Positions 1-33,880 of a stretch of 33,880 nt of DNA are shown piece after piece. Each line of letters begins with the position of its first letter. Within the stretch, counting starts at the first letter, position 1. The position numbers and the translations under genes are program-made. The stretch is taken from contig CALCJP010000107.1 of NCBI GenBank assembly GCA_937967625.1, positions 1 through 33,880 of the forward strand, in the 5' to 3' direction. The notes beneath the pieces were generated by a model. That model worked only from the letters and a program-made list of their open reading frames with translations. It had not been told where the DNA came from and ran no database searches. This stretch comes from an uncultured Saprospiraceae bacterium. Lineage in GTDB: Bacteria > Bacteroidota > Bacteroidia > Chitinophagales > Saprospiraceae.

Positions 1-2
1 AA

Positions 3-1004
3 CCATTTAAGTTAGATCAGGATGTTTATAGGACACTTCAAGGAGTAGATTCACCACTCACTCCCGAAGCAAGTTCGGGACAAGTCTTCGTGGAAAAATC
101 GAATCAATTGCAGGAGGGTGGCGAGACCAAGGCATGGGCATATATGCGTTCCTTCTATGATGGGCGAGCAGCAGATTATTCACGCGCCATTTCCAAACCT
201 CACCAAAGTCGAAAGGGATGTAGCCGACTGTCGCCGTATATCGCTTGGGGCAATCTGTCGATTCGACAAGTCTATCAAAAGTACCTCGAAGCGAAACGCC
301 AAAAACCATTCAAAAGACCACTTGAAAACTTTTCCTCTCGACTGCGATGGCACTGCCATTTCATCCAAAAATTCGAAATGGAAGACCGCATGGAATTCGA
401 AAATATCAATCGCGGCTACGATGACTTAGTGCGCAAATTTGAACCTCAAAATTTCATAGCATGGAAACGCGGGAAAACGGGTTTTCCACTGGTTGATGCT
501 TGCATGCGTTGCTTGATTCAAACTGGCTACATCAACTTTCGTATGCGTGCTATGGTGCTCTCTTTTTTAACTCATAATCTGTGGCAACACTGGAAAGAAG
601 GTGCTATATGGTTAGCCAAATTATTCCTTGATTTTGAACCGGGGATTCATTACCCACAAGTTCAAATGCAGGCGGGCGTGACAGGCATCAACACGGTACG
701 GATTTACAATCCCATCAAGCAATCGCAAGAGCAAGACGCGGATGGGATTTTTATAAAAACTTATGTGCCTGAATTGAAAAACCTGCCTGTTCAATTTATC
801 CATGAACCTTGGCTGATGACTCGGATGGAACAGCAGTTTTATGGAATTGAGTTAGGAAAAGATTATCCACTGCCCATCATCGATTTGAAAAAAGCAGCAC
901 AAGAAGCAAGGGATAAAATCTGGGCAAAACGAAAAGAGGAACAAGTCAGAAAAGAAAGTCATCGAATATTGAAAAGACACACCGTGCCCGGAAGGTGGGT
1001 GTAG
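3..1004 (+). CDS. Photolyase/cryptochrome FAD-binding domain protein, 5'-truncated by the window edge
   Basis: Frame is open from nt 3 through the listed GTG at 90; typical photolyase C-terminal motifs ([60 protein letters not shown]). Confidence 0.9.
62..91 (+). repeat. PEASSGQ-type palindrome copy inside the photolyase frame
   Basis: tcccgaagcaagttcgggacaagtcttcg. Confidence 0.95.
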
Positions 1005-1025
1005 TGAATTTAGAAATTAAATTAC

Positions 1026-2564
1026 ATGAAGAAAACACTACGACTAATTTTAGGCGACCAACTCAATCATCAACATTCATGGTTAGAAGAAGTAGATGAC
1101 AATGTGACCTATTGCCTTTTCGAAATGCGTCAGGAAACTGATTATGCAACTCATCACATCCAAAAGGTCGTTGCATTTTTTCATGCGATGAGGGCATTTG
1201 CCGAAAGGCTCAAAAAGGATGGACATCAGGTCATCTACTTTGAATTAGACCACTCCGACAATCAGCAAAATATCCCTCATAATATTTTATTCCTTATCGG
1301 AAAATATGGTTTCGAACACTTCGAATATCAACTACCAGATGAATATCGAGTCGATGATCAAATGAAGTCTTTCTGCCAAAACGATTTAAAGATCACCTCG
1401 CAAGTATTTGATACAGAGCACTTTATGAGTCAACGCCATGAGTTGGAAGAATTTTTCGAGGGCAAGAAAAACTATCTCATGGAGTCGTTTTATCGTAGCA
1501 TGCGTCGCAAATATAATTTGCTCATGGACGGCGACAAACCCCTTACGGGAAAATGGAATTACGACCATGATAACCGAAAGAAGCTGCCAAAAGACCATGT
1601 GCCGCCACGTCCACTTTTATTTGAAAAGGAGGTGTCAGACATCGTTGATTTGCTCGAAAGAGCAGGGGTGAAAACTATCGGAAAAATCGACCCAAAACAC
1701 TTTATTTGGCCAACCTCTCGCGAGGAGTCGCTAAAACTTTTGGACTTTTTTTGTGAGCATTGTCTAGTGAATTTTGGTAGATTTCAAGACGCGATGACAC
1801 CCAATTTTTGGTCGCTTTATCATTCTCGAATTTCGTTTGCGATGAATGCTAAATTAATCGCGCCCCTCGAAGTGGTTCAAAAGGTAATCGCTCATTGGGA
1901 GGCAAATCAGGAGACGATTTCGATTGCTCAAGTGGAAGGTTTTGTGCGTCAAATCATCGGTTGGCGCGAATATATGCGTGGTGTTTATTGGGCAAAAATG
2001 CCTGAATTTGCGTCGCTCAATTTTTTAAATCACACTCGAAAGTTGCCTTCCTATTTTTGGACAGGTGAGACTAAGATGAGTTGCGTCCGCCACGCCGTCA
2101 CGCAATCACTCGATTTTGCATATGCACATCACATTCAGCGATTGATGGTCACGGGCAATTTTATGTTGCTCGCAGGAATAGATCCCGATGAAGTTGATGC
2201 TTGGTATTTAGGTATTTATATAGACGCCCTCGATTGGGTGGAAATTACGAATACGCGTGGCATGAGTCAGTTTGCTGATGGTGGAATTGTGGGCACAAAG
2301 CCATACGTTTCCTCTGCCAATTATATTGACAAAATGAGTCATTATTGCAAAGGTTGCTATTACAACAAAAAAGAAAAGACAGGCGAACGCGCCTGCCCTT
2401 TCAATAGCTTTTACTGGGATTTTTATGATCGCAATCGCGAAAAATTAGAGCGCAATCCGCGTATTGGGATGGCATATCGGTTGTGGAATAAAATGGACTC
2501 AGAGAAGAAGGAGGGGATTTTACTTCAGGCGAATACTTATCTTGAAAATATTGAATCGCTTTGA
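1026..2564 (+). CDS. Cryptochrome/photolyase of the FeS-BCP / (6-4) photolyase PhrB-like family
   Basis: N-terminus MKKTLRLILGDQLNHQHSW; C-terminal CKGCYYNKKEKTGERAC (CX2CX12C) plus upstream SCVRH, consistent with the [4Fe-4S] ligands of this family. Confidence 0.88.
   Translation: MKKTLRLILGDQLNHQHSWLEEVDDNVTYCLFEMRQETDYATHHIQKVVAFFHAMRAFAERLKKDGHQVIYFELDHSDNQQNIPHNILFLIGKYGFEHFEYQLPDEYRVDDQMKSFCQNDLKITSQVFDTEHFMSQRHELEEFFEGKKNYLMESFYRSMRRKYNLLMDGDKPLTGKWNYDHDNRKKLPKDHVPPRPLLFEKEVSDIVDLLERAGVKTIGKIDPKHFIWPTSREESLKLLDFFCEHCLVNFGRFQDAMTPNFWSLYHSRISFAMNAKLIAPLEVVQKVIAHWEANQETISIAQVEGFVRQIIGWREYMRGVYWAKMPEFASLNFLNHTRKLPSYFWTGETKMSCVRHAVTQSLDFAYAHHIQRLMVTGNFMLLAGIDPDEVDAWYLGIYIDALDWVEITNTRGMSQFADGGIVGTKPYVSSANYIDKMSHYCKGCYYNKKEKTGERACPFNSFYWDFYDRNREKLERNPRIGMAYRLWNKMDSEKKEGILLQANTYLENIESL
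1196..1209 (+). repeat. Mini-hairpin ATTT-GCC-GAAA-GGC
   Basis: Exact match, in photolyase CDS (AFAER). Confidence 0.8.
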
Positions 2565-2577
2565 GTGATCATCCCCC

Positions 2578-3363
2578 TTACTTGCCTTTGAAATTTGCTT
2601 TTCGCTTTTCGATGAATGCACCTGCGCCTTCTTTGAAATCAGCCGTTGCGGCTAAGTTGCCGAATTCTACACTTTCAAGTTCGAAGCCATTTTGGGATTT
2701 ATTAAAGTAGGTATTCATTGTGCTGATGGCTTTGGCGATGGCGATTGGTCCTTTATCCGCTGTTTTCATGAGGATGGATTTGGCTTTTGTGACTTCTTCG
2801 CCTTGCTTTACGACGTGGTTGGCTAATCCTAACTTATGGGCTTCTTCTGCTCCGATCATGTCGCCAGTGAGGGTGAGTTCGAAAGCTTTTCCTTTGCCTA
2901 TTAATTGAATCAATCGTTGCGTGCCGCCATAACCAGGGATGATGCCGAGGCTGACTTCCGGTAAGCCAAATTTTGCTTTTGCTCCAGCGACGCGCATGTG
3001 GCATGCCATTGCTAATTCGCAACCGCCTCCGAGAGAGAAACCATTGACTGCTGCGATGACAGGTTTATGGAAATTTTCGATGGCATTGTATGCGATATGT
3101 CCTTCTCTGGAAAGGGTAGCTGCGCCTTCGTTGTCTAAGTCCAGAAATGCCTTTATGTCTGCGCCTGCTACAAATGCTTTGTCACCTGCGCCCGTTACAA
3201 CGACTCCTAATATGACCTTGATTTCTTTATATCCATTGAGGAAAAAATCGCCGATTTCATTCATTGTCTCGCGGTTGATAGCGTTGTATGCTTTTGGGCG
3301 ATTGACGGTGAGGGTTACGATATTGTCCTCGTCGATTTCGATTAATATATTTTTATAAGACAT
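2578..3363 (-). CDS. Enoyl-CoA hydratase/isomerase (crotonase) family
   Basis: Crotonase motifs AFVAGADIKAF, NGFSLGGGCELAMACHMR, GIIPGYGGTQRL. Confidence 0.92.
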   Translation of the reverse strand: MSYKNILIEIDEDNIVTLTVNRPKAYNAINRETMNEIGDFFLNGYKEIKVILGVVVTGAGDKAFVAGADIKAFLDLDNEGAATLSREGHIAYNAIENFHKPVIAAVNGFSLGGGCELAMACHMRVAGAKAKFGLPEVSLGIIPGYGGTQRLIQLIGKGKAFELTLTGDMIGAEEAHKLGLANHVVKQGEEVTKAKSILMKTADKGPIAIAKAISTMNTYFNKSQNGFELESVEFGNLAATADFKEGAGAFIEKRKANFKGK

Positions 3364-3387
3364 TGGTTGTCAGTTTTTTATATCATT

Positions 3388-3401
3388 ATTTCCCGAAAGG
3401 G
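3388..3401 (+). repeat. Mini-hairpin ATTT-CCC-GAAA-GGG
   Basis: Exact match, intergenic. Confidence 0.9.
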
Positions 3402-3428
3402 AGAAAATTGAATTTAAGAAAGCTCCGT

Positions 3429-3497
3429 GCCCTGAGCTTGTCGAAGGGGACATCAATAAAATCAGTTGTTATGATTTCGGCTTCGACAAGCTCAGCC
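3429..3497. repeat. Inverted pair of CTGAGCTTGTCGAAG palindromic repeats
   Basis: CCCTGAGCTTGTCGAAGGG (3429) and GGCTTCGACAAGCTCAGCC (3479). Confidence 0.9.
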
Positions 3498-3502
3498 TAC
3501 GG

Positions 3503-5164
3503 TTAGGTTTGAATCACTCCTACGTTAAATTTTTCCACGGGTGCATTGCTTGCTGCTTCGATGGACATGCTAATCCATTCGCGTGTTTTGTGGGGTTCGA
3601 TGATGGCATCGACCCAAAGGCGCGCGGCGGCGTAGTAAGGCGTCGTTTGTGAATTGTATTTAGCCGTGATTTCGTCTAACATTTTTTGTTTGTCATCTTC
3701 GGAGAGTGGGGTGCCTTTTGCTTCCATCGTTTTGACTTGGATTTGAGTCAAAGTTTTAGCGGCTTGAGTGCCTCCCATAACGGCGATTTTGGCGGTTGGC
3801 CAAGCCATGATGAAGCGAGGGTCGTATGCTTTTCCGCACATGGCGTAGTTGCCTGCGCCGTAGGAATTCCCCATTACGATGCTGATTTTTGGAACGGTGG
3901 AATTGCTGACTGCGTTCACCATTTTCGCGCCGTCTTTGATGATGCCACCATGCTCTGAGCGGCTTCCTACCATGAAACCTGTTACGTCATGCAAAAATAC
4001 CAATGGTATTTTTTTCTGATTGCAATTCATGATAAAACGGGTGGCTTTATCTGCCGAGTCTGAATATATCACGCCTCCGAATTGCATTTCGCCTTTTGCG
4101 CTTTTGACGACTTGGCGATTGTTGACGACGATGCCGACGCTCCACCCGTCTATTCGCGCGTAGGCGCAGATGATGGTTTGACCGTAGGTGGATTTGTACT
4201 CTGTGAATTTTGATTCATCTACGAGGCGTTTGAGGAGTTCTCTTGTGTCGTAGGTTTTGGCGGAGTTGTCAGGAAAGATTCGATAGATTTCTGATGCGTC
4301 AAATTTTGGCGGTTTGGGTTTGGCTCTATCAAAACCCGCTTTCGCGGAATGTCCGACTTTATCCATCAAGTCTCTGATCGTATTAAGGCAGGTTTTATCA
4401 TCGGGCATTTTGTAATCTATCACACCGGAAATGTCAGATTGGGTGTTCGCTCCTCCAAGAGTTTCCTTATCAACGGTTTCGCCAATTGCTGCTTTTACTA
4501 AATATGGACCGGCGAGGAATATACTGCCAGTTCCTTCGACTATCAGTGACTCATCACTCATGATGGGTAAATAGGCACCTCCTGCAACACAACTACCCAT
4601 AACAGCAGCGATTTGCAAAATGCCTTTGCTGGACATGATGGCATTGTTACGGAACATGCGTCCAAAATGCTCTTTGTCTGGGAAGATTTCATCTTGCATG
4701 GGCAAAAAGACGCCCGCGCTATCGACGAGGTAGATGATTGGTAAGCGATTTTCTATGGCGATCTCTTGTGCTCGTAAATTCTTTTTACCTGTGATGGGAA
4801 ACCATGCGCCTGCTTTTACTGTGGCGTCATTGGCAACGACGATGCATTGACGACCGCTGACATAGGCAACTACGACGACGACTCCGCCACCGGGGCAGCC
4901 GCCATACTCTTCATACATTTCATAACCAGCAAAAGCGCCAAGTTCGTATTTGGGTTTGGCTTTATCGACGAGGAAGTCGATTCGCTCGCGAGCGGTGAGT
5001 TTTCCTCTTTTATGTTGTTTGGCAATTTTGGCTTCTCCTCCGCCGAGATGGATTTTCTCCAATCGGTGATTGAGTTTGGAGACCAATAATTTTAAATTGT
5101 CTTCACTTCGGTTTGTTTCGATATCTTTTTTCTCCATTGGATTTATTCTAAAAGGTTTTTGCAA
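3503..5164 (-). CDS. Acyl-CoA carboxylase, carboxyltransferase (beta) subunit
   Basis: Carboxyltransferase motifs RGKLTARERIDFL, YLVDSAGVFLPMQ, GAKMVNAVSNSTVPKISIVMGNSYGAGNYAMCGKAYDPRF. Confidence 0.93.
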   Translation of the reverse strand: MQKPFRINPMEKKDIETNRSEDNLKLLVSKLNHRLEKIHLGGGEAKIAKQHKRGKLTARERIDFLVDKAKPKYELGAFAGYEMYEEYGGCPGGGVVVVVAYVSGRQCIVVANDATVKAGAWFPITGKKNLRAQEIAIENRLPIIYLVDSAGVFLPMQDEIFPDKEHFGRMFRNNAIMSSKGILQIAAVMGSCVAGGAYLPIMSDESLIVEGTGSIFLAGPYLVKAAIGETVDKETLGGANTQSDISGVIDYKMPDDKTCLNTIRDLMDKVGHSAKAGFDRAKPKPPKFDASEIYRIFPDNSAKTYDTRELLKRLVDESKFTEYKSTYGQTIICAYARIDGWSVGIVVNNRQVVKSAKGEMQFGGVIYSDSADKATRFIMNCNQKKIPLVFLHDVTGFMVGSRSEHGGIIKDGAKMVNAVSNSTVPKISIVMGNSYGAGNYAMCGKAYDPRFIMAWPTAKIAVMGGTQAAKTLTQIQVKTMEAKGTPLSEDDKQKMLDEITAKYNSQTTPYYAAARLWVDAIIEPHKTREWISMSIEAASNAPVEKFNVGVIQT

Positions 5165-5186
5165 AAGTAATGATTTGCAGACATAA

Positions 5187-5220
5187 AAAAACCCGTGTGA
5201 AAAGGTTCACACGGGTTTTC
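5187..5220 (-). terminator. Rho-independent-type terminator downstream of gldJ
   Basis: AAAACCCGTGTGAAAAGGTTCACACGGGTTTT: perfect stem with T/A-rich flanks. Confidence 0.8.
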
Positions 5221-5234
5221 ATTTTCCGAAAGGA
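5221..5234 (+). repeat. Mini-hairpin ATTT-TCC-GAAA-GGA
   Basis: Exact match, intergenic next to the gldJ stop. Confidence 0.9.
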
Positions 5235-5239
5235 AAAAA

Positions 5240-6742
5240 TTATTTAAAGCGTCTTTTTGTCTTTTTTCCTTTCACTTTAAATTTATTTCCAGCAGTGTCT
5301 TCGTTTCCTGTTGGGCCACCAGTACGAGTCATCGCACAACGGAAACCAACTGAACGAGAAGATTTGTCTTCTTCCATGAATCGACGAGATCCTGGAGCCA
5401 TCCAGTAAGCTCTGTCTGACCAAGAACCACCTTTGACTACACGTGACTTATCACTAATCAATGTAGTTACACCGTACTCGTAGAATACTTCTGATTCTTT
5501 ATCACCATCCATATAGTTATGAACTTCTCCTCTTTTGTAGTTGTCGCGAGTTGCAGCTTCGTCGTCTTCTACATCTCTGTAGCGTAAACGTCCTAAGCTG
5601 TCTTTCTCAACGGGTGCGCCGTTTTCGTCTAAAACTAAAGTTTCGAATCTATTACCACGATATGGGTTCAAATCGTGATTGTCAACATCTCGAAGGTCTT
5701 CTGATGTCATTGGGCGATACATGTCTGCACACCATTCTGAGACGTTTCCAGCCATGTTGAAAAGTCCATAATCATTTGGAATGAAGGAACGAACCTCAGC
5801 TGGAATGTGAGACTGGTCATTCAACTTACCTGCCATACCCATGTAATCACCACCACTTCTTTTGAAGTTGGCTAACATGGCTCCTTGGTAACGGTTTCTT
5901 TTTTGGAAACGGACGGTGTTGCCACTCCAAGGGTAGATTCTTCTATCAGTAATTCTTTCATCTTTAGAAGATGCTTGATTACCCAGAAGTGCTAAAGCGG
6001 CAAATTCCCACTCTGCTTCTGTTGGGAGTCTGTATTCAGGGAGCAAGATTCCGTCTTCGAATTTTACAGGTCTTTCACCTCCTGTACGAAGATCTTTGAG
6101 GTTCTTACGAACGTCTCCTTGATATTGAGTTTTTAAATATGCTTTCGTGTTGAAGTTGTCTTCATCTTTTTGCTCAGTGTTTAAGTTTAAAACACCTCGC
6201 TCGACTAAGATCATTTCATTTACACGATCAGTTCTCCAAGAAGAGAAATCATTTGCTTGCGTCCAGTTCACACCTACCACTGGGTAGTTGTCATAAGCTG
6301 GGTAGCGGAAGTAGGTTTCAACGAAAGGTTCGTTGTAAGCTAATTCATCACGCCAAACCAATGTGTCAGGTAATGCGTTGCTGAAAACTTCAGGATAAGA
6401 CTCGCCAAATACGCGAGCGATCCAATAAAGATATTCACGGTAACTATGGTTAGTTACTTCTGTTTCATCCATGTAAAATGAAGATACGGTAACTCTACGA
6501 GGAACGTTGTTCCAGTCATAGGTAGCGTTTTCTTCAGTCATACCCATCATAAAGGTACCTCCTTCAACTAAAACTAAATTGGGACCAGTCACCTGACCTT
6601 CGTAATCTAATTTTTCGAATCCACCCCACTCGGTGTCATTGAATTTCCAACCGGTACTGTCAGAGCGTTCGCCTGACTTACAGGAAGCGAAAAAAACAAC
6701 GATTCCAAAAAGTAGCACACTGAATTTAAGCAGTTTTTTCAT
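5240..6742 (-). CDS. gldJ: GldJ-like gliding motility/T9SS lipoprotein (FGE-sulfatase fold)
   Basis: Lipoprotein signal (FFASCKSG), FGE-sulfatase motifs (GTFMMGMTEEN, YRLPTEAEWEFAA, VVKGGSWSDRAYW, RSVGFRCAM), synteny with porU/porV. Confidence 0.8.
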   Translation of the reverse strand: MKKLLKFSVLLFGIVVFFASCKSGERSDSTGWKFNDTEWGGFEKLDYEGQVTGPNLVLVEGGTFMMGMTEENATYDWNNVPRRVTVSSFYMDETEVTNHSYREYLYWIARVFGESYPEVFSNALPDTLVWRDELAYNEPFVETYFRYPAYDNYPVVGVNWTQANDFSSWRTDRVNEMILVERGVLNLNTEQKDEDNFNTKAYLKTQYQGDVRKNLKDLRTGGERPVKFEDGILLPEYRLPTEAEWEFAALALLGNQASSKDERITDRRIYPWSGNTVRFQKRNRYQGAMLANFKRSGGDYMGMAGKLNDQSHIPAEVRSFIPNDYGLFNMAGNVSEWCADMYRPMTSEDLRDVDNHDLNPYRGNRFETLVLDENGAPVEKDSLGRLRYRDVEDDEAATRDNYKRGEVHNYMDGDKESEVFYEYGVTTLISDKSRVVKGGSWSDRAYWMAPGSRRFMEEDKSSRSVGFRCAMTRTGGPTGNEDTAGNKFKVKGKKTKRRFK

Positions 6743-6910
6743 GCGTTATCAAGATTTTTAAGGATTCCGAGTAATTAATACGGAATGTTTAAATAAAAAA
6801 TTCGGACAAAGATAGTTAAAAATTGTAATCGCCAAATTGGACGAAAGTTAAATTTGAAAATTGTCTATCATTCCAAATATTAACAGTTTTTGAGGAATGT
6901 TTTAAAACTC

Positions 6911-7936
6911 TTATCTGAAAAGCCTAAAACAATCGTTATGTCGAGCAGTTCGTCGTCGTTTTTTGACGGACTCGCTATTTTCGAAATTGATGATTAAAGA
7001 GACCTCGTGAGAGCCGCCAGTACCGCTCATTGCCAAGTCAGAAACAGTTAAGTCGATACTATAACCAAATTTGAAAATCCCCATCTGTGTGCCTGCTGAA
7101 AGAATGGCGGCATCTGAATTTGAGAAAGCGTGTCGATACCATGCACCGGCAAAAAACATCCCAAAACCTACATAGGCACCTGCATTGATTTGCCCAAAAT
7201 CACCTTGCTTGACCATGATGAGACTTGGAGCAACAAAAACAGGCCATTGTAAACGATTGCCTTCTTGAATAGAAATTTGCATTCCACCATGTAGTGACCA
7301 GCGAATCGGCAAGCCATTTTCGAGGTTTTCGTTGAAGTTGATAAAACTTTCGTTGGGGGTGTTGAGGTGTTTGGCAGAAATGCCACCATAAAATTTTGGA
7401 CTATAAAAAAGGAACCCAGCTCCGATGTCTAAATAGATTTTTGATAGGTCATCAGGGCGATTTTCATTGCTAAGATTGGGGACTCCTCCGGTAGATGTTG
7501 CACCGGATACTCTATCAATTTGATCTGCAAAAAATAATTTATCCCAATTAAGATTGCTTTGAGTGCCACCTACTTCTGTTCCGAATTTGGCAAAAAAATC
7601 GTCTGAAATATTTAATCGGTAGGCATAAGAGAGTCCAAAATTAGTGTTTTGATAAATTCCATTGCCTGCGTCATCAGAGAGCACAGAGAGACCGATTCCG
7701 CTGTTGAGCGGTTCGAATAGTTGCTCATAGGAGACAGCATAAGTCACAAAAGGACTTCCGAGACCTGGCCATTGATTGCGATAGTTGAGTGCAATTCGAG
7801 GAGCAAACGTATTTCCCGCGAAAGCAGGGTTCATCTGAAGCGGCGCTGCGTAATATTGGCTAAACACCGGATCTTGGGCTTTCAAACTACAAATAAGTCC
7901 GCAAAAAATAAACAACAGAAGGATATGTCTTTTCAT
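6911..7936 (-). CDS. PorP/SprF family type IX secretion system membrane protein
   Basis: QDPVFSQYYAAPLQMNPAFAGN N-terminal signature; outer-membrane barrel pattern. Confidence 0.9.
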   Translation of the reverse strand: MKRHILLLFIFCGLICSLKAQDPVFSQYYAAPLQMNPAFAGNTFAPRIALNYRNQWPGLGSPFVTYAVSYEQLFEPLNSGIGLSVLSDDAGNGIYQNTNFGLSYAYRLNISDDFFAKFGTEVGGTQSNLNWDKLFFADQIDRVSGATSTGGVPNLSNENRPDDLSKIYLDIGAGFLFYSPKFYGGISAKHLNTPNESFINFNENLENGLPIRWSLHGGMQISIQEGNRLQWPVFVAPSLIMVKQGDFGQINAGAYVGFGMFFAGAWYRHAFSNSDAAILSAGTQMGIFKFGYSIDLTVSDLAMSGTGGSHEVSLIINFENSESVKKRRRTARHNDCFRLFR

Positions 7937-8145
7937 TGACTAAGGCAACTTGTTATATGAAAATCAATTTGGATTAGATTTGTGTTTGAGACTCTGATGA
8001 GGACCGATGAGCCTACAAAGCAAAGAAAACCCTTTGCATTAACGTGATTTTTTTTAGAAATCATCTGTATTAAGACAAAAATCTTTTTGGTTTCTTAACA
8101 TCGCAATAGGGATGTCTCTTAATCGTTTCCCAATCGAATTGAATT

Positions 8146-11100
8146 ATGCCTTTAAAATTACTCGGTATGAAAACCACCTTTAGCATCTTATCTCTCTTGA
8201 TTGCCACCCAATTATTCACCCAAACGAACTTGACTTCGCCTTTGGCTGATGGTCAAATTATTAAAGTTCCGATTACGGAATCCGGGGTTTATCAACTTGA
8301 TTACAATTACTTGAAAAATGCGGGTTTGAACATTGACGCTGCGAATCCCAAAAATATTAGCATTTGGGGTAATGGTGGCGGCATGATGGATGGCTTGATT
8401 ACTGCCGACTATGATTTGCATGAAAACAGTTTGCACGAAAGTGCGATATTCATATCAGGGGAGGGCGATGGTAGTTTTGACTCTGGTGATTTTATTCGCT
8501 TTTATGGAGAAGGGGCTTCCAAGGTCGCACTTCGAGGAGGGCGTCTGAGCAAAGAGCTGAATCGGTTTGACACTAAGAACTATTATTTTGTCAAAATTGG
8601 AGATGCTCCTGGCTTACGCATATCGAATCAGGCTTCCGCCAATAATCCAACCTACACGAGCACGGGCATCAGCGACGTGATTCGCTATGAAAAGGATGAA
8701 AAAAATCTGCTCAGCGAGTGGGTGCAGACTCAAGGCAGTGGTCAACATTGGTTTGGCGACCAATTCAAAAACACCCGAACTCGATCCTATGATAAAGAAT
8801 TCAACTTTCCGAATCGTATAGCAGCAGCAGGCATTCAGATGGAAGTTCGAATGGCAGCGAGATCAACCTCTGGCAGTACAAATTTTGAAATGGTGGTAGG
8901 CACCGAGTCCAAGACAAGCCCTACTATGAATTCTGTTGGTGGGAGTAATACGACGAGCTACTGCCTCGTCACCCAGCCAGTGGAAGATTTTTTTCCGCAA
9001 GGGGATAATATAGAAGTTCAGATAAATTATCCACCGCGTTCTTTTGAAAGTGAGGCATGGTTGGACTATATCGAAATCAATGCACAGCGCGAGTCCCGTA
9101 TGGTTGGAGAGCAGATGTTTGTACGTGATTTAAATTCTATGAGCGAGGTGACTACTGCTTTTCAAATCGATGGATTGAGTAATAATTTTGAGATATGGGA
9201 TGTGACTGATCCGACCCAAGTCAAAAGGCAGGAAGGAAATCTCAATGGCTCCAATTTTATCTTTAATTCAAATACGATTGATGAATTAAAACAATTCATT
9301 GTTTTCAATAAAAACGAAGGTTTTTTGACTCCGGGAGAGGCGACTTTCGTCGAAAATCAAAACTTACATGGTATTAGCAATGTGGATTTAGCAATTATCT
9401 ACCACGCAGATTTCGCGGAAGCGGCAGAAAAATTAGCGAACCATCGCGAAGATCATAATGGCTATGAGGTCGCATTGGTTAATGTAGAAGAGATTCTAAA
9501 TGAATTTTCAAGTGGCAGTTTAGACCCAGTGGGCATGCGTAATTTTTCCAAAATGCTTTATGATCGCAATCCAGATAAATTCAAGTTTTTGATTTTGTTC
9601 GGAGATGGGTCATTTGACTATAGAAACATTTATGGTAATGATGGCAATTTTATCCCAGTTTATGAGACCGAAAATTCAACGCACCCCATCGACGCCTATC
9701 CTGCAGATGATTTCTTTTCCCTTTTGACAGATGGCGAAGGAAAAGGTCTGAATGGAGATTTGGATGTCGCGGTAGGAAGATTTCCAGTTGGAACTTTGAC
9801 GGAAGCAAATGCGATAGTGGATAAAATCATTAATTACGATACCAGCCCAAGCACAATGAACGACTGGCGCAATCGAATCACTTTCGTGAGTGACGATGAT
9901 GACCATGATAGCTCTGGAACGCATGTGCGCCCTTCAGAACAACATGCCGGTGACGTAGATTCAGATTACCCCAACTTCAATATTGATAAAATTTATTTGG
10001 ATGCCTATCCACAGATAGCCACCTCAGGGGGTCAAAAAATTCCGGCTGTCAATGAGGCAATTGATCAGACGATGTTCAAAGGCGCTTTAGCAATCAATTA
10101 CTTTGGGCATGGAGGTCCGAAAGGATGGGCGCAAGAACGTGTTCTGAAAATCGAAAACATCTTGAGCTGGGAAAACTTCGAAAGGCTGCCCCTTTTCATC
10201 ACGGCGACCTGCACCTTTACTGGCTACGATAACCCATCGTTTAGAAGTGCCGGAGAGGAAGTATTTCTCAATCCAAAAGGAGGTGCTATCGCCATGATGT
10301 CCACCACACGCGCCGTTTACATCAGCGGAAATGAGGCGCTTGCGCGAAATGTTTTTAAAGAAATATTTAAAAGAGAACCAGATGGAAGTTACCTGACTTT
10401 GGGTGAATTGTTCATCAGATCAAAAAATAGAACAGGTGGCTTGAATGGACGAAGATTTACTTTTATCGGAGACCCATCCATGCACTTGGCGTTGCCAGAA
10501 TACAATGTCGCAACCACTATGATCAACACACATGACATCAGCGATGGCAGGTCAGATACCCTTCGCGCCATGCAAGAAGTCACTATCGAAGGCATGATCA
10601 CTGACCAAAACGGTATGTTGATCACTGACTTCAATGGCTCAGTTTATCCAACTATTTTTGATAAAAAATCAACGGTCGAAACACTCGGTCATGAACCTGG
10701 CAAACCGCCGATTCCTTTCGAATTGCAAAAAAACGTTCTGTTTAAAGGAAAAGCGTCTGTCACAAATGGTAAATTCAAATTCACCTTCGTGATGCCAAGT
10801 GATATCAATTATCAATTTGGCTTTGGCAAAATCAGCTACTATGCCGAAAACGGAGTTATTGATGCCTCAGGCAACTATCAAAACATCGTCATCGGCGGAA
10901 CCGATACCAATGCCGAATCAGATGATGAAGGACCACTCGTTGAGGTTTTCATGAACAATGAAAATTTCCGCTCTGGCGGAATCACCGATGAAAATCCAAT
11001 CCTTTTCGTAAAGCTCTCTGACGATAATGGCATTAACGTTGCAGGTACCAGTATTGGTCATGATCTGATCGCTATTTTGGACGACAACCGGCAAGAACCA

Positions 11101-11595
11101 TTCATTCTCAACGACTTCTATGAGTCCGAATTGAATAACTTCCAAAAAGGATTTGTAAGATTTCCTTTGTCCAATTTAGAAGATGGTCGCCATCGCATTC
11201 AAGTGACTGCATGGGACGTTGCCAACAACTCAGGTGAAGGATTCACGGAGTTCGTGGTAGCCAGTTCAGAGACCGCAGCCCTCCTCAATGTATTGAATTA
11301 CCCAAATCCATTTATAGATCAAACTTGCATTAGTTTTGAACACAATCTGGCAGGAGAAGACCTGACCGCAAGTGTTCAAATCTATGACATGGCAGGTAAA
11401 TTGGTCAAATCCATCGAATCCCCAATGATTCCCTCCGGCTATCGCGAATGTCTTCCTTGGGATGGCACCAGCGAAATCGGTCAGCGACTCGCTCGCGGCG
11501 TCTATGTTTATAAAGTAACCTTACGGTCAAATGCCGAGGCAGGCGCAACATTTGGTGAGGTGAGTGAGTATCAGAAAATGGTACTTTTGAAATAG
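8146..11595 (+). CDS. porU: PorU, type IX secretion system C-terminal signal peptidase (C25-like); start may be the ATG at 8167
   Basis: C25-like core (LILFGDGSFDYRN, INYFGHGGPKGWAQERVL, LFITATCTFTGYDNPSFRSAGEEVFLNPKGGAIAMMSTTR), C-terminal FlgD-like domain; followed by porV. Confidence 0.9.
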   Translation: MPLKLLGMKTTFSILSLLIATQLFTQTNLTSPLADGQIIKVPITESGVYQLDYNYLKNAGLNIDAANPKNISIWGNGGGMMDGLITADYDLHENSLHESAIFISGEGDGSFDSGDFIRFYGEGASKVALRGGRLSKELNRFDTKNYYFVKIGDAPGLRISNQASANNPTYTSTGISDVIRYEKDEKNLLSEWVQTQGSGQHWFGDQFKNTRTRSYDKEFNFPNRIAAAGIQMEVRMAARSTSGSTNFEMVVGTESKTSPTMNSVGGSNTTSYCLVTQPVEDFFPQGDNIEVQINYPPRSFESEAWLDYIEINAQRESRMVGEQMFVRDLNSMSEVTTAFQIDGLSNNFEIWDVTDPTQVKRQEGNLNGSNFIFNSNTIDELKQFIVFNKNEGFLTPGEATFVENQNLHGISNVDLAIIYHADFAEAAEKLANHREDHNGYEVALVNVEEILNEFSSGSLDPVGMRNFSKMLYDRNPDKFKFLILFGDGSFDYRNIYGNDGNFIPVYETENSTHPIDAYPADDFFSLLTDGEGKGLNGDLDVAVGRFPVGTLTEANAIVDKIINYDTSPSTMNDWRNRITFVSDDDDHDSSGTHVRPSEQHAGDVDSDYPNFNIDKIYLDAYPQIATSGGQKIPAVNEAIDQTMFKGALAINYFGHGGPKGWAQERVLKIENILSWENFERLPLFITATCTFTGYDNPSFRSAGEEVFLNPKGGAIAMMSTTRAVYISGNEALARNVFKEIFKREPDGSYLTLGELFIRSKNRTGGLNGRRFTFIGDPSMHLALPEYNVATTMINTHDISDGRSDTLRAMQEVTIEGMITDQNGMLITDFNGSVYPTIFDKKSTVETLGHEPGKPPIPFELQKNVLFKGKASVTNGKFKFTFVMPSDINYQFGFGKISYYAENGVIDASGNYQNIVIGGTDTNAESDDEGPLVEVFMNNENFRSGGITDENPILFVKLSDDNGINVAGTSIGHDLIAILDDNRQEPFILNDFYESELNNFQKGFVRFPLSNLEDGRHRIQVTAWDVANNSGEGFTEFVVASSETAALLNVLNYPNPFIDQTCISFEHNLAGEDLTASVQIYDMAGKLVKSIESPMIPSGYRECLPWDGTSEIGQRLARGVYVYKVTLRSNAEAGATFGEVSEYQKMVLLK

Positions 11596-11604
11596 TATAA
11601 AAAA

Positions 11605-11692
11605 GAATCAAGAGACAAGAGGCAAGAATCAAGACCGTCTCGGCTCTTGAAGCGAAGCGGTCTATATTCTTGAAGCGAAGCGATCTTGCTTC
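11605..11692. repeat. CAAGAATCAAGA / CTTGAAGCGAAGCG low-complexity repeat cluster
   Basis: aagaatcaagagacaagaggcaagaatcaag followed by two copies of tcttgaagcgaagcg (11645, 11668; period 23). Confidence 0.7.
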
Positions 11693-11863
11693 TAATCAAT
11701 TCTTTTCAAAAAAAAAATCTCTTAATTTAAAATACGCTTCAAAGAAGTGCGTTTTGAGATTGGTTTACAATTAAGATAGCCTTAACAATTCAAATTTTAA
11801 TTACTTTTGCGACTTGACCATTGACGATGATGGTCTTTAAATACAAAAATCAAAGCTCAACCC

Positions 11864-13060
11864 ATGAGAAATTTTTTCTTATTACTAATAACCTTTTCAG
11901 CGCTAATCTATAGCACCCCTGCCATGGCACAAAGTGCCGTTTGTGACGCCAATGGACGCAACCCTATCACAGGTGAGTTGTGTTTGAATTCAATTTCTAC
12001 CGCAGTTCCGTTTTTAAGAATTGTGCCTGCTTCAAGAGCAGCCGGTATGGGAGACGCAGGAATCGCAATTTCAGCAGACCCAAATGCGATGCACTTCAAT
12101 GCTTCAAAATTGGTTTTTGCAGAAAGAGACATGAGTTTCGGCGCGACTTTCACGCCTTGGCTACGTGCACTCGGACTCAACGACGTTTATATGGCATACC
12201 TTTCTGGCTATCGCCAATTGAACGACCTCCAAGCAGTTGGAATGAGTTTGCGTTACTTCTCTTTAGGAAGCATTCAGTTTACGGACAATGACGGTAATCT
12301 CCTGAATACAGGTAAGCCATACGAATTTGAACTTACCGCTGCTTACTCAAGAAAATTGTCTGAGAAATTTTCAGCGTCATTGGCTGCGAAATATATTTTC
12401 TCAGATTTAGCTTCTGGACAACAAGTACCAGGAACTGGTGAAACCATTGAGCCAGGAAAAGGCTTCGCTGCTGATATCGGCTTCACTTACATTCAGCCAA
12501 TCGAAATGGAAACCATGGAGTCCACGCTAAGATTAGGATTGGCACTTTCCAATATCGGAACTAAAATCACCTACACCAACTCTATCAACAGAGATTTCCT
12601 ACCGGCAAACTTCGGTTTGGGAGCGGCTTGGGAGTTAGGTTTAGACAATTATAATTCGCTTACCATCGCAACAGATATCAACAAATTGATGGTTCCATCT
12701 CCGCAATTTGACGGCACAAATAACAGAGACCAATCTGTAATTGGTGGCGCCTTAGGCTCTTTCGGTGACGCACCGGGAGGCGGAAGCGAAGAGTTGAGAG
12801 AGTTGATGTACTCAATCGGTTTGGAGTACTGGTATGACAAACAATTTGCGGTAAGAGCAGGTTACTTCAACGAGCATGCTTCAAAAGGAAATCGTAAATT
12901 CTTGACTGTTGGTTTAGGTTTGAAATACAACGTATTTGGTTTAGACCTTTCCTACTTGGTCCCAACGACCAACCAACAAAATCCATTGGATAACACCTTA
13001 AGATTTACACTCATCTTCGACTTTGGATTGTTTGGTGACGAAGAGATTCAGAACAATTAA
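11864..13060 (+). CDS. porV: PorV (LptO), T9SS outer-membrane shuttle protein
   Basis: Signal peptide; TAVPFLRIVPASRAAGMGDAGIAISADPNAMHFNASKL signature; downstream of porU. Confidence 0.93.
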   Translation: MRNFFLLLITFSALIYSTPAMAQSAVCDANGRNPITGELCLNSISTAVPFLRIVPASRAAGMGDAGIAISADPNAMHFNASKLVFAERDMSFGATFTPWLRALGLNDVYMAYLSGYRQLNDLQAVGMSLRYFSLGSIQFTDNDGNLLNTGKPYEFELTAAYSRKLSEKFSASLAAKYIFSDLASGQQVPGTGETIEPGKGFAADIGFTYIQPIEMETMESTLRLGLALSNIGTKITYTNSINRDFLPANFGLGAAWELGLDNYNSLTIATDINKLMVPSPQFDGTNNRDQSVIGGALGSFGDAPGGGSEELRELMYSIGLEYWYDKQFAVRAGYFNEHASKGNRKFLTVGLGLKYNVFGLDLSYLVPTTNQQNPLDNTLRFTLIFDFGLFGDEEIQNN

Positions 13061-13080
13061 TCTTAAATCCACTTAAACTA

Positions 13081-13117
13081 AAAAAGCCCAAATGCAACTT
13101 GCATTTGGGCTTTTTTA
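13081..13117 (+). terminator. Terminator of porV
   Basis: AAAAAGCCCAAATGCAACTTGCATTTGGGCTTTTTT. Confidence 0.9.
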
Positions 13118-13167
13118 TTGGGAGATAACTTCAAAATATCGCCTACTTGTCAAGACCTCTTTTTTCT

Positions 13168-13181
13168 CCCTTTCGGGAAAT
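13168..13181 (-). repeat. Mini-hairpin ATTT-CCC-GAAA-GGG
   Basis: Exact match on minus strand, intergenic. Confidence 0.9.
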
Positions 13182-13226
13182 GGATTCCCCAAAAAAATGA
13201 AATACAGCCAAAAAATCTCCAACCAA

Positions 13227-13240
13227 ATTTCGCGAAAGCG
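13227..13240 (+). repeat. Mini-hairpin ATTT-CGC-GAAA-GCG
   Basis: Exact match, intergenic. Confidence 0.9.
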
Positions 13241-13356
13241 AGCCAAACTTGAACTTTGAGGGCACGTAGTTTTGATAGCGCTAAACTTTTCCGCATTGAA
13301 TTGATTTAATATTATGAACCTGAGTAGGGAACAAAACATAGGTTTACTAAATTTCG

Positions 13357-13387
13357 CTCCCGACTAAAGTACGGGACAAGTTTTCGC
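13357..13387 (+). repeat. Diverged PEASSGQ-type palindrome (intergenic)
   Basis: tcccgactaaagtacgggacaagttttcgc; same right flank GGGACAAGTTTTCG with a changed arm/loop. Confidence 0.8.
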
Positions 13388-13551
13388 TAAGTAAGAGACT
13401 GTCATAAAAAGAAAATTTAATACTGCTCTCCTACTTAAATGCACTGATTCAAATAATCCTATTCGCGAGTTTTTTTAAAAGTTAAATTTATTAAAACTCA
13501 TATTTTACTTTTGTCCTTTACTCAGATTACAAACAAGTCTTTTATCTTTTT

Positions 13552-14622
13552 ATGGAAAAATATTGGAACATATTCGCCAGCGGTTACAGCAATTATGCGA
13601 GTTACCTTTGGTATGAAATCACGCATCCGCATTGGAAAAATTATTTCTATTGGCTGATTGCCGTTTCGCTCTACTTTTTTGTCTTGGAAGTGGTCATTCC
13701 TTGGCGGAAGAAGCAGCCGGTCTTCCGAAAGGATTTTTGGATGGATGGGTTTTATATGTTTTTCAATTTCTTTTTGTTTTCGCTGATTATCTACAATGCC
13801 GCCTCAGATGTGGTGGTCAATCTCTTTAATGATGGCATCATGGCTATCACGGGCGGCTTCGATTTACAAGCCATGAATCCGATGAATGATTTTCCCTTGT
13901 GGGCGATTTTACTTATTGGATTTATAGTGCGTGATTTTGTGCAATGGAACATCCATCGAATGCTCCATAAATCAGACTGGTTGTGGCAGTTTCATAAAGT
14001 TCACCACTCAGTCGAGGAGATGGGCTTCGCAGCGCATTTGCGCTATCACTGGATGGAAAATGTGGTCTATCGAACTTTCGAATATATTCCTTTGGCACTG
14101 CTCGGCATTGGGCTGTATGACTTTTTCATCATCCATATTTTTACGCTGGCGTGGGGGCATTACAATCACTCGAACATTCGGTTGAGTGGTGCGATTACTG
14201 GCGGGCTGCTTGGTGGACTGATTGGCGTGGTGCTGGCGAATGGCTTGCTTGACATGACTCTTTTAGCGGACTTTCTACCTCCCGAAGCGAGTTCGGGACA
14301 AGTTTTCGGCAAATTGGGTATCATACTCGCAGCTGTCCTCATCGGTAGTCTGTTGCTTGGAAGAGTGGTGAAATATCTATTCAACAGTCCCGAAATGCAC
14401 ATCTGGCACCACTCGCATGATTTGCCTCATGAACGCCGCTTTGGCATCAACTTCGGATTGACGCTTGCGATTTGGGACTACCTTTTTGGTACCGCGTATA
14501 TCCCTCATGATGGGCGAGATATTAAGTTGGGGTTTCCGGGCGTGGAGCATTTCCCGAAAGGGTTTTTGGGGCAAAATGCTTTGGGCTTTGGAAGGACTGA
14601 GTATGAGAAACTGGAGGAGTAG
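13552..14622 (+). CDS. Sterol desaturase / fatty acid hydroxylase superfamily membrane protein
   Basis: His-box motifs HRMLHKSDWLWQFHKVHHS, HYNHSN, HIWHHSHDLPHERRFGINFG; multiple TM segments. Confidence 0.9.
   Translation: MEKYWNIFASGYSNYASYLWYEITHPHWKNYFYWLIAVSLYFFVLEVVIPWRKKQPVFRKDFWMDGFYMFFNFFLFSLIIYNAASDVVVNLFNDGIMAITGGFDLQAMNPMNDFPLWAILLIGFIVRDFVQWNIHRMLHKSDWLWQFHKVHHSVEEMGFAAHLRYHWMENVVYRTFEYIPLALLGIGLYDFFIIHIFTLAWGHYNHSNIRLSGAITGGLLGGLIGVVLANGLLDMTLLADFLPPEASSGQVFGKLGIILAAVLIGSLLLGRVVKYLFNSPEMHIWHHSHDLPHERRFGINFGLTLAIWDYLFGTAYIPHDGRDIKLGFPGVEHFPKGFLGQNALGFGRTEYEKLEE
14279..14309 (+). repeat. PEASSGQ-type palindrome copy inside the sterol desaturase family CDS
   Basis: ctcccgaagcgagttcgggacaagttttcgg. 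Confidence 0.95.
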
Positions 14623-14651
14623 TGTACATTTTCTTATGGGACGAAGAGGAA

Positions 14652-14690
14652 CGCTGATTACGCGGATGGACGCTGGTTTTCGCGGATTTT
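14652..14690. repeat. Two-copy ACGCTGRTT..CGCGGAT repeat
   Basis: acgctgattacgcggatgg followed by acgctggttttcgcggatttt. Confidence 0.7.
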
Positions 14691-14695
14691 AATTT

Positions 14696-14709
14696 CGCTT
14701 TCGCGAAAT
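14696..14709 (-). repeat. Mini-hairpin ATTT-CGC-GAAA-GCG
   Basis: Exact match on minus strand, intergenic. Confidence 0.9.
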
Positions 14710-14788
14710 GGCAACTCCGGCAACAATGGTAACTCGGCAACAATGGCAACTCCGGTAACAATGGCAACTCGGCAACAATGGCAACAAT
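14710..14788. repeat. Tandem repeat GGCAACTCCGGCAACAAT (alternating 18/17 nt units)
   Basis: ggcaactccggcaacaat / ggtaactcggcaacaat / ggcaactccggtaacaat / ggcaactcggcaacaat / ggcaacaat. Confidence 0.95.
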
Positions 14789-14829
14789 TTTACTACCTTT
14801 AATCTACATTCATAATCAAAACAATTTAG

Positions 14830-15618
14830 ATGAAGAATTATACTTTTTTACTGGCGCTATGCCTGTTTTTCTCCTGCAAAAATGCAGAAACCAATACCTC
14901 AAAAACGGCGGAGGCAGAAACGACTACCACGGAGTCAAAATACACCTTGACGCCATTCAGCCAATCTCCTGAATTTCCTGACGCAAAGATTTCCTCTATG
15001 GAATATAAAAATGGAAAATTTACATTTGGAGTAGATGGCGACTCTTATGAATTGGGGGTTCAAACTCCCGATGCGCCTCAAAAGATGTGCGCCAATTCAG
15101 GCAAAGGACAGCACATTCATTTGATTATCGACAACGCGCCTTATGCTGCAAAATACACAGCCGAGTTTGAGTATGATGTCGCTGATGGAGACCACTATCT
15201 ATTGGCATTTCTCTCGCGGTCTTACCATGAGAGCATCAAGACGGATGCTGCCAATGTGTTGTATAAAATCAATGTAGCAGACAAGAGTCTCAAAGATATC
15301 AAAGAGGTGAAAGAGCCAATGCTCACTTACAGTCGCCCAAAAGGAACCTATGTAGGAGCAGCAGACACCAAGAAGGTCATGCTTGATTTTTATGTTTCTA
15401 ACTTGACTTTAGGAGCGGACTATAAAGTAAAAGTGGACATCAATGGTGAAACTGCTGCAACGCTCGACACTTGGCAACCGTACTATATCGAAGGCATGCC
15501 GATGGGTGAAAATACCATCAAGTTGACTTTGGTGGATGGCGCCGGAAAGACAGTTGATACGCCGCTTAATCCAGTAGAAAGAACGTTTACCTTGAAGGCT
15601 GACCCAGCGGAGGGGTAG
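14830..15618 (+). CDS. Hypothetical lipoprotein
   Basis: Lipobox LALCLFFSCKNAETN; full-length ORF; no family recognised. Confidence 0.8.
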   Translation: MKNYTFLLALCLFFSCKNAETNTSKTAEAETTTTESKYTLTPFSQSPEFPDAKISSMEYKNGKFTFGVDGDSYELGVQTPDAPQKMCANSGKGQHIHLIIDNAPYAAKYTAEFEYDVADGDHYLLAFLSRSYHESIKTDAANVLYKINVADKSLKDIKEVKEPMLTYSRPKGTYVGAADTKKVMLDFYVSNLTLGADYKVKVDINGETAATLDTWQPYYIEGMPMGENTIKLTLVDGAGKTVDTPLNPVERTFTLKADPAEG

Positions 15619-15641
15619 TCTATAGATAGCCACACAAGTCG

Positions 15642-15709
15642 CCCATGAATGAAATTCATGGGTTGCTTACCGAGACTTGACATAGCAACCCACGAATTTC
15701 ATTCGTGGG
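15642..15709. repeat. Two palindromes CCCATGAATGAAATTCATGGG and CCCACGAATTTCATTCGTGGG
   Basis: 15642-15662 and 15689-15709; flanked by GTTGCT / AGCAAC complementary sequence. Confidence 0.9.
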
Positions 15710-15730
15710 TAGGGCAGAAAGCAATAAAAT

Positions 15731-15770
15731 AAAAAAGCCCGAAGTTTCATCGAAACTTCGGGCTTTTTTA
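15731..15770. terminator. Bidirectional terminator between the lipoprotein gene and rpsT
   Basis: AAAAAAGCCCGAAGTTTCATCGAAACTTCGGGCTTTTTT. Confidence 0.9.
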
Positions 15771-15798
15771 AACCTCAAGTAATTAATTCAAAAAAGAC

Positions 15799-16053
15799 TT
15801 AGTTCAATCCACCAACAAATTTGGTCAACTTGCCTTTCAAGTTACTTGCTTTATTGTCGTGCCAAGTATTCTTCTTAGCCAACTTGTCAATCATGCTAAT
15901 CACTTTTGGCAAAAATGAACTGGCTTCTTTTGCGTCAGTCATCTCACGCAATTTAGCGATAGCAGTACGAGCTGTCTTTTTATAGTAGCGATTACGAGTT
16001 CTGATTTTCTCGTTTTGTCGCATTCTCTTCTTAGCTGATTTATGATTAGCCAT
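15799..16053 (-). CDS. rpsT: 30S ribosomal protein S20
   Basis: MANHKSAKKRMRQNEKIRTRNRYYKKTARTAI signature. Confidence 0.97.
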   Translation of the reverse strand: MANHKSAKKRMRQNEKIRTRNRYYKKTARTAIAKLREMTDAKEASSFLPKVISMIDKLAKKNTWHDNKASNLKGKLTKFVGGLN

Positions 16054-16173
16054 ATTTCTATGTTTTTATTTAAATTTTTTCTTTACGAAAAATGAATACT
16101 AAGCATTTTCCGCATAAGCGGGCGCAAAAATAGGTCTTTTGTTTGGATTAAAAAACACCTGCAATAAATTATT

Positions 16174-17226
16174 TTAAAAATTATACATCACTCCCAGCAT
16201 GACATGACCATCGGTGTTGGTGAGATCAGTGCCATTGGATTCGACGAAAGTCGGGTTGGAGCCATTGTCAAATCTAATTTCGGGGCGCAAGTGAAGGTTT
16301 TCTATTCGCCAATTGAGTCCAAAGGTGAAGGAGGTCACTCCGTTGTCTGTCACTCCAAATAAAGCGGCATCAGGGTCTGCGACATATTCGCCACGCAGCG
16401 CGGCGTAAAAATTCTCTTTCAACTGATACTTCCCATATAGGGTGAGGATGAGCCATTCTGCAACTTCATCATTCAAAAACGCTTGATAATGGTAGATGAT
16501 ATTGGAGCCTATTTCGAATTTTTTAGCAATTTGAAAATCTCCGATCCATTCTGCCATGAAGGTGTTGGAACTATCTGGTTCTTCGCCGGTAAGGAAACCT
16601 GTTTTTATGGAAGCGATACCTTTTTCATAAATCAATTGAGCGCCGAGATGCTTCGTATTGTCGAAGTCGATTCGCGCCAATGAACTATTGTAAACGCCAG
16701 CCAAAGCTGAAACTGAGGAAGAGATTTTGTACTCAAATTCGAGACCTGTGAGCGAAGCGGGCGGCAAGAAGGAATATCCATAGCTGCCTGAATATAAACG
16801 ATTTGGGTGTGCTTCGTCTGCTTCGTAACCGAGAAAGGGTTGGGTGATTCCGATTCTGCTTTTCAGTTTGGGGGTGATGTTCCAGTAGGCGTATAAATCT
16901 CGAATGTTGCCCAGCGGCTCAGCGCCACCTCCAAAGAATTGCTGAACGCGAGGACCTAAGGCGACATTGGTCGCAAACCCCGTCTTTTTCCCTTCTTTCG
17001 AAAGTCCTAAAGAGAGCCATCCGAAGGAGAAGGAATTGTGATCAAAAATCATCGAAGTCGCCGAAGGCGTTTCATTGAAGCTGTAGCGATAATAGGTGTC
17101 AAAGTTGCCACTAAAATCTACGTTTTTGAAAAACTTGTTTTGCGTTTTTTCGGAGAGAGAATCCAGTTGAGCATTTAGCGAAAGCGAAACGAAAAAGAAT
17201 AAAGAGAAGCCTGTTGTGTATTTCAA
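16174..17226 (-). CDS. Predicted outer-membrane beta-barrel (porin-like) protein; TTG start at 17226 preferred over the track start at 17298
   Basis: From the TTG: (M)KYTTGFSLFFFVSLSLNAQLDS signal peptide; C-terminal aromatic barrel end (HVMLGVMYNF). The longer start would overlap xseB extensively. Confidence 0.75.
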   Translation of the reverse strand: MKYTTGFSLFFFVSLSLNAQLDSLSEKTQNKFFKNVDFSGNFDTYYRYSFNETPSATSMIFDHNSFSFGWLSLGLSKEGKKTGFATNVALGPRVQQFFGGGAEPLGNIRDLYAYWNITPKLKSRIGITQPFLGYEADEAHPNRLYSGSYGYSFLPPASLTGLEFEYKISSSVSALAGVYNSSLARIDFDNTKHLGAQLIYEKGIASIKTGFLTGEEPDSSNTFMAEWIGDFQIAKKFEIGSNIIYHYQAFLNDEVAEWLILTLYGKYQLKENFYAALRGEYVADPDAALFGVTDNGVTSFTFGLNWRIENLHLRPEIRFDNGSNPTFVESNGTDLTNTDGHVMLGVMYNF

Positions 17227-17236
17227 ATCTGTGGTT

Positions 17237-17425
17237 CTATTCAAATAAGTTTCCAATTTGTTTTTCGGTGGCGCGCAGTTTGTCTCGGCACCAGTCAATC
17301 AAAAAAGCGGCGCGTTTGGTTTTCTTTTCGAGGTCGTCAAGATTGGTTAATTCGCCTTGCAAATCATCGACGATGTTCTGCAATTCTTTAAGCGCAGCTT
17401 CATAAGTGAGTTCTTTTTTTGCCAT
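17237..17425 (-). CDS. xseB: Exodeoxyribonuclease VII small subunit
   Basis: MAKKELTYEAALKELQNIVDDLQ... 62 aa, XseB-type. Confidence 0.85.
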   Translation of the reverse strand: MAKKELTYEAALKELQNIVDDLQGELTNLDDLEKKTKRAAFLIDWCRDKLRATEKQIGNLFE

Positions 17426-17428
17426 TTA

Positions 17429-18424
17429 CTATTGATTGATTTTCTCGATGATTGCCGTCGTGTCTTGATTCTTCATGCATTTGAAATGTCCTTTGGGACA
17501 ATGCGCATGCCCAATTTTCGAGCACGGCCGACAAGGTAAGTTTTTCACTTCAAATGACTGGTTTCGATCCACATGATTTCCGTAAAATGGACTCATTCCA
17601 AACTCAGGAATTGTATTCCCCCAAACCGAAATGATTTCCTTCTGGAAAGCAGCCGCGATGTGCATCATGCCCGTGTCGGGAGTGATGACTTTGGCAGATT
17701 GCTTAATTAGAAAAGCGGATTCGTGAAGTGAGACTTTTCCGCAGGCGTTAATCACCTGCCTTTCGGCATACGTGGTTGCAATTTGCGCCCCTTCGTCAGT
17801 TTCGGCAGGTCCTCCCAACAGCACAATTGGCAGATTCGCCTTTCGGCAAATGTCGTCAATCAACTCACGCGGCATCCGTTTGGTTTGATGCGCTGCACCG
17901 ATTGCCATTGCGACATAAGGCTTCTCAAAATCTACTTTTACCCCCTTTCGGGAAATGCTCTTGAAGTAGCACTCATCATTTTCCGAAAGGAAAAAATCCA
18001 AGCCCTCGCCATCGTCTTGAACGCCTAATGTTGCCACTGCTTTTAGATATCTATCTACGATATGGACATGAGGTAGGTAATTGATTTTTAAATTAACTAT
18101 CAACCACTTTTGAATATTGATTTTATCAAAAGAAAAAGATTTTGCACGCAACGATAATTTGACTTGTCGAGTGCGCAGGTTATTATGAAGGTCGATGATG
18201 GCGTCATATTTTTGAGCTTTCAATTCAGGCATGACCTCATCTATTGACTTTTCAATAGAATAGACTTTATCTATATGTGGATTGGGTTCAAGGATTGTTT
18301 TGAACCCTTTCTTCGTTAGGAAATGAATCTCCGCGTTCGTCTGCTTTTTCAGGCATCGAATCAAAGGCGTTGTCAACACAATGTCGCCAATGGAAGAAAA
18401 TCGTATGATGAGGTATTTTTGCAT
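17429..18424 (-). CDS. Glycosyltransferase family 9 (heptosyltransferase-like); start MQKYLIIRFSSIGD at 18424
   Basis: IIRFSSIGDIVLTTPLIRCLKKQ N-terminus, VITPDTGMMHIAAAFQKEIISVWGNTIPEFGMSPF. Confidence 0.9.
   Translation of the reverse strand: MQKYLIIRFSSIGDIVLTTPLIRCLKKQTNAEIHFLTKKGFKTILEPNPHIDKVYSIEKSIDEVMPELKAQKYDAIIDLHNNLRTRQVKLSLRAKSFSFDKINIQKWLIVNLKINYLPHVHIVDRYLKAVATLGVQDDGEGLDFFLSENDECYFKSISRKGVKVDFEKPYVAMAIGAAHQTKRMPRELIDDICRKANLPIVLLGGPAETDEGAQIATTYAERQVINACGKVSLHESAFLIKQSAKVITPDTGMMHIAAAFQKEIISVWGNTIPEFGMSPFYGNHVDRNQSFEVKNLPCRPCSKIGHAHCPKGHFKCMKNQDTTAIIEKINQ
17838..17851 (-). repeat. Mini-hairpin ATTT-GCC-GAAA-GGC
   Basis: Exact match, in GT9 CDS (ICRKA). Confidence 0.85.
17943..17956 (-). 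repeat. Mini-hairpin ATTT-CCC-GAAA-GGG
   Basis: Exact match, in GT9 CDS (ISRKG). Confidence 0.9.
17978..17991 (+). repeat. Mini-hairpin ATTT-TCC-GAAA-GGA
   Basis: Exact match, in GT9 CDS (FFLSEN). Confidence 0.9.
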
Positions 18425-18478
18425 AGAGTTGGGCAAAGGAACGCTAACATTTATATTTGACCAAAAGTTGATAAAATT

Positions 18479-18787
18479 ATGACCCACGAATTTTACGCAA
18501 AACAGATTTATAAAATAACTTATCCTACTGGAAAGATTTATATAGGAAAGGATAGTTATGGAAGTTTTCGCTATTTAGGTAGTCCAAACAGTAAATTGGT
18601 TAATCAGGATTTTCTAAAATTACCTGAATCGGTTAGGAAAGATTATACTGTTCGAAAGGAGATATTGTGGGAATCTAAGGAGGCGTCTGAAAAAGAATTA
18701 TCCGAAAAGGAAGTTGAATTTATTTATAAGTTTGAATCGAACAATCCGCAGATAGGTTACAATCAATGGCCAAAGTTTAAATCATGA
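18479..18787 (+). CDS. Small GIY-YIG nuclease-superfamily-like protein
   Basis: IYKITYPTGKIYIGKDSYGS (GIY...YIG-like), downstream E and N residues (EVEFIYKFESNNPQIGYNQW). Confidence 0.65.
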   Translation: MTHEFYAKQIYKITYPTGKIYIGKDSYGSFRYLGSPNSKLVNQDFLKLPESVRKDYTVRKEILWESKEASEKELSEKEVEFIYKFESNNPQIGYNQWPKFKS

Positions 18788-18870
18788 ATCAAATCCTCCA
18801 TTTTTTGCTGTTTCTTCAAACGCGGAAATAATCTTCGAAGCCATTGCCACCTTAGATGGCTTAAATTACT

Positions 18871-19551
18871 TTATGGGCAATTTAAAATTCTGAAAGCGAA
18901 GTATTCCAGCATCTGTTCGACTTCATCATAATTTTCTCCTTTTACCTTCACGTCAGTGAGTTGTGGTAGATGTTGGGCAAAGTAGATGTGGTTGTTAGCC
19001 ATCTCGAAAAGGGTGCTTGCCAAGGCATGAGGGTAGGGAAAATCAGGTTTTATTTCCAAAATCACCTCAGAAACCTTTTCTGTTAATTGCTTGTAGTTCA
19101 CGAAAAAGCCCTCTTTGTTTTCGCTGTCCACTTCTTTGGTGTGGTAGGCTTTTGACCCTTCGGCAATGATGAGTCTATGAAGAACACTTTCGTTGACGTA
19201 TTCTATGGACGGATTTTCTTTGGAAGCATAAACAAAGGTGTCGATGATGATCTTTAACTTTCGTTTAGGGTCTTCAATATTTAGAGTATTGATTTCAATA
19301 AGGTAGTTCACCCATTCCCAATACCAAGAGACTAAATAGAGAAGCAGAAAATGCTTATTTTCAAAATAGCGATACACGGAGGCTTCTGTGGACTCCATGC
19401 GTAGCGCTAATTTTTTGAAGTTGAATGCTTCAAATCCAAGCTCATCCATCATCAGGATGGAGTGCTTGATAATTTTTTGACCCAAGGTTGTCGCTTGTGG
19501 GTCTCTCACGTACAACCCTTTATTCAGACTTATCTTAATACCTACTGCCAT
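18871..19551 (-). CDS. TetR/AcrR family transcriptional regulator
   Basis: N-terminal HTH pattern GFEAFNFKKLALRMESTEASVYRYFENKHFLLLYL. Confidence 0.88.
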   Translation of the reverse strand: MAVGIKISLNKGLYVRDPQATTLGQKIIKHSILMMDELGFEAFNFKKLALRMESTEASVYRYFENKHFLLLYLVSWYWEWVNYLIEINTLNIEDPKRKLKIIIDTFVYASKENPSIEYVNESVLHRLIIAEGSKAYHTKEVDSENKEGFFVNYKQLTEKVSEVILEIKPDFPYPHALASTLFEMANNHIYFAQHLPQLTDVKVKGENYDEVEQMLEYFAFRILNCP

Positions 19552-19801
19552 TGGTAGTTTTAATATTTACTGACAAATCTAAACAATCTTTTGAACAAGT
19601 TGAGGTATTATCTGTTATAGATAGGCACTTACCCATAATAGCATCGCTATTATTTGTAGAAATGGTTTATATTTGTTTCGTTTTCAGCTATAAAATTCTG
19701 AAAAGGCACTTTAAAGCCAAACTAATAATTGTTATTTGGACGATGCTCCAATATTTCATTTCCTACAAACATCTATTCTCTAATCTTATAAATTACGAAT
19801 T

Positions 19802-21433
19802 ATGAGTCCTGTTGAAAAAGACGGAATTTTAGCCAACATGAAGTATGATTTTCCTGCTTCAATTGTTGTTTTCCTTGTAGCAGTTCCGCTCTGTTTGGGA
19901 ATTGCGCTTGCTTCTGGAGCACCCTTGTTTTCAGGTATTATTGCGGGTATCATAGGCGGTATTGTAGTTGGTGCATTGAGTGGATCTCAATTGGGAGTAA
20001 GCGGGCCTGCTGCCGGTTTGGCAGTGATTGTTTTGACTGCTATCCAAGAGTTGGGAGCATTTGAGATATTTATGATGGCTGTGGTTTTGGGTGGTGTTTT
20101 TCAATTGCTTTTGGGTTTCGCGAAAGCGGGAATCATTGGCTATTACTTCCCTTCTTCAGTAATTAAAGGTATGCTTTCTGGCATCGGTGTGATTATCATT
20201 TTGAAGCAAATCCCACATGCTTTTGGTTACGACAGAGACTATGAAGGAAGCCTTTCTTTCGTGCAGCCTGATGGTCACAATACCTTTTCGGAGTTGTACT
20301 ATATGTTTGAAGCCATCAGCCCGGGAGCGGTGATTATTTCTCTGCTTTCGATGATGGTTTTGGTGCTATGGGAGCAATCTTTTATGAAAAAAATCAGATT
20401 GTTCCAAATCGTTCAAGGACCATTAATTGTGGTTGCATTAGGTATCATCCTAAACATGATTTTTCAAGGAATGCCACAATTTGCCTTGAGTGGTGATCAG
20501 GTAGTTTCTATTCCTGTACCGGAGACCATCGGTGGCTTTTTTGGACAATTTACTTTCCCTGATTTTAGTGCGATTACCAACCCTGCTGTCTGGGTAGTAG
20601 GGATGACGATAGCTGTCGTGGCGAGTTTGGAAACATTGCTTTGCCTTGAGGCAACAGACAAATTAGACCCATTCAAACGCGTGACGCCTGCCAACCAAGA
20701 ATTAAAAGCACAAGGTGTAGGAAACATCATCTCTGGTTTGATTGGCGGATTACCAATTACTCAGGTAATTGTAAGAAGTTCAACCAATATCCAATCAGGA
20801 GGACGTACCAAGATGGCTGCCATCATGCACGGAGTCGTTCTCTTGGGATGTGCGATGGCAATTCCTGCGATTTTGAATTTGATTCCATTGGCGAGTTTGG
20901 CTGCCATTCTGTTTTTGGTAGGATATAAGTTGGCAAAACCTGCGCTCTTCAAGCAGATGTATAACTTAGGGCAAAGCCACTTTGTACCGTTTATGGTTAC
21001 GATTTTAGGAATCGTTTTCACTGACCTTTTGATGGGTATCGGAATGGGATTAGCAGTAGCGATCTTCTACGTGCTCTATAATAACTACAAGAAGCCATTC
21101 CTTTTCAGATCTGACGATCACGCATCTACTGGCACCATCAAATTGGAGTTGGCGGAAGATGTGACCTTTATCAACAAAGCGAGCATTCAGCGTACTTTAG
21201 ACACATTGCCTGAAAACTCGAAAGTGATTATTGATGGCTCAAAAACAATCAATATTGACCACGATGTAATTGAAATCATAGAGGACTTCAAGATTAATGC
21301 GAAGTATAAAAACATTCAGTTGGAGGTGATTGAATTGAACTCAGTTAAATTACCAAACCCAACTACTGAGGTCGAATACGCTTTGGCAAATAACCTTTTG
21401 GCAACAAATGGAAAAGTAACAGAGAAAATATAA
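19802..21433 (+). CDS. SulP family inorganic anion transporter with C-terminal STAS domain
   Basis: PASIVVFLVAVPLCLGIALASGAPLFSGIIAGIIGGIVVG, VASLETLLCLEATDKLDP; STAS-like C-terminus (ITFIN..SK.IIDGSKTINIDHDV pattern). Confidence 0.93.
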   Translation: MSPVEKDGILANMKYDFPASIVVFLVAVPLCLGIALASGAPLFSGIIAGIIGGIVVGALSGSQLGVSGPAAGLAVIVLTAIQELGAFEIFMMAVVLGGVFQLLLGFAKAGIIGYYFPSSVIKGMLSGIGVIIILKQIPHAFGYDRDYEGSLSFVQPDGHNTFSELYYMFEAISPGAVIISLLSMMVLVLWEQSFMKKIRLFQIVQGPLIVVALGIILNMIFQGMPQFALSGDQVVSIPVPETIGGFFGQFTFPDFSAITNPAVWVVGMTIAVVASLETLLCLEATDKLDPFKRVTPANQELKAQGVGNIISGLIGGLPITQVIVRSSTNIQSGGRTKMAAIMHGVVLLGCAMAIPAILNLIPLASLAAILFLVGYKLAKPALFKQMYNLGQSHFVPFMVTILGIVFTDLLMGIGMGLAVAIFYVLYNNYKKPFLFRSDDHASTGTIKLELAEDVTFINKASIQRTLDTLPENSKVIIDGSKTINIDHDVIEIIEDFKINAKYKNIQLEVIELNSVKLPNPTTEVEYALANNLLATNGKVTEKI

Positions 21434-21469
21434 ATCTCTGTTTTTAAAATATCTATTTTAATCTCTGTG

Positions 21470-21510
21470 CCGGAGTTCGATTGCAAATCGAACTCCGGTT
21501 CTTTTTTTTC
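21470..21510 (+). terminator. Terminator of sulP
   Basis: CCGGAGTTCGATTGCAAATCGAACTCCGG followed by TTCTTTTTTTT. Confidence 0.9.
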
Positions 21511-21535
21511 TACTATCAAAGCGAGGTCAGGATTA

Positions 21536-21549
21536 GCCTTTCGGCAAAT
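21536..21549 (-). repeat. Mini-hairpin ATTT-GCC-GAAA-GGC
   Basis: Exact match, intergenic, at the left edge of the long inverted repeat. Confidence 0.9.
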
Positions 21550-21718
21550 AATGAAGTTGTTTAAAAATTCATTGATTGGCTGCAAGTGGCAAATTTCATT
21601 CTGAATTGCGTTAAAAATCCTCGTCGATACTAAGGTATCGACTGTGGTTTTTGCCTTATTCAGAATAAAATTTTCTCACTTTCGCGAAATCATGAATTCT
21701 TAAACAACTTCAATCATA
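21547..21718. repeat. ~165-nt imperfect inverted repeat (long hairpin) between sulP and the PA14-OmpA gene
   Basis: TGAAGTTGTTTAAAAATTCAT...TTTCATTCTGAAT...GTCGATAC/TAAG/GTATCGAC...ATTCAGAATAAAA...ATGAATTCTTAAACAACTTCA. Confidence 0.85.
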
Positions 21719-22598
21719 AAGGTCGCAATACCACTCGCCGATTGATGGCGCGCCCATCTGCCGTTTCATTGGTTGCAGCAGGTTCGGATTCGCCTTTTCC
21801 GACGATGGTGAATTCGATTTGGATATCTTTTTGATTCAGGCGTTGGGTTAGGAAGTTGGCTACAGCTTCCGCTCTATTTCGCGAAAGCGAAAGATTGCTT
21901 TCCTCAGTGCCGATATTATCAGTATGCCCGATGATTTCCATTTTCTGGTAATTGGTTTTGCTCAATTGGTCGGCGAGTATGGATAAGTTATGCCTGCCAT
22001 TTTGATTGATTTCAGCACTTCCGGTCTCGAATCGCAGCTCGCGCTCTGATACATTGAATTCTAAGTCAGGTTCTGCTCTTGGCATATCCAGATGCCGCAA
22101 AAATTTAGATTTAAACTCCAACCCATAGACATCTGGGTAGCCCTGAAAATACCAAACCTTAATTGGATAATCTCCTTTTCGTAACTGTACCGTATCGGCA
22201 CGTAGGCGCATTTTATGAGGCTTGTCGTTGTTGATAATTGTCTTTTCTTCAATCCAGAAAATAGAACCATCGTCTGAGTTGAGAGAGAAAGCATATTCGC
22301 CATCGACGGGGATGTGCATGGTGTTTTTGAATATGATACCAAATCCATTTGCGATGTCAATGCCGGGCATGCGTTCGATAGTCAACTGTTCTGGAAACAT
22401 CAATTCTTTATAACTTACTTGCGCGATGACTTCATAATCTAAAACGGGTTTGCCATAACCCAATCCAATTTTTCGAGCCGGAAGTTTGTAAACGGTGCCT
22501 TCGAAGGCGTCGAAGGTGGGATTGTTTTGCGCGAAAGCGGCATTTTCCGAAAGGAAGAAAAAAAGGAGGAGTAGGGGAAAGAATTTGTTTTCAATCAT
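21714..22598 (-). CDS. PA14-domain + OmpA-family outer membrane protein
   Basis: PA14-like GEYAFSLNSDDGSIFWIEEKTIINND..; OmpA C-terminus IIGHTDNIGTEESNLSLSRNRAEAVANFL, GRAINRRVVL. Confidence 0.88.
   Translation of the reverse strand: MIENKFFPLLLLFFFLSENAAFAQNNPTFDAFEGTVYKLPARKIGLGYGKPVLDYEVIAQVSYKELMFPEQLTIERMPGIDIANGFGIIFKNTMHIPVDGEYAFSLNSDDGSIFWIEEKTIINNDKPHKMRLRADTVQLRKGDYPIKVWYFQGYPDVYGLEFKSKFLRHLDMPRAEPDLEFNVSERELRFETGSAEINQNGRHNLSILADQLSKTNYQKMEIIGHTDNIGTEESNLSLSRNRAEAVANFLTQRLNQKDIQIEFTIVGKGESEPAATNETADGRAINRRVVLRPL
21876..21889 (+). repeat. Mini-hairpin ATTT-CGC-GAAA-GCG
   Basis: Exact match, in OmpA domain CDS (LSRN). Confidence 0.8.
22542..22555 (+). repeat. Mini-hairpin ATTT-TCC-GAAA-GGA
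   Basis: Exact match, in signal peptide (FFLSEN). Confidence 0.9.
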
Positions 22599-22621
22599 TT
22601 CTTGCTTTTAGCAAGTATAAT

Positions 22622-22635
22622 CGCCTTTCGGCAAA
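22622..22635 (-). repeat. Mini-hairpin ATTT-GCC-GAAA-GGC
   Basis: Exact match, intergenic. Confidence 0.9.
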
Positions 22636-22763
22636 TGGCCACACCACGTAGCGCGGATTGATAATTCGCGAGCATAATTGAGAGTCCAAACTTTAAAAGG
22701 TTCTTTATTGAGAGAGGCGCTGTTGAAAATGAGTATTTGCGGAGTGCCGCTCCTCGCCACGTT

Positions 22764-22777
22764 ATTTTCCGAAAGGA
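22764..22777 (+). repeat. Mini-hairpin ATTT-TCC-GAAA-GGA
   Basis: Exact match, intergenic. Confidence 0.9.
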
Positions 22778-22782
22778 CAAAA

Positions 22783-22815
22783 AAATAGGCGATAATTTCA
22801 AAATTATCGCCTATT
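22783..22815 (-). terminator. Terminator of the PKD/type B CTD gene
   Basis: AATAGGCGATAATTTCAAAATTATCGCCTATT. Confidence 0.8.
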
Positions 22816-22820
22816 CTCTT

Positions 22821-25085
22821 TTATCGAACTACAGTGGCTGCGCCTTGCAGTTCATGTGGCTTGCCGCGCGGGTCGATGTATTGAACCGTGACGACATAGA
22901 CGCCATTGGGGGCGGGTTCGCCGGTGTTGTTTTTGAGACCGTTCCAGCCGTTGTCTGGGTCGGTGCTTTCAAAAATCATTTCGCCCCAGCGGTTCCAAAT
23001 ATTCATTCGGAAGTTTTGCATGCCTTCAAAGAAGCCGACGCCTTTGTAGGTGTCGTTGTTGCTATCGTTGTTGGGCGTGAAGGCGTTGGGCAAATAATAG
23101 GTCACTTGCGGAATCACATCAATGCGCGCCTCCACGGTGTCTCGACACCCACTTTCGTGAATCGCCACGAGTTGGATGATATGCAACCCAGTGTCTCTGA
23201 AGGTGAAAGATGGATTTTCTTCGATGGTTCGGAAAGTGTTATTGAAATTCCAAGTCACCGTTCTTTCGCGTTGGGACTGGTTGACGAAATCAACAGTTCG
23301 TTGGAAAGTGGTGACGAGTTTTGGGTTATAATCAAAGGCTGCTTCGGGCGAACCGACGACTTCAATCAAACCATTGAAAGTGGTGTCCGTTTGGCAGCCA
23401 ATCGGCGAGGTAATATCAACCGAAACGGTATAAACACCAGGTTGGTCATACAAGTGGTCGGGGCTAATGTCTGTCCCTGTGGCACCATCTCCAAAGTTCC
23501 ATTGGATGTCGTAACTTTCATCAATCGGAGTGGAAAGGTTGTCAAAAAAGACATCGAGCGGTTGGCAACCTTTTTCAGAACTCGGTGCGATGACTATGAG
23601 ATTGGGCACGGGGAAGTAGGTGACGGTTTTGATAATGTCAGCAGAGCATCCTCGATTGTCTTTGACCACTAACCTGGCTTGTAAGTTGCCCGGAATTTTA
23701 AACTCATAGGAGGGGTTTCTATCAGTTGAAGAGCCGCCGTCTGCAAAAGTCCATCTGGAATCTATGATGGTACTTCCATCCACTGAAGAGAGATTTGTAA
23801 ATTCAACTGGACCGGCAACGCAAGTATCATAATCAAAATCGAAGTCAGGCGTAATGGCTGGGTAAACACTCACCAGTACGTTGACAGTGTCACCACAGTC
23901 GCTTCCTGGATTGAGATAGAGATTTCCTTTGTAGATTCCCGTGTCCGGAAACGAAATGGAAGGACTCCAGTCACTAAAAGATTCTCTTACGCCTCCGATG
24001 TCAAATTGCCACTCATGGCTGTCGATGAAGCGTTGCTGAAAACTGGTATTGGTTATCGTTAGTTCTCTGTCGCCACAAAGGCGAAAAATGTAATCTTCAT
24101 TGTCTGCAGAGACTTCGTCTGCTTCCATGGTGGCAACCACGGTTGGGTCGCAATCTGCCACATTGAACTGAAAGTCTCGAATGACCCGACTCAGCGCAAG
24201 TCCATTTCGATACTCGGTAGCGCATACGCCGACGACATATTGCCCTTGCAATTCAGGCGTTCCTGTTATCATTCCCGTGTTGGCGTCAATACGAATCGGT
24301 GGACTCCCTACAATAGGTTCCAAAGCTCGATAGGTTGGCGTGATAAAGTTTACGCCATTGTATGGAGGAGGGCAGGGGGGATCGGGCTGTGCTCCGTTGC
24401 AGGAATTATACAATTGACCTCCCAAAATATCTCCACCTCCTTGCAGTGGGCTGCAAAATTCATAAATGATTTGGTCGCCATCGGCATCGCTGGCAGAGTG
24501 GTCAAAATCAATTGGACTTCCTGCACAGATAATCGTCGGTGGAAATGAATCAAAAACAGGTGAATTATTACACGCCTGCTGTGCGGCAGGAGTTATTTCG
24601 ACAGTAAACGTTGCACCCTGATCGTCGGGGCGATTTAGATTATTGATGGTTTCGTTTCGGCAGCAGCGCTGATAGGTGATATGGTAACTCTCATTGACCG
24701 CAGGCAGTGAAATGCCCAAATCACTCATCTTCCACTTATAAACTCCTTCTTGAACACATACATCCGGCGGAATCAAACAAGGATAGTCAGGGTTGGGCAC
24801 TCTTTCGATTACCGGAGGTCCGACGTAAAATTTATGGATTTCATCATTCTGATCCAAAGAAGAACAGGGAGTGCCGCCCACACCGCATCTAAAAATAGCA
24901 ATGGGTGCATTTCTATCAAAATCAGCGCAATTGTTACAATTGCAATCTCGATAGACCTTCATGGTGAATTCATAGTCTCCATTGCCGAGGCATTCGTAAG
25001 TGATGACGCCACCGATGATGTGTCGAGCATTTAGCGAAAGCGAAAGGAGAGAAGAAAGGGCAAACAGCAGAGCGAATTTTTTCAT
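22821..25085 (-). CDS. PKD-domain secreted protein with gliding-motility-associated / T9SS type B C-terminal domain
   Basis: Signal peptide MKKFALLFALSSLLSLSLNA; PKD-like repeats (IQWNFGDGATGTDISPDHLYDQPGVYTVSV); C-term YYLPNAFTPNNDSNNDTYKG...NIWNRWGEMIFES..GWNG....PNGVYVVTVQY. Confidence 0.9.
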   Translation of the reverse strand: MKKFALLFALSSLLSLSLNARHIIGGVITYECLGNGDYEFTMKVYRDCNCNNCADFDRNAPIAIFRCGVGGTPCSSLDQNDEIHKFYVGPPVIERVPNPDYPCLIPPDVCVQEGVYKWKMSDLGISLPAVNESYHITYQRCCRNETINNLNRPDDQGATFTVEITPAAQQACNNSPVFDSFPPTIICAGSPIDFDHSASDADGDQIIYEFCSPLQGGGDILGGQLYNSCNGAQPDPPCPPPYNGVNFITPTYRALEPIVGSPPIRIDANTGMITGTPELQGQYVVGVCATEYRNGLALSRVIRDFQFNVADCDPTVVATMEADEVSADNEDYIFRLCGDRELTITNTSFQQRFIDSHEWQFDIGGVRESFSDWSPSISFPDTGIYKGNLYLNPGSDCGDTVNVLVSVYPAITPDFDFDYDTCVAGPVEFTNLSSVDGSTIIDSRWTFADGGSSTDRNPSYEFKIPGNLQARLVVKDNRGCSADIIKTVTYFPVPNLIVIAPSSEKGCQPLDVFFDNLSTPIDESYDIQWNFGDGATGTDISPDHLYDQPGVYTVSVDITSPIGCQTDTTFNGLIEVVGSPEAAFDYNPKLVTTFQRTVDFVNQSQRERTVTWNFNNTFRTIEENPSFTFRDTGLHIIQLVAIHESGCRDTVEARIDVIPQVTYYLPNAFTPNNDSNNDTYKGVGFFEGMQNFRMNIWNRWGEMIFESTDPDNGWNGLKNNTGEPAPNGVYVVTVQYIDPRGKPHELQGAATVVR

Positions 25086-25119
25086 AAAAATCAAGTTATA
25101 TTCAATTTCCCTTATTTTT

Positions 25120-25133
25120 GCCTTTCGGCAAAT
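25120..25133 (-). repeat. Mini-hairpin ATTT-GCC-GAAA-GGC
   Basis: Exact match, intergenic. Confidence 0.9.
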
Positions 25134-25411
25134 GCGAGAAAATTTTAGTCATAATTTGCTTAGTCGGTAGTCACTATTGACTCGATTGACGACTTAGGGT
25201 GAAGTTACTAAAAGTACATTTATAATGCTTCATTTGTTGTTTAAGACACCCCCAAAGTGTAGATTTTATAAACGAAATTTGCATTTAGGCGTATATAAGA
25301 CAATTGAAATTAATTCGTAGGAATAATAAAAAGGCTTGTTAATACGTAGTTAATGAGGTTATTCTGAAATTTTAAAATCCCCTGATATAAAAATCTAAAA
25401 ATTCATTCTTA

Positions 25412-25981
25412 ATGGACACATTTTACGAGGTTGAAAAAGTTGTGGAAGTCATCAAAGAGGGCGGTATCGTTTTATATCCAACGGATACCATCTGGGGCAT
25501 CGGTTGCGATGCCACTAACCCGACTGCCGTTGAGCAAATCTACAACCTGAAAAAAAGACCTAAAGAGAAAAGTTTTATTCTCTTGGTAGATTCCGTTGAT
25601 ATGCTCAAAAACTACGTGGAGCAAATCCATCCTCGAATCGAGACCCTTTTGGATTATCACCAACGTCCCCTCACGATTATCTATGATCAACCTAAAAATC
25701 TTCCCCAGGAGGTAATTCACAATTCAGGCACAATTGGTATTCGACTGACCCATGATCCTTTTTGCAAACAAATCATTCAGCAACTTGGCCGCCCAATCGT
25801 ATCTACTTCTGCCAACCTGAGTGGTCAGACTTTCTCAGGGCATTTTGGAGGTGTTAGTTCTGAAATTATAATTGGGGTGGATTATGTGGTCCGACATCGG
25901 CAAAAGGAAAAACAAGTCGCTCCTCCCTCAGTTATCATGCGGATGTCAGATGAAGAGGAATTGATTTTAATCCGAGGATAA
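25412..25981 (+). CDS. L-threonylcarbamoyladenylate synthase (Sua5/YciO/YrdC family)
   Basis: GGIVLYPTDTIWGIGCDATN, KKRPKEKSFILLV, RPIVSTSANLSGQ. Confidence 0.93.
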   Translation: MDTFYEVEKVVEVIKEGGIVLYPTDTIWGIGCDATNPTAVEQIYNLKKRPKEKSFILLVDSVDMLKNYVEQIHPRIETLLDYHQRPLTIIYDQPKNLPQEVIHNSGTIGIRLTHDPFCKQIIQQLGRPIVSTSANLSGQTFSGHFGGVSSEIIIGVDYVVRHRQKEKQVAPPSVIMRMSDEEELILIRG

Positions 25982-26141
25982 ATTCCTGAACATAACAATC
26001 CTTTTTTGTGAAAGCTGATTCATATATATTTTCATTTACAAGTGAAAATACCCATATTTGTGGACTCCCTCCACCACTTGTTGGTATAATTATTGGCGTT
26101 TTTTTGTACGAATAGTCTGCACATGAACTAGACTTACACTT

Positions 26142-26921
26142 ATGAAAAAGGCTTACTTGTCTCTATTTAAAATACTGGTTATTGCAATACTTGCGGGAAT
26201 TTTCTCCTGTAGGCCAGACCCTTATCCTGAATTTACCCCTGGAGATTTAAGAATCACATACAAAGTCCTCTATGATGGCGAACCCTACGTAATGGGCAAC
26301 GACATCCGAGACTATCATGGTGATGACTTTAAAATCAATGAATTCAGTTTTTTTGTTTCCAATCTGGCGTTAGTGAAAGAAATCGGAGGCGATAGAGTTC
26401 CCCTCTCTGAGGTAGATTTGATACACTTAGATGAGATAAGTTCAGAAGACGGGGGCGTTCTTCGTTTAGAGAATTCGATTCCTGAAGGCGAATATGTGGG
26501 ATTAGCAATTTCTTATGGCGTGCCGGCTGATTTGAATCAAACGGAATACAGACCTGGACAATATGGACCTGGACATCCACTGAGTGATGAAACCATGGTC
26601 AAACCAGGGAAAGGATACAAATTCATGGTTTTCTCAGGGCAAACAGCAGCTCAACCTGATGGTATCCTAAACGATAAGGTCGATTATGAAATCTATGGCA
26701 ATAACCTATTTCAGCAAGAAAGAATATTCCAAATACCTATAGAAATATCCGAACTTAAAGATGCCAGAATCGATGTCAAAATTGATATCAAAGATTTTCT
26801 GGATAAGAATCCTCCCCCCATTGACATTCTTCAACAATCAAAAACTACCGAAAGTAACATGCGGATTTTTGGAGGTAAATTGATGAGGAATCTCAAAACT
26901 ACTATGAATATCGGCTCTTAA
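26142..26921 (+). CDS. MbnP-like lipoprotein
   Basis: Lipobox LAGIFSCRPDP; MbnP-like pattern FKINEFSFFVSNLALV.., EGEYVGLAISYGVPADLN, GHPLS....M....GYKFMVFSG. Confidence 0.75.
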   Translation: MKKAYLSLFKILVIAILAGIFSCRPDPYPEFTPGDLRITYKVLYDGEPYVMGNDIRDYHGDDFKINEFSFFVSNLALVKEIGGDRVPLSEVDLIHLDEISSEDGGVLRLENSIPEGEYVGLAISYGVPADLNQTEYRPGQYGPGHPLSDETMVKPGKGYKFMVFSGQTAAQPDGILNDKVDYEIYGNNLFQQERIFQIPIEISELKDARIDVKIDIKDFLDKNPPPIDILQQSKTTESNMRIFGGKLMRNLKTTMNIGS

Positions 26922-26986
26922 GAGTTGATTAATTTATTGACCGCTTTCGCGGAATATTGTCTCAGAGTCAATATTGCCTCGAAAAA

Positions 26987-27011
26987 CTTGTCCCGAACTT
27001 GCTTCGGGAGG
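26987..27011 (-). repeat. PEASSGQ-type palindrome copy, upstream of the TonB receptor
   Basis: cttgtcccgaacttgcttcgggagg, reverse complement of the copies at 62 and 14279. Confidence 0.9.
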
Positions 27012-27042
27012 GAAAAAGTTAGCCCAAAGGGGGGGGGAGAAA

Positions 27043-29547
27043 ATGCACATCATTTCAATTAAATATTTGTCTAATATTAGAGCGTTCGCATTTGCGGCGT
27101 TTTTCCTGTTTTGGGGAGCAGCGGATTCCTTAGCTCAATACACTATCCAAATTGTCGATGGTACAAATACGCCACTCATTGGCGTCAATGTCTATAATGA
27201 CTCTCAGTCATTTGTAGCAGTATCGGATATTGATGGGAAAGTGGAGGTCGATAATATTTCCTACTCCGAAAAAATCAACTTTTCCTACATCGGTTTCAAT
27301 GTCGTTTCGCTTCCTATTTTCGAAATCAGAAAACGTGGATTTAAGATAAAGCTGCGCCCTGCACTCGATATACTGCCTTCCATCACCGTAGTGGGGCGTC
27401 GTGATGAAAAACCACAAGAGATTCCTTACAAAGTGGGGATGGTGGGAAAAGAGAAAATCGAACATTTCAACTCTCAAACCACTGCCGACGCGCTTGCACA
27501 GAACGAAAATGTCTTTGTCCAAAAAAGTCAAATGGGCGGCGGGAGTATCAATATCAGAGGCTTCGAAGCCAATAAGGTTTTATTAGTAGTCGATGGCGTT
27601 CGGATGAATAATATCGTCTATCGAAACGGACACTTGCAAGACGCAATCAAAGTAGATAACAATGCGCTGGAGCAAATCGAAGTGTTCTACGGACCAGGGT
27701 CGTTAAACTATGGAAGTGATGCCCTCGGTGGCGTCGTGCAGTTTAGAACCAAAGACCCTAAGTTGTATCAAGGCGAAGACGATTCAAAAGATTACGAATC
27801 CAATAGCAACGGATTGCTTCGTTTCTCTTCTGCCAATTTTGAAAAAACAGTTCATGCAGATGTCAACTACGGCACCAGAGATTGGGCGACCTTCACGAGT
27901 TTTACGTTTACAGATTATGATGATTTGAGAACGGGAGCCATTCGCCCTGAGAAATATCCAGATTACAACAAGCGCGAATGGTTTGCGGATAGAGTAAATG
28001 GTGACGATACTTTTATCGAAACCTTAGACCCAAATGTTCTCACGGGAACTGCGTATGCTCAATTTGACTTTTTGCAAAAGGTCAAATACCAAAAGAGTAA
28101 AAACCAATTCTATCTCTTCAATTTCCAATATTCGAATTCATCCAATGTGCCGCGCTATGATTTTCTTTCAGAAGAAAAGAATGGCTTGCCAAAATGGACG
28201 ACATGGTATTATGGACCTCAACAGCGATTTTTCCTTTCAGCCAAGTCGCAAACGTTCAAGCGCACCAAGTTTTTCAACAAAATGACGCTTATCGCCGGAG
28301 CACAAAAATTGGATGAAGATCGACATAAGCGAAAATTTACAGATCCTACTGAAGAATTCACCCTGGAAGACATCTATGCTTTTTCATTGACTGGTGATTT
28401 TCAAAAGAACTTTGGGGATCGATTAGCATTAATTTATGGTGCCGATTTGAATCATAACATTCTCTTTTCAACCGCAGGTCAAGTTGACATCAATTCAGAG
28501 CAAATCACAGGTGGCGTCATGACGCGCTATCCGAGTGGTGGAAGCGACATGTCACTTTTGGCGAGTTATGCCAATGCTCGCTATATGTCAAGGGACTCTG
28601 TTTTTACAGCTTTCGGGGGGCTTCGTTATACTTTTGCCAACCTCATGGCGAGATATGAAAGGAGACCCGATGATCCCATACAATTTCCTGCATATTTTTA
28701 CAACCGTCCATTTATTTCTAACAATCAAGCGTTGACATGGAGTCTTGGATTGACTATCAATACAAAGTCTGGTTGGCAAGCAAAAGCGTCTGCTTCCACT
28801 GCTTTTCATGCGCCTAATATTGATGACTTGGCAAAATTTAGAACTGCTGATAGTCGTGAAAATAGAGTTTTAGTCCCTAATCTTCAACTCAAACCCGAAC
28901 GAACCATCAATACCGAATTGACCCTCGGAAAAAGTTTTGGCAATCTCAATAAAAAAGATGGAACCGGAGCCATGATCAGCGTTTCAGGCTATTATACCTT
29001 GCTCGCAGACGGCATCGTTCGTGACCTTACTTCTCTCAATGGAGACACCACCTTAGTTCTCGATGATGGAACAGTATTGCGCTATGTCGCCAACGTCAAC
29101 AAAGAGCAGGCGCGTATCATCGGTGGTTCAGGAGATTTTAAAATGAAATATCGAAAATTTGAGGCCTTTTCAGGTTTTGGTTTTACACAAGGTAGGGTTT
29201 TAGAAGGCGGAGAAGATGTAGGACCACTGGATCATATTCCACCGCTTTTCGCGAAAGGTGGGTTACAATACGCAAACAAAAACATGCGCTTCACCTTCGT
29301 GGTGCATCACAATGCCTTGAAACCATTGGATGAATTTGGTGGTGGGTCAGATAATGCTGAATATTTTCCAGAAGAAGGCGCACTCGCTTGGACGACCTAT
29401 AATTTATATTCCTCTATAAAGTTGACGCGCAAATTTTCATTAGATGCTTCTGTTGAGAATATTTTAGACCAACATTACAGAGTGTTTTCGGCAGGAGTGC
29501 CGGCACCAGGGCGAAATTTTATTATCGCGCTGCGTGGTAATTTCTAA
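27043..29547 (+). CDS. TonB-dependent outer membrane receptor with N-terminal carboxypeptidase-regulatory-like domain; start ATG 27043 preferred
   Basis: Signal peptide MHIISIKYLSNIRAFAFAAFFLFWGAADSLAQ; plug motifs (GGGSINIRGFEANKVLLVVDGVRMNN, YGPGSLNYGSDALGGVVQFRTK); C-term NILDQHYRVFSAGVPAPGRNFIIALRGNF. Confidence 0.92.
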   Translation: MHIISIKYLSNIRAFAFAAFFLFWGAADSLAQYTIQIVDGTNTPLIGVNVYNDSQSFVAVSDIDGKVEVDNISYSEKINFSYIGFNVVSLPIFEIRKRGFKIKLRPALDILPSITVVGRRDEKPQEIPYKVGMVGKEKIEHFNSQTTADALAQNENVFVQKSQMGGGSINIRGFEANKVLLVVDGVRMNNIVYRNGHLQDAIKVDNNALEQIEVFYGPGSLNYGSDALGGVVQFRTKDPKLYQGEDDSKDYESNSNGLLRFSSANFEKTVHADVNYGTRDWATFTSFTFTDYDDLRTGAIRPEKYPDYNKREWFADRVNGDDTFIETLDPNVLTGTAYAQFDFLQKVKYQKSKNQFYLFNFQYSNSSNVPRYDFLSEEKNGLPKWTTWYYGPQQRFFLSAKSQTFKRTKFFNKMTLIAGAQKLDEDRHKRKFTDPTEEFTLEDIYAFSLTGDFQKNFGDRLALIYGADLNHNILFSTAGQVDINSEQITGGVMTRYPSGGSDMSLLASYANARYMSRDSVFTAFGGLRYTFANLMARYERRPDDPIQFPAYFYNRPFISNNQALTWSLGLTINTKSGWQAKASASTAFHAPNIDDLAKFRTADSRENRVLVPNLQLKPERTINTELTLGKSFGNLNKKDGTGAMISVSGYYTLLADGIVRDLTSLNGDTTLVLDDGTVLRYVANVNKEQARIIGGSGDFKMKYRKFEAFSGFGFTQGRVLEGGEDVGPLDHIPPLFAKGGLQYANKNMRFTFVVHHNALKPLDEFGGGSDNAEYFPEEGALAWTTYNLYSSIKLTRKFSLDASVENILDQHYRVFSAGVPAPGRNFIIALRGNF

Positions 29548-29572
29548 AGATAGATAGGGGTTCAAAACCAAG

Positions 29573-29655
29573 GTTTACTAAACTTCGCTTTCGCTAAATG
29601 CGCGAATTTTCAACATTGAAAATTGAAAATTTTAAACAAAAAAAGTTTAGTAAAC
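29573..29655. repeat. Inverted repeat GTTTACTAAACTT ... AAGTTTAGTAAAC
   Basis: Perfect 13-bp arms at 29573-29585 and 29643-29655; left arm context resembles 13340-13358. Confidence 0.85.
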
Positions 29656-29778
29656 ATAGAATCTCCTCTCTCCCAAAAGTCAGAAAAGGAACTATCAAAA
29701 GAAATATCTGGTTTCTATTTCAATGATTCGATCAAAAAAAAACATGATTGAATTTGAAATTAGAAAACTATCATAATA

Positions 29779-29815
29779 AATGACCCCTTGCTTCGATTAA
29801 GGGGTCATTTTGTTT
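29779..29815. terminator. Convergent terminator
   Basis: AATGACCCCTTGCTTCGATTAAGGGGTCATTTTG. Confidence 0.85.
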
Positions 29816-30832
29816 TTACAATTTCTGAATTTTGGCAGAACGCTTCTCACCAGCCTCGGTGGTCAATTGAGCAAAATAAATTCCTACTGGCAGGTCTGAT
29901 AAATCTACCTTTTTTCTTTGTCTCCCTTTCGGGAAATCACCTTTCTCACTGAAAACCATTTTACCAGTCGCATCCAAAAGATGAATCTCTCCTTGCGATC
30001 CTTCTGTCAATTCAAAGCTGAACAATGTCTCATCATAAGTTGGATTCGGAAAAGCGATAGAGACTTCTGCCGCAAGTTCGATTGTTGGCGCTCCGGCTGC
30101 TGATTCCGCGAAAGCGGCTTGATGTATCACGCGGTCACTATGCTCTTGTATGAATGCCACGACCGCCAACTGTTCATGCTGATAGATGTTTTCCAAGTTC
30201 CATGAAAGTTGAAAAGATTCTTTTTGACCAATGCTCCAATTGCTTTTAAGGGAAGTGCCGTTGCCATCAGGAAGCATTTTCTTCATGACACTGAAAAAGT
30301 CCTTTTCTGTATTGCTGCCGGGAGGAGAATCAAAACCGATTTTTTCTTCAACAACGACGACGTGCAGCCGTAGGTCATTTCCCGAAAGGGGGAGCGTAGA
30401 TTCTATATCGGCAGTAATCTCTATGACATCCATTTCGTCTGAAATAGTATAATTCAAATCAATCGAAAAAGGAGCTGGAATATCGGCTTGGGCATTTATC
30501 CGATCTTGCTTGATCAGCGAAATCGGACCTCCGGGACCCATGCCTTCAAAAACGCCAAGCGGCGTGGCGAACACGGTGTAATAATCGACTCGGGTCTGCA
30601 CATCGGCTGGATTGTCTGCATTCATCGGGTCGATACCTGGCCATGAGGTTTGATATTTGATGGCAGTGATTTTTCCTCTATTTGACTGAATAATTGGGTC
30701 AATAATCGGATTGATATCGCCGCACGAAAGACAACTCGCCTGCGTAAAATGCTCAAACAAAACCAATCGCTGACTTTGCGCGAAAGCGCCAAAAAAGGCG
30801 AGAAGAAAAAATGGGAGTAAAAGTTTTTTCAT
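29816..30832 (-). CDS. Omp28-like secreted protein with T9SS type A sorting domain
   Basis: Signal peptide; LVLFEHFTQASCLSCGDINPII; C-terminal SIAFPNPTYDETLFSFEL...LLDATGKMVFSE...LSDLPVGIYFAQL. Confidence 0.85.
   Translation of the reverse strand: MKKLLLPFFLLAFFGAFAQSQRLVLFEHFTQASCLSCGDINPIIDPIIQSNRGKITAIKYQTSWPGIDPMNADNPADVQTRVDYYTVFATPLGVFEGMGPGGPISLIKQDRINAQADIPAPFSIDLNYTISDEMDVIEITADIESTLPLSGNDLRLHVVVVEEKIGFDSPPGSNTEKDFFSVMKKMLPDGNGTSLKSNWSIGQKESFQLSWNLENIYQHEQLAVVAFIQEHSDRVIHQAAFAESAAGAPTIELAAEVSIAFPNPTYDETLFSFELTEGSQGEIHLLDATGKMVFSEKGDFPKGRQRKKVDLSDLPVGIYFAQLTTEAGEKRSAKIQKL
29924..29937 (-). repeat. Mini-hairpin ATTT-CCC-GAAA-GGG
   Basis: Exact match, in Omp28-like CDS (DFPKG). Confidence 0.9.
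30377..30390 (+). repeat. Mini-hairpin ATTT-CCC-GAAA-GGG
   Basis: Exact match, in Omp28-like CDS (PLSGN). Confidence 0.9.
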
Positions 30833-30895
30833 TATTCAATTTATTTGGAATAAAAGTATGTCCTTTTGATTCCAAAAAAATCGAATAGTAACCAA

Positions 30896-31264
30896 TCAAT
30901 TGGTAAAATGTCTTTGTTTCAACGCTTTTTCGAGCATCATGGTGTCGATTTGAGTAGCGGCCAATGGCACTTCGATTTCAATGATTTTGGAAATCATTGG
31001 CTCAAAGCCACAGCTGCGGTATTCGATGAAGAAACTCCCCGAATCAAATATTTCAAATGTAAAACCTCCTCGCTGATTGGTCATCCTATGAGCAAGAATG
31101 GTTTGATTGGTCGCGTCACGGAGGAGGACTTCCGCCTTTTGGATTGGGTTGTGATTTGTGTTGATGACATGTCCGCTCAGGCGCGTCTGGGCTGGTGCGA
31201 TTTGAGTCAGCAGCACAAAAGTGCTGATAAGGAGATTTTTGAGAATGGTAGTCGAGACTTTCAT
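30896..31264 (-). CDS. Small secreted carboxypeptidase-regulatory-like domain protein
   Basis: Signal peptide MKVSTTILKNLLISTFVLLTQIAPAQ then TRLSGHVINTNHNPIQKAEVLLRDATNQ.. Ig-like fold pattern. Confidence 0.65.
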   Translation of the reverse strand: MKVSTTILKNLLISTFVLLTQIAPAQTRLSGHVINTNHNPIQKAEVLLRDATNQTILAHRMTNQRGGFTFEIFDSGSFFIEYRSCGFEPMISKIIEIEVPLAATQIDTMMLEKALKQRHFTN

Positions 31265-31450
31265 GAACATGCGCTTTTTTAGAAAACCAAATACAATTAA
31301 AAAAGATTCCTAACTTATGCGCTAAGTTGCTTTTGAATCATAAATTTGAGACCACGTTTATGTTAAGGGGTTTAGAAGTAAAGAGCTTGCATAAATTTGG
31401 CTCAGCTATTTTTTTCAATGAATTAGCGATTTGATTAACCAATAAAGTCA

Positions 31451-32281
31451 ATGACTGAATTTTTAGAATACACGCTGTTTTCCTACGGAGATTTTAATCT
31501 CACGCCCGGCAATCTCATTGCAGTAGCCGTGATTTATCTGATGGCTGAATTGATGGTTTCGGTCATCAGCAAAAAGCTATTGGATTTCCTTTTTAGGCGT
31601 CGAAAAGTAGATGTAGGCAGAAGTTATGCGATTCGGCAATTCATAAAATATTTTATCTATTTCATTGCGACCATTCTCATTCTGCAGGCGCTTGGGCTGA
31701 AAATTACAGCACTACTCGCTGGTGGAGCTGCACTTTTGGTCGGGGTCGGTATTGGCTTACAACAGACCTTCAATGACCTCATCTCTGGAATTATTCTTTT
31801 GATGGATGCCTCGGTAGAAGTGGGGCATGTCATTCAGGTCAACGACATGGTGGGGCGCGTCAAGCAAATCTCTTTGCGAACCACCCACATCCAAACCCGC
31901 GACGAGGCGATTAAAATCATCCCCAACTCGAAACTGATTAACAATGAACTCATCAACTGGAGTACTGCTGAAAATGCAACCCGATTTCAGGTGGGGGTAG
32001 GGGTGGCGTATAGTTCTGATGTGAAGCTGGTTACGGAATTGATTTTACAGGCAGCGCGAGTTCATCCGAAGGTTTTGAAAGAACCCACTCCGAAGGTGAA
32101 ATTTTCCAATTTTGGAGACTCTTCCTTAGACTTTGAATTGCAGTTTTATAGCCGCGAATACTTTCGGATCGAATTTGTCAAAAGCGACCTTCGCTATAAA
32201 ATCCTTGAATTGTTTCGAGAAAATGATGTGGAAATCCCGTTTCCGCAGACAGATGTTTGGATGCGGAAAGGGGAGGGGTGA
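31451..32281 (+). CDS. Mechanosensitive ion channel (MscS) family protein
   Basis: LKITALLAGGAALLVGVGIGLQQTFNDLISGIILLMDASVEVGHVIQVNDMVGRVKQISLRTTHIQTRDEAIKIIPNSKLINN. Confidence 0.94.
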   Translation: MTEFLEYTLFSYGDFNLTPGNLIAVAVIYLMAELMVSVISKKLLDFLFRRRKVDVGRSYAIRQFIKYFIYFIATILILQALGLKITALLAGGAALLVGVGIGLQQTFNDLISGIILLMDASVEVGHVIQVNDMVGRVKQISLRTTHIQTRDEAIKIIPNSKLINNELINWSTAENATRFQVGVGVAYSSDVKLVTELILQAARVHPKVLKEPTPKVKFSNFGDSSLDFELQFYSREYFRIEFVKSDLRYKILELFRENDVEIPFPQTDVWMRKGEG

Positions 32282-32460
32282 TTGTTGCTCCGCCTGCGGC
32301 GGATGATTGTTTTGTTGCTTCGCAACTGATTGTTTCGCCACTTCGTGGCTGATTGTTTAATTGTTTCGCTTTGCTGATTGTTTTGTGGCTTCGCCACTGA
32401 TTGTTTCGCTTCGCTGATTGTTTGATTGTTTCGCCGCCTGCGGCGGATGATTGTTTTTTT
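32280..32460. repeat. Array of different small hairpins separated by constant TGATTGTTT
   Basis: CCGCCTGCGGCGG (32290, 32434), GTTGCTTCGCAAC (32314), GCCACTTCGTGGC (32337), GTGGCTTCGCCAC (32385), GCTTCGC (32408). Confidence 0.95.
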
Positions 32461-32463
32461 TTC

Positions 32464-32477
32464 GACTTTCGTCAAAT
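32464..32477 (-). repeat. Mini-hairpin ATTT-GAC-GAAA-GTC
   Basis: Exact match to pattern with a fifth arm sequence, intergenic. Confidence 0.75.
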
Positions 32478-32491
32478 GGGTTTGCAATTTC

Positions 32492-32505
32492 ATTTCGCGA
32501 AAGCG
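32492..32505 (+). repeat. Mini-hairpin ATTT-CGC-GAAA-GCG
   Basis: Exact match, intergenic. Confidence 0.9.
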
Positions 32506-32511
32506 AACTTA

Positions 32512-32537
32512 ACAGTCAAACAGTCAAACAGTCAAAC
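32512..32537. repeat. Tandem CAGTCAAA x3
   Basis: acagtcaaacagtcaaacagtcaaac. Confidence 0.9.
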
Positions 32538-32539
32538 CC

Positions 32540-33148
32540 CTACTTCAACTCCTCTTTCATCTTCTGATTGAAATCCAAGATATTCCCCATCGCAAAACAA
32601 GTGCGACAGCGCGGTTCGTACTTATCTTTTTCTCCGAGCACTACGGTATCCGCATTTGCCGAAAGGCGATAAGAATGGGTGGCTAAGTTGCCGCAGTGGC
32701 TACAGATGGCGTGGACTTTGGTGATATATTCGGCAACAGCCAAAACCTGTGGAATAGGGCCAAAAGGTCTGCCTTTGAAATCCATGTCGAGACCTGCCAC
32801 GATGATTCGCTTGCCATTGAGAGCTAAGTTTTGGACGACTTCCGTCAAATCTTCATCAAAAAACTGCGCTTCATCCACTCCCACCACAGAAACCCCATCC
32901 GTCAAGTTCATTAACTCAGACGAGTGGGCAATAGGCGTCGCTAAAATATAGTTTTCATCATGAGAGACGACTTTTCGCTCATCGTAGCGTGTATCAATTT
33001 TGGGCTTGAAAATCTCAACCCGTTGGTTCGCAATTTTTGCTCTTTTCAATCGCCGAATCAATTCCTCTGTTTTGCCAGAAAACATGCTCCCGCAAATCAC
33101 TTCAATCCATCCGCTGCGCTGCCCTTTAAAATGTGGTTCTAAAAACAT
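32540..33148 (-). CDS. tdk: Thymidine kinase
   Basis: [35 protein letters not shown], zinc-site Cys pairs (CSHCGN, CRTC). Confidence 0.96.
32654..32667 (+). repeat. Mini-hairpin ATTT-GCC-GAAA-GGC
   Basis: Exact match, in tdk CDS (RLSAN). Confidence 0.85.
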
Positions 33149-33156
33149 TTAATCAA

Positions 33157-33196
33157 TTTCAAGTACAAGAATCAAGTTCAAGTACAAAAAATCAAG
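33157..33196. repeat. Direct repeat TTCAAGTACAAGAATCAAG x2
   Basis: tttcaagtacaagaatcaag / ttcaagtacaaaaaatcaag. Confidence 0.8.
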
Positions 33197-33234
33197 ATTC
33201 GCTTCAGATCAGTTTTTTGAATTTGAACTTGAGG

Positions 33235-33263
33235 CTTGAACTTGATCTTATTTACTACTTTTG
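33235..33263 (+). promoter_or_regulatory. Candidate Bacteroidota-type promoter (TTG...TAnnTTTG)
   Basis: TTG at 33235, then TACTTTTG at 33256; matches the published Bacteroidetes -33/-7 consensus pattern; not validated. Confidence 0.35.
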
Positions 33264-33275
33264 TGAGTCAAAGTA

Positions 33276-33437
33276 AGAGTATGTCTAAAATTCAGGTTTA
33301 GAGGCGAAAATTAAAGATTTTTGGTTCTGAGTAAGCCAAAAATTTAATTCATAGCTGGGCTACGGATTCAATTTTTGGAGAAATCAGGTTCAAAAAGGTT
33401 TGATTTGTAGCTTAAAGCTGAAATTTAGACCTACTCT
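33276..33437. repeat. ~160-nt imperfect inverted repeat in the leader of the last gene
   Basis: AGAGTATGTCTAAAATTCAG (33276) vs CTGAAATTTAGACCTACTCT (33418); nested AATTAAAGATTTTTGG / CCAAAAATTTAATT. Confidence 0.8.
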
Positions 33438-33458
33438 AAAATCCAAAATTAGCAATAA

Positions 33459-33880
33459 ATGAATATTGATAAAGCAAAAATACTTTTAGATAAAATAAAT
33501 GTGCTGATGAAGAGCATGAGCCTATCGCCAGATCAGGTAACTGCCATCGAAAAAGACTTGATGAAAAGCTATGTCAGCCAACTGTATGAGATATTTTTGG
33601 TAGAGGATGGTGCTACTGCTCCGGCGCCCAAACCTGTGAAAGCGACACCTGCGCCGCCGCCTGCTCCAGATCCAATTCCAGAACCAGTAGTGGCCGCCAA
33701 ACCTGCTGCTCCCAAACCAACTCCACCGCCTGCTCCCGCACCACCTGCGCCAAAACCAGAACCCGTCAAAGTAGCCAAACCTGCTCCCAAACCAGTGGAG
33801 TTAGAAATTGCACCAACGCCACCACCCGCGCCCAAACCAAAGGTGAGTGTTGCTATCGATTCCGATCTGGAAGAGGTATT
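33459..33880 (+). CDS. Unknown protein, 3'-truncated by window edge: short helical N-terminus then Pro/Ala/Lys-rich linker
   Basis: ATG at 33459 opens MNIDKAKILLDKINVLMKSMSLSPDQVTAIEKDLMKSYVSQLYEIFLVEDGATAPAPKPVKATPAPPPAPDP... to the window end with no stop; absent from the ORF track. Confidence 0.8.
   Translation, partial: MNIDKAKILLDKINVLMKSMSLSPDQVTAIEKDLMKSYVSQLYEIFLVEDGATAPAPKPVKATPAPPPAPDPIPEPVVAAKPAAPKPTPPPAPAPPAPKPEPVKVAKPAPKPVELEIAPTPPPAPKPKVSVAIDSDLEEV

Follow-up and report, generated by a model that had tools for sequence, protein, structure and literature searches.

A dispersed family of hairpin-bearing octamer repeats arranged in inverted arms in the genome of an uncultured Saprospiraceae bacterium

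The gap between the convergent genes mscS and tdk of an uncultured Saprospiraceae bacterium contains short hairpins whose stems differ from one unit to the next while the sequence linking them stays the same. This raises the question of what kind of element occupies the gap and how its stems remain self-complementary. We analysed the whole 33,880 bp stretch of DNA in which it lies (contig CALCJP010000107.1), referred to here as the window. A first, sequence-only reading had described about eight units with fixed linkers and varying self-complementary stems. The alternation holds and the linkers are present (nine were parsed, with seven hairpins), but that reading missed the GC-TTT-GC mini-hairpin, the core and the right arm (Table 1). 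The whole element (32279–32537) consists of a left arm, a core and an inverted right arm and fills the mscS-tdk gap, the left arm being opposed by a shorter right arm.

The linker of the left arm was exactly TGATTGTTT in eight of its nine occurrences. The first linker read TGATTGTTG and was situated on the mscS stop codon, as had been noted from the sequence: the TGA forms the first three bases of the arm. The mscS orthologues in three relatives (G002, G003 and G005) are longer at this end by several to about a dozen residues (ending ...WVRNVEDLKGGQA and ...WLRNPEKLRQPENE), and because they extend further the element appears to have trimmed the 3′-end of mscS. A 71-nt period within the array reflects a block duplication. 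The right arm reads AACAGTCA x 3.4 and is of a C-variant type with no exact copy elsewhere in the genome. Folding of the 262-nt element gave a z of -4.8 as RNA (+ strand) and of -4.4 as DNA (- strand).

Table 1. Features of the element between mscS and tdk, its neighbouring genes and the sites of a palindromic loop insert
Feature	Position	Strand	Remarks
mscS-like mechanosensitive channel gene	31451..32281	+	Pfam PF00924/PF21082/PF21088
Left arm	32279..32456	+	nine TGATTGTT(T/G) linkers, seven hairpins in between
Hairpin TCCGCC-TGC-GGCGGA	32289..32303	+	
Hairpin GTTGC-TTC-GCAAC	32314..32326	+	
Hairpin GCCAC-TTC-GTGGC	32337..32349	+	
Mini-hairpin GC-TTT-GC	32368..32374	+	absent from the sequence-only reading
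Hairpin GTGGC-TTC-GCCAC	32385..32397	+	
Mini-hairpin GC-TTC-GC	32408..32414	+	opposite strand d(GCGAAGC)
Hairpin CCGCC-TGC-GGCGG	32434..32446	+	
Core	32456..32510	.	T-run, two GAAA-loop hairpins, dyad
Core hairpin GAC-TTTC-GTC	32464-32473		
Core dyad AAATGnnnTTGCAAnnnCATTT	32474-32495		
Core hairpin TTCGC-GAAA-GCGAA	32494-32507		
Right arm (TGACTGTT)x3.4	32511..32537	-	pointing inward
tdk, thymidine kinase, convergent neighbour	32540..33148	-	Pfam PF00265
ACTTGTCCCGAACTTGCTTCGGGA sites	near 26987	+	
	19579, 33797	-	reverse-complement positions
	L040, L045, L053, L057		further loci

Searching the source genome confirmed that the array is real. The linker occurred 259 times genome-wide compared to 25 times for a reversed control word; pairs of linkers no more than 24 nt apart numbered 79 against 0, exact 5-bp hairpin units 58 against 0, and the core pattern 30 against 0 in the reversed control and 0 in five congeners. 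The search of genome and relatives that the sequence-only reading had suggested thus returned at least 25 elements in the source genome, mostly with two arms facing inward, and only sparse short arms or single matches in relatives. The genome is a metagenome-assembled draft of 278 contigs (3.08 Mb, 64% complete), with two of the arrays located at ends of contigs, as might be expected if faulty assembly or the collapse of low-complexity sequence had produced the arrays. Some twenty elements or more, however, are contig-internal, with unique flanking genes and a unit content that differs from locus to locus, and smaller versions occur in congeners and in a separate Saprospiraceae bin. An artefact is therefore scarcely credible.

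The base array is an octamer repeat, (TTTGATTG)n, with the hairpin inserts placed between TTT and GATTG. Parsed inserts were mostly 9, 15 or 17 nt long, and those from 24 regions of the source genome had a mean stem of 3.69 pairs compared to 2.02 after shuffling. The stems belong to a small pool (GYNRC-TTY-GYNRC, TCCGCC-TGC-GGCGGA and GC-TTY-GC) that recurs at unrelated loci, and in some arrays blocks of several units are duplicated. The array had been likened to a CRISPR turned inside out, and an RNA-processing or CRISPR-like array that gives a small RNA per unit would resemble it superficially in that constant parts alternate with variable ones. The comparison fails on that same pool, which is common to all loci and consists of palindromes instead of unrelated unique spacers; it also fails on the multi-unit block duplications, the inverted second arm, the shared core, the dispersal of arrays over at least 25 places in one genome and the result of an Rfam search, which gave 0 matches in the window at the gathering threshold. 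We consider such an array very improbable.

The stems were mostly perfect. The 5-bp stems fitted GYNRC with a TTY loop, and their second (T-A or C-G), third (T-A, C-G or G-C) and fourth (G-C or A-T) pairs varied on both sides. Among 54 stems 42 were perfect and 12 had one mismatch, which on the sense strand was A.C in seven, G.T in three and another in two; there was no excess of G.U-tolerant (G.T) mismatches on the sense, transcribed strand among these single mismatches. The loops differed between the strands. On the strand opposite TGATTGTTT, 78 of 117 hairpins (67%) had GNA or GNNA loops compared to 2 of 117 (2%) on the sense strand, counts in which hairpins within duplicated blocks are non-independent and all data are from one 64%-complete genome. 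Thirty-eight units had only a two-pair stem, with TTC or TTT loops. Fifteen GC-AAA-GC units broke the GNA rule, and inverted loops were almost absent (one GAA-sense unit).

Extraordinarily stable DNA mini-hairpins follow a loop rule of GNA or GNNA, and one of them, GCGAAGC, has a melting point of 78 C (PMC4686876). The relation to d(GCGAAGC) proposed from the sequence alone is borne out by the GC-TTC-GC unit of the left arm. Both the loop rule and the two-pair stems match this motif on one strand; it is a physical motif known from short synthetic DNA, whereas here it turns up repeatedly in a family of natural repeats. A comparison of strand energies by nearest-neighbour DNA parameters was uninformative because no stable fold results for two-pair hairpins under these parameters. 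As mirror images, the arms of one element matched no better than arms taken from different elements (the observed value was reached in 162 of 300 permutations), so the arms evolve separately.

Alignment of the window core with 12 cores from other loci of the source genome showed 25 invariant columns among the 13 sequences. Both orientations of the core relative to the arms were seen. In four cores the same hairpin loop holds a common palindromic insert of 24 nt. A palindrome of this length, ACTTGTCCCGAACTTGCTTCGGGA, occupies the loops of several different hairpins of GAA/GAAA type, where it follows CGAA(A/G) as though hairpin loops were its target (Table 1). In the cores of L043 and L052 there are strong bidirectional terminators of ordinary appearance. 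A double GAAA-hairpin core was additionally found inside coding sequence (17945–17989), in a GT9 gene (17429–18487, - strand). Its origin by insertion was rejected; as homologues are equally long at this site, the sequence looks converted, not inserted.

Two operon gaps were compared with those of relatives. The groS-groL gap is 253 bp with the element and 39–155 bp without it at eleven loci of relatives; the mreD-mrdA gap is 289 bp with the element and 11–101 bp without it in five relatives (G002, G005, G006, G007 and G008), G001 being left out of this comparison as it has a different gene in that gap. Both sites are thus empty in relatives, a pattern that points to recent gain of the elements at these two places. 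A mobile element or MITE would have discrete ends besides such empty sites; the ends here are arrays of varying length. The invariant core columns, the two core orientations, the common 24-nt insert and the empty orthologous gaps together show, as a pattern, the copying of elements or cores between loci.

Outside the source genome the family was sparse. Five genomes of the same genus had a few short linker arms, one of them with a single hairpin, and the core was found in none. Short octamer arms, smaller versions that sometimes had one hairpin, were present in two congeners and in a second, separate Saprospiraceae bin, and in the other 99 relatives searched the hairpin unit gave a single match in each of four. 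Linker-hairpin-linker units were sought in 85,462 species genomes and in viral contigs. The matches comprised three loci in two bins of Saprospiraceae, one of which is a congener, unrelated matches that recurred within a single Oscillospiraceae bin, and isolated matches due to chance. Other relatives had arms of other short words, inverted or tandem, such as TTTATTAG after tdk in G004 and TGGTTGTTTA in G028. The wider habit seems to be one of inverted short-repeat arms between genes, with the hairpin decoration expanded in the source lineage. mscS did not adjoin tdk in those congeners where the arrangement was visible, the source species being represented by a single genome.

The position of the elements bears on whether they are selected bidirectional terminators and 3′-end stabilisers, in which each hairpin plus UGAUUGUUU would be a weak intrinsic terminator, tandem units would add up and one arm would serve each converging gene. 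With gene calls taken from open reading frames, and thus approximate, 17 scored elements lay in 12 convergent, 4 co-directional and 1 divergent gaps, compared to 18 convergent, 56 co-directional and 24 divergent among the 98 other junctions in the same stretches. The resulting enrichment in convergent gaps (12/17 against 18/98, p = 3.5e-5) fits a terminator, as do the arms, which always face inward so that the order of hairpin and U-rich sequence follows transcription from each side. A U-rich linker follows each hairpin, a nine-T run follows the last hairpin of the left arm, and 11 terminator-like sites were found between 31000 and 33800 compared to 2.7 expected, mostly within the array.

Other positions do not fit. 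Elements lie inside operons (groS-groL and mreD-mrdA) and in two divergent gaps (metF/PycTM gene and ABC-F/methyltransferase); the groS-groL operon case and the divergent metF/PycTM case were added by hand to the 17 that were scored. With some elements in such places, they are not obligate terminators, and close relatives run both operons without the element. Two-pair hairpins are too weak to act as RNA terminators, and such units are present in the arrays; furthermore, the transcribed strand lacks the excess of G.U-type mismatches. We therefore regard a selected terminator as rather unlikely. The operon and divergent sites together with the two-pair hairpins, which misfit that role, favour a mosaic repeat acting at the DNA level.

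Among described systems, the closest likeness is to REP, BIME and REPIN sequences, which are short intergenic palindromes, are grouped in inverted orientation, have stems that vary by complementary changes and lie mostly at gene 3′-ends in convergent or co-directional gaps (PMC3733652). The present elements share this gap preference (12 + 4 of the 17 scored) and are likewise multicopy intergenic palindromes (58 exact 5-bp units in at least 25 elements), although their smallest units fall below the 20–40 nt of REP/BIME. They differ in having a constant linker of 8–9 nt where REP/BIME have a constant hairpin, in their long tandem arrays of one direction and in their separate common core. REP/BIME carry a GTAG (or CGTC) tag at the hairpin foot; here the stem is preceded by TGATTGTT-N-N and followed by TGAT, and on account of the missing tag we have not filed the element as a REP.

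That tag, and the RAYT gene that REP/BIME systems flank with their own repeats, also bear on the proposal that this is a REP family owing its mobility to a Y1 transposase (RAYT/TnpAREP) encoded in the same genome. Four PF01797 (Y1_Tnp) matches were found in the source genome, and both the positions and the inverted layout of the elements are like those of REP clusters (PMC3733652). None of the four Y1 genes (0/4 in this 64%-complete genome) is flanked by TGATTGTTT hairpin arrays, however; other palindromes are found there instead, and the hairpins have no GTAG or CGTC tag. Mobilisation by a Y1 enzyme of this genome, about a third of which is missing, is provisionally taken as quite improbable. 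The Y1 genes at L088, L087 and L089 are flanked by CCACAGGTTTTACCTGTGG, AACTGCTTCGCAGTT and GGTGCGTAGCACC, which are probably separate REP-like families.

Two further kinds of repeat are looser parallels than REP/BIME. Tandem heptamers (TAACTGA and others) in Beggiatoaceae, Cyanobacteria and some Bacteroidetes are intergenic direct repeats of 7–8 nt which, in the parts of the source consulted, are likewise lineage-specific and in some cases adjoin stop codons (PMC4679880). In the best-studied genome they are described there as mostly upstream of start codons, and the same parts mention neither hairpins inserted into them nor a core nor arms paired in inverted orientation (PMC4679880). The palindromic microsatellites of Fusarium mitochondrial DNA and the double-hairpin elements of fungal mitochondrial DNA have tracts in inverted arms as the present element does, are optional between related species and have been proposed to be mobile (PMC7218506). 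They differ in being organellar and in having runs of A/T where octamers with GNA mini-hairpins are found here. That no element of this form has a name, as the sequence-only reading had supposed, agrees with Rfam and with the literature searched, in which few subscription journals were covered and no named element of this exact form was found. As we read these comparisons, the element behaves as interspersed palindromic mosaic repeats do, REP/BIME among them.

On balance we therefore favour, as having a slightly better than even chance of being right, a palindromic mosaic repeat that is non-coding, lineage-specific and BIME-like, acts at the DNA level, is tolerated at gene ends and may be used locally for termination. 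In such a repeat two inward octamer arms, built of TTTGATTG and bearing perfect short hairpins, would flank a core of two GAAA-loop hairpins, and arm length would rise and fall by slippage and by the duplication of multi-unit blocks, of which the arrays show the pattern. On the strand opposite TGATTGTTT, inserts that become single-stranded in replication may fold into the very stable mini-hairpins with GNA/GNNA loops. Template switching within a hairpin would then carry a change from one side of the stem to the other, so that stems drift and stay perfect. Whole elements or cores would be copied between loci, a step of which the pattern is again visible, and would survive mainly beside gene ends, chiefly in convergent gaps, where they would do little harm. 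There they may help to end or protect transcripts from both sides.

Template switching in hairpins is a documented route to making and restoring perfect stems (PMC8794818). It would explain the drift with pairing kept and the single-mismatch intermediates, and the stems are probably kept perfect by such switching during replication, the alternative being selection for structure. As inverted loops are nearly absent, the switching would need to stay within one folded strand. This near absence counts against the favoured reading, since some forms of template switching should give inverted loops. The 15 GC-AAA-GC units outside the GNA rule count against it too, and the convergent enrichment is also compatible with selection for termination. 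Elements were not seen to move, and the source genome (64% complete) yielded no cognate enzyme for their spread.

We propose more tentatively, as a possibility that falls short of even, that the hairpins are both built and kept perfect at the DNA level, by GNA/GNNA folding of one strand and template switching, giving covariation without a selected RNA in a family that spreads in one lineage. When both sides of a stem change together, this usually counts as strong evidence for a functional RNA, and this family has many perfect stems in a setting where an RNA function looks unlikely at several loci. The family could thus serve as a natural experiment on the extent to which mutation alone, through template switching in hairpins, yields covariation. 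It also exemplifies a REP/BIME-like filling of the gaps between genes, in a phylum for which few such repeats seem to have been catalogued, and it employs the most stable DNA mini-hairpins known in a strand-specific way.

Two other repeat tracts were observed in the window. Between tdk and the next gene (33151–33249) two further arms lie in inverted orientation; they are built from another short word (CAAGTA / TTGAAC type). An intergenic region between 11603 and 11693 contains AAGAATC-type repeats followed by TCTTGAAGCGAAGCG units, which also contain GCGAAGC.
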